DNA of 64,000 bases, from NCBI GenBank assembly GCA_950295325.1, contig OX485806.1, forward strand, positions 50,093,169 to 50,157,168, in the 5' to 3' direction. A model generated the notes under the pieces. That model was not told where the DNA came from. It worked only from the letters and a program-made list of their open reading frames with translations, and did no database searches. Both the position numbers and the translations under genes were made by a program. Position 1 is the first letter of the stretch, and every line of letters begins with the position of its first letter. Positions 1 through 64,000 of the stretch are shown one piece after another. Source of the stretch: Polytrichum commune (Eukaryota > Streptophyta > Polytrichopsida > Polytrichales > Polytrichaceae).

Positions 1-1851
1 TCAAGGATTTGTTTTCTATGCATTGGGTTTGTTTGAACCTCTCGGTTTTTGCAAGTAGCAGTATAAGGTGAGTCACCGACATGTACTGAACACTCTCCAA
101 CATCAATCTTTTCGGAATCTATAGCATTTTCTAGCAATGGAATTACGCGCTCCAGATAATCCACATTACTATCCTTGTTTGTGAGTATTAGCAGAGAACT
201 TGGGAGGTGGTTAGACTATGTTTTTTGTACTTGATTAATGACACTGATATTGTCATTCCAAGTCAATCAACCTTGATCTGTATCACCTTCTAACCCATCT
301 TCTTTTGTAGAATCCCCCATAATACTATGCATATGATCAAACCATGGTGATGTGAAACTTGTACTACCCGTCTATTTCTTAGACTAAGTCATTTGTCTTC
401 AATATTTAGCATTCAATTTCCCAATTTTATTTTTGATACGAGTTTCCAACTTTTTAAGCTCGTTGGGCACCTATTGCTCATGCTCCTCGCAAAATAAGCC
501 CAATGTTTCTTTGCCAAAGATCTTTGGTTGGTGCAATGTCACTCATTTTTGTACAAATCAATGTTGTTGGAGATGATGGCATTCCGACCACCTGCCTCCT
601 ACTGGTACATCCGCAGGTGTTAGTACAACCCTCTTATTTATTAATTTGTTTGGGAACACTGACCGGTTGTGAATCAACTAATGGCGGGGCTTCAAAAGCG
701 ATCATTGGGAAGGATGTTTCACCAACAAATGTTGGACTAACATTCAAGATATTATTCTCACATTCATTTTAACTTAAAATGCCTAAACTCCCTTCAACTC
801 ATTGTGACTACTGTTGCTACAAATCTAATGGACTATCCTATGCGCAGTTTCAACTAAGTTTCAGCAAGAACCGATATAAACAAAAACACCTCAAACCCTA
901 AGAGTTGTGCAGTTGAGGTTTGTAAATATGCGTTGGTCGCTTTGTACCCTCAACATCGTGTTTGTACATGGCATTTTAAAATACTAAATCACTTGCATAA
1001 ATCCCTGTATTTTACCTCTAAGTAAAATCCCTATACCTCGGGCCTTGCCGCAACGGTAGTTGTCGCCCATGAAATACCTGCTACAACCACAGGCCCAACG
1101 GCAGGCACAACCATGACGGCAATTGACACCATGGCCTATGTGCCAAGTCTATATGGCGTGACCACAAGCACCCTCTTTTTGGCACTCCCACGGCCCCATA
1201 TTCAAAGACCGTTCAAATGACTCTTTTAAAGGCCATTAATATTGGAGATGCTCTCGATAAATCCAACCATTTTCCTCATAATTTTTAGAACTTAAATGAA
1301 TATCTTATTCATTATCAAAATAAATATTTTCATGCTTATTAAATGTTCAAAGAGGTCCCCTCAATTATGTTGACTATTTGAGCCTAGAATGGCAGTTGTT
1401 AAGCCTTCCCCTACAAACTTTGGGGGAGGGGTTTAATGGATAAAGGCAACCATTAAAGAAATTGAACAAAAATTTGAACCTTTTCAAGAAAACATTGCCA
1501 GCCCCATCCAACTTCAAAATGAAGTTGATTTGTTTTTCTTAAAAACCACCTTTTCCAAAAAAAACCCCTAATTTGTAGACCTCATTTTTAGGCCTAAATT
1601 CTAGTATATATGTTGAATACTAGTTAATACATAAAAATTGAATAGGATTTCATTCCCAAAGTATAACCATCAATATTTTGCCTCACAAATGTTACTCTTC
1701 ATAAACTGCCACATAACACCTCCACCATCTAACTACTCCACAAACACCATACTCTTCAAAAAGTTTTACTAGACATTTGCATACAACATTCTAACTCATA
1801 CATTTTTATTTATTATCCCCTTGACATGTCTTACAAACCTCACACAATATC
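1..1851. other. Stretch without recognisable genes
   Basis: Moderately AT-rich sequence upstream of the gypsy 5' LTR. The open frames are short and match no family I know. A more GC-rich patch near 1030-1200 contains short CA/GC-rich runs but no convincing coding signal. I see no tRNA or other RNA gene here. Confidence 0.5.
1847..1851. repeat. Left target-site duplication of the gypsy element
   Basis: The five bases ATATC lie directly before the 5' LTR. ATACC lies directly after the 3' LTR at 29441-29445. Four of five match and the difference is a C/T transition, as expected for an old 5 bp LTR-retrotransposon duplication. Confidence 0.6.
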
Positions 1852-2472
1852 CGTCTCACACTTCTCCATGACAAGTGCCCAAAACACCATGGGCACACAA
1901 GGGAACCCGAAGTTACACCCAGGACTTATGATGCCATTGGTGAGAGGGCCCAAGTAATCCTAATGTGGGTGAGGGCTTTTGGCATTGAGAACGGCTCCCA
2001 CCCACGACGACTAAGAGTTAGGAGGGTAAGGTCATGAGCTATGAGTAGCTTATGGCATCTTATAGAATTAATAGCTTTTGGCCATGCCTAAAGTCCTCAT
2101 ATGGGTGAGGTGGCGAGGCCGGTCAAACTCACCTAAGGCCGAAAGGCATAGCTTCCACGGGCATTGGCCCAACATGGGGCAATGGTTGCAAAGTATGCTT
2201 CGGGTTGTTGTTGCTCCGGCATAGTTGCGCTGATCAACTAAAGATTGGACTTTTATGGATGGAAGTCCACATCTAACCATTAATTATTTAATAAGGGGAG
2301 AATTCCAAATGCATGTGTAGGAGGGTTGGTCACCCACCTATGAGCTAAGAGGTCCAAGGCATTGGGAGCCGACCATTCGCGTGGGTGGAATGCAAAGGAT
2401 TTGTTATTGTGACACTTGATAGAATCAAGAAACCGTCAAGATAGTTGAGGAAAGCCAACAAATATTACAACA
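1852..2472 (+). repeat. 5' LTR of the gypsy element (internally deleted)
   Basis: It aligns with the 3' LTR halves at 6284-6375 and 28548-29440 and with four other copies at 52-61 kb. Shared blocks include the GTGCC/CCAT.GGCAC start, the GGGTGAGGGC block, the TTGGCCCAAC block and the end GGTCACCCACCTATGAGCTAAG. About 360 bp are missing, around 2060-2075, compared with the roughly 985 bp full length. The canonical LTR ends in this family are TGTCGCGC...GTTGCGACA; here they have mutated to CGTC...AACA. Confidence 0.8.
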
Positions 2473-2490
2473 TGTGCTACTAGAGTCTTT
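2473..2490 (+). other. Degenerate primer-binding site of the gypsy element
   Basis: The bases after the LTR, TGTGCTACTAGAGTCTT, align with the better-kept site at 52068-52083 (minus strand, TGGTATCAGAGC). That motif is complementary to the 3' end of initiator methionine tRNA, the usual primer of plant Ty3/gypsy elements. Several positions have changed. Confidence 0.5.
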
Positions 2491-2539
2491 GCGCTAACAT
2501 TTTATAAAATAGATGGTTATCAAACATGCGGGTGACGAT

Positions 2540-3660
2540 GGTGAACCCACGACTTCTAAAAAGTTGTGACGCTCAAAACGGAACAATAATCATATCCAAG
2601 AGGATTTTGACCTCGCCATTGATTCTAATGAGAATGGTGGTGTATTGGATGAAGAAAATAAAAGAGTTTTTCTGAGAAGGATCCCCCAAATCTCAAAAGA
2701 AATTCGGGGGCTAGATTATTGACTCTACCAAAGAATTTGGAAAGTGGTAATTCTGGATTGGAATTCCAACTCAAAATGATTGAATTTATGGCCTCTATGA
2801 TTCAAGAACTCAAGCGTGGCAAGGTAAATAAGACCTGAAAAAACAAAATGATTGAGTTTCTCATGATACAAGGTGCTAGGCCAATTTATTCAACAAAAAA
2901 ATTGACCAAAGTAAACATGCCAAATACCTTCTTGGGGTTTGGGAAGGCAATAAAGATGAAAGAATTTTTGTAAGAAATGGACAATTACAATGATGTCTTA
3001 AAACCCGAGGTGAACGACAAGGTTTCCATAATAATTACATTTTTTAAAAATCATGCAATTGAGTGATGGACTAGCAAAATAATGCAAGAGCCCAAGGTGG
3101 TGGCAAGATTGACTTGGGTTGGCTTTAAGGAGTTGTTTGTAAAAATGTTCAAGCTGGAGTACCAAGAATTGCATGAAAGAATGAATTTGGCGCAAAGGAG
3201 GTACACTAGGTCTTTTAAGGCCTATATACGTGATTTTAATGCCCAAATGAATGCTACACCTAGGATAGAAGAGGTTTCTATGAAATGCATTTTCTTAGGT
3301 GGGTTGCAAAAATGGGTGGTAGACGTCTTATTCAAATATTTAAAGTTTTCTTAGGACATGGCGGGGATTATCAAGATTGCCGAGAACATTTGAAGCCAAT
3401 GGCCCCTCAAGAAAGGTGGCCAACCTCTTACAACATAGTGACTTGAGCCAAAATATATCATGAGGCAAAGAGCGCAAGAAGTTTGGGATATCAAACCAAA
3501 ACAAAGGACAAACCAAAGGTACAAATCCCAACAAAAATGGAAATTAAGAAAAAAAATCACCTAATGTTGGAAACAAAGGAGGTGACATGAAAAACAAGCG
3601 GTGCAACAAATGTGGCAAGTTTGGTTACATTTGAGCAATGTGCCTTGACAATAATGTGAG
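2540..3660 (+). pseudogene. Gypsy gag remnant
   Basis: The piece at 3082-3354 reads as a Retrotrans_gag-like domain, with the W..F...F....Y pattern followed by a helical RRYTRSFKAYIRDF stretch and a GLQKWV segment. Further on, 3598-3650 reads CNKCGKFGYI...C, a degenerate CCHC zinc knuckle of the nucleocapsid part. Stops and frameshifts break the frame repeatedly. In an intact element this protein would form the virus-like particle and bind the element RNA. Confidence 0.75.
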
Positions 3661-4230
3661 TACCTAGGCAAATTATGTTTGTTCTACGGACAAAATGTTC
3701 GAAGGTGGCTTTGTGGCCAAGGATAATAACCCTAAGCCAATGCCAAGTCTTTTGTATTTTGAGGCCCCAATCCATGAAAATAATGTCTCATGTTTGGTTG
3801 ACAATAAAAAACAATACACTCTTTCATGAGCCCCAAAATTACAAGGGAGTTGGATATGCCAATGAGTAAAATGGTCTAATCCATCAATGTACTATTTGTA
3901 AAAGGAAAATTGTATGAAACAAAGGAGGTGGCGTTGCATGTGACTTTGAAATGTGGGAAAGTTTTACACTTTGTGGAGAATTTTATTCTTTGTAAAATAA
4001 ATTATGTGAACCTCATTTTAGGGACTTCTCCTTTAAAATTCACACGATAGATGTGAGGTGCAAACTAGTATGCTTGTGGTGTGCCATGATGGCAAAATGG
4101 CGAGTTTGAAATTGACAAATAATCCTATGATAAGAAGAACCAAATTGAATTTGGTCTTAATGGACCAAATGAAAGATGAACAAATAGTGGTTGAGGTTTA
4201 ATTAGACCAATTCCAAGGAATTCATGAGGA
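3660..4230 (+). pseudogene. Probable protease/spacer remnant of gypsy pol
   Basis: By position this lies between the zinc knuckle and reverse transcriptase, where the aspartic protease should be. I cannot find a clear DTGA/DSGA active-site motif in any frame. The short conceptual pieces are broken by stops. The call rests on order only. Confidence 0.35.
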
Positions 4231-4990
4231 GGCTACAAAAAATGGGCTTCTTCCAAAGCACATTCATGGGTGTTGGCGAGGTACCCGGATGTACTCACCA
4301 ATGGGTTGCCAGAAAAATTATCGCAAGGGAGAGAATAAACAATTGTTTTCGATAAGAGTTTGAGCTCTTGGGCTATATGGTGACAAATGATGAAATTAGG
4401 CCGGACTTGAAGAAGGTCAAGGCAATCCAATAGTGGAAACAACCATCTACCCAAAAACAACTTAGGTCATTCCTTGGCCTAGCCAACTATTACCGTTGTT
4501 TCATTCAAGACTTTTCTAAGGTTGCTAGAACCTTATCTAATTTCTTTAAAAAAAATCTATTCTAAGAGTGAGATGAGCCTTGTCACCAAGCCTTTGGGGA
4601 ATTCAAAAAAAAATGCTCAAGTTCCTAGAGTTTGACAAATCCTTTGAGATGCAAAAATATGCAAATCATTTTTCCATTCCTGGGGTATTTATGCAAAATG
4701 GACGACCATTGCATATGAAAGCAAAAAACTCAATAATCGTGAAAAGAGACAACCAACTCATGAGAAAGAACTCTACGCCGTAGTGCATTGCCTTAAGACA
4801 TGGTAACATTATTTGGGGCTGCATAGCCCAAGGTGTACACGGACAATGTGTCCTTGAATTATTTTGGGACACAACCACAAGTAAGCGCCAAACAATTGAG
4901 GTGGCATGATACCTTAGTGCTTATGAATGTAAATTTGATCCACAAAGTGGGCTGTGACAATGTGGTGCTAGACGCGTTAAGTGGACGGGA
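4230..4990 (+). pseudogene. Gypsy reverse transcriptase/RNase H remnant lacking the RT core
   Basis: The 4235-4330 part resembles the linker before RT (NGLLPKHIHGVLARYPDVL in a mixed frame). Almost at once, 4365-4550 reads as the end of RT and the connection domain (LGYMVTNDEIRPDLKKVKAI, then LRSFLGLANYYRCFIQDFSK). The whole palm core with the YxDD motif is absent, so an internal deletion of several hundred bases lies near 4340-4360. RNase H follows, with HEKELYAVVHCLKTW near 4768-4803. DALSGRED near 4970-4995 fits the end of the RNase H/linker region. Non-functional. Confidence 0.8.
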
Positions 4991-5099
4991 AGACTTCCAA
5001 GCAATTAGCACGATCCAAACCTTGTGGCTAATGTACAAAAAATTAAAGAAGGGTACATCAATGATCCAGAAGCACAAATGCTTCTAGATGAGCTTTGCA

Positions 5100-5620
5100 A
5101 AGGCAAGGCGCTCAAAGCAATCAAGTTGGTGGATGGATTGCTGAAATATAAGCAAAGTCAAGTGTATATGCCATAAGGCAAGTTGAGGCTATTGGTTTTG
5201 AAGGAAGAATGTGATAGTCCTTTTGTTTGCCATAGAGGGAAAACAAACCACCGTAGAGTGGTGTCAAAAAGGTACCATTGGCCATGTATGATGGAGGATA
5301 TAGCCTATTTTGTGAAGGCCTAGGTGAAGTGCCAAATGAACCAAGCCTTTTACCAGAAGCAAACCGGCCTTTCACAACCTTTGCCTATCCTGCCAAAGCC
5401 ATGTGTCCATGGATTTTATCACAAATTTGCCAAAGTCACAAGGGTACGATGCCATTTTGGTGATCATAGATTGGTTTAGCAAATGCACACACATGGTGCC
5501 AAATGGGGAACTGCAATTGCGTTGGAAACTGCAAAGTTTTTTTTCCAATGAATGGTGAAGGCACCACATGTTGTTGAGAATAATCGTGTCGAACCGAGAT
5601 CCAAAGTTTACAAGTTCAAT
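5100..5620 (+). pseudogene. Gypsy integrase remnant
   Basis: Visible pieces in order are a segment like the zinc-binding N-terminus (LLKYKQSQVYMP, then ECDSPFVCHRGK.. and KRYHWPCM), the start of the catalytic core ([32 protein letters not shown]) near 5405-5495, and RIIVSNRDPKFTS near 5578-5615. In an intact enzyme the D of MDFI and the D of NRDPKF are two of the three metal-binding residues. Stops and a deletion between the two core pieces make it non-functional. Confidence 0.8.
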
Positions 5621-6283
5621 AATGTTCGGCTTTAATGAAGCAAAAAGAAGAGTATAAGATGAGGTCTTAGTCTTGTGTTTATGATTGGTTGGTGGAAGAG
5701 GGGGAATTGATATGCCAAACTAGGTTGGAAAACCTCTTAGCCATGGGTTTTTCTACGCGACGACAAGGTGATGACCCTTGCTCATAAAAGTGCAACCCAA
5801 AACCTAATGAAAGTTGGCTCGTGGGAGTCTTGAACACATGTCGCAAAAAAACAAATCGGGAACCGAATTGGTCGGGAGTTGGCATCACCCTGTATGATTG
5901 ATGCATGATTTAACAATGCAAAACCATCTTGGAGTTGTAACCGAGACAACTTAGTGGAAGTGTTGAGGTCCAGCTTGGTCACAATGATATAGTCAGGCTC
6001 ATGGAGCCTAACGTTGGAGGCCCAAATGGAGGGGCAACCCAAGTGAGTTTGAAAGTAGGTGGGTTTAGTGTAGTTAAGGTATTTTCTAAAGAAATCCAAG
6101 TTCACTATCGGACCACCTTAAAACGACACCTTTGGGACCTTGCCAAATTTGAAGATGCATTGTGGGGGTTGTGTCCCAAAGGAAAGACAAATAACACACC
6201 AAAAGAGTATGAAAACTTGAAAATTGGTGTGTCAATTACAAGTATAGTTGATAAAGGTTTCAACTTCATTTGGTGAGGGTGAG
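5620..6283 (+). other. Untranslated 3' part of the gypsy element
   Basis: No conserved protein is seen. A purine-rich tract (GGTGAGGGTGAG, 6272-6283) lies directly before the 3' LTR and fits the polypurine tract that primes plus-strand DNA synthesis. Open frames here are short and match no family I know. Confidence 0.5.
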
Positions 6284-6375
6284 TGTCGCGCACCTATGCA
6301 TGAGGAGTGCCTAAAATACCATAGGCACAAGGGACCCCGAAGTGACGCCCACAAATTGTGGAGCCATTAAAGAGA
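6284..6375 (+). repeat. 3' LTR of the gypsy element, left fragment
   Basis: It begins TGTCGCGCACC and aligns with 1852-1935. It is cut at 6375 by the CACTA insertion and resumes at 28548. The last three bases (6373-6375, AGA) are one copy of the CACTA target-site duplication. Confidence 0.85.
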
Positions 6376-6399
6376 CACTACTACAAAACACGTCTTTTA
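6376..6399 (+). repeat. Left terminal inverted repeat of the CACTA element
   Basis: 24 bases identical to the reverse complement of 28524-28547. It starts with the CACTA signature recognised by the transposase. Confidence 0.95.
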
Positions 6400-7541
6400 C
6401 AACTGGGTTTTCTAACTCATACAAGTGAGAAACCAGGATTTTACTGACGTGGAAAACGACCAGTCGCTCCGTACAAGCAGTAAAGGAATATCGGACAGAA
6501 CGTTCCCAATGGATACGTTCCCAATGGCAGTGAAGTTGGACTTGCGACGCGTGCCTTACTTCATAGAATCATGTCCTATTTCACTATGTTTTGGCAATAT
6601 AAGTAAGATACGACACATGTCCATATAACTCAACGAAGTGATACAATATCACGGGCACTAGTCATGTAAGGTTTTGTTTACTTCACTGAACAAAGTAATA
6701 CAATGAAAAATGCGTATACATACATTCCAAATTACTAGTGAACGATAAGAACGTGGTTGAAACAAATATGTAACCACGTGGCTAAGATTAATTGAATTAA
6801 TTCTCACACATTACTTATTCCAGTAATCGCGGACAACCAAGTGGGTAGTCAATAACGTTGCGTAGTTAGCTTCTTTGACTTTAGGTAGTAAATACATACA
6901 ACAACTGCATATTTTCTTACTTCACGTCGTCATGTAAACATCACTGTCTGGAGTGATGTTTACCTCAACCAGTGGTTTATGATCTACGTTGTTAGGTCAT
7001 GTGGTTCACGAATGTCTTTTTTGTGTATTACTAGCAGTGAAGTATATATGATATTGCCAAGTGTATGTGTAACTGTACGTAATAAGTGTCTGTGACTACC
7101 AAGAGTGAATACATATTTAGATGGCATTTATTTCTTACTTGAAGTCGTGATATCTATATTACTATGTAACGTAATGTAGACAACAAATTCTGGTATTTTT
7201 TGTACGTTGTGAGGTTATGTGGTCTTCACATGTCTTTAGTGTATATTACTGGTACTGCAGTGAATATCGACTGCGCTAAGTGGCATAATTAGGCTGCAAC
7301 TGTGCGCGTTTACTGCTACTAGTAACATGCGGCTGACTCAACATAGTCATAAATTTATGGCATTAACAATATATTGATATTTATCATACGAGGATCATCG
7401 CAAACATGATCATTTAGTTCAGAAACCAAATCATATTCATCCAATAGTGTCATGAATGTTTCACAAATTGCTTCTAACAATGGTAAACACTGAATTCCAA
7501 ATGTCTGCAAATCAACCTAGATCTACAAATCCACTCCACAC
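6400..7541. repeat. Left subterminal repeat region of the CACTA element
   Basis: No coding sequence is seen. The region is rich in short motifs around TACTTCACT, AGTGAAG and AGTAATG in both orientations (for example near 6550, 6680, 6920 and 7035). This fits subterminal binding sites of a TnpA-like protein in CACTA elements. Two related blocks (about 6960-7080 and 7190-7310, sharing TACGTTGT.AGGT.ATGTGG and AGTGAA.TAT) are a diverged tandem duplication. The 7070-7410 part recurs at 13310-13630, and its first 130 bp recur in a transposase intron at 27105-27240. Confidence 0.6.
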
Positions 7542-7823
7542 TCACATAGCCGCACATAAATTTACACATTCGCTTAACCAAAGAATGTAATAGCCCTTCG
7601 CTTTGCCAATAGTAATCACTGGAGGGTCGTCTCCAGTGAGAGGTTCGAGCAAAAGATAGTCGTCTTCAAGTGACTCCGTGACGGCCAATGATACATAACC
7701 ATTGCCAATCACCTTCCCATGCAGCATTCCACTTGCTACATTTTGAACTACACCCTTCCCAATGGTTTTCGCTTTCGAATCCGGAGAATCATAGCCACGC
7801 AGGTAAACCAAGTCCCCCGTAGT
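7542..7823 (-). CDS. Tnp1/En/Spm-like C-terminal domain (last exon of the accessory gene)
   Basis: About 93 codons are open to the stop at 7542-7544. The start VYLRGYDSPDSKAKTIGKG, a central LHGKVIGNGYVSL and the end GKAKGYYILWLSECV follow the layout of the plant Tnp1/En/Spm-like transposase domain (V.L.S......VA.GTI...., LHG..., VGDAVG..IAWP..LV). It is the terminal exon of the broken gene above, so it is not expected to be made as a stable protein in this copy. The family call rests on remembered patterns, not on a search. Confidence 0.65.
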   Translation of the reverse strand, partial: TTGDLVYLRGYDSPDSKAKTIGKGVVQNVASGMLHGKVIGNGYVSLAVTESLEDDYLLLEPLTGDDPPVITIGKAKGYYILWLSECVNLCAAM

Positions 7824-7977
7824 CTGCACAATTCCCACGTACATATGTTACTATTCCAAATTTTGAGCACGAATCACACTATTTTGTTGGTGTTGATATT
7901 TGCAGATCAAAGAAATATTCAATCCAAAGTACTAAAGTTACATTGTCGTCATATCTACTTTGCTGTGTCAATTTTTC

Positions 7978-8106
7978 TTTACTATGTCAAGTAATGTTTA
8001 CTATGACATGTCCAGTAATGTTTACTATGTGCAGTAATGTTTACTATTTCATATTTACTATGTCCAGTAATGTTTACTATGTCATGTTTACTATGTCCAG
8101 TAATGC
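7978..8106. repeat. Short tandem array in an accessory-gene intron
   Basis: TTTACTATGTCCAGTAATG and close variants are repeated about five or six times at 20-35 bp spacing. It lies in the last intron of the minus-strand gene. The TACTATGT.AAGTAA core also occurs at 13420, 22170 and 27215. Confidence 0.75.
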
Positions 8107-9331
8107 ATCATCAGTTTAATTAACCCTGCAGAAATATATGAAATGTGCTTCCAAATCAAACATATAAATCATAATGAAAGCATCAACCACCTTAAGCCGA
8201 ATTAAATAAACAAATTGCGTCTTAAATCCATAATGAAGTAATTGAGAAACTTGAATTAATGTGCTTACTTGCACTTAGCTACCAGGCTTCATTAGTTTGA
8301 CCGAATGCTCACCAAATCCTGAATGGGTGATGTCTTCTTTGACGCCTTTGTGCCAAGGGGAGGTTTGTCACCCCGGCGCTTGTCCGCCATTTCCTTGTCT
8401 CCTTCTTTCTCCGTTTTCTTCGAGCCCTTTTTTAATGGGCTACCCCTGGATTTTTCTGCAATGTGCAATCGAAACTACATATATTTAACAAATACTTTTT
8501 TATGTGCTCAAAATATATTAGCCAATCTAGGCTCAATAGTCAACATAATTGGGGGAATTTACATGACCACTTAAAGAGCACAAGACCTTCACTTTGATAT
8601 TGAATAACATAGTCATATGAAGTCTGAAAATCTTGAGGTTTACATGGATTGGCTTTCATCTGACTTAGGGTAGTAAGCCTCATTGACTTATGGTAGTAAA
8701 TAGAAACAGTTACAATGAGCATTATCTCACTATTATTTTTACTATTCTATGTTTAGGCTACCTTTCGGTAGCAAGGGACCGGCCTCTAGAGTAAGTTTTT
8801 GTGACTCGCTGAGCCGAGCACGCTTCGGCCTGGGTCCCGAAGCCGGCTTTCCACCGTCAGCCGATGTTGCTTGGACAACTGACGGTACGCTGCCACTGGA
8901 AACGTCCGGTGCCTACAACCAACAACAAATTATGAGCGCATTAAAGCCCAACATTGAGCTAAAGAAGACTACACTATTACACATGAGGTTCTGAAATTTG
9001 GAAATGATAGATTTACGTAATGGAAACATATTTATCAGATGCCAATGCTTTCCAACGGAACTAATTCAAACCTCATACCTGTTCAGCCTCGTCATGCAAT
9101 GAGGAGGCTTTCTGGGAGCCGAAGGGGATGTCTGGGCTTAGTGAGGTGACCTTCTCACCTGCACTGCCAAAGTCCATGGTCTTGCTTACCGGCTCCTTCG
9201 ACTGAGAGCGTGCGGGTGGTGATACACTCCTACGAGAGTCTGCTCTGCCTTTGTGATCACTGGAAGGTTGCTCTCCACCTGAGGGAGCGCTGGCTGTGAA
9301 CCCTTTGAGTGGTCCACCACTCTGCGGGATC

Positions 9332-12098
9332 ACTTTTAGTTAGAATGTTAGCATTAAAAGTTAGAATTGATAGGGAATTTAGGAAAATTTAGTTCATTTA
9401 GCATTTAGCCTAGAAGAAGGAAGGTCAAAATGAAACTAAGTAGTGCTAGAAGATAGCAAAGTAGAAAAAATGTGCTAGCTAGTAAAAACAACTAGCTAAG
9501 CAAATATTAGTAGATGCTAGTTATTAAGCAAATGTTAGTAGATGCTAGCTAAGCAAGTGTTAGTTTATTAGTTAGTGTGAGGCACACAAGACTATTGGAG
9601 GTGTTTTACGTAAGAAGATAAAATCGGCGTGAAGAATTTTGAAGACAAAAAAGAAAGAGAGCAAGGGGGATACTTGCCCACTTGCCCCCTTGCCAACTCG
9701 ATGGCGGAAAAATTAGAAAGATTTCTAAAGGTTTTTTGTCGGAGCCACCTCGGCGAGAGGGTGGCAACCTCAACCGGGAAAACCCCCGAGCCAAAATTTT
9801 GGGAAAGGGTTTGAAAAATGGATCCGGTGGAGGAGGGGTCCAACCCTTTTGTGAGAGGGTTTAAAAACCCCTCCTTCCACCTTGTAGCTCTCTTTCTTTC
9901 TCTAGTTTTTGGGCGAAGCCCTGCTTCAATGTAGTTAGGAAAAAATCCTTTAGCATGTATTCTCAATGGTCTAAAAGAAAGGCTTGAGAACCTCCTCTAC
10001 TCCCTCTCTCCTAGTTAGGTTGTGTGTTTATTAACACACCAACAAAATTATTCCTTCTTTTGTAGAGGTAGGTTGGATGGTAGAGTTTTGAGTAGAGGCA
10101 TTATAGACCTCATCTGCCAATGCCCTGAAGGCTTAGTTCAAAAGCTAGAACAAGATACTTATCATTTTTCTCTTAGAGAGATTTCATATAGCCATCCATA
10201 GCTGTTTCCCATTTGTGATTTGGTTGAGATGACAATTAGTTATGGATTTTCAAAGATGGAGTAGAAAAACTGGGTGGTCTTGTGGGTAGCGGCTGCTGGA
10301 TCAGACCTGCGAGCCCAATAGGAATTTTAATTCCAAGAAATTATATTTTTCCCAAGTAGAACTTTTGTGTAGCTTTCCAAAATGGCTTAGAACATTTGAT
10401 TTGAGCATGATTTGAATTAGATATGAATTGTGCAAGATGGGACACATAGTTTGAGAACTTTTGGTTGACTGCTGCATTACAGAGGATCTGCTGGGTTCAC
10501 TTCGGCTTACCTTTCTAATCACATATTTTTATCAAATACATCTTTTTAATATCTCTCCAGGGTCATATAGAACGTTTGATTTGACTAAGATTTGAATTAG
10601 ATATGAATTGTTGAAGGCGAGATACATAGTTTAAGCCTTCTTGATTGACTGCTGTGTTACAAGGAGTCCGCTGAATTTCTATTAGCTTAACCTGCTGATG
10701 TCATAATTTTTCTAGTTAGAGCTTGTTCATAGCTTTCCAATGGTATAAGGAAAGCCTAGATCCAAGTAGTAAGGAATGTGCTATGAATTTTTGAAGTTAG
10801 AAGGTAGATAGGTGGGTTGGAAGGGTCGGTTGAATCGACCTCACACTTCCAACCCTCATAACTTTTGCATTTCTTATCCGATTAGAGTGATTTTTAGATC
10901 ATTGGAAAGATAATTTGGTGCACTAAGTATAAATATTATGCTTAGGATTAAATTACAGGGCAGAATAACACTTTATATTTTAATTGTTAACTAAGGTACG
11001 CTTACTACCAAACTAGTTACAAAGAAGGAGGCAAGGTCGACGCTCGGAAAGTGGAGCAAGGAAGGAGGTAGCGGCTCGGCCTACATCAAGCCCAAATCAA
11101 CCGAGGAAAATTGAGGTAAATTAACTAACCTTAAGCCTTCCATTTAGGATCGGAGGGAGCACGGCTAAGGTACGCATCTCTAAATCCACTCACCTATCTC
11201 GTAAGGTCAAGTGGCTTGACCACTTGACCGCCAAGGGAGTACCCAATTCCATTGTTTTCGGGGCCCTTGGTATATTTTGTGGTAGTAGCTTCATTTATTA
11301 GCAAGTTTCGTGTGTGGTAAGTCGGATTAATCACCGACACGACCACTCTGAATGTTGTTGGTGGAAAGGTGGGGTTAATGACCCGCGAATCCACTATTAT
11401 GTTGTTGGCCCCATAGATTGGGAGTAATGACCCCAATTTATGAAGATTGCGCAACAGGTTGAACCTACAGGTGGCCCGTCACCCTGGTCCCATTGAGTTG
11501 CATTTCGTGGTCTATCCAGTGTAAACACATTTAACAATCAAAACATACAAAATAAATCGTAAACCCTTGTTGGCAAGAGACCCGAGGTAAGGGGTGATGC
11601 CTAATATGTTAATGTAGTAAGTTAGGACGTGCAAACAAAAGTAAGTAATTAAGAAGGAATTTGTGTGAAGGGTGGGACTTAGGCCAAGTTCCCCCGCTTA
11701 GAAAACTAAATAGAACTAAATAAAGAAATAGGAAGAATTGAATGATCCATCAAATTGTCGTTATTCCGTTCGTTGAGTTAGGGTGGTATGAGTCACACCC
11801 GGTTGGGTGTATCAGAACCATCCCAATTCACAAATTAGGATTGCCTTGGTTTCAAGGCTGGTGCGTCTGCGCGTAGAATAGGTTGTAGGTTAAGGTTAGA
11901 ACTAGATATGAAATTGGTTAGTGGAGTTTAAAGCCACACTAGTAAAAAACTAAGGCCTAACCTCCGGAGGTACTACGACGCATATTTAATCTCCCTTAAA
12001 AATCTAACTACTCACGTTATACACCTATCATCCGGGTTCGGCTTGGGCGCCTGCAAATGCAGGCCACCTTCACCGAAGGGCTTGTGTGATACTTTTAG
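9332..12098. mobile_element. Possible non-coding insertion within the accessory gene
   Basis: This 2.75 kb stretch separates exons 4 and 5 and is bracketed by the same eight bases ACTTTTAG (9332-9339 and 12091-12098). Inside there is no clear protein. Two diverged copies of a roughly 180 bp unit (about 10375-10520 and 10560-10700, sharing TTTGAATTAGATATGAATTG and TTGACTGCTG) and a GTTGGAAGGGTCGG...CATAACTTTTGCATTTC region resemble untranslated parts of plant LTR elements. I find no matching LTR pair and no terminal inverted repeat, so the class is open. It could also be original intron sequence. Without it the intron would be only about 49 bp, short for a plant. Confidence 0.35.
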
Positions 12099-12544
12099 GC
12101 TCCCTCGAAAGGGGGTGGCCCAAAAGTACCACACTGGCCATTCTTGAAATTGTGATGCCAAGCTTGGCCATCACCAATTCAATCGAGCTCTGCATTGCAT
12201 TAAATTTTTTTTCTAGGGCATTAAATCTGAGGTCTACCTCTGCCCTCCTCTCCTCCATTCCGGCATCCCGAGTGCGACTTACGTGCGGCGATACTCCAAA
12301 CCCGCCCTCATACTGGGCGTCGCTGACTCCCCCCTCGACATATTGGAACTGTTTGGTCGGCCGCCTTTGGACTTGGAGGTGTTCTTGTCGCGGACAAGTT
12401 CATCCTCGACCTCGTCCTGCCGAGGGTCCCTGTTTAGTTCGGATGCCTGCAAGATCAATCATGAAATACTCGCATTTAGATAAATTGAACACCTATCTTT
12501 GCTCTACCCGCTGATGGTTAACTGTACAAAGTAACATCAGAGCC

Positions 12545-12670
12545 TAATTGTCACGTCTACTGTGCATAGTTATAGGTGCATAGTAACATACAACTTCGCA
12601 TAGTTAAAGGTTCATAGTAACCTACAACTTAACATTAACTTTGAACTGAACACTTGTTTTTAACTATGCT
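12545..12670. repeat. Short internal repeat of the CACTA element
   Basis: CTACTGTGCATAGTTA..GGTNCATAGTAACATACAACTT occurs here, partly duplicated in tandem, and again at 14310-14375. Both are in introns of the accessory gene. Confidence 0.6.
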
Positions 12671-13309
12671 AATATTTGGAGGTCACATTTATGTCTAGCA
12701 CTTACCATCACGGTAAAGAATAGGGTGGTAACAACACTAATTATAATCATCGATATTCAAATATTACAATGAATTTACACTAATAACTCAAGCTTGCTCA
12801 CCAGCCGGGCTCGGACCTCCCCTTCGGAGCGTCCAAAGGTAGAGACCTTTTTTACGCACTTCCTCGCCTCCCTCATCACATTCGCTTGATAGATTTTGCG
12901 AGGATCACGTGTCAGCTCAACCATGTGCTGCTAGTGGTCCAATCGAATAGACTCAGATCTGCATAAACCTTTTAATATGCGCATCTTCATCTGCGCTCTC
13001 TTACTTTTCAGCTGCTGACCTAGATTAGATTTGAAAACTTCATACCTCAACACCCTCGTTTCTCCTCTCGAGCCGCGATACTCCCAGTTCTCCTTCATCC
13101 GTGTGAATATGTTGTCGAGAGCCGTTTCAGACTGATCGTTTACGTTGTCCACGCTCTAGTCCAGATCGCTGGAGTAGCCTCGCAGCGCGTTCAGCCACTG
13201 CGGCCTATACACACCGCTGGGATTGCCTACAAAAAACTATACGAATCAGCCACAAACCTCCTTCAACAAATAACAATAGTCATGTGTTAAGGGCATATAC
13301 ATTATATTG

Positions 13310-13630
13310 TCACAGGTTGTAGTAGGCACTAACTCTACGTAGTAATCATCTGCGACTGCTCAGAGTGAATACATATAGTAATGGGTTATATCTCTTACTT
13401 CAATGAGTGATAAACACTTTACTATGTCAAGTAACGTTGACAACAAGGTCTCGTATTACTACAAGTAATGAGGTACATATCGACTTCGCTAAGTCTATAG
13501 AATGCAAATGAGTTTGGTTACTGTAACGAGTAACATGCAGATCACTCAACTTAGTCGTATGTTTATAGCATGCATAATATGTTTACACTTATCATACCAA
13601 GATCATTGTGTTGAGTCATATTCTTATTGA
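13310..13630 (+). repeat. Dispersed internal repeat, copy B
   Basis: It lies in the intron between exons 2 and 3 of the accessory gene. It matches 7070-7410 (copy A) over about 320 bp with many substitutions, in the same orientation. Shared blocks include GAGTGAATACATAT, TTACTATGT.AA.GTAA and ACTCAAC.TAGTC. Copy C (first 130 bp only) is at 27105-27240. Confidence 0.65.
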
Positions 13631-14951
13631 CAACATGTTATGCAGCGATAGTTCTTGAAGTTTGGATGCCTAAGAAAACATCTAATTAACATTGGATAAA
13701 ATACTAAGTTGGATATGGTTTACCGTTATCGTCAAGATCGACAACGAATCTTGGCTTTCCCTCCCTTGCTCTCTCATCGAATTCATCCCGGCATGCTTTA
13801 TTCGCTGCCCTCCTCTTCGCCTTCATCTGCGAGTTGCGATTAGTAGTCCTTCGCCATTTTCCCTCTCCTCCATCTTCCTCTTCATCGCTGCTATCCTCCC
13901 TCACCGAGTGGCGGCGTGATGTTAATGCCAACTCCCGTTTCATAATCAACAACTCTTTCTTTTATATCTCTAAAGCCAGCTTGGCTGCACTACTATCCTT
14001 GGGAGGGCTTAGAGCATCCCGCTGAGGATGCTTTCCTCGTGCCCGGACATAGTCTCTCCCGTCCTCTATCAAGATTGGCTGAGTCCAATCGAAATCTTCT
14101 TCTTCCTCGTCCTCATCCTCTTCATTCTCACGTAGTTGCGAACAACCTTCAGGATCTTCAACAGGTAGTTTCCTCTTCCCTCTGCGAGGTGAAGCCATTT
14201 CCTTCTTCCTAAAAGTCCAGCTTCTAGGATTGTCTCTCCTCTGCAAAAACACCCAAACAATATTCTTATTGACTATACATTGTGACATCCAAGGCCACAT
14301 AGAAATTGCCTACTGTGCATAGTTAAGGGGTCAATTAACATACAACTTTGCATAGTAGAGTTCAACTGGACCAAGTAATGTGCACAACTAGACAGTAGTA
14401 AGATCCAATTCCAAATGACTACAACCCCACCCACAACACTTATGAAGATTAGGAATGCGTTAAATGCATGAAAGTGACCAACTTCAGGCATGCAATAATT
14501 AAAGTGACATATGCAGCCAGAGATCAAGATTACTTACCGGTTTGCCTTGGGTTGCAATGGGTTTTCTGTGGTCTTCTTCTGCTTCTTCTTCTTCTTCTGC
14601 TGATTCTACGCTGTACTCTATGTCCTTATCAATTTTATGCTCACTTGACACACCATCTTCCTTGCTACTCTCCCTTTCCTCTATATGCGTTGAAATTAAT
14701 GGTTTAGTTGACAACCTGGCACTCCTCCTGGGTGGCTGAAGGGAATCGGATTCTGGGGTCCTGGCATCCTCGAAAGTATTAGCAAGCAGATCTTGCATTT
14801 TGGCTAGCAAAGACGAATTGATTGCGGGAAATTTGTGAACCTCTAAAAACAAAGTCTTCACGTCTTCATCGCTCAATGTTGCTATTTCTCTAAGTAAATT
14901 TTTCAGCTTAATCTCCATAATAATCTGATGACAGTTGGATAGCTGCGACAA

Positions 14952-15480
14952 ATGAACTAGGGTGAGGGTTCCAAATTAAGTTTATAAATTTAAAGTGTAA
15001 ACAGTTCTCAAAGTACACTACAATCTCAGGCATACCAACAAGTAACGGAAGTTTACCTCTTCAAAATAGCTGACGGTTGCACCGAAGCTGCCAATGCAAT
15101 AAGTCCCAAGGATTCCAACTTCCTTGTGTTCGCTTCAATTTTAGATCGCCTTAGTCGCTCGTATTCGGACTCCACTTCCATAAATTAAGTACACTACATA
15201 TGATGGAGGACCAGAATAAGGTAATACACAAAATAATATCTACTTTATATTTTAAGAACGGGGTCAAACATAAAAAATGTTTGCATCAGCCATTGAGCAT
15301 AACTTTAAAAGACATGTTTTTAAAAAAAATTGGACTGCACACTCAAAATTTGTTAACCATACTACTGTCAATAACCGACAAGTTAACGAGGTGCAATGTT
15401 CATAAAATTATGGCCTCAATTTGGATTTGCTAATTATCTCGCACTAAGCGTGTACTTGATATCCGCAGAGAAGTGGGTGC
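14952..15480 (-). promoter_or_regulatory. Probable 5' leader and promoter region of the accessory gene
   Basis: By position this lies directly upstream (on the minus strand) of the first coding exon. It is AT-rich with no long open frame. I cannot fix a TATA box or transcription start with confidence. Confidence 0.3.
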
Positions 15481-15499
15481 AGAGCTAATAGTGTTCATT

Positions 15500-16080
15500 T
15501 CAGGCCCACTTACCTTGCTGGAAATTAGAACCTGCACTGCAATATCCACCAGGATTCACGAACTCAAAACGCAGTAAGTAGGTGACTCGCCCAGTTTGGA
15601 ATGCCTCACAATCCGAGTCCTGGCAGGTTCTAGTTACTGAAGAATTAAACCAGGCTCGCAAACTTGGAGTTTTTCGACTAGCTAGTACTCTTCACCAGCA
15701 AACCTGCTTACCCACTTCAGAGGCTCCATTGCACTTGTAGAAACTGCGCCAGTACTAGAGTAAGAGCTTGATGAAAAGTCACTGCGGATCAACACATGCA
15801 TAATGAAATTTATAGCTGGAAAAACCTACTTACATTGAAATATTATCCACCAGAAACTCAAAACTAGGTGACCCACCACCCAGTTTGGGGTGCCTCAGGC
15901 TCAAAGTCCACAATCTCCCAGGGGCATATTCTACTGATTGAATTAGTAAAACTCACCGGCATAGAACTTTGGAACCCTAGTAGTCCTTCCCCAACAACAA
16001 ATCTACCCACTTCAGCATGTAGAGGTTCGAACTTGAAGAAGATGGATATTGCAGACTTACTAAATAATGGACTAGTGTTA
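15500..16080. repeat. Diverged tandem repeat in the central promoter region
   Basis: Two diverged units of about 300 bp (about 15525-15770 and 15845-16020) share CCACCAG, GTAGGTGAC.C, CCCAGTTTGG..TGCCTCA and CTACCCACTTCAG. Part of the same unit (GAGCATGAAGAAAG.CACTCCGGATCAA...ACTTACA) recurs near 20690-20770. It lies between the two divergent genes. Confidence 0.55.
16015..16059 (+). repeat. 45 bp perfect direct repeat, left copy
   Basis: Starts GCATGTAGAGGTTCGAACTT and is identical over 45 bases to 20633-20677. The two copies lie 4618 bp apart and flank the core that holds the HAL3-like fragment and the orphan terminus. Confidence 0.9.
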
Positions 16081-16252
16081 TGTAGACACCTACATTTGAG
16101 TGGAATATGGTGACACTTGCAACCAAGAATGGACACCACCAAAACATGCGTTATGGTGAGATTGGACTATGTGCTGAAATGGAAACTATTTTTACTTCAA
16201 CACATTCAAAGGGCCTATGTGATCACTTAAAAGAGGAAGGAGAATCTTCACT

Positions 16253-16770
16253 TTGACCTCTTATAACTTTTGCATTTCAACTTTGATTTTGACAATTGGA
16301 AACAACAATCTTCATGGTTCACAACTGTTCACCTCATTGAATAAGGCAATTCATGGTCCCATCCAACAACCAAAAGTGTGTGCAGTCGGAAGTAAACCTC
16401 ATAAGATAATCATTAGAGTACAACCAGGAACCTACTCAAAGAGAGACATTGTGTTATCAAATACTATACGATGGAAGAATCTTCACAACAATGTGCATGT
16501 TAGCAGATTGAATGACATATAAAGGCAGATTGGTCATGGGTTAGATGCGAGATTGAACTGCCACCTTCTTTAAGACTTGGGACACCTATTGCCTATCATT
16601 CAGATGGGAAGGCAGAGAGCAAGACAGATGACTCCAATGTTGCCACTGGCATGAAGTATGGTGTTGCTTCATCTTTGAGTTGGTCTCATTCTATATGTAA
16701 TCCTGAATCAGGTATGGAGATTTTCAAGCCCCTCAAAGGCTATTGCCTGCTTTAAAAGGTGAACACCTTG
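16253..16770 (+). pseudogene. Unidentified exon-like open segments in the CACTA centre
   Basis: Two overlapping open segments look protein-like. 16253-16522 includes HKIIIRVQPGTYS, faintly like the start of a pectinesterase/right-handed-helix domain. 16519-16755, one frame over, includes ELPPSLRLGTPIAYHSDGKA followed by a Ser/Asp-rich part. Neither has a start or stop context of its own. They may be fragments of captured host genes. I do not recognise the second and only weakly suspect the first. Confidence 0.25.
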
Positions 16771-17881
16771 AAAGGGTGGAGGCAAGCTGGACTGAACCTA
16801 CCTATCTCCCCTAAACCCCCTAGGTTCCCACGTTGTTTGGTTGTAAGCTAAATTGGATGCCAAAGTGATATCATTAAGTTTTCCCATAAGGCTATATTGG
16901 GCTACTTTCATACCACTTGAAAAAATCTGAGTTTACATATGTGATAAAAATGAATAAATCTTATTTTTGCAAACAGCCTCATGAGAACCTTTATTATTAG
17001 CCTACCAAGTCTTTGTTTGATGAAATAGTCGTTTAAACCAAAACCTTATGAGGGTGAGAGGTGATGAATATACACCATACTCTTGCATTCATTGCAGCAA
17101 ATATGCAGACCATATGTCTATACATCACACTTTGCAGCTTACAATTCATATAGCAAAATCAAAATATAAGTATTTAAAGACCCACGTCTGACATGAAAGT
17201 CAACAGTTTGTAGTATTAACTTGCGAATAGCTGCAGCAAAACAATGAGCTTTTCAATCTAAAGCAACAAACACCTGAATTGCTGGACCTGACCCTGGACA
17301 CTACATACCTTAGCGTAACGTCAGCCATTAGCCTATGACAATTCAATTCTTGACTAAGATCTCCACTGAGAGCTTAGACTTATATTTTCGTTCAAACAAT
17401 CAATTAAAACTGCAGAATGACAAAACTTGGAAAACTCAAACAAACGAGATGTGCACCTTTGCAAGTGTAATAGCAGACGGGTCCAATGAGCATGGGATCA
17501 GCCCACTTGCGAAGCTATAAGGTATGTGGTTGTTCTTCAGTTTTTTGTACATGTTCTCCAACTTCTACCAATTAAATTAACACAACACAACCTGTGGTAC
17601 ATTAGCAAATCTACAATGAAGCAGCAGCAGAAATCAGATTGAGAATGGGACCACCTCTATTTAGTTATGGTTATCAGAAGTGCAAGTTTGTTGATTCCTT
17701 AACTGATCACATAGGTCCTCCCAGATGTATTCACTATTGAGTGTGGAGTAGTTAATTAAAACGTAGTCCAACCTCTGATATATACATGTCTTTATAATGT
17801 TTGTTCTTTGATCCTCAGATAACCACACACCAATCTAATATAGGTGGTTGGTTAAGAAAAAAACCAAATAACACTCGCACA

Positions 17882-18121
17882 CCTTATGTGAAGAATGTTG
17901 TCTCCTATTTTGCTCCAGCTTGAGGACTCATCTTCATCTGTATATAGTTTCACACTGGCAGGCAGCCCACTTGTGTCCATAAAACGCAATGCAGGTTGTG
18001 AGGCCACTGCTCTTAATTCCGCCAAATCTGATAGACTATCAGCCAAAATTTCAAACTTCTTGCACCTCTGCCACTTGCTGCTAAAACAATCCAAGGTTGC
18101 CAAACTCCCAATTTCTCCCAC
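17882..18121 (-). pseudogene. HAL3-like phosphopantothenoylcysteine decarboxylase fragment (captured)
   Basis: The minus-strand frame contains ELRAVASQPALRFMDTSGLP followed by VKLYTDEDESSSWSKIGDNI and LHI at 18025-17885. Plant HAL3/PPCDC flavoproteins have the same order there: E.RAV.T..S..F.D...LP..V.LYTD.DE.SSW.KIGD.VLHIE. These decarboxylate phosphopantothenoylcysteine in coenzyme A synthesis. Directly after LHI a GTGTGC donor is present, at the place where the family continues into the ..RWAD.. segment, so the piece looks like genomic exon plus intron. The N-terminal flavin-binding start and all later exons are missing. A gene fragment picked up by the transposon is the simplest reading. 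Confidence 0.75.
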
Positions 18122-18678
18122 TCTAGTAGGGTTCAGGTGATCTCTTGTCCCTAAACCCTAATGACAAGATCTGCCTGAAGCGGCATTGATTTTCACGTCC
18201 AACATCACTTGAATTTATATCCATTGAAGATCCAACAATGAACCTAAGAGGAAAAAAAGATTGATGGAGACCATCCGCATGTCCTTATGATATTCAATTC
18301 AATGCAGATAAATGGCATGCAAAAAATTTCAAAGAGAAAGTGAGCAGCCACATGAAAGAGATTGCTAACTAGATCATCCACAGGATCCGTGAACTTACAT
18401 GATGCATTGACCAAAAAATGACAATCATTGTTCCCACTACATAGCTCCTTCAAAATTAAAACTCAGCACTGAGAATAGAATGCACATTTTACGCCTGTGA
18501 GCATGATTGATTGAGACTATGGCAATCAGTTGGTGACTAATGAATGAGTTAGAATACCATAGAGTGCTTCCGCATTCGGCTTTTTAATTGATGATTGTTC
18601 TTAAACTTTTGCCACGTGGCAGTCTTACATTGTTTGAGACCATTCAAATTCCACATGGAAATTATAGTTGGCCATCAA

Positions 18679-18723
18679 GTAGTGAAGTGGATGTTGGAAT
18701 AAAAGACGTGTTTTGTAGTAGTG
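18679..18723 (-). repeat. Orphan internal copy of the CACTA right end
   Basis: These 45 bases match 28503-28547 at 44 positions, including all 24 of the terminal inverted repeat and ending exactly at ...TAGTAGTG. Similarity stops at 18723 and falls off to the left of 18679. No partner left end was found nearby. Confidence 0.9.
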
Positions 18724-20460
18724 CCTCTACACAAACTTATTATTTCCGAAGAATGGGAGCATTTGGATGTGCATGAACTTAAGTTGGCAGCTAAAAATGC
18801 GAAAGAGTAGGATGCCCTACGTCAAAATAAGACTTATCATTCAAAAGACACTGACAACTGCAGATGTTTAGTCTAACCTACAAGAATGAGACTACTAATC
18901 CTAATTCCTGATGCTACTGGATTTCAATTTGGACAAGAATAAAATAAAACGTAAAAAACAGCTCAAACCCAAATTTGGGTGAAGAAATGGATTGTGCGTA
19001 AAGAAAAGATGGTCACCTAAGCATGGAAAAGCAGCAGCCGAGGAAGCCAAGCGAGCAGCAGTTGTAAAGTTGTTTTCTGATGCGATATGGATGTGAATGT
19101 TGCTCCAGTCTTCTTTGCAGATGCTCTTGCTGGTGTAATCGATTACCACTACATTGGCCCCAGCATGAATCCAAAGCTCTAGTCAAATCTGTCTACAAAT
19201 ACACATTCTCTTACAAGAGGACACTAACATATCACATAGACATCAAGTAATCAGAGGTCATCAGAATAAATCCATCGATTCCTCAAAATGAAGTGGCCTT
19301 CAAAAATACAGCACATTGCATCATTCTGTGGCATCCACTAGGCTCCTGCAAGCACCCACCCTCACATGTTTCCCACTTTCTGTGAAATTTGACAATTTCC
19401 CCAGGACCCCACACCTGCAACCCTAAAGTTGTCCAGCGAAGACAAGTTGTCCAGATTTTGCAAAAATTGGAGAACATGTTCAGAGCTAACAGACTGCTGT
19501 TGCACTCAAATTGCAACACGCTGTTCACATCAGTAGGCTCGCCGAGACGCCACCTTTCAATCACTGCAGACGTGGACGAAAGGGTGATGAGTCGATCAAA
19601 GGCACTCTCTTCACAGGACTGAAAACCTTGGATCTCCTGGTTGCGCTGATTTCGTAGTGTAAACAAATTTAGTATAACCTGCACTCATTTCCCACACTGA
19701 ATGGAATAATCAGTGTAGTACCCGCAAGAGAAGGGTCGATCAATGTTATGAACCAAAATTAGCAAGGGTTCAAATTCTACGTAACCATGATCACATATAC
19801 AAAATATTAAGCAAACTATTTGTGATGAGAGGAGCACATGTGTATTTAAGAACGGATTCAATGTAAAGAAATCCTCACTGGGCTGCAAATCTTAAGACAC
19901 ATCGAAACAATGATGTCACAAGCGTCAATCTGATGAAATCCTGGAAATGGGTCAGTTGTGTTTGTCTACGCAAGTGAGTGTGCAGTAATCCAAAGAAGTC
20001 GAACAACATTGGATGTCATTACAAACTGAATTCGCTGTGGTAATTTGTTGTTACACCAGTAAATGTGACATTGGAACAAAAATATCTACGCCGTAAGTGA
20101 ATTTTGGCAGCCATCAGAAAGGCCTACAGCTTCATGACATAAGCCCTTCGGCTCCAGGAACCTATAGTGTTGCCTCCACAATGATAGTAGAACAGCTGAA
20201 TGAATGAGCTTTGAAGACACCAAGAAAATAAATTGATCTGTAGGGAAGGCCAATCTAGATTTGTTCACAGTCAAGGACTCTGCATCAACATCCCAGTATT
20301 CAAATCAAGATGGTAAGCACAATTGGCCCAGCTACAAATTAGTCCAAAGGACATCACCGCATTTCTATGACGATCTCTGGCTACGAAAAGCTTGACTAAG
20401 GTTTTAGACACTGCAAATAAGTAGAGCGTTTGTCAAATCTTCTGTCATGACTTAAAAGCC
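18724..20460. other. CACTA central region, no gene recognised
   Basis: Short open segments occur on the minus strand (for example 19149-18901 with [20 protein letters not shown], followed by a GTGACC donor-like site, and 19684-19283). They could be further captured exons but match nothing I know. Confidence 0.4.
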
Positions 20461-20499
20461 GAAGAAATTTGGAGAGACAACGTCCAGAAGAGGATGACT

Positions 20500-21204
20500 G
20501 TATAAGTAGACACTTTTAAGTGAACGACCTGACCGATCAATAACTTTCTTTCAGGACACAAAAGGTGACCCACCAGGATGTACCTTTGACTCTGTCACTC
20601 ATTGAAGGGAAACAATAGACAGACAATGGTTGGCATGTAGAGGTTCGAACTTGAAGAAGATGGATATTGCAGACTTATTAAAGAAAGAGCATGAAGAAAG
20701 CCACTCCGGATCAATTACACACTGCATCGACATGGAGTTTTGGCTAGAAAAAACTTACACTGCAACATACATAATCCCCCAAGAACTTGACTCGAAAAAG
20801 GTGCAGTACAACTCGATCAAGGGAGCCAACTCTGGCCAACTCACCAAATCTCGCTACTCCGGCGAAGACTGTCGCTGAAAAAACCCTAAGTTTTCCCTGC
20901 CCGTTGCCAACAACCAGAATTCATCCATTCCCACCTTCGCTAAATGCCGTTGAAACCTCAAAGCTGCACACAAACCTCAAAGCTACACACAACCTCAAAG
21001 TTGCACACAACCTCTGCGGCTGGGTCTCCGCTGCGTCCACGAGAGCTTCTGCTAGGGTCACCGCGTCTAGCAAGCTTCCCCTAGGGTCGGAGCCAGTCTT
21101 GCGGTCATCGTGCCCAGTCTTCACACGGTGGCATTCGCCGTTCACACGAGAGCCCGAGGTGCTTTACGGTTGCAGGGCAGATTTTGCCCGTGGTAAATAC
21201 TCAG
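20500..21204 (+). promoter_or_regulatory. Candidate promoter and 5' leader of the transposase/SET gene
   Basis: A TATA-like TGTATAAGTAG lies at 20509-20519. Base composition turns markedly GC-richer from about 20830 to 21190, with an AAACCCTAA leader-like motif near 20881 and a short triple repeat (AACCTCAAAGCTGCACAC and variants) at 20954-21014. A CAG|GTAACA donor at 21204/21205 could splice to the acceptor ATACAG at 22235-22240, seven bases before the start codon. The open frame in this GC-rich part matches no family I know. Confidence 0.4.
20633..20677 (+). repeat. 45 bp perfect direct repeat, right copy
   Basis: Identical to 16015-16059. Similarity continues more weakly beyond it. Confidence 0.9.
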
Positions 21205-22240
21205 GTAACATTTGACTTTTCTGACCCTTACATTTCCCCCCTCTCTCAAGGGTTTGTTGGCGCTATTTTTAGACAGAGACTATTCATCAACTTCTCAGTT
21301 TCAAAGAGTAAATTTCCTAACCACTTTGCGTTCACACTTGAATGTTTCATGCTATTTTTGGTCCAATTCATTGAATATGGATGTTAACTATAGTTATATA
21401 CTTAGTTTTTGCTGTAGTGGCTACTTAGAATGTATTGAAAAAAATATAGTTAACTATACTAATTGTGTTGTGTATAGTAATGAAGGCTACCATTTGGAGT
21501 GACGTGTTGCTATAACCTTTTACAGGAAACTTTTTTTAGCAACTAAGTTATAGCATATCATTAAGTGCGCCGGCTAACTACTTATTTCATTTGTAATAGA
21601 TAGGACACTCTTGGTAAAAGCTATATCAACACGGAATTCCAAGTATTAGCCCAAGTGTAGTTGACAATACAATGTACACTAAATATAATAAGATTTAATG
21701 TGTTGGTTCCAGCTTCACATGTTCTATAATTGCCCCTTCAACTGTGAAGTAATGTCACTCTTTGAAGTAATGTGATTTACTTCATGGAGTAATGTCATGT
21801 ATCAAACACATACTCCTTCACTTTGGTGTATCAATCACTGTGAAGTTCTACTATTTGCGGGCACATCTACTTAATATCTAAAATTCTTCATGAATGCAGT
21901 TGAGAATCACATTCAAACTTATACACTCATGTCTGATTTGCTCTTCAACATATATTTCTAGGTTTTGCAATGACTTCCTAGTTTATATCTACAAATGTAT
22001 CGCCCAATGGTAAGTATCTAATTAACTGATGAACTACTCACATTATACGATTTTGGTTATTAAATTACATATAACTACATACAGTTGTTGTTCACTGTGT
22101 CAACTACATACAATTATTACTCAACTACATACAGTTATTACTTAACTACAGTTGTTGTTCACTGTGTCAAGTAATGCTAATTACTACATCTAGTAACGCT
22201 GTCCGTTTTAAGTAACAAGATTTTATTTGCTGAAATACAG
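21205..22240 (+). other. Probable leader intron of the transposase/SET gene
   Basis: AT-rich, with clusters of TGAAGTAATG (21740-21800) and of CAACTACATACAGTTATTA with TTGTTCACTGTGTCAA (22070-22180). It ends in a good plant acceptor at 22240. No coding signal is seen. Confidence 0.45.
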
Positions 22241-22247
22241 ATTCAAA

Positions 22248-23130
22248 ATGGACGGATCTGCAAGGCGCGCAATGTTGGACTTGGAGCTATGGAACTTGGA
22301 GGAAAAAGAAGCAGACAGACAAAGATTGGTTAAGTATCGATGCCCCTGTAGTATGTGTGCAGGGGGAAAGGTACTGTCTAGAGCAACCATACGGAAACAT
22401 CTCCGTCGATACAAACGAGATCCCGCATTCACGAAATCCATATCGGTAAGTGTTATATTTGTGTTCATTCAATTATATTGTTTTGTAATTGAGGCACTTT
22501 AATTTTGATGTAATAACGATTCCATACGTGTAGGCACAAAGAAGACCTTTTGTTGAGGAAGCAGCTAAGACGGCTATGGAAGAGTTTTTTAAAGAGATGA
22601 CAACCCCCACACTTGTCCCTCAAAAGAAAACTTACACTAACGAGGAGCTGAAATTGATGAATTGGAGGGTTGACAAATTCGATGGGCAGTGGTGTGGTGG
22701 ACCCATACCAAAGTTTAGTACTTTCAACTTTCATGATAGAAAGTGGGAAGTTCAAATTTCTAAGTTTTCGTTCATGGGTTGGGGTTTATTTGCAATGGAT
22801 CCCGCAAAAGCAGGCGATATCCTTTTGCCATTTGTGGGGCCTCAATACACTAGGACAGAATACCGGAAGATGAAAAGTCTTGTACCCCGCTTCAAAAGCT
22901 ATGTCCTTAAAGTTGAGGATGACATTTACATCGACGGGAGAGTGGAGAGGGGCAATGTTGCAGGATTTATTAATAGCTCCATAGGGCGAGAGGAAATCGG
23001 CAATGTAGTGTGGGAGTATAGTTTGCTTCCAAAGCCTTGGAACAAGAACGAATGGGGTTTTGTTATGACCATTGCATCAAGGGATATAGAAGTAGGAGAA
23101 GAGCTGTATGCATATTACTCCGTGAATTAA
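22248..23130 (+). CDS. Cys-motif/SET-domain fusion protein of the CACTA element
   Basis: Exon 1 (22248-22445, 66 codons) splices through an 88 bp GTAAGT...GTAG intron to exon 2 (22534-23130). The join is in phase 0, so the protein is 264 residues with no stop. Residues 32-37 are CPCSMC with HL at 51-52, the N-terminal Cys-rich segment usual for CACTA tnp2 proteins and probably zinc- or DNA-binding. Residues 148-261 form a SET domain: GWGLFAM (S-adenosylmethionine site), YIDG, GNVAGFINSS (pseudoknot, normally R/G-F-INHSC) and GEELYAYY at the end. SET enzymes usually methylate histone lysines. The normal NHSC is NSSI here, so activity is uncertain. Start: the ATG at 22248 lies just after the acceptor ATACAG and opens directly into the Cys motif. 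Unlike the transposase exons, this frame is fully intact. Confidence 0.8.
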
Positions 23131-23729
23131 AATTGTGTTATTTTCTCTAAGATATGTCGCGTACGCACTTCATTGCATATTTGAATATCAACTTGCATTA
23201 CTTGACCTAGTGAACCCCAACTGAATGCAGTTAAAAACAAGTTAACCATCTGCATTCCTTATAACTATAAAAGGTTACTTTGAAGTTTCATGCAATGCAA
23301 TCTTATTGTATACACATATACCTGATGAAAGTAATAAGGCATGTTGTGTTGGATAGCTTTACTTGATGCAGTAATTTGCAATACTCGACACAGTGAACTA
23401 GTACTGGATGAAGTTGAAAGTGCCAGAAGAAATCATGTGAAAGTAATGGTTCCTCCTGGATTTGTCGTAAACATACAAGGTTACTGGATCACAAAATGTA
23501 ATGATTTCTTATTCCTGATGCAAACACATGTTCAACACCAGGAGGCTTCTTGTGCTGGATAGTAAGATGTCGCCTTTTGCATTACTTGTCGTAGTGAGTA
23601 TCAACTTAATGCAGGTGAAAGGACTAGAAGAGAACATGTGCCAAAAATTTAACCCACTAGATTCAACATGTTGAGACATTGGATTAATAAGAGTAAATGT
23701 ATTGTTTCTTGTTGTTGATGCACATACAG
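23131..23729 (+). other. Sequence between the SET exon and the transposase exon
   Basis: No conserved domain is seen. Three diverged units of roughly 200 bp (starting near 23190, 23370 and 23590) share TTGCATTACTTG, AATGCAGTTGAAA and AGAAGAAATCATGTG. It must act either as 3' untranslated sequence of the SET form or as intron of the transposase form. Confidence 0.45.
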
Positions 23730-25298
23730 GAGGTCAACAACGACATCTACACTGCTAATCGTGACATATGGAATGCGACACAAGAAGGGAGGTACATGAC
23801 GGTAGAGGCAAACAATGATACGGGACAAGATGTAGATGGAGACATATTACTAGAATCAAATACGGAAACAGTGGAAGATAGCAAGGAGGGAGTGGAAGTA
23901 GTTCGGATGGTGAACGAGTGTTTCAAGAGGTATGATGGATTGCCCGCACGCGCAAACACCACATCACACAATGAGGGTATGAAGGAAGAAGACGAAGGTT
24001 CACAAGAAGACGAGGACGGGATGGCCAACATGGAAGTACCTTTACTTGAAGAGAGCAATGAAGAAAATGACTCAAGTATGGAGGATTTATTGAAAGAAAC
24101 GAGAACTCCGCTCTTCAAGGATAGCCCCACCAACCGCTTGCAAGCAATCCTAATGCTCCTCAATGTATGCAACATTTTTGGAGATCCAAACGCATGTGTG
24201 GACGAGTTGCTAAAGTTGCTTAAACATGATCTACTCCCCAAAGAGAACACTTGCCCTCCTTCACATTACGAGGCCAAGAAATTAGTGAGGAAGTTGGGTT
24301 TAAGCTACAACACTATTCATGCGTGCAAGAATGGGCATTGCTTGTTCAGGAATGAACTGAAGGACGCGAAAGAGTGTCCTCAGTGCAAAGAATCGCGGTA
24401 TATTCCCGGTAGTGACCGCATTCCAGTGAAAGTGTTGCGACATTTTCCTCTTATACCTCGGTTGCTCCGAATGTACCGTTGCAAACGGTTGGCAGAGCTT
24501 ATGACGTGGCATGTGGAGAGAAAAAACAATGACAACAAAGTGAGATCAGTAGTGGATTCAAAGGCATGGAAACACGTGGACGCAAGGTGGCCGGACTTTG
24601 CGAAGGAGCCAAGAAACCTATGTTTGGCACTAGCCTTGGATGGTGTCAATCCATTTTCCAACCAGTCTTTAAGTCATTCAACATGGCCAGTGATTTTGTT
24701 AAACTACAATTTACCACGATGGCTAATTACGAAACGGTTTTTTGTGATGTTAACCCTAATCATTCCCGGAAAAGAAAATGTGAAAGAGGAGAATATCCAT
24801 GTGTATTTAGCACCGCTTATAGAGGAGCTTCAAAGGTTTTGGAAAGGCGTGATGGCAATAAATGGATCCATTTTGGAGAAGGCGAGTTCAAGTGAGGGGA
24901 GTATTTATTCCACAAACCCAAATTTCAACCTTCGTGCGATTCTTATGTGGAGCATACATGACTTTCCGGCGTATGGGTTGCTTGCCGGACAAGTAACGAA
25001 GGGGTATAGGGGTTGTCCCCCATGTGGGCCACATGTGTCAACGAGGAGGTCCAAGTCGTTGGGGAAGAACGTTTACCTCGGTCATCGTCGTTACTTGGCA
25101 ATGCACCATCCGTATAGACGCCTAAAAAATAGCTTTGATGGAGAAGAGGACCACCGAGGTCCCCCGCGGGTAATGTTTGCACATGATCAATTGCGGTTTG
25201 CAAAACAAAGAGAAGACTAGTTGGCAAGCTCGACTGAAAACAAAGAAGGAGACAAACTGGATCCAATCCACGAGCATGGAGTGAAGAGAAAGAATGCA

Positions 25299-26075
25299 CT
25301 CTTTGCATTACCATATTGGAAGGTACACACTAGTGACTATTGTAATACTTTGTGAAGTAATGCATGTCTATTAAACGTAAACACATTTTACTGTGTGAGG
25401 TAATGCATAATGACTAGAGAAAGTAAGTGTTCACTTATAAATGCATTTTTCCTAATACTCTAATACTTATAGAAGTAATGGTATAGTCATATCGGACAAC
25501 CATTGTTTCAACACTTTGCAACAGTTTAATATATGGGAATAACTTAGGTCTTGCAACAGTTTAATATATGCAGCAACTTAGGTCTTGCACTCTTTGCATT
25601 ACCATATTGGCAGGTACACACTAGCGACAATTGTTTTACTTTGTGAAGTAATGCATGCTTATTAGAAGTAAACACACTTTACTTTGTGACGTAACGCATA
25701 ATGACTGGAGAAAGTAAGTGTTCACTTATAAATGCATATTCCCTAATACTCCAATACTTATAGAAGTAATGATATAGTCATATCGGACAATCATTGTTTC
25801 AACGCTTTGCAACAGTTTAATATATGGCAGTAACTTAGGTCTTGCAACAGTTTAATATATGCAGTAACTTAGGTCTTGTACTCTTTGAATTACCATATTG
25901 GAAGGTACACACTAGCGACTATTGTTTTACTGTGTGAGGTAATGCATAATGACTGGAGAAAGTAAGTGTTCACTTATAAATACATTTTCCCTAATACTCC
26001 AATACTTATAGAAGTAATGGTATAGTCATATCGGACAACCATTGTTTCAACACTTTGCAACAGTTTAATATATGG
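25299..26075 (+). repeat. 291 bp tandem repeat across an exon end and intron
   Basis: Unit 1 is 25299-25589, unit 2 is 25590-25880 (both 291 bp), and unit 3 is 25881 to about 26075 (shortened by an internal deletion of roughly 45 bp plus truncation). Each unit begins with CTCTTTG.ATTACCATATTGG, the last 24 bases of the transposase exon, followed by an AAG|GTACAC or CAG|GTACAC donor. The duplication therefore copied the 5' splice site twice. Confidence 0.9.
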
Positions 26076-27104
26076 CATTTGACAGACAGTGTACTTAACC
26101 AAATTTTGTGTGCACCAACAGGGCCTTCTTATACGCAATACGTTGGATGTAATGCACTGCGAGAAGAACATCACAGAAAGTCTTATGAAAACCATATTTG
26201 TGGAGAAGGATACACTCAAGGTTCGCATGGATTTACAAGAAGCCAACATACGGCCGCATTTGTGGCCCATACCGGGGAGAAAACCAGGAAGCCTCACTTT
26301 GCCACAAGTCCCATATGTGCTCACAAAGAACGAGAATGAGGTATTTGTGGATGTTGTGCGGCAATTTAAAACTCCAACCCACTACGTGGGCCAATTGCGG
26401 AAAAGAGTTAACGTGAATGGGACATTGAAAGGATTGAAATCCCACGATTACCATGTCTTTATTCAACAAATTTTGCCCCTTTGTGCACGCACAATCATGA
26501 GAAAAGAGGTGCGTATATGCATAATAAGATTAAGCCGCATATTCAAACGGATATGTGCTAAAACCATCAATCCGTTGGAAATGAGTTCCTTGAGAGAGGA
26601 TACGGCCATCACCTTGTGCATGCTTGAAAAAGAGTTTTCACCGGCATTTTTTGATGTCATGACGCACCTTGTGGTGCACTTGATTGAGGAATTAGATATT
26701 TGTGGGCCTATACATGTCCATTGGATGTATCCTATGGAGAGGTATTTGAAGACATTGAAGGGCTATGTTCGAAATCGCAATAGGTCCGAAGCTAGTATGG
26801 CCGAAGGATATGCCATAGATGAGGCGTTTGGCTTTTGCACGGAGTACATGACGTCATATTCCATTACAAGTCGCAGGGTATGGGACGACAAAGAGGATCC
26901 TACAATGAACGACGAAATATTGGAAGGTGTTGGGCGACCAAGGATACTAACCCCCAAGATACGCGAGTGGATCCATGAGTTTGTAGTGAATAATGTGGCC
27001 CCCTTAGAGTCGTGGAGAAAGTAAGTTACTTTATGACTTATATTCTTGGCCGTGACATTATATTCCAGGCATAATGATATGTTAATGGCATGCACATTAT
27101 AATT

Positions 27105-27240
27105 TCACTAGTCTTACTAGGCAATAACTATACGTAGTAAGCGTCTGTGACTGTCAAGAGTGAATAAATATGGAAATCACATATATTTATTACTTGACAT
27201 AATGATATCTACGTTACTATGTAAAGTAATATTAACAAAA
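27105..27240 (+). repeat. Dispersed internal repeat, copy C
   Basis: It lies in the last intron of the transposase gene. It matches 7070-7195 and 13310-13440 (TACGTA.TAAG.GTCTGTGACT, AGAGTGAATA.ATAT, GATATCTA.GTTACTATGTAAAG). Confidence 0.65.
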
Positions 27241-27974
27241 CATAAGTGGGATTTGAAAGACAGCACAATATTGTGTTTTTTTGCAGGCGCCATACCGCAA
27301 GCATGACACAGCGTAAATTGGATCGTGAGGAATATCGAAGGAAGAAACGAAATGGCAAGATTGTCTATCTCGAAAATCTCCAAGATGAGCCCTTTCACAA
27401 TTGGTTCAAGTTAGAGGTTTCACGTGCCAAAGCGGCGGGAGAGGAGATTGATGAAGATGTATTGGTCTTGTCTCTTCCACCCTCTAGCCAAGCAACATCT
27501 TACCGCTCCATGTATGCTTTTGGAAACCATATCCGTGTGCGAAGTGCAGAGGGAACATTGACAACATGCGACTTTGGCGTGGCCGCCACCTTCTCACAGA
27601 ATTGTCGATCAAGTGCACGTGCCAAGAACATGAAGGCGGCGAACTTGGAGTATGTGGGATGGGTGGAGGAAATATTGGCCGTAGACTATGGTCGATATGA
27701 ATTGGTTGTGTTGTATTGTAATTGGGTGATGGCAAATATGGTTGGGTACAATGCCACCATGAAGCGAGATGAGTATGGGTTTAGCCTAGTGAATTTTGAT
27801 AGGTTGGTACCATTATCTGCCGAATCTTTCGCATTTCCACTCCATGTTGAACAAGTTTTATTTGCAGATGATTTGAACAATCATGGGTGGAAGGTGGTTC
27901 TACGGAAAGAGCCAAGGGGAGCAAGAGTTGTTTCTAACAAAGGACATAGGTTGCCTATCTCTAGGCAACGTTGA

Positions 27975-28523
27975 AGAGCATTGTGGTTTGGTGCCCGCAT
28001 CTTTAGAGAATGATGCAACACCAACTGACCCAATATTGGATGAGGTTGTGGTTTTAAGCAGTAACAAAGTGGTCGTAGCTTTGAACGCAATTGAGCACGC
28101 ATCTCTTTTTGAAGATGAGGATGACTTTGGAATTGAAGAAGATGGAAATGTTCAAATAGATTAAATTAGATTATGTTAGTTGTGTAGAAATGCCTCACTG
28201 TATATAAATGTGTACATTCCATTATGAATTGTAAAACGAGACGCCCCTTTTTGGTGAGTACTAAGTCTAAACCCTTGAAACACATGACAATCTGACCTGA
28301 AAATCTTTCCAAATCGACCACTTCACTACCTATAGTAATGCACGTTCCATTGGGTGTTCCCAAACACGTTCACACGTGCGTTCTCAACTGAATTGTTGTC
28401 CTACTTCACTACCATGACTCCTCAAAGTAAATTCGGACATTGAATGAACAACATTGAATTTCGTGCATTCCCCCAATCACTCTTCATAGTAGTAAAAGAC
28501 ATGTAGTGAAGTGGGTGTTGGAA
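27975..28523 (+). other. 3' end and right subterminal region of the CACTA element
   Basis: A second frame open from 27883 to 28164 overlaps the transposase end and continues past its stop with an acidic, family-like C-terminus (ending EDDFGIEEDGN), so the natural end may be there. After 28164 the sequence is non-coding, with TACTTCACTACC motifs at 28320-28335 and 28405-28420 and CATAGTAGTAAAAGACATGTAGTG before the terminus. Confidence 0.5.
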
Positions 28524-28547
28524 TAAAAGACGTGTTTTGTAGTAGTG
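28524..28547 (-). repeat. Right terminal inverted repeat of the CACTA element
   Basis: Perfect inverse copy of 6376-6399, followed by the second AGA of the target-site duplication at 28548-28550. Confidence 0.95.
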
Positions 28548-29440
28548 AGAGGGCCTCAGAGATCCTAATATGGGTGAGGGCCTTGGACATTGAGAATGTT
28601 TCCCATCCAAAAAGACTAGGAGTCATGACGGTTAGGCCATGAACTATGAGTAAGTTATGGCGTTTGAATTCTAAAATAGTTAAGAACACCTCAATCGGAG
28701 GTGTGAGCTAGGAAATGTGGCAAAATGAATGGGGTGCTAACTACGGGCTCCGCCCAACAGTCCGGGGGGTTCTGTGGTGGGACAATTGTGATTTGGTAGT
28801 GGTGCCCAAGAGTTATGTGTTTAGAACAACCTTCAGTTCCACAATACTTGCCCAAATGGGGCAAGTGATGAGCCCATCGCCATTGCTCAAAGATTAGATG
28901 CCAATGAACTACTCGGTTGATAGAATTGGAGACCTAAAAATTAAATTATGGAGGTTTGAAGTTATAAGGGGTTTCCAGTCCAAACAACAAGGGGATAATG
29001 CCTACCTAGCTCCAATTCCTAGGAGAGGGACAAAATGTTACTTCACGGTGGGATAGGGGCCTTGTCCAAAATCCTAGAGGTTTTCATGGACGAGGCAACG
29101 TGGCTGATGGAACCCACTCGAGGCCAAAACGCATGGCCTATACACGTGTTGGCTCAACACAGGGGCATAATTGCCAAATATGCTTTGGGTTGTTGTAATG
29201 TTGTTCTAGCAACGTGATGATCAAGTGAGGATCAAGTCCACATTTAATCTTTGGCTATCTATTGAGGGGAGAATTTGAAATGCATGTGTAGAGGGTTGGT
29301 CACCCACCTATAAGCTAAGAGGTCTAAGGTATTGGGAGCTAACCATTGCATGGATGGAATGCAAAGGATTAACGCTCATGACACCCGCTAGAATTGAAAA
29401 AGGTCAAGATAGTTAAGGGGTTCTAGGAAGGGTTGCGAAA
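28548..29440 (+). repeat. 3' LTR of the gypsy element, right fragment
   Basis: It continues the LTR exactly where 6375 stops: ...GAGA|GGGCC..., compared with the uninterrupted GAGAGGGCCC at 1937-1950. It ends GGTTGCGAAA (family consensus GTTGCGACA) at 29440, followed by the duplication ATACC. Confidence 0.85.
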
Positions 29441-29445
29441 ATACC

Positions 29446-30024
29446 ACTTCCAACACAACTAAAAAGTAACATTCAATTATTTGCGCTCGGTTTTTTTTAC
29501 CTCATGAGTAGGTCATGGACTTGTGCACATGATTAACATTAGCCTCATTCTCAAAATAATAAAGTGGAAAAACATGCAACCTACATCACACTCAATTCCA
29601 CTAAGGTGATAACTATTAACCACAACATTGGTCCAAAAATCATATTAGTCATTTTACCATGCAATACCTTACTATACTATAGCAACAAAAAACCTCCCCT
29701 CACCTCCATATCACTAATCTCTCATCACCCAAATGCCCGACAATACCTCGTCCTTAACACAGTTTTTACATCTTGTAATATATATTCAACCTCCACCCCC
29801 CAAATGCACATACCCATCTCTAAAACTTCCAAATCCTAGCACATAGCCCACCTCCCTCCATTGCCATATATACCCACCACTAACCCTCCGTCCTTCCTAC
29901 ACTCTAGAACGAATATCCTACCGTTATATGGATGTTTGTTTACACCTCTGCATGGCAAAGATTATGGGAACATCACATGTGCCCAAAATTCTAACTGCAT
30001 AGTGCAAACTAATGCCTTCACATG
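29446..30024. other. AT/CA-rich spacer without genes
   Basis: No coding or repeat signal recognised, apart from a CCACC/CCTCC-rich strand bias at 29690-29900. Confidence 0.45.
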
Positions 30025-31912
30025 TGTGAGCAAGAATCATCCACCACCCTTAAGTGTGTCCTAGTCCGGGTGGGGATTCCTTCTCCACACGAACTAAGTT
30101 AGCATTTGCATAGGCACTCTTGTTCCATTTAATTGAGAGAGAAGTGATGTATATAACACCCTTTTATTAAGCAATGCAAGGACTCAAAAATGCTTGGCCA
30201 CCAAACAATGTCAATACAATTGAACCAATTAAGTCCTAACCACATCCTAGCCTAATTCCACCTTCCTCCACAAGTGGAGGATTCGGTCCAATTCCTACCA
30301 AGAGCCTTCCGCTACAACAAGCTTGTCTTGATCCCCCATTTTTGGCACCTCCGTCCACGCTGTCCCCTTGTTAAGCGAATTAGCAGCCATGGAGGTGAGC
30401 TTCCAACCCAACTCTTGAATTCCCTCCGCCTTCTTGTTGTAATTGAATTCGGCTCAAGCCACAAGTAGCTATAGTCTCCTCCCTACTAGCCTCAACACAC
30501 TGATGATCCTCGCAAATAAGCACCCGATGAAGAGAGAAAAAAAAAATGCATCCTTCTTCTTTACAACCTAGTGGCCCCCCATTGACTAAGGAGGTCCGCC
30601 AAAAATCAGTAACAGAAGGGTGCCATGTGCAGCCTATGATCACTCCCAACCCTCCAGCTGCAACTCGACAAGAATGAATGCTTACCGCCTTAATCCCACT
30701 ATAGTCCTCGTGCCATACTACTTGGGACTCCTAGTTAGGAGGCTTTGGTGAGGTTGAAGATCCTACGCCACTTGTTGAATTGGGAAGAATTTACCGAAGA
30801 ACCTGGTGACAACCTCCATTTCCAAAATTTGGCAATGATTGCAAGTCCTAGAGAGAGGCAAAAATGGGGGAGGTGCCGGCCAGGCAAGCTTCTAGGGAGG
30901 ATGAAGAGTTACGGCAAGAAGTTGAAGATTCTATTGATTCCATGAGGGAATCTAAGCCAGTGCCGCGTCTGCAACTAGATCCCAGCTGCAAGCCTCACCT
31001 GAATCCCACGCCCCAAATCAAAAACAAATATGACCGATATGGGATTGAGAGCTGACAAAAAAAAGAATGAACCGATCGTTCAAGAGCTGTGTGTGGGAGC
31101 TGTGTGGGGAAAGACGTGGGCTAAGCGAGACGGCTCATTTTCCAGGGCATGACAGAGGACCACACTGAATTTTCTCCACTTGTGTGTTATTTTTGCTCAG
31201 CAATTGTTGTGGTTTCCTGTTGTGGAGATAAGTGTAGGGAGGAGGTAGGCTGCCGGAAGCGGAGGAACGGAGATCTGGCAAGTTAGGATAGTTGGGAGCG
31301 ACCTGGTGCAAAGGGGAAAGTTCCAAGTGGATGAGCTCAATGAGTAACTCGTCAACTTTGAGTCTAAAATCGAGGGCGGATGGAGAAGTGCAGTGCAGGC
31401 AACGCGGTAGTTGCAAGAAGAACATTGCAACATGGCTAATTGTCCTCCGCACAGGAAGCTAAAGGCAACTGGGGAGATGATGACAATGCTCTGGGTTCAA
31501 CAAGAGATACTGGTCCTATAATGAAAGGGTTATCAACCCTACCGCAAAAGGTTGAGTTGGTTTAGTGCTGCTGCTACTAAGCATTCCTTCAACGTGCATG
31601 TAAGGAGGGAAGGCTTACGAACTGCTCACATGCGATTGAGGCTATGGTGCCTTTGTGGCGGCATTGCAGTAGGGTGTTTAGATGTAAAAAGGGTGCTGAT
31701 AGGGCTAGGAGTAGCGTTTGTGATGTTGTAAGCGACGCGGTGTTTGTGAACAACCGAAAGAAATGAAAAAAAAGTATTATACACACCACTTCTCCCACTT
31801 CAAGTGAATTGCATGTGTACTTGCATATGAGAATGTTAGGCTTAGGATGTGGCACATGATCTCCCACTCGGACTAGGACGCAATTGAAGGGTGGGGGTGA
31901 TTGTGGCTCACA
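30025..31912. mobile_element. Element with inverted TGTGAG termini
   Basis: The left end (TGTGAGCAAGAATCATCCAC, then CACCCTTAAG and GTCCTAGTCCGGGTGGG) and the complement of the right end (TGTGAGCCACAATCACCCCC, then CACCCTTCAA and GTCCTAGTCCGAGTGGG) match at roughly 80% over about 55 bp. The left terminal unit is shared with the elements at 38113, 52490, 54589 and 61817. No clear target duplication is visible (ACATG/ATGTA). The interior is GC-mixed with a few short open segments I cannot assign. It may be one inverted-repeat element or two opposed, truncated copies. Confidence 0.5.
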
Positions 31913-32099
31913 ATGTATAAAAAAAATCTCGTAATAACCTAACATTTGAAAATTAAGGTGAGCCATCCAGACCGCTCGGGATTTGATTTGAGACTCATCG
32001 TCCAATATAAAAAAACATTGATTATAACAAGCTAGAATAATGTTAATTAGTTAGTATTTTTGAAACAATTAGACGATACACGAGGACCCAATATATTTT

Positions 32100-34239
32100 G
32101 TTAATCCTCAACAATCCCCACGTATGCCAATGATTCCTCCAATAATGCGGAACCATAAGGAAATGTATCCACAATAGCATCACATCAACAAACCATGGAT
32201 AATGGTGCTATAATTGCGGTTGCCACAAATGCCATAAGAATAAATTCCCTACGAACGTCCTTAGCTGACCAACCTAATTGGATCCAAGCCTCTCAACTAC
32301 GGTTGTCCAAACCAAAACTGAGGGGGTAGAGTGTTTGCTGACCAACTAAAATATCGTAGTTGGTCGCATATGTCATTGCGCACTTGAGAAAAATAGGTGC
32401 GGGTGAATCTCCAGGCTTCACTCGGAAGCTAAGCTATAATGGCTCTTGCGTATAACCAGTGGTCTGCTCCACATGGCCAATAAAGGTGAGGATGGAAAAT
32501 GAGCAAGGTACCAAATCATTGACCGTCAACCATAATTCTTGGGCAAGCCTTTTGCCGATCATAACTGATTCTGCCCCCGAATCCTTCATCACACAACAAG
32601 AAGCAAACCGAATAGCGTTGCCCCCAACCCGACTGACCACCAAAATGTTGGTATCATTCGCCATACGCACGACGCCAAGTCAAACGCAACGACGCTCGCA
32701 AGTAGGTCTAGCAACTACATTAGATAGATAAACTACTCCCGCGAATTCCAGTGAGTCATGAAACGTGGTCGACCCCCTATCATATGAGGTGTATGTGCAT
32801 CAAAACACGCAATGGCCTCCCTTGAAAGCATTGCTCGCCGTTTGGCAGCTTAATTAGGATCCTCAATAGTAGGGAAGTCTACAGTGGCTTGAGCCACAGT
32901 TGGAGAATACAAGGATGCATGTCCTTCCAAAATTCTACTTGCTAGGAAGAAAATCTTAACTGGTTGGATGATGGGTGACGACCACTTCATCACTCTGAAC
33001 AACAATGTGTGCACCATGTCAGTCGCCGAATTGGAAGCCTCCAAGCTTAAATTTGACCACATATAGATTAGACAGTATTTGCCAATCCAAAAGATAATGA
33101 CAAATTTGCTTGACTAATCTGATTTACAGGATCATTGTCCCTAACTCGTAAACTCTCTACAGACTCCCCTGTGGTTGAAAGTGTGGCTCATGACAAGAAT
33201 TAAGTATGTGTCACAACTGCCAAACTCACCACCTCCTTTGAAGCTCTAAACATATAATAATCCATAATGGAAGAACTAACCTTAGTTTGGGATGGAGCCA
33301 GTGATTCCAAGATTTGATGCCAAATTCTTGTATTTTTTTTCAAGGCGCCAATCTTTGCTTCCATCGTTTTTTCCTATTCGGAAGAAGGGCATTTTTTCTT
33401 AGATGGAGAATAAAGCAAATTTCCACCGTAGAATTATTCCACCCATAATGGGTACACTTCACATGCTATGGTAAATGATTACCAACCTCCTTCATTGAAT
33501 CCTTAGCAGGGACAATTGGCTTCCGCTTCGGATTATTCACGGTATGGGCATGTTTATATTTTGAAGGAAAATCCTTCTTAGTGTGGCCCAAATGTCCATA
33601 AGACCAACAATATAAGGTCTTGTCCACCTCTATCTCTTTCAATCTTGCAGCCATGACCGAAGTCTTGTAGAATTTCTAGAATCCACTAGCAATGATACCA
33701 AGTGAGTAGCATCGTGCTCACACACGGCATAATCACACTGCTTCACAATGCCAAACGCCTCTGCAAATGTTGCATGTCCACCATAATTCATGATGATCTT
33801 GGGCAACGCTAAGGCGTGTGTCAATTTTTGAAAAAATAACCTCACCAAGTGGCTCTCCGTGAAAACACCTATAGATTCCTTGGCAAATTTGACCAACCTG
33901 AAGTTTTCTGCCTGAAGTTTATGATCCGCTACATTTGATATCGACGAAAACATCCGTATTCCTCCTCCAAATGGAGTTGGAATTCATGCAAATAATAAAA
34001 CACTAGCGGAACCCCTCGAGAAACAAATGCCACTTAGGTAGCTTGGACATAATTGGAGAGCAAAAAAATATGGCTTGACGTATTCGCGGATGCGGAAGCA
34101 AGAACCTTTTTTTTAGGTTCAACCAAAAAAATCCTTTCAGGTCCATTACAAAAACGTCCTCCGTTTGCTTCGTTTTAACCACAAGAGCGGCCAATGAATT
34201 GGAAGCCGCGTATTTCTTTAATGTGGATACCAACTTCAT
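32100..34239 (-). pseudogene. Gag-protease remnant of a second LTR retrotransposon
   Basis: Read on the minus strand. 34239-33640 gives a gag-like helical part (for example LVRLFFQKLTHALALPKIIM). 33654-33466 has a decayed zinc knuckle (CWSYGHLGHTKKDF). 32670-32434 holds a pepsin-like protease core, VMKDSGAESVMIGKRLAQEL, with the DSGA active site, and on to about 32330 YATNYDILVGQQTLYPL, the second strand pair of such proteases. Frames are broken between the parts. No reverse transcriptase follows, because the remnant ends near the element border at 31912. Confidence 0.65.
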
Positions 34240-34419
34240 CTGACTCTTCTAGTACCGCTCCACCTAACGCAACTTCATTCTTTGCTCATAAGTCTAGAGC
34301 CTTTCATGTCCAAATGTTGAAACAAAAGCTCAAGTACATATCAGTCATTAAAATTGGTATTGCGTTGTCGGTTTTCCCTCATATACGTCATAAACCAAAA
34401 TTTCCAATCTTGTAGAGAA

Positions 34420-36900
34420 CAGGTCCTTACTCCACCAAAAATCGGTCAAAACGTCTCTTCCATACCGTCAAAGGTTCATACCCAAAGAAAGTGAGACCGA
34501 GTGACAGTCTCCCACGCCAAAGTAGACTGAAAAACCTCGTTGAGTACTACCACTGGTTCAACGTCTGATCGATTATTTGATAATCCTGGACATAGAGAAT
34601 GATATTGTTTACTCTGAATCGTAACCATAAATCCACAATGAGGTTGGTCTCTGGACCCAACAACCTATACTAATATGGTGTCAAAGTAATATGTAAAAGT
34701 TAAAATGTGAAAGGCAATCTACACCTACAACAACCACCAACTTGTCGGTCATCACTCTGACCTCACCCCCTCGACACCTTATCTCAAATTAGCACAACAC
34801 AAATTTGGACAATGCTAACAATATACAACAATACAATCTGCTTCCGGAGAAGGTATCACAACAAAATATGGAAAACAATGCAATTATGACACATAATCAT
34901 CTTCCTGAAACAACAGTTAAACAAAAATTGAAATTGGCTACGGACAATTAGCATTCGCCTACGGCTGGTGGTTAAAGATGAAATATCTCCCTTGCCGTTG
35001 GAAAGAATTTGCACATAAGCACATCTTTCATCTCTCCACTACCACATAAAAACTTTGTGTTACAAAATACAATTCGACCTTAACAATTATGTTATAAGGT
35101 CGAATGGTAATTCCATGTGTCATACAATTCTTAGTGGCAATTCCTCGACATTCCATGCACATATCCCTAAATAAATTCCAATGCCTGCCAAGTTGACCCC
35201 ATGAATTCATGTATGTGGTTGCTTAGGTGCCTCCATTTATTTATTTTTTAACCAAAAGAAAAGCAAAACCCTTATGCCAAATACCTCTTCCAACTTGATG
35301 TACGTGAAGGAAAAATGAGCCAACAACACATTCCCCACAATCCCACGCCCTTTACGTGTTCTCAGATGCTCATACAAACTTGCTTGCAATTTCTTCCCCA
35401 CGTCTTCAAGACCCCAAGTACCTTAACGTCTCATAAGGTGTTTGCATGAGCCAGTTTCGGATTGTCTCTGATCCCTTTAATTTTTGTTTTTTTATTAACG
35501 AATGCAACTTTAGCAAATATTCTTCCTAGAATTCGTAGTGATTGCCCCTCCAATACATCTTATTGAAGATCTTGTTTTTTTTGTTACCAATATATTTGGT
35601 TAATAAAAAAAAAAAATGGCATTTCCCCCCGTAGTTGTTGTTGTCGCAACTGCAACCCTGCTACTGCAGGGGGGGCCTGGTAGGGGCCTAGGGGGGGTAG
35701 GCTGGGGCTTGGGAATAGAGGGTAGAGGGGGAAATAAAAGGGGAGGAGGCTATGGTGGGCCTAGCTGCTGACCACCGCCACGTGCCGCGGGTTGATGCCA
35801 AACTGCCATCTCATCCAAGAGCCAGCCAAAGGCTTCGGCTCCTCCGCCTCTCTCCCTCATTTTAAATTTTCTTAAAATGATTTTTCCCTTAAAATTAGAA
35901 TTAAAAGTGTATTTCAAAGATCAATGGCGTGAATTGAAGCTTGCAAACGACCAAATGACATGAAATTCCGTGGAGATCATAAAATTGCAGTCATAAATTG
36001 CAGTCATAAAATGTACGTTTTGTTGTAGTGAGAATTCAATAAATCATCACCATAATTTACCTTGATGTGCAACTCACAAGTAAGCATTTATTTTTTGTTG
36101 CTCTACAAATCCGCGGTGTTCTTCGTTCTTATATTCCGCAACTTCGTCACTCCTTGTCTTCACGCTCTTATTTGGATGTTATATCTCAGGAATGAAGAAA
36201 AAAAATGAAGGATTCTTGCCAAGTGATAATGAAGATAATCAAACCGTAATAAGAGCTCTAATTTACTCTTCAAATGCACACAATGATTCAAGTTATCTCT
36301 CACTCCGCCACAGAAGAATCCAAGAGTGTAAGTAAGTGGAGAAAAATTTAAGATTTATTGCAAAAACATGCAATCTTCACCTCACACAAATTGTCTCCAC
36401 ACACTCATTCACAAGGCTTGATTTGGCAAGAATTCCAAGCCAAGGATGAGGCTTCTCATTTAGGAACATCTCTCCACTTTGTAAAATTCATTCATCCAAA
36501 TCTAAATGGATGAAATCCTATGGATAAGGTGCGGCTGATGACGTCACATACCATGATGAAACCCATAATAGGCAAGGAATGTAATCGGGGTGACAAGGTG
36601 TTGAAACTTGATCGAACCCAATCACATACATTACACCTACCAACATGGATAGCAACCTATTAGTATATGACAATCCACCAATTATGGTTGTGCAACATTG
36701 AATGTGTTCTACATACCCCAAAGTGACCAAAGTTCCTCATGTATGTGTACTATGTTGCATCCTACAATCCTTTTAGTAGATGCGCATGCATAAATTTGAG
36801 ATTGTTTTTCTTCCAGTTCACGTGATTCCATAAAATATGGGCAACGTTGTCTATCATACCCTTAACTTATGGCCTTGGCCCTATGGCCCTACGTTTTTTC
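34420..36900. other. Spacer without recognisable genes
   Basis: AT-rich except for a G-rich run at 35655-35755 and a GC-rich patch to 35850. A short repeat AAATTGCAGTCATAAA occurs twice at 35984-36010. Nothing coding is recognised. A weak minus-strand open segment at 36730-36518 could be decayed integrase but has no clear motif. Confidence 0.4.
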
Positions 36901-36929
36901 CAGCATAAACCATCTAGCCCCAATTAAGT

Positions 36930-38112
36930 AATTTTCCGATGCGTTTAGATTGCAATAAAGTCCATCTACATCCAAGTTGGAGGTTTACTCAATTAACATC
37001 CTCAAAATCTTATTTTTGGAGTAAAAATGCCCATCTAGCAAGTTTGCCAGTGAGCTTATCCATATACATAAGCCATTTCAATGATTGATGATCGCTTACC
37101 AAAGTAAAATTTTGACCATATAAATATGGTCTAAGATGAGAGATGGCGCACATTAGCCAGTGTGTCTCCATCATAAGGTGAATGGTTTGAGTCAATTTTG
37201 TTATTTTTGTGTGAAACATATGTGATAATATACTCTTGTCATACATCATTTTTTTTTATTCAATACCACTTGCAAACCCAATGTACTCCAATTTGTATGA
37301 AATTGAAAAGCTTTCGTAACGTTGGGATGTCAAAACACTAAGACATACCCAACCTTTGTTCCAATGTCTCAAAGGAATGACATTGCTCATGACCCCAAGT
37401 CCAATCTTGGTCCTTTGCTTGTAAACATAGTTAGTGGTTTGGCAATCAAGTTGAAGTCCTTGATAGTTTGACAAAAATAGTTGGCCAATCCGAGGAAAAC
37501 ACAAAGTTGTGGAATGTCGTTAGGTGTTGGGATCTTTTGCAAAACATCCACCTTTGCTTGTTGTACCTTACGTCCTATTGGTACAATCATATGTCCCAGA
37601 TAAAGTAGGTGATAATGGAAACCTTTGCATTTTCTATGGTGTAAGCGTAAGCCCTACCTACTTAATTGCGCAAAAATTGATTGCAAGTACATCACATATT
37701 TTTGTGGTGAATTTCTTAAGATGATTACATCATCAATATAACACCATGGAAAGGGCAACCCTGCTAACACTTGATCCTTCACTCGCTCATACTCAGCTAG
37801 TGCAATTTTGAGACCAAAAAAAAAACTTAAAGTGATTGAGTTGATCTTTTCCATCACGATCAACCTCCCAAGATGCCATTTTGACTCAATATTGGAGCCA
37901 AATTGGAAACTAGTAATAGCCAGATTTTGAGTCTAATGTGTTGAGACCTCAAGTGTCCCCTACCACATCAAACAATTCCTCTAGGGTTGGCAGTGGGTAT
38001 TGGTATGGTTTTGTCTTTTAGTTGATTGGACGGTAGTCCACACACTTTTTTTTGTCCAATTACCAAAATAATATTTGTCCCGCACTGCTTGGCATCGTTG
38101 TGCCGCTTAAAA
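36930..38112 (-). pseudogene. Ty3/gypsy reverse transcriptase/RNase H remnant
   Basis: Minus strand, broken frames. 38080-37930 resembles the start of RT (QKKVCGLPSNQLKDKTIPIP). 37863-37654 includes FPWCYIDDVIILRNS, the palm YxDD catalytic motif. 37590-37387 includes VFLGLANYFCQTIKDF (connection). 37249-37010 includes FTLVSDHQSLKWLMYMDKLT and LARWAFLLQ (RNase H). The upstream part is cut at 38113 by a TGTGAG-type insertion, and downstream integrase is not recognisable. Confidence 0.8.
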
Positions 38113-39857
38113 TGTCAGCCACAAACCCCCACCCTTTAGCGTCGTAGTCCGGGTCAGAGCCCATGGCTCACATGCACTAGTGTAATCTCCCTTATTCCTT
38201 GGAGTCAAAATCCCAATGCTACAACAAGATGAATATAAAACACATGCCTTTTATTCAGAGAGCACAGGGCTAAAGCATTTAGAAATACTCCTCGCTCTTG
38301 TGGTCATTGACGCGTCATCATACCCATCACCAATCACCCCCACTCCACACCTGAGTTTTCCTAACACACCATCCTAGCATGACCTAAATTCAATTCACTA
38401 ACCTAGCCACATTCATAATTGGCCACCACCTGTGAAGGCAACTTGGCTAACAAGCTAATCCAACCCCCAAATCCTAACTGCTACCTTGTTTTAGTGTGCC
38501 CAATGATGCCTTGGTGCCCCTGGTCTTGAATCGGTTTCCCCTCCTGATCTCCTTCCCACTATGGCTCAACTGCCATCTGCCTCCGTCAACTGGGCCACAG
38601 ACTCTTCAGCTGAGCTGCCACAGTAGCCTCCTGCCACCGAGCTCGGCGAATTCCCGCTACCTCAGTCGGCAAGTTAGACTCCTGTAATCAACTAGGCTTC
38701 CGCTTCGAAGCGGTTGCGCATTTCAGCTCCCTGATTACCCGTCAATCGAATGAGGGAGAGTCTGAGTTGATCAGTGCCCACTTCCCACCTCACCTCAGGT
38801 CACTTGCAAGGCAGGAGACAAGCGACCTGATTCTTCCCTCTCCCTAATTCTTCCAATGCAAGCATGTACTCCACTGGCCGCTGCCATGCCGACACCGAGC
38901 TCCTTCAATCAACATTGCGTGTTGACAATCCCCGCCTTAAGATACCTGCTCACTCAGTCCAACACCAATTCTAGTGTTGATGCCATTGATGCTGAGGTAG
39001 ATGTCCAATGTAGATTAGCCTACCAATTCATCCAGGGCAAGGCACTGGTCGTGAGCATCCTCAGACATCCACACCAAAGAATTCCCCTGTTTGGCTGTCC
39101 CAATGCATGAATGCATTCGCCCATCAGTGCTATGATCTCTTGCGTTGGGGCTTGCACAACACCCCAGCGATCCAGTAAGCACGACCTCCAATTCACCCTG
39201 CCCACTCACTTCGAGCACTCGAACCCGGTCTTTAGCTACCTCGGAAGCGCTCAAGCTGACCTAGCCGAGAAAATGGATTCAGGTCAGGTCACTTGCCTTG
39301 GTTGAAATCTCCTCACCAAAGCCTAAGCTCGGGAGCTCTTCCAACCATCGATATATATATATATATATATATTTTTTAATTTTCTGAGGCCCCTCCCACT
39401 AGAAGCTTGAAAATCCAGCAGGGGCTCCCCCCTCCGGCCAGCCTCTTGGTCATTATGTGTATGAAAGAGAGTGCTCCCAGGCCCGAGGCTTCCAGGCCAC
39501 TTTCTACTGATCCGAGAAATCCGAGGCCGATCCATTTGAGAAGCCCCCCCTCTAAACCACATCACACTCATCCTAAAACGAACAATACTTTGGTCTAATT
39601 CTCCATCCTACACCCACACTAACCTAAGTCATGTCCCAACTAACTCTAAGTCTCTTCTAACAATTAATTAATTTCCCAAACTCTATAAGTCTAGCCTCAA
39701 GCCCAAGTAACTCCCACCTAAGCCTTCAAACTTAACTCAAACCTAAACTCAAAGTCTCACTCTGTTCATCTTTTTGAATATTCAATATAAATCTAAAGCC
39801 TAAGGTTTTAGTGTTTTTAGGATTAAGAACACATGTGGGTACCAATTTGGGCTCACA
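38113..39857 (+). mobile_element. TGTGAG...CTCACA repeat-family member
   Basis: It starts TGTCAGCCACAAACCCCCAC with CGTCGTAGTCCGGGT and ends ACACATGTGGGTACCAATTTGGGCTCACA. The same ends occur at 52490-53730 and 54589-56940. It is 1745 bp long and C/T-rich in the middle, with no protein recognised. It interrupts the RT remnant. A target duplication is not clear. A (TA)n tract lies at 39351-39370. Confidence 0.6.
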
Positions 39858-42800
39858 TGAAGAAATATTGAACTACCAATTGATTTTTTTTTCTTGCTTA
39901 TCTTTCCCTTTTCAACTTAACTTCTCCACTCAAATAACCTCAACTTCTTTTAACTTTGATTCTTTTTATCCTTTTAGCATTTCTAGGGTGTGTTAAATTA
40001 TGTAATTTCCTTGTATTTGCCTTCTAGTTGGTAATTTAAACATGGGGGGCACATTCTTGGGCTTACAAAAGGGTAGATATTTTTCTAATGATATTATTTT
40101 TGGTGATATCAAAATTTTGAGCACTATGAACTTGAGATTCATGTAATTGTGATTGCCGGGAGGTCAATTGACTTCTTATTCCATTAAAGGAACAAAATTT
40201 GATCCTTACCTTCTTACTATGTTCATTCTAGTTGTGAGAACTAAAACTGTTGTGGTGTATATCTAAACCCTAACCCTCTTATATATTGCATACACGTGTG
40301 CTCATGCCTTATTTATCGGGGGGCTATTTATTTTGTAGAAAATATTATAAGGTATGGTATTTCTCAAAATAAAGGTAAATGTTTGTATTCTAAAACACCC
40401 TATCAATATTTATAAATTTTGGAGGGAATCATTTTAAAATATCTTAGTTTACTTATATTGCCAAAGAAAATTGGAAAGAAAATTGCAATTCAAACAACGC
40501 GCTAAAATTTTCCCTCTCAGCACGTAGGTAAAGAACATTAACTTCACATTGGATACGTTGGTTCACTAATGTTCAAGCTAGCAGGCTTGCAAAGTCATTC
40601 ATCAAAGTTTTTTCAATAAAAATTTACCTCTTTTCATTCACTAGTATAGACCCTAGACCCTAGACCCACTACCCCTAGTAATTGTTTCCATGTTGTTTCA
40701 CATGAACTATAAGATAAAATAGGCCATTAAATGTGATGTTATTTTACATGTAAACATGTTTCATTATTTTAGAACCCTCTACATTATATGTACGTTTTTT
40801 TGCAAGTGACCCCCTCGAGGATATTCCAAGTTTGAAGTAAGTGATCTTAACGTTATAGAATAGGAAAGCTTTATATTGAGGTAAGGTAAAACTAATTACA
40901 AACAAAAAAATTGTGTAGAAAAAGGACAAAGGTTGTCCAAGTGGAGGAAGGGAGTGCCAAAAGACTATGGTCTGGAAAATTGAATTGAATCCTAAGAGGC
41001 GATTGTTGTTGTAGTATTGAGAGGATATATTAGTCTAGGTGAGTGATTCAACCAGAAAGAAAATAAAAAAACAATGACCTTTGAGGATAGACATGAAGTT
41101 GAAAGGCCATTGGCGAGGGAATTAAGAGATAACTCAAATCAGAGGAAGACGATCAACTAAGCAAATAACGGTGAGAACCTTGATTTATTAGTTTCTGACT
41201 ATAACATATGTAAAAATTACTTAAGAAGGGATGTTCAAGGTACCCAGACTAAAGTCTATCCATGGAATTGAATGGAAGATTAATCAATGAAGACAATAAA
41301 TTATGGAAGGATGACTGTACATCAATTTCATATTACATTAAAAAATAAATTAACATGAGATTATTGACTATGCCAAAATGCCATTGACTTTTGTACAAAG
41401 ACTCTAATGGGATACACATGCAAGACAATTGACTTTGCTTGTGCCTATGCTTGTGCACCACAATTGGTGCAATGAAAGTGAACTCACTGCTAGATTATTG
41501 TTTGGATAAATAAAGTGAGGTGAATAACAATCACAATTGCATGCACTGACATTGAGAGATTTACCCACTAAATAACAAGATGTTTTTTAATTAAAATCCA
41601 AAATATATAAAAAAAACCTTGTGTTTTTCCTAAATAAACTTATCTGAGATACCTAGACTATACAAAAATCATCTTTTAAGTCTTCTTTGAGTATTTCCAT
41701 AGAGTTGTTTGTAACCAAAATCTAAAGTACATAAAGATTGGCATGAAAAATCAAAACTTGCACAATACCTACACAACATATTTTAATCATGTAATTTCTC
41801 TAATTGGGAAACCACCACCAAAAAAAACTAAAGTTGTGAGATTGGTTTTGGATTGCCTTACATGTTTTATCCAATTATTAAAGGACAAAATCATTTTAAT
41901 CACCCATGTTAGTAGGCCTTCCTCATAGTGAATTAATACCAAAAAAATTACCACTAATTTTCCAAAAAAGACTACCCAAGGAGGGGTAGGGTACCACATT
42001 GACCAAATGCAAAACATGTATGCCCTCAAGGTTTGATTTTCCTCCAGGACTCATTGTGTTAGATTTCATTAATCCTTTGTCCCATTCCCTCATAAAATGT
42101 TCATTTAGTTGATATGATTAAGGCTATGCCTTGTTTTTGAACATACGGATAATTTGCTTCATGCAAATGAGGGCATCATTTATAAGATTCCATAAAATTT
42201 TAAAATGCACAAAAATAATCATATTTATGGTTTTTTACAAGGGGGAAATTCTTTATGCCACATGAGTGTAGAATAGGGTATTATTTGAGGCAATCCATGT
42301 ATCTATATACTAGGAAAATTAAGGTGCGGTGGTGGGAATCCACAAAATATAGACACATGTCCAAGTAGTTTTGCAAAGAAAACTATGTGACAGAATAAAT
42401 AGGAAACAAATGTGGAAAGGTGAAGGGCTACAAATGCAAAAGGTGGGCATGGTAAGCTAGCTAGGGGGAGGTGGCAAACATGAAATTAAGGTGGGACATA
42501 GCATAGGCAATTGAATAAAGTTAGACAATTTATAAGAAAGGTTAAAGCATGGTTGTGGTTGTGGGGAAATTGAGGACATGCATGGACATATGCTTACATG
42601 GGTGCATGGGTGGAGGGAAGCTAGCATGGGAACGGTGAGGGGTGAACAATGAAGGGTGAACAATGAGCGGAGAGCAATATCATGTGAGTAGTGAGCAATA
42701 CCATAAGATTTAAGTTTCCATTATAACTATATTCGATGAAATTTCAATAATTTGGCAATGAATGGAACGTAATGGGACATTTTTCACTTAAAAAATTAAC

Positions 42801-45800
42801 ATTCTTATTGTGAAATCTTATTAAACGTCTATTACCATGTAATCAATCTAGCATATGTGTTTTTTAAAATAAGCTTCAATATATTTCTTGAATATATAGC
42901 TTGAATGTTAGTACGTGGGCCACGAATTAGCTACAACCACCTACATGTATTGAAAATTTATAAAGTCTATATATATCAACAACATAATAACATTCAACAT
43001 TAGTTGCAACCCTATATGATGTGGGTATGATGCGCATGACTTTGTTGTAGTTTAAGGTTATAGCCATATACATGAAGGTGTTTGCAATCATCTAGTCAAC
43101 CTAGCATAGATACATGAACACAAAATACACATGTATTGTAGTATAATTCATTGGCGTTTTCTCTCCACTTTGCCATATGTTGTAAGTGTTGTATTTTCTC
43201 ATTTGTTCCCGTGCTCTACAACATGTGCATTTAGTTTATGCTAAGTTGTTTTGGAATAACAATTGGTAGGGTGGGTATATGTTTTATTGGGTTGCTAAAT
43301 GCCAACACATAAGTTTAATAATAGAATCAATTATCAATCAACAAAAACTCAATTTTTGCAATAACTAAGGCATGCTTTGAATTTACGTCTCCTACATTGT
43401 CTTAGTAAAAAAAGGATCAATGAATGTGACAAAACATGGTATTATGTATAACAATTGGGTACATTCAATCTAGATCATGCACATAATGACCTTTTTAAAT
43501 AAATACCTTCTCAATGCATACATATATTACAACACATATTAATTGTCCTCCTTAAGAATGAACTAAGATCATGTGACAAATTAATTGTTTGTAATAAAAA
43601 AAACCACAATCTTAATTGTTTAAAGGATTGTGGAAGTTCTTATTTGTGGCTGCACTAAATTACAACCACCAACATGGATTGTGTTTCAACATCCTTCATG
43701 TATTGTGCACATCTAATCCTTGCAAGGTTTTTGTTTTGAAATTGCAACAACAATTGCATGTGTTTTTGGGTGAAGCTATTGACACTGGCAGACACTTGGA
43801 TAATCTTCTACATTCATGATCCATTTTGGCTACAATATATATATTGAATGTGCAACAATTTCACACTCCAATCCACTATATATGGGCAATGTTTTCCATG
43901 AATTCCTTAAAATTTTACACAATAAATATTATTAACTACCATGATTTTAGAATGGTTTTATAAATCATAATTGGGTTGCAACATTTTTAGATTGCATATC
44001 ACAAAAATCAACCATACTTATTGTATAGTATTTGTTATTGCACTTAGGGTATGAGTTTGTGGTATTATCCCTCAAATGTTTAAATTTCAAACAAAAGTTT
44101 GAGGATCACGATACAAACAATCCATCATTTTGATATTCATTGCAATGTAATGATTGAACCCCTAAACATATCAGGGTTGGCATACAAAAAGAATGCTTGA
44201 GCAGTTTTTTTCACTAGGTGGTACCTAGCATTTAACATGGATGTTTCCCCAATAAATAACCTTCAACCTCAATAATATTGAATCAAGGCATGCAACCATG
44301 ACTTGTAAATTGTAATCTACTTGAAGGTTTGGATCCAATCCTCCACCTATGGGTTTGTATAGACAAATCAATTTGTTCTCAGATTGTTGTTGCCATTTGT
44401 TGTGGACCATTTCCACAAGCTTGCAAATTGACAATGGGCATGTCATAAGTGCACATTTAATCTTGGTTATGAAGGCCCTATACAAAACAATATGTGCACT
44501 AAGAGGTTACAAAGAAGGATTGAACAAACCACCTCATGACAACCACCATGAACAAATTAAACATTGTTCATTGTCTCAAAAAATTTGCTTGTGTTGGAAC
44601 AACATTGATGGCTTGATATACTTCTAGGTTATGTTTTTCAAATTAGTGCACCAATGAAAAAAACATGTGTGCTCACGGCCAACCATGGTAGATTTGGTCA
44701 CCGTCGTCATTAATCTTCTTCACAAGGTTTGTGCATTATCCATCATGACAATGCATGTAGAGTTTTCAAAATCTAGGTTTGTATTGTTCCATCTTCAAAT
44801 TGTATATCACACCATACTATTGGAAGGATCTTACAATATCAATATCAAACACATCACATGCAAACCTTGTCTAGTTTTTCAAACATTTTACATGATCAAA
44901 TATGATCCACAAGGTCACTATGTCACCAACCTATACACGCTTCACCAATGTTTAATATGGTAGATAACTAAATTTTTTAAGACAAAAACTTTGTCTTACA
45001 ACTAACTTGAAAAACAATTGTTATGGAAAAATTTGAAATCCTCTTTGAACAACATGCTATTGTCCATGATAACGATTTTTTTTTCACAAATTTCTTTGAC
45101 CTAAACCCAAGATTACAAAAATAAAGCAAAGCCAAAGTTTTGAATTTTTCATGACAACCTTCAAGTAGGTAACCCATAGATAATGGCCTTCACCTTGCAT
45201 TGGGAATATCAAAATTTATTTTTCCAAGATAGTTTGTTTGGTGCCATCATTGTCCACAATATTTATGGAATGGGGGCTTTCATCATATCCTTTGCAAACA
45301 TATATTAACAATGTATAGTGATCGTACAAATGAATTTTCTTTGTTATTTTGATAATTCTTTTTGCTCACAAAAAATAATATACCATTTACCATTGGCAAA
45401 GTATGTGGAGTTTGGGAGTCTGCTTGGACACTACCTCCTTTGCCACTAATGTGCATGGGGTCATGGAATAGTTTGACTTTTGTTCATGTTGGATTATACA
45501 CCTCATGAAGCTTGTTGTTGGGAGCCGGCTACATTGTCTCTCACGTCCTCAACGTAATCATCCAAAATTTATTTGGAATTGCCAGCTACATATCATTGCA
45601 CCTAGAAAATTAAAACCTTAATTATCAGCCTTTGACATTGACACAATGCCACCCCCCACCTCATCCTGTCGATTTCTTTTGTATTCCAAATGTGCAACCA
45701 TACAGTCTGTCTTATATAATAATTCCAACTTGCAAAATTTTCAATCCACCATCTTAGACATTGGCGTTCATTCCTTGGGCAAAAACCAAGGCTTCCATTT

Positions 45801-48800
45801 GTCTCACATAACCATACCATTTTCCACTTGCAAAAAATGCCTAAAGGTAATCAAGGTCAAATGGATCTGGTGAAAATGATGAATGTCAATGAAATGGGGA
45901 CTTTATAGACTTGGTGCATTCATTTGCATGAATCAAAAACATCATTTAATACTTATTATTAATAGTCATGTTCAACCCCAAACTTATTGTAGTAACAAGT
46001 ATTTGGATATTTTGAAAAATTGACAACGCCTTACATTCGATATGGTAGTCGACTACAACCATGAAAACAAACCAAAAATTACGTACACAAGGACAACTAT
46101 TGGCTATTAAATAATTGACAGCGTTGCATCAACTTCATTGAGCTGCCCATGTTGATCATTTAATAACAGTTGATAGGGTGGTTGACATGGTTTAACTGCA
46201 TTTTAACAGTTGATTGTCTTGGTTGATTGCAACCTATTAGTCGATAACTAAGTTGCAATTATTTTCTTTGGTGGATTACCCCTTGGAGTTGACCAAAGGT
46301 TTTTCCATCTTGATCATTGGATGCGACTGCATCCAACAATCGTGATAAAAAAAGACCTTTCCCATGGGGTTTTAGATCCTTCCAACCTGTATGTCGGGTA
46401 GAAGGTCTCATTTGATGTCACTTCTAACCAACCCTCCTCAAGTGGAACGTTGGGGCCTAGCATACTAGCATACTTTGCATTATGTACAAAACATGATAAA
46501 AAAACATTGGAACACCAATGGCAGGGTCAACTCTTTGCCAAATTTGGATTGGATTTTGGGGCATTGAGTTGTGGATTCCACCATTTCGGCAATTTGTGTT
46601 TGTGAATGTAGTTCTACACAAATAAGGCAAGTTGTAGAATGCCATGCTCATGGCCACCTCAAATTCCCGAGATGTTTTGAAATATTTGGGCTTGCCCATT
46701 ATCACAAAGGTCCATTGTTATTGTACGAAAATGTGTTTCCCAAACACAATTTTCTTCTATTTGGTTAATTTGGAGAAAACATGTTGAACGTACATAGGAA
46801 TTGTACGAGTTTTCCCTCTTTACCAATGTGGGCTTCATGAAGTCCTACCCTGCCTCCCCCATAAGAATTCTCATGGAGGCTTCTGAACTTGTACCATTTT
46901 TTAACGCCATTTTATTTGCCTAATTGACCTCTTTATTCACAATAAGGTTCATCTTGGGCACAAGTTTGTTGATCTTGTGCACTATGTTTTTTTTTTTTTT
47001 TTTTAATGTTGAATGAAATTTTTTTAATCAAATAATAGAACGGATAAACCAATTTTGGTTTTATGAAGGCAATCTTGGGATGATTCCAAAACCATTTCAT
47101 TGTTGGCACAATATAGAGGATGCACATTGCCACTCTCCATCTCTATTTTGTTGAGATGCTACAACATCTCCCTATCTAGGGGTCTCACTTGTTTGAATGT
47201 TGATGTCTAGCACATTGCCATCCCCGTGTTGGGATTGATGTATTCCCCTATCTATTGTTTCTTAAACACCTCATTCCATTTGTTCCACATAATTCCGAAG
47301 GAAGTAATCAAATAGATATTTTTAGCAAATCCAATTATTTTAGCATTTGTGGTAGGCATTGTCGAAAGAGCTGAATTTGTTGATCATCTTGTATTTGAAG
47401 TCAAGTGTACAACAATAAAATGGACTAGCCACAAAACTTACACCTTTACATGATCATTTCTTGTGGGGACAAAACTCAAAAAATTAAAACAAAATGTAGG
47501 AATGAGGTTTTGTGCAGTTGCTTGAAATTGTACTTACTTCCAAATTGATGTTTTGGTGCTTGGTGATCTGTTCCTCAGAGGTCTGATGTTGAACCTTCAC
47601 ACCTACTCGGGTGCCATGATATTCATTATCCAAGAGGCTTGGATATGTCACTCAGTCTTTTGACATTGAGCCTTCCACACCTTTAGCATATTTTGTAGCC
47701 TGTTGGGATCATTCAAATTATTGATATGCTAGACTTTCTTGGCACATTGTGTTCACCATCAATCAATGAAAAATATTTTTTCTTAAGGTTGTTCCACATG
47801 TCTAGTGTGGGCATCTTTGACAAGCCTTGGGGCATGACAACAATTGTTTGCCTATCATCCTTGATTTTCTCACCCATGATTGGGTGATAATCCAATGTAT
47901 GTAATCGTTTTTCTTTGCATGTACAAGTTTTGAGAGGTGGGATTGGTTGATGTTCACATCAAACTTCAACCTCCTACCGATGAGAAAAAAATAATTATAT
48001 TTTATAATGAAAATGGCAACTATCTTTTAGATTTCATCCGCATCTATTCTTTGCCCATGTTTCAACATCTTCAATTCTAGATAGAACTTCACATCAGTCA
48101 TGCCCAATTTTTTTGTCGTTTTCTTCAAAGGTGTGTTTTTCCTACTATTGGAAGGCATGCCCATGTTTGTTTTATTGGGGCCATCCGTTGTGGAATTTTT
48201 CTAAACACCACTATGGTTTGTATTGGGTTAGATTTCATGAAGATCCCACACTCTTGCTCCATGGCCTACTCACTCTGGGTGAGTGGGTTTTGATTTTTTT
48301 TAGTTTTGTCTTATTAAGGGCATTATTGGCAAGCTTGAATTTTTGAAACATGTTGGCCACCCTTGAGTTGGTAATGGTGTTTTATATGAAAAATGTCTCG
48401 GGTTTGATAACGTCCTCATATACACAATTCTACCTTGCATAAGCATTACCAAATGCCTTAGTGAATTGGTCCATGATGATGTGGGTGATCTCAAACGTAA
48501 ATTTCTTTAAAATGACATTTACGTACTCCACCATTGCTTGCACCAATGAAATCTCCCAAGATGTCCATGTTGGGCACGTGAAATTTTTGTGACTCTCCAC
48601 CTTCAAAACAAAAAAGATTTTATATATTAGACCTTCATTACTTAAACAAACCACTTCATAACGTTGTCAATCTACGGCACATAAGGTGCATCCTAGGGAG
48701 TCTTGTGCACCGCTGAGATTTGGTTGGGCACCAACTTGAACCACCTTTCATTTGGGTTCCTCTTCAACACCGTCCACAAAGGCTCACCAATGTTCAGTGA

Positions 48801-51800
48801 ATGTGTAATTGGTTTCAGACAGTCAACCAAAACCATTGCCGCCTAAACTGATTTTGTGTCACTATTGATGTTAAAGTGATTGCATTCTGGAAGAATTCAA
48901 ATACAAAAAAATTTCCTCCATAATTGGATAATAAACCATTTAACAATGGCAAAGCTTAGGTATGTGGATCACTCGGAAAGACACAACCAAAATTTATCAT
49001 TGTGAACTGTTTCATTCTATTACCATCAGGGAGGATAGACTTTGGCAAGCCATTCTTAACATAGTATTTTTTGGTTAACCGATTGAGATCAATAGCATGA
49101 TTCAATTTTTTTCACATCTTTCAATAATCTACCATTTCACAATGGCAAAATTTAGGTATGTGGGTCCCATAGAATGATATATACAATGTATGTTGTTGTA
49201 AAATGTTTAATTATATTGCCATCATAAGGCAAAGATTTGGACAAACCATCAAAACTTATTATTTTTTCACTTGATCAACCGAAGCAACTTGTAGATGGGA
49301 AGATACAAAGAACCATTCAACAATATCAAAATTTAGGTCTACTGATCAAACTTTTAGATTGATTAGCATACCATAATTTAACATTGATATTAGATTGCCA
49401 TGGAATGTTTCTAAAGAAATGTTTGAGTTGGTCAATGCAAATTTCTCAAAGATATCACATCAAGAATGAATAAGTTTGCAATGTTAGATTTTTTACGATA
49501 ATTTTTTTGATTCGCATACACAAGTTTGATACCGAAAGTTGTCACATTTTATTGGCATTTTGGAAATCGGTCAACCAATCAAAAAATAATTCCACCAAAT
49601 TACTATCCATTAAATGAACTACATCGTTTCTCCTAGTTGGCACCAAGTTTAGTCTAGATTTTTTTTAAAGTTTGAATGATAGAAATAATATTGTCATTTT
49701 AGTTAATTGATACAAAAAAGTTAATTTTTTTGTTTTTGGGCTTACTCTTTTGTTGTCCACTGTGTGGTTTTTAAATGTATAAGATAGTTTTGTCAATAGT
49801 TTCGGTTGACCCCCCATAACTATTGGTGGTTTGGGTTTCTAAGTTTTGGGCTATGAACCAAAACTAATTTTTTTGTTAAAAATTTTCATGGTTCCATCAG
49901 TAGTTTCATCGGCCACTCAAAGATCATATAATCTAAGGTATTTTTTCTTGATTTTATAAAGTTTTGTATCCAATTTTTTTCATAATTTAATTGCATTTTG
50001 GTGAAAATGTTATTCCAAAAATTTGGTCAACTGCTCAAAACCAAGTGTGAGTTTTGCTCCCTTTGTCTCTCTCTATGAATATTACTCTCTTTGATTTTTG
50101 TCATCTTCTTTCATTTTCTCAAGCTCCCACTTTTTTGCTTTTTTTTTGTTGCTTTATTTTGTCTCTCTACCTCAAGTGGCACAATATTTCACAGAGGGAG
50201 AGAGAGAAGATAATGAAATTGGGGTTTAGCCTCTCAAAAACATACCTTTCCTCTTTTGCCTCCTTTTCATGAGAAAATTATATTGCATGTGGGTTTAGGT
50301 TTTAGGATTTATAAAATTTAATGGTTTTTCTACTTACCCCATCAACTCAAATAAGGTAGTTCAATGATTACCAAAAATAAAACCAAAAATGAAATGAGCT
50401 TACCATTCTAGACTAAATAATTCACACAGTTGGAGAAACATATATGACCATTTCATGAGGATGTGAATGTTAATGAAATACAACTAGCTAGTCATGGAAA
50501 CAAAGTTTGAGAAATTCTACATCCTACCAACCTAGTGTCATGGGTGATGGATATTTTGATGAAAAATAATTTGGTACATGAAATTCATGGAAATATTATA
50601 AATTCTCAATTTTCAAAGATTCTTACAAGTAATGACAAATTTCAGTTTTGCCAACACAAGACATGCAACCTCACCTCCAACCTTTACTTATAAAATAAAA
50701 CCAATCTCACAACACGGTCCACCATTTCTTGCCAATGTGCTCCCACGTGCTAATCATTGGCTAGGCGCACCTTTGTCATGTCCAATTGGATTGAAAAGTT
50801 GAAGCCATGTATAAAGTTTTTTCATGGACTTGCTTGCTATTTTTGGCATATTAGTAGATGAATTAACTACCAATTAGGGCATGTTTATATTGAATCAAGG
50901 TTTTGTATTTGCATTATAATTCATTCTCACAGGTACCAACTTAGCCTCAAAATTCCACTCTGAGCCAATCCAATCATCTCTTAAAACCTCGCCGTCCAAC
51001 CTCTAATCATAAAATAAAACCAATTCCACAATATGGTCTGCAATTTTGTTCCAATGGGTTCCCACGCATACATTATGAAACTGAAAGGGAATTTCTTAGA
51101 AGTATACTTTGTAGCAAATATAGAGACTAAAATCCTATCCATGAAGCAAAAAAATAATTAAGGGTGCTAAAAATTCCTCAGAGAAGTATAAATAACTATC
51201 TCTTCAAAAAATTAGTTTTTTATATTTTTATCCTCCTCGAGCTCATGGAACATTTTTCAAAGGAAAGAGTATAAACAAGTATGTGTACACACCATGCTCA
51301 TGCCCTTGTATTCCACCGTAGCATACAGAGGGTTATGGTTGATGGACCAAAACCGGCCCTTAATAATATGTGTGGAGGTTTTAGTCGGTCAACTAAAAAC
51401 TTTACTAGAATAATTGGTGTACAAATATTAGTCAGCCAATCAAAACCTTGACCTTAGTATTTTGTGTAGGTTATAGTCAATTGATCCAAACCCTGATTGG
51501 TGTGCAGATTCTCATCATTGCCAACTTAATATATCAACCAACAAAAATATAGTACCCATTGATCAACGTCTATTGTTTGGTTTGACTTAGTATTATATGA
51601 GTTACCTATGCATACAAAGAGTTTAGACCTAGTCACTTAGTTAAGGATCCCTTTTTTTTTTGCTTAATTGCTCGAAAAATTTAGTACATGGAATTCATTG
51701 TTTCAATTGTTTTTTTGTTATGTATAGTCATACTATTCATGGAGGGGATCAATGGGAACATGGATTGGTCCACAAAAGAAATGGTGGATGTTTTTTTGTT

Positions 51801-52067
51801 TGGAGAATAAAATTGAAATTGTTGGAAAATGATGAACACCGTGGATCATTCCTTTGCAATACTCTAAGGAGACTCACAATGAAACATCATATAAACTTAT
51901 AGTTGCTTAAAAATATCATGCCTCGTTAGTATGCTCAGTCAAATTCAATTGGATATGAGCTTTGTTCCGTTTTGAGCATCACAACTGTTTAGAAATTTTG
52001 AATTCATCATCATCACCCGCATATTTGGTAGCCATCTTTCTTTCAAAGTGCTAGCTCACAAACATAA
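39858..52067. other. Long AT-rich region without recognisable genes
   Basis: About 12 kb with A/T homopolymer runs (for example poly-T at 46987-47003) and only short open segments on both strands. None shows a motif I recognise. By position it could partly be the decayed inside of the minus-strand LTR element whose 5' LTR and primer site are at 52068-54311. Confidence 0.45.
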
Positions 52068-52083
52068 CCTTGCTCTGATACCA
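52068..52083 (-). other. Primer-binding site of a minus-strand LTR element
   Basis: On the minus strand the bases two positions after the LTR end read TGGTATCAGAGCAAGG, complementary to the 3' end of initiator methionine tRNA. This is the best-kept such site in the window and fixes the LTR end GTTGCGACA. Confidence 0.8.
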
Positions 52084-52489
52084 CATGTCGCAACGCTTTG
52101 CTAGAACCCCTTAACTATTTAGACCATTTGTCAATTTAGGCAAGGTTCGTGAGGGATAACCCCTCACATTCCACCCATGTGAATGGTTAGCTCCCAATAC
52201 TGTGGACCTCTTAGCCCATAAGAAGGGAACCAACCCTCTTACTCATGCATTTAAAAATCTCCCTTTAATTGATAACCAATGTTTAGATGTGGATTTCCAT
52301 TCATGAAAGTCCAATCTTAAGTTGATCATCGCGTTGTTGGAGCAACACTATAATAAACCAAACCATACTAGGCAAATATGCCCTCACGTTGGGCCAACAC
52401 TCATGGAGGCCATGTTGTTCGGCCTTGGGTGGGTTTGCCTGACCATGCCGCCTCACCCATATAAGTCTCTAGGACTTTGGATAGGACCT

Positions 52490-53730
52490 TGTGAGGCCAA
52501 ACCACCCACCCTTATGCGTCGTAGTCCGGGTGAGGGCATGTAGCTCACATTCAATGCCTATGGCATCCTTCCCCTTCAACCTCCTCAACTTACACCACAC
52601 TCGACATCAATATTGGCACACCAATTTATTCCATAATGGAAGTACAAGCATTAACAAATGCTTTCCTCTACCCATTCCCTCTTTCCTACACTCCCTCATA
52701 ACCCAACACTAAACCCCTACCTAAGTCTCACTTTCCTAAGGCCACGATCTTGCCCTTTGTGGCCCCCAAATCTATAAAAAATCTAATTTACTAACCTAGT
52801 TCTTCACCATTTGTCTAATTAATTGTTCCACCCCTTAAAGCACCCCTAATGCTAACTGCTTCCCCCTTTCTCTTCCGTTCAGTACCGGTATTGGGACCGG
52901 GAAATTGCCCTGTTTGGCTCGGGGACCAGCCCGTCATCGCCCGTCACTGGGTCGGCGAGGGCTCCAGGCCCAGTTGCTAGTCTCTCCCGCACTTGCCTTC
53001 GGCTGCATCAGCAAGCCTCCCCGCACTCAATCTCAGATTCAAGGGAACAGTCACCTCCGCCTGCGGCTGCATCAGCAAGCCTCTGTCGCATTCCATCTCA
53101 GATTCAAGGGAACAGTCACCTCCGCCTTCGGCTGCATCAACAAGCCTCTTCCGCATTCACCCTTGGCCATATCAGCTAGCCTCTCCGCATTCCATCTCAA
53201 ATTCAAGGGAACAGTCACCTCCGCCTTCGGCTGCATCAGCAAGCCTCCCCGCATTCAATCTCAGATTCAGGGGAGAACCACATTCGCCCTTGGCCGTATC
53301 AGCTGGCCTCTCCGCATTCAATCTCAGATTCAAGGGGATAGCTAGGGCCTTCCTGGTTCCTCCTCCTCCGAGCCAGAGCACACCTGCCGAAGTGAGCTTC
53401 TCGGTCCATCATCCCCCTTCCTCACACTGGACCTGCACCTATCCTCAAAAACCCCGGGACCCCCCCAGAATGGGCAGGGGTGTTGCCTAATTCGAACTCT
53501 AAAACCCTGCCTCTACTTCCCGCGGCTTAAACACACCTATTCCTAATTTAATCACCCCCCCTCATTAACTCTAACCATTTCATAACATCAATTGCACACA
53601 CTTAGCGTAAGGCTAAAAATCCAGTCCCATTCCAAATTTATATTTTGAATAGATAAAATAAAACCACAATAAAATCCTAATAAATTACTAAGGGTTTAGC
53701 AACACATGTGGGCACCATTGTGGGCTCACA
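52490..53730 (+). mobile_element. TGTGAG...CTCACA repeat-family member inside an LTR
   Basis: It starts TGTGAGGCCAAACCACCCAC with GCGTCGTAGTCCGGGTGAG and ends ACACATGTGGGCACCATTGTGGGCTCACA, 1241 bp long. It splits the LTR between ...GGACCT and CCCTTACCCCACC. The duplication is imperfect (GACCT/AGCCC). TG...CA ends with a short inverted repeat suggest a solo LTR of another family. The interior holds a GC-rich minisatellite. Confidence 0.65.
52995..53340 (+). repeat. 64 bp GC-rich minisatellite
   Basis: Copies of a unit with GGCTGCATCAGCAAGCCTC and ATCTCAGATTCAAGGG start near 53001, 53065, 53130, 53165 (a shortened step), 53229 and 53292. Spacings are 64, 65, 35, 64 and 63 bp. The repetition keeps two plus-strand frames open (52905-53345 and 52993-53490), but these look like by-products. 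Confidence 0.85.
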
Positions 53731-54393
53731 AGCCCTTACCCCACCGTCAAGAAACCCTTTGTCTCTCTCCCAAAGGTTGCGGCCAAGTAGACGTTTTTCC
53801 TTAGCTACTAGGGTTAGACGCCCCTAGCAGCTTCAGACCACCATAACTTCTTCTCATGATCTCTCAAGCAATCAAGCGACCACTTCATCGACATCTATTC
53901 TTTTCATACATGCCAATGAACTCCTCATTTGTTTCATTTATGCAAGAATTCAGGAAGTTATGGCTGCTCAACCCTTGGCAGCCCTAGGCTCCACTCCTAG
54001 GTCGCTGCTATCCTAGGGCGTTGTCCCTAGGCATCGTCGCACTAAATTGTCATATCTCCTAGCTCACACCTCTGATTAAGGTGTTTTTGAGCATTTTAGA
54101 ATTCAGCCGCCATAAGCTACTCATAGCTCATGGCGTTATCGAGTGACTCCTAATCTCTATGGGTGGCCTGCGTTTCCAATGTCCGGGGCCCTCACCCACA
54201 CTAAGATCATTTGGGCTTTCTCACCAATGATGCCACAAATCCCAAATGTCATTTCGGGGTCCCCTTGTGCCTATGGTATTCGAGACACTCCTCACGGAGA
54301 GGTGCATGACAATATTGAACTAGAGCCACATGTAGAGATTCTGCTATGGACTGTATATGTGGAGCCCATTGCCAGAAATTTTGAGCTGCCATA

Positions 54394-57300
54394 TAACACA
54401 ACTTTTGCTAGTGTCCCTACCTATGTTGACCAATTCTCATTTCTAGCAAGGATGACAAATGCTTTCACATTGCACGCATGTAAATTAAAAGCTTCCAATG
54501 TCTTGGACCTCCTAGCTTAGAGATGGGTGACCAACCCTCCTACATTTCCATTGGGGACATTTCCCTTAGTCAGTAGCCGATGGTAAGTATCAGCCTTAAA
54601 CCCCCACCCTTGTGCTTCGTAGTCCGGGTGAGAGCCTAAGATTCACATGTGATTGATTGATATGGACTAGCACATGTGGTCATCCTCCAATACTCCACAA
54701 GACATATAATAAGTCCACTTCTTTTTATTCTTTTGGCATAAGTTTGAAGCCTTGAGAAACACTCCACAACCTCATGCTTATAGCCAACACACACTTCCTA
54801 ATACATTCTTAATCCTAGCAAGAAGCCATCACTACTCTAATGAGTTTAATTATGTCCTTCCAAGCTGCAGCCACATCAGCTAGGCCTTTAATCTAGCTAT
54901 GCCCTTACTATCTTAATTGATTACTATCCCTAATTTATGAGCCTAGTGATCCACCAGATGATCTTCGGCAGCAAACTCGGCCATTGTTGACCCAGCAGCC
55001 TACTTTAATGAACTCAGTCCCCCGTTCACCCCCTGCTGTACTCGGAAATCCTTCCCTGGTTCAGCAGTTACAAGAGCAACTTTGCCCTCTCCTCTTGTGG
55101 TCTCGACCTTCACTCCCACTCTAGCTCCCAGAGTGATCATTCACTTCAATGTCCAACCTGCGATCGAAACCAGGCCCAAAAGCCCAATTGTGAGCACTCA
55201 ATTAATTCCCAATCCTGGAAATAGAGTTCCGATGGTCTCTGCCCACCTAGCAGTTCGAGAGGTTCTCTCCAGCCCGTATTGACTTGTCACATGCTCTGGC
55301 AATTGTGCCTCTGCTTTGATCTGCCGAGGTAGGATGTCTTACAGAGGAGGCTCAATATTTCCCCTTTCCACTCGCCCATCTGTTTGGTCAGTTCCACTTT
55401 GCGAATGTCATCACCGAGATTAATCTAGCCCTCACCCAATCAGCTGAAGCCTCGTTGGTGGTGTTACACTCTGTTTTGCTAGGTTGACCCTGCGATTCAA
55501 AGTTGATGTTGCGGCATGGACCTGATGCCTACACACGGGTAGGTCACTCTAAGGCATTTTTGTGCACCACGTGCGGCTGGGGTTTTTTTTGTTTTGGGGC
55601 TATTTACCTTCAAGGGTTGATTTAAAGCCTCCCTATAATTACTTAAATTTCAAAAATGGCCCATTTGTTTGCACCCTTCCATTACTTATATTGTCCAAGT
55701 CACTGCAATTTTTTGTACTCTATATTCCTTTTAAGTAATAAAAGCTAATCTACTTCCTAACGCATTGACGAGTGTTAAGGGAAACAATGGAAACAAAGAA
55801 GGGTGCAAACAGTAATATCATTGCAAACAAAGCTATGAAGAAAAGACATAGGAGACCATAGCAAACATACTAAACATACCTTCTAGGATCCTTATCTTCA
55901 GCCCCTATATTAATTTTACAAAAAAATAATGGCCCACATTTTATGTCCATCTAACTTACTTATAATGGGATTGTCTACATTTAATGGCCCCTTCATTATT
56001 TGGAATTCCTTTATAATTTTTATTTCAAATGATTTTAATCCTCTCTATATTATGCCGCACATCGTTTTTAAAATGCACTAAGTGACCTACCCGTGTGCCT
56101 ACATTGTCTGATGACCAGACCTGCAACTCCAATTTGCCTTCCGAGATCACAAAATCTTGACTCCCTGCTATTGGTAGACACCGCTACCGACAAAGAGCTT
56201 GGATCTCTGATCATCCCAACTCCGACCTTGCCTCTGGCTTCAACCCCAACCACTTCTGTTCGCAGCCCAACGACTTGGTTGTGGCCTTGCCGCAGATCAC
56301 ACTAATGCCAACTTCTTTTCCGTGAGCTACTTCCTCCCAGTAGAGCACCGCAAGCACTGTCGAAATTCAGCCCAGAGGCCAAGCTAGCCTCTGAGCCACC
56401 TCCCCTTCCTACTTCCACCTGCTTAAGCATCAGCTCTCTCCATTCCCCATTACCCAGACAAGCCATTAAAATCCTCCTAGCTGCTGCACCCTTCCCTTTG
56501 CCACAGTCTCAATCCATCCATTCCTTTAGCGCCGCAAAAATCCAGCACAGCTTCCGCATGCTCGAGCCAACCTCACCGTCCGAGAGAGAGAATGCCCTGC
56601 GGCCTACGCAACCATTACAGGTCCAGAGGTCCGGAAAATGCTAGGGTGAGCAGTGCTCCCCCCTTAAAATGAAGAGTAGCAAGCTCCATTCTGATTAAGA
56701 TGCAACCCAAATCCACTAAGCCTAAGCCCCTAAGCCTAATAAACTCACAAACTAATTCCCAAGCAACCCTTCCTATCCTTCACACCATAAAGTGCCCCCA
56801 TTCTAGCCTAACATTTAAATTGCCCTACAACTCAACCCCACTCTTTTTATGATTTCAAGTAATTTATGAAATATCCAATCCTAAGTTTTAATGGCCTTCT
56901 TAGCTTAAGAACACATGTGGCCATAGAATTTGGGCTCACAGTAAGATGTCAACTTTCATCCATTAAAATCGACTCTTGAATTGATCATCGAGTTGCCAAA
57001 ACAACATTATAACAACTCAAATCACACTTGGCAACTATGCCCCCGTGTTGGGCCAATGTTCGTAAGGCCGTGCCGTTCGACCTCGGGTGGGTTGAGCCGA
57101 CCACGATGCCTCGCCCATATAAACTTCCAGGACTTTAGGTAAGGCCCCTACTCCACCATCAAGTATCATTTAGTTTCTCTACAAGGATTGGGGCCAAGCA
57201 AATATTTTACCTTAGCCGCTAGGGTTAGAAGCCCCTAGTAGCTTCAAACCACCATCATTTCTTTCCACAATGTTGGATGCTATCAAGCAACCATTTTATT

Positions 57301-57689
57301 GACAAATACTCTCTGCGTAAATTCCGATGGACCATATAAGCATTGTATTGAAGAAGTTATGTTTGTTTAAACTCCGGCAATCTCGGATGCTATTCCCAGG
57401 TTAGTGTTGCTCCAAGGTATTGTCCCTAGGCAGTGCCTCACTCAAAGTGCCATATCTCCTAGCTTACACGTACCTTAAATTGAGGTGTTCTTGAGCATTA
57501 TAGAGTCCCAACGCTATAAGCTATCGTAGTTGATGATTTTTCCCTTGTGATTCCTAGTTTCCGGGACCTTCATTCACACTAAGATCACTTGGCCCATTTC
57601 ACCAGTGGCATCACAAGTCTCGGGTATCACTCCGGGGTCCCCTTGTGCCCATGGTGTTGCAGGCACTCCTCATGGATAGGTGTGCAATA
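54394..57689 (-). repeat. Gypsy-family LTR (minus strand), interrupted
   Basis: It starts at 57689 (TATTGCACACC, decayed TGTCGCGCACC) and ends near 54394 (GTTGTGTTA), followed by a decayed primer-site-like TATGGCAGCTC. It is interrupted at 54589-56940. Only about 82 bp separate it from the next minus-strand LTR at 54311. Confidence 0.75.
54589..56940 (+). mobile_element. TGTGAG...CTCACA repeat-family member with 5 bp duplication
   Basis: It starts TATCAGCCTTAAACCCCCAC (decayed TGTGAGGCC...) with GTAGTCCGGGTGAGAG and ends ACACATGTGGCCATAGAATTTGGGCTCACA, 2352 bp long. It is flanked by an exact 5 bp duplication, GTAAG at 54584-54588 and 56941-56945, within an LTR. No protein is recognised. Confidence 0.75.
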
Positions 57690-58560
57690 GAGAGGGCCCA
57701 AGTGATTCTAGTGTGGGTGAGGGCTTTGGGCATTGAGAACGCCTCACACCCATGGGGATTAAGAGTCACGAGGGTAAGGCAATAAGCTATGAATAACTTA
57801 TGGCATCCCGATTCTAAAATGCTTAAAAATACCTCAATTGGAGGTCTTAGCTAGGAGATATGGCAATTTTAGTGGGGCTATGCCTAGGGACAGCACCCTA
57901 AGCCAGTAGTAACTTGGGAGTGGTGCCAAAGAGTGCCAAGGTTTGAACATCCATAACTTTCTCAATACTTGGCAAGTGAGGTATTGACACAAATAATAGA
58001 TGTAAATGGAGTGGTTGTTTGTTAGCATGAAAGATCATAGGATGAAGTTATGATGGTCTGAAGCTGGTAGGGGCACCTAGCCCTAGCGGCTAAGGGTAAA
58101 TGATTACTTGGACCCAACTCTTGTAGAGAGACTAAAAGATACTTGACAGTGAGGTAAAGGCCTTCCCTAAAGTCCTAGAAACTTATAAAGGTGAGGTGGC
58201 ATGGCCGGCTAAACCCACCTGAGGCCGAACGACACGACCTCCACGGGCATTGGCCCAACGTGGGACATAGTTGCATAGTATGATTTGGGTTGTTATAGTG
58301 TTGCTCTGGCAATGCAACAATTAACTAAAGATTGGACTTTGATGGATGGAAATCCACATCTAACCATTGGTTACCGATTAAGAGGAGAGTCCCGAATGCA
58401 AATGTAAGAGGGTGGTTCATCCACCTATGAGCTTCAAGGGTCTGCAATATTGGGAGGTAGTCATTCGCATGGTGGAATGCAAAGGATAAGCACTCGTGAA
58501 CTTTGCTAGAATTTGAAAATGGTCAAGATTATTAAAAGACACTAGCAAGGGTTGCAATAG
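57690..58560 (+). repeat. Gypsy-family LTR (plus strand)
   Basis: It starts at GAGAGGGCCCAAGTG, so it lacks the first 95 bp or so, and ends near GCAAGGGTTGCAATAG. It is joined head to head with the minus LTR that ends at 57689. Confidence 0.8.
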
Positions 58561-60284
58561 TCTGTATGATTTTCTCTCCACAATTCTAAAGCAAACATTT
58601 TTGCCTCCGACAACGATGCTTACCTAACATCAACATTTTTTTTTTCTCAATGTCTAGACACACTTAGTGTTTGTGTTTATGTTTGTCAAATTCTTTAATT
58701 TACTATTTCATGTAGATCTTTGAGATTCACCTTCAATGCCATTGATGACATTATAAATGTAGAGGAGTTGTCTTTCCACTCGAGTGCTAATGCTTCTACC
58801 TTTGCATTATAACCCTTGTCTTTATTCCTGTACAAGTACTTGTTGTAAAGATACATCATTAACGTCTTTGCGGCACTTTTCGTGTGTTTGTTTGTTTTTT
58901 GGTCAATGAATTTGTGACAAAATTTCTCCAAATTCATCATGCCCTAGGAACACAATGTTGCCAAAGGTGGTAGACACTTCAACGACCTAGATTTGAGTTG
59001 CATGTTTCATTATGTGTGGCCTTATTTCAGTGCTATCCAAGATTGTTTGTGGCTACCTACACAACATTTTCTTTGTCATGTGTATTTATTTTATTTTGTA
59101 CTACGTAATTCTTTGTTATTGTTGCTCACTTTTGTCAAACAAAATATTCGGTTCAATAATGTCATTTTTTGTTCTTTGTTCTTTTGCTAAAATATTATTT
59201 CATGTGCATTTCATCAAAAATGGGTCCCACATTCGCACTACAGATCATCATTCATTAGTGTAATGTTGCCCCCGAGTTTTTGGTGGAGCTTTTCAAATGA
59301 ATTTTAATTTATGTCCAAATTGAAGGTTACATTCTCATTTTGGATGTGTTGGTTTCAAATAAATTTAAGCTTAAAGATTTGTTCCTGGCAGTTTCAAGGT
59401 GCCGCTAGTTATTATCCTATTGAATAAAATAATGGCAGGTTCTTTATAACTAATTATTTATGAATTTTGAACCTTAGTTTAAACCCTTGTTAGTTTACCC
59501 ACTTTTAAGTGGACTATGCCACAAATGTGACCTAATCTAGTTTCTCTTCCTCCTTTGGATAAACAACCTGGCACTAAAAGAAGGCACAATAGACATGTTG
59601 TTTAGGAAAACTACCATGCTTAGAGTGTTCCAAATAATGAGCCCTCATTTAAATTGTGCAACAAAACATGAATGGTGCAATGAAGTGTCCATGCTGGAAG
59701 TGTGGATACACTTTGAGGGCTATGAAAATGCTTCATTGACATGTTGTAAATGGGCATATTATTGACTTTGACATTCACCTAAAATGGCGGGTAGCATTTG
59801 CTTGCTTCCTTTCCGTTATTGCACCATGTAATTTTTAATATAAAATGGACAATTGGTTTTCCCTTATTAATACATTCTTGCATCCATATATTCATGGTTT
59901 TGCTACACCTAAAAATTAAAGCAATTATCCACTATCATGCCTTTTTGGTATGGCACCTAGGTCTATTTCCCAAATTTGTCCTTATTGATGTTCAGGATGT
60001 CATGCCATTTATGATGCGATTTATTTCTTGAAATTAAAATATGCGTGGTTTGGAATGGCTCTTAGAAAATATGGCAAATGTATTTTAAACTATGTCATAG
60101 AATTTGAAAACTTTTTGAGAGGTAAAGTTCATAAAACAACCACATGGGCTAATTGTTTTGCAATTCTTTGTGGTACACACCCCTATTGTTGGGATTGAGA
60201 ACTTAAATTACTTAATTCTAGTCACCCTGGAATCTCCTGGTCTACTACATGCAAGAGGCCCTTGAAATCATATAAATTGATATA
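58561..60284. other. Spacer between two plus-strand LTRs
   Basis: AT-rich. The longest open segment (minus strand, 58940-58695) has a protein-like composition (LEKFCHKFIDQKTNKHTKSA) but I do not recognise it. The region may be the decayed inside of an element bounded by the two LTRs. Confidence 0.4.
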
Positions 60285-61160
60285 GTTCCGAGCCCCAAGT
60301 GATCCTAGTGTGGGTGAGGGCCCCGGGCGTTGGGAACGCCTCCCACCCACGGAAACTAGGAGGCAGGAGGGTAAGGCCATGAGCTATGCGTAGCTCATGG
60401 CGTGGTGATTCTAGAATGCTCAAGATCATCTCAAGTGGAGGTGTGAGCTAGGAGTTATGGCAATTTGAGTGGGGCGCTGTCCCGGGACAGCGCCCTGGTA
60501 CAGCAGTGCCTGGGAGTGATTCCCGGGTCTGCCAAGGTTCAAACAAGCATAACTTCCTTAATACTTGCCTGCATTGGGAAAGTGAGGAGTCCATTGGCAT
60601 CTACTTGAAGCGTAGATGAAGATGGAGTGGTCGCTTATGAGCATCAGACTTCATACAAGGAAGTTATGATGGTCTGAAGCTGCTAGGGGCTTCTAGGCCC
60701 AGCAGCTAAGGGAAAATGTCTACTTGGCCCCAACTCTTGGTAGAGAGACAAGAGGTCTCTTGATGGTGGGGTAGAGGCCCCGCATAGAGTCCTAGAGGCT
60801 TATATGGGTGAGGTGGTGTGGCCTCACCCACCCGAGGCCGAACGACACGGCCTCCATGGGCATTGGCCCAATGTGAGGCTATAGTTGCCTAGAACGCTTC
60901 GGGTTGTTGTAGTGTTGCTTCGGCAATGCGATGATCAACATAAGATTGGACTTCCATGGATGGAAGTCTACATCTAAGGATTGGTTACCGATTAAGGGGG
61001 TGAGTCCCGAAAGCAAAGTAGGAGGGTTGGTTCCCCTCCTATGAACTATAACGTCCGGGGTAGGAGGAGCTAACCATTAGCATGGCGGTATGCGAAGGGT
61101 TAGCACTCATAACCTTTGCTAGAAATGGAAATTGGTAAGATTTTTAAGGGGACAAGTGTG
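60285..61160 (+). repeat. Gypsy-family LTR (plus strand), best-preserved copy
   Basis: Nearly full length from CCCCAAGTGATCCTAGTG onward, with all internal blocks intact. It also lacks the first 95 bp or so. Useful as the reference for the uninterrupted sequence of the other copies. Confidence 0.8.
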
Positions 61161-61816
61161 ATACCATTTTTTGGACAGGATGTGTAAATTTTAGTCTTGA
61201 AGGGTAGATGAATGACAAATTTCACTTAAGACTACTAAAATAGTGAAGAACTAGGCAATTATTTACTGAGAAAGGGAAACAAGCAAGTAAGATAGAAATT
61301 TCCTCGCTGCCCGTACTACAGAGGATATCAGAAGTCATGCAATGAACATCTGACAATTAGTGATGCATTTTTTGGTATCCCAGTTCTTAACAGATGTGAC
61401 TCTTAGGTAGGGTAAGTAGAGGAAGGAAGAAGACAAAAGGGAGTGAATCCAATTTTTCTGGATATCCTCTCAGGAAGAGAGGAATGTTTTCCAACTTACC
61501 TCAAACTCTTGTAATTATCAACAATACATGGGTGCGAAACCCATTGTTTTCTTGTGAATCGTACTTGGAAATACAACAAACTGTCTTTCAAATTTCTATA
61601 TCTTGTTAAGTATGTTCTTGTGTGGGTGGAAGTGGTGAGACTGATTAATTAATCTGAAATAAATTTGGGAGTGTGTTACTCTCGTATGAAAGATCATGGA
61701 AATTGTGTCTATCTCGAAGTCAGTTTGAGCCAAGAATCTCTTAGACAATATCTTAAGGTTTTAACTATAGAGGAGTAATTCCTCGATGATTATAAGGGTC
61801 CGGGTGTGAAGCCCGA

Positions 61817-61877
61817 TGTGAGGCCAAACCCCCCACCCTTAAGCGTCCGTAGTCCGAGTAGTGGGTTTGGGCTCACA
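61817..61877 (+). repeat. 61 bp copy of the TGTGAG family terminal unit
   Basis: TGTGAGGCCAAACCCCCCAC, then AAGCGTCCGTAGTCCGAG, and straight to TTTGGGCTCACA. Both ends of the larger elements are present with nothing between them. Confidence 0.6.
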
Positions 61878-62544
61878 TTCCTCCGCGGTATTGGATTTGG
61901 ACTTGGATGAGTCCATAGTGCAAGGTTCACCCTTCAAGTGGTCTTGGATTTAACTGGAATTTCACTTTTAACAACTCAATGTACGATTTCAATACGTATG
62001 TGGAGAATGCACAAGTTAACTATGTTATTTTAACCTCCTTATGCTCGGGTGCTATTTTGTCTTTGTTTGCTTCTAACGTCCATCCGGCTGCTTTAGCTAC
62101 ACAAGCCCTTAAGGATATCCCTCTCCTAAATGGAGTCCGTGCCGTTGACTCTATACTACCACTTGAACTATCACTTGTGTATTCCGTATCGCTACTATAA
62201 GAGGTCTCACTTGGTGTCTCCATACCGTACATAAGCCTTTAAGTATTAAGAAATACTTATGTGACTTATGTCAATCTCTCCCTCGCACCTTTGGTCTTTG
62301 CTTCCTTTGTCTTGCCATCGCGAGAGTGCTCCACATTCTCCATTAAGTTGTGCACGTGGTTTATTTTTAAAGAGAGGATGCAAGTGTTAAAAAAAAAACA
62401 CTATTCTCTATAGTCAATCTCAAATACATTTACTTGTGAAAGCCACACATAACACTAACTAGCATAATGTAACTAACTACTTGTCTATGAGCTAATTAGG
62501 TAGGCTATCTACTAAGCTCCTTCATGAACCCATCTCTTTACTTT

Positions 62545-62760
62545 CTAATTACATAAACCTAGCTCCTTCATAAACCCAGCTCCTTCATAAAATTAGCTTC
62601 TTAGCTTCTAACTAAACAAACCCAGCTCCTTCATAAACCCAGCTCCTTAGCTTCTAACTAAACAAACCCAGATCCTTCATAAACCCAGCTCTTTACTTTC
62701 TAACTAAACAAACCCAGCTCCTTCATAAACCCAGCTCCTTCATGAACCCACAACTTTGTA
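62545..62760. repeat. AACCCAGCTCCTTCATA minisatellite
   Basis: The unit AACCCAGCTCCTTCATA recurs about eight times, some copies spaced by TTCTAACTAAACA. Confidence 0.8.
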
Positions 62761-63400
62761 GTTGTAATCCCCAACTACCTCACTAATTATTCAAGCCCTT
62801 AACTAATCTTCCTACCTAATTTCCCTAATTCTACTAACAACCCCTTTCTAATCACACAATTCTTCTCTAATCCTAAAATCCTAAAATCCTAGAGAGGAGA
62901 GGGGGAGAGAGAATTTCCTAACTTCACTAAGACTAACTAATCCACACAAGTATATTTTTGCACTCATCACAACATCAAGTGCTCAACTCTTAAACATGGA
63001 ACTTGCAACCGCGTGTATTCAAAACATGAACTTTAAGTACCACAAATTGGAATCATGAATTAACTTTAAAATCCTTCACGTCAACACTAATTCTACCAAG
63101 AGGTCAAGCCCTCTTCAAGGCTAACAAGCCTTGGCTCTCAAACTAAAAACTAAGCACACACATGTGCTCCAATATGGCTTCCCACACCCACACTTATAAC
63201 TCGTGGGGTGCCTTGGAGCACAAAGGAAAGAGAGAGGATGAGTGAGGGAAGAATGAGGGATTATATAGTAAGCTTGAGGGGGTGAGCACCCTCAAGGCTC
63301 ACGATAAGCCCTTGAGATTTCCTCCTACTTAGTAGGCGCCAATCCTATCTTCTAAGTCTTCCTCCCTCAAATGATCAACAAGGATCCTAATTCGAACATT

Positions 63401-63500
63401 TAACTAGCCTTGGCTTTCTACCTACCACACTTTACCAAACTTGGGATGCTTAACTAGCCTTGGCTTTCTACCTACCACACTTTACCAAACTTGGGATGCT
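63401..63500. repeat. Perfect 50 bp tandem duplication
   Basis: 63401-63450 and 63451-63500 are identical (starting TAACTAGCCTTGGCTTTCTA). Perfect identity suggests a recent slippage event. Confidence 0.9.
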
Positions 63501-64000
63501 TCAACCCAAACTTAGCCTCCTTCGCTTTCCGCCGCCATAACTTTCTCCCCTTACTTTCCCAAATCGTCGCTCACCACTTAATTCAAACCACGATGCTTAA
63601 CTCGTGATTTGATTGGTGCTTTGAGAATTTGCTTATCCTCCACCTTGCATTCTTCCTTGGGCCTTCCCCATTAAGTGGCCATGATGAGGTGGTCCACTTG
63701 TGCGCTCCATGTGATCCTCCATTCATCCCAATTCGAATGCACTTGCCTCTTGAGTCACTTTGGTTGTCTCCATCCATTTGTACTAGCCTACTCACTAACT
63801 ACTCAATCCAAGTTCTCCTTACCTATCCTCATTCACTCAAATCCTTCCGAAGGTAAAAACACAATAACAACTCACATCCTAGCCTCTTACAACATGGTAC
63901 TTCTAAGACTAACATTTCACTCTTTTTATATTTTTGTGAAGTAACATGCTACTTCAAAGTGCATCAACTAACGTTTCAAGGGTCTAAGACTAAATGTGGG

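Follow-up and report, generated by a model that had tools for sequence, protein, structure and literature searches.

In a 64,000-nt stretch of the Polytrichum commune genome (hereafter the window), we found that a CACTA element carries a compact SET-domain gene joined to a transposase-type N-terminal exon, that this arrangement recurs beside the tnp2 transposase in many copies of the same genome, and that the SET gene is under purifying selection. The reading that joins these results, to which as a whole we give an even chance, is that of a plant CACTA family of several lineages whose transposase gene may encode, through an alternative terminal exon, a SET lysine methyltransferase that would be brought to the chromatin of the element itself and keep it expressible. 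A constrained, element-encoded SET enzyme would offer a tangible entry point for studying how a transposon alters its own chromatin, and would also represent a transposase gene whose targeting exon is common to a chromatin modifier.

Anatomy of the element and its SET gene

The element is bounded by perfect 24-bp TIRs that begin with CACTA. When its flanks are joined, they match two paralogous sites elsewhere in the window, and neither alignment has a gap where the flanks meet. Since these two members of the repeat family to which the flanks belong are uninterrupted, the element represents one insertion. The features of the element and its genes, in window coordinates, are as follows.

6376 to 28547, plus strand: whole CACTA element, 22,172 bp, with perfect TIRs, TSD AGA at 6373-6375 and 28548-28550, and empty sites
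6376 to 6399, plus strand: left TIR, CACTACTACAAAACACGTCTTTTA, 24/24 identical to the right TIR
28524 to 28547, minus strand: right TIR
1853 to 2056, plus strand: paralogous empty site 1, 76% identity across the joined flanks
54047 to 54311, minus strand: paralogous empty site 2, 75% identity across the joined flanks
18676 to 18723, minus strand: right element end repeated internally (48 nt, 96%), a sign of a composite element
22248 to 22445, plus strand: exon 1, 66 aa, Transpos_assoc-like, with CPCxxC...HL (here CPCSMC...HL)
22446 to 22533, plus strand: intron, 88 bp, GT-AG (GTAAGT...GTGTAG), phase 0
22534 to 23130, plus strand: SET exon, open, 198 aa (22534-23127) plus TAA, with the SET domain at about residues 64-198
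23730 to 25322, plus strand: tnp2 exon 2, Transposase_21 (PF02992, E 2e-64), acceptor in phase 0 with exon 1, premature TAG at 25218-25220
26122 to 27020, plus strand: tnp2 exon 3, DUF4218 (PF13960, E 3.5e-34)
27287 to 27974, plus strand: tnp2 exon 4, DUF4216-like stretch (PF13952, E 1.2e-6, 29.4 bits, just under the cut-off of 30.6)

The extra right end, together with a 53-bp duplication (16015-16067 and 20633-20685) that spans it, suggests that the window element is a composite of two neighbouring CACTA elements; a right end is likewise present in another copy, C3:5368006, some 3.8 kb before its SET exon. The target of the insertion is a diverged, partly inverted repeat family found at 1857-2450, 28545-29436 and 52088-61151 of the window. 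Elsewhere in the window, a retrotransposon gag-like ORF lies at 3067-3351 (PF03732, E 2.1e-4, under the cut-off), a match to Ntox17 stays below its Pfam cut-off (19.9 vs 25 bits), and an Rfam scan of the window gave nothing above the gathering score.

Exon 1, the phase-0 intron and a SET exon with the motifs GWGLF, YIDG, GNVAGFINSS and GEELYAYY all lie where the initial annotation had placed them. The SET exon matches PF00856 at 41 bits (E 2.7e-10), above the gathering score of 22.4, and exon 1 resembles PF13963 (Transpos_assoc) at 20.7 bits (E 4.6e-4), which is under the cut-off of 27.7 and is read as similarity only. Ahead of the SET domain, at about residues 50-75 of the SET exon, a lead-in of the form DGQWxxGPIPKLTxFxYWxRxWEV is a conserved feature of the family and recurs in similar form in a sister family.

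The transposase of the element is of the tnp2 type, with PF02992 at 217 bits and PF13960 at 117.5 bits, both above their Pfam cut-offs. Both transposition genes had been said to contain stops, which is confirmed for tnp2, with its single in-frame TAG; for a candidate second, TnpA-type gene, Pfam scans of a set of other ORFs gave no match above the cut-off. Consecutive ORFs rich in charged residues at 13707-14975 on the minus strand, one with RRSARLS and none with a Pfam match above the cut-off, could be a second element gene. The accompanying contrast, an intact SET frame beside a broken transposase, is true of the window copy but does not extend to the family, where many other copies have stop-free tnp2 stretches.

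Copies, constraint and fold

Searching the host assembly (407.8 Mb, 64 contigs), we obtained 150 scored SET matches from 209 candidates, 86 scored tnp2 matches from 736 and 150 scored exon-1 matches from 441; the matches are located on contigs C1-C7 and C27. Among the best 30 of the 150 SET loci, which were read as DNA and include the window copy (L002), exon 1 lies upstream in 29/30 and tnp2 downstream in 29/30, the exceptions being L023, without exon 1, and L024, without tnp2. At 19 plus-strand loci among these 30, the intron borders show a GT donor in 18/19 (all but L022) and an AG acceptor in 19/19. The arrangement of exon 1, SET and tnp2 is kept, within the best 30 loci, in subfamilies down to 58% SET identity, and 45 of the 69 near-full-length SET matches among the 150 contain no stop (24/69 do). 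Thus, the claim of the initial annotation that a SET gene sits within a CACTA element behind a transposase-type N-terminal exon is borne out by both anatomy and linkage across copies, and the search it had proposed, for exon 1 plus SET beside tnp2, shows in the host assembly that the window is not alone in having the SET exon. It had also named near identity to an intron-bearing host gene as a sign of recent capture; among the best 30 of the 150 matches, the near-identical ones are instead further copies with exon 1 and tnp2.

The copy at C6:26958139 (locus L008, with exon 1, SET and the start of tnp2) is a complete element of 13,747 bp with the TSD GTT/GTT. Ten copies were read for their ends: nine have the right end, one has both ends exact, one further copy has a left-end candidate with three mismatches and a TSD off by one base, and the remaining copies have no left end within 10 kb. 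In one copy of the 58% subfamily, TIRs were looked for and not found.

Viewed from the transposase, a same-strand SET match lies no more than 5 kb upstream in 60 of the 86 tnp2 copies scored, at a median gap of 622 bp; the other 26 have none in that range, one of them having SET 6.7 kb away. This distance count covered 101 of the 150 SET rows and 86 of 87 tnp2 rows; the SET rows outside it were inspected, and none lies near the 26 tnp2 copies without SET.

The intact frame had been taken as a hint of constraint, and dN/dS across copies agrees. Codons of the SET exon were aligned for 24 of the 30 loci, with L015, L016, L022, L023, L024 and L029 dropped for stops. In five between-subfamily pairs, dN/dS of the SET domain is 0.10-0.17, compared with 0.21-0.27 for tnp2 and 0.09-0.21 for exon 1 in the same pairs, and Z for the whole SET exon is 4.5-5.2; the remaining three of the eight pairs compared give 0.24-0.62 for the SET domain. 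Values between close copies range from 0 to 0.67 and rest on few changes. Simulated neutral decay, by substitution alone, left an open frame in 0.7% of cases at 60% identity (2/300 runs). The between-subfamily comparison shows that the SET gene is under purifying selection.

Folding of the SET part, likewise suggested by the initial annotation, gave a predicted SET fold with AlphaFold2 on an alignment of 74 sequences (73 of 102 proteins found in a protein search, plus the window sequence), which replaced a poor run on 20 sequences (pLDDT 39.4). Viral SET proteins match this fold, a likeness that places no origin. A viral or prokaryotic origin was considered and set aside, as scans of viral contigs and genome contigs gave no confirmed relative.

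A probably shared first exon and the proposed role of the SET protein

Copies without SET reveal to which gene exon 1 belongs. In 21 of the 26 tnp2 copies without a SET match, exon 1 lies within 3 kb upstream (this count covering 90 of the 150 exon-1 rows), and in 20 of these 21 the gap (assuming for tnp2 an unaligned N-terminal part of the same length as in the window) is below 600 bp, which is too little for the 597-bp SET exon and introns. As most SET-less tnp2 copies have exon 1 directly upstream, exon 1 is the transposase gene's own first exon. In lineages that carry SET, its exon, to judge by the sequences, is placed between exon 1 and the tnp2 body, and the acceptors at 22533 (SET) and 23729 (tnp2, in splice-site context) are both in phase 0 with exon 1. 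The economical reading is that the first intron of the transposase gene would hold SET as an alternative terminal exon, with exon 1 probably common to the SET and tnp2 products. Because copies without it exist, SET is an accessory function of the element; SET-bearing and SET-less copies coexist in one genome, so that, given methylome and RNA data, the effect of SET on silencing, expression and copy number would be directly comparable.

By this economical reading, splicing of exon 1 to the SET exon would yield a 264-aa Transpos_assoc-SET protein, and skipping of the SET exon an ordinary Transpos_assoc-tnp2 transposase. The common N-terminal head probably recognises element DNA and would thereby deliver the enzyme to the element's own chromatin, possibly via a repeated motif, AGTAAYG; a lysine mark would most likely be written there, and the element would stay expressible. 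The motif occurs 30 times in the window element (28 of them non-coding) vs four times in the 41.8 kb outside it, and 23 occurrences remain when tandem copies are collapsed; under a Markov null, 200 runs averaged 5.6 occurrences and never exceeded 13. The second complete element, at C6:26958139, contains 21 and its 5.3-kb flanks none. In the window element, the motif is concentrated in three places.

7990 to 8105, plus strand: tandemly arrayed AGTAAYG motifs in the element's left part
21476 to 23586, no strand assigned: AGTAAYG cluster that precedes exon 1 and flanks the SET exon on either side
25295 to 26124, plus strand: tnp2 intron region with a tandem 291-bp unit carrying AGTAAYG

The best-known plant transposon counter-silencing works through VANC proteins, whose enzymology is, to our knowledge, unclear. 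In the accessible part of the source, the VANC21 target YAGTATTAY is described as accumulating in tandem repeats, introns and upstream regions of its element (PMC5735166), and the AGTAAYG arrays appear to resemble the VANC21 arrays in form. AGTAAYG may equally be a TnpA-type site instead of an address for the SET protein. We consider a methyltransferase aimed at the element's own chromatin, against silencing, the more likely function of the SET protein. The full version, in which one gene makes a transposase or, behind the same DNA-reading head, an enzyme that methylates histones, AGTAAYG is the address, and the enzyme is a self-targeted writer opposing plant silencing, is a tentative proposal, more likely to be wrong in some part than right in all.

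A somewhat less probable alternative is that the SET protein regulates the element itself, by methylating the transposase, depositing a repressive mark that limits its own activity, or preparing target chromatin. Enzyme and transposase have gene and head in common, sequence does not fix the substrate, and the sequence and fold neighbours of the SET domain mix activating and repressive enzymes (COMPASS, ASH1L, EZH2, SETD8), all of which such a self-regulator would accommodate; counter-defence is slightly better matched by the motif arrays and by a distribution that is accessory and prone to loss.

It is unlikely that exon 1-SET and tnp2 are distinct genes, each with its own promoter, and that copies with SET use exon 1 only for SET. 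For tnp2 exon 2 there is an ATG in frame at 23697, and tnp2 is preceded by motif-rich DNA that resembles, inverted, the DNA upstream of exon 1, yet exon 1 adjoins tnp2 in SET-less copies and the acceptor at 23729, in its splice-site context, keeps phase 0 with exon 1.

Loss of catalysis, which would leave the SET domain as a binding or scaffold module on the Transpos_assoc head, is more doubtful still. NHxC is the canonical motif of active SET lysine methyltransferases, and it is absent from the family alignment, where the His position is Ser in 65/72 rows and Asn in 7/72; the window protein reads INSSIG, with NSS in place of NHSC. However, the Asn that we take to serve the SAM site is kept in 70/72 rows and the Tyr that we take to be of the catalytic type in 59/60, and the SET-domain dN/dS of 0.10-0.17 also speaks against such a loss. 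PRDM9 is active, also without the NHxC motif. We prefer the reading of SET as a putatively active methyltransferase.

Plant CACTA elements do take up host fragments (PMC13317346, in its accessible part) and the window copy looks composite, but a SET exon that is passive host cargo captured by chance is scarcely credible given the same arrangement down to 58% SET identity, purifying selection and the rarity of open frames under simulated decay, and we reject it, as well as the view that the gene is not a real feature, on the linkage across copies and the selection.

Relatives and known transposon systems

Protein searches listed 19, 102 and 119 clusters. Three hits from outside the host assembly recall the architecture of the window gene. 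In P0102, where exon 1 is complete (52% identity), and in P0096, where it is partial, exon 1 leads into an intron-like stretch that stays open and then into the SET lead. P0099, which could be a chimeric metagenome assembly, combines a SET part with a segment that shares 59% identity with the end of the window tnp2. In a tree that covers the window and 39 of the 157 proteins found, P0077 and P0070, close kin of this set, fall on other branches than the window.

A sister family with FINSS or FINNT (P0132, P0135, P0137, P0127, P0144 and P0130) takes in a pair of Ceratopteris richardii proteins, a single transcriptome record and the P0137 cluster, whose 134 member sequences are numerous enough to suggest a further SET gene that is repetitive or transposon-borne. 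The sister family, including C. richardii KP509_03G089000 (P0127), has the same FINSS for FINHSC and a similar aromatic lead-in, and differs by a longer insert ahead of the YIDG motif. Four members of the element family are 28-33% identical to P0101.

Among transposons, SET genes are reported from oomycete HarbingerS and MuDR elements (Kojima and Jurka 2014, cited in PMC12730594). Like the window element, these are described, in the accessible part of the source, as DNA transposons with a SET histone-methyltransferase-type protein beside the transposase. The likeness is one of description only, and superfamilies and hosts differ: the window transposase is tnp2 (PF02992), not of the Harbinger, MuDR or Helentron superfamilies, and the SET exon follows the transposase's own first exon in a CACTA element. 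Proto-Helentron-Pi (PMC4067079) also carries a short SET ORF, whose cofactor sites are said to be kept and whose SET domain is said to be similar to yeast Clr4; it is a rolling-circle element, however, and the accessible text describes no exon common with the transposase. VANC of VANDAL elements shares with the window the element-encoded plant factor and a short motif in tandem repeats, introns and upstream regions, but these are MULE elements, the motif is YAGTATTAY rather than AGTAAYG, the accessible text (PMC5735166) does not call VANC a SET enzyme, and DNA binding by the window protein is putative. SETMAR/Metnase likewise joins a SET domain to a transposase-derived protein, but accessible accounts present it as a primate host gene, a fusion with an inactive mariner transposase, and not as a multi-copy element gene.

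We saw no SET gene in a CACTA or plant transposon in the literature searched, Repbase Reports and most subscription journals lying outside its scope. Relative to these systems, the known idea of a transposon-borne SET gene appears here in a new superfamily and a new host, with a new gene architecture.
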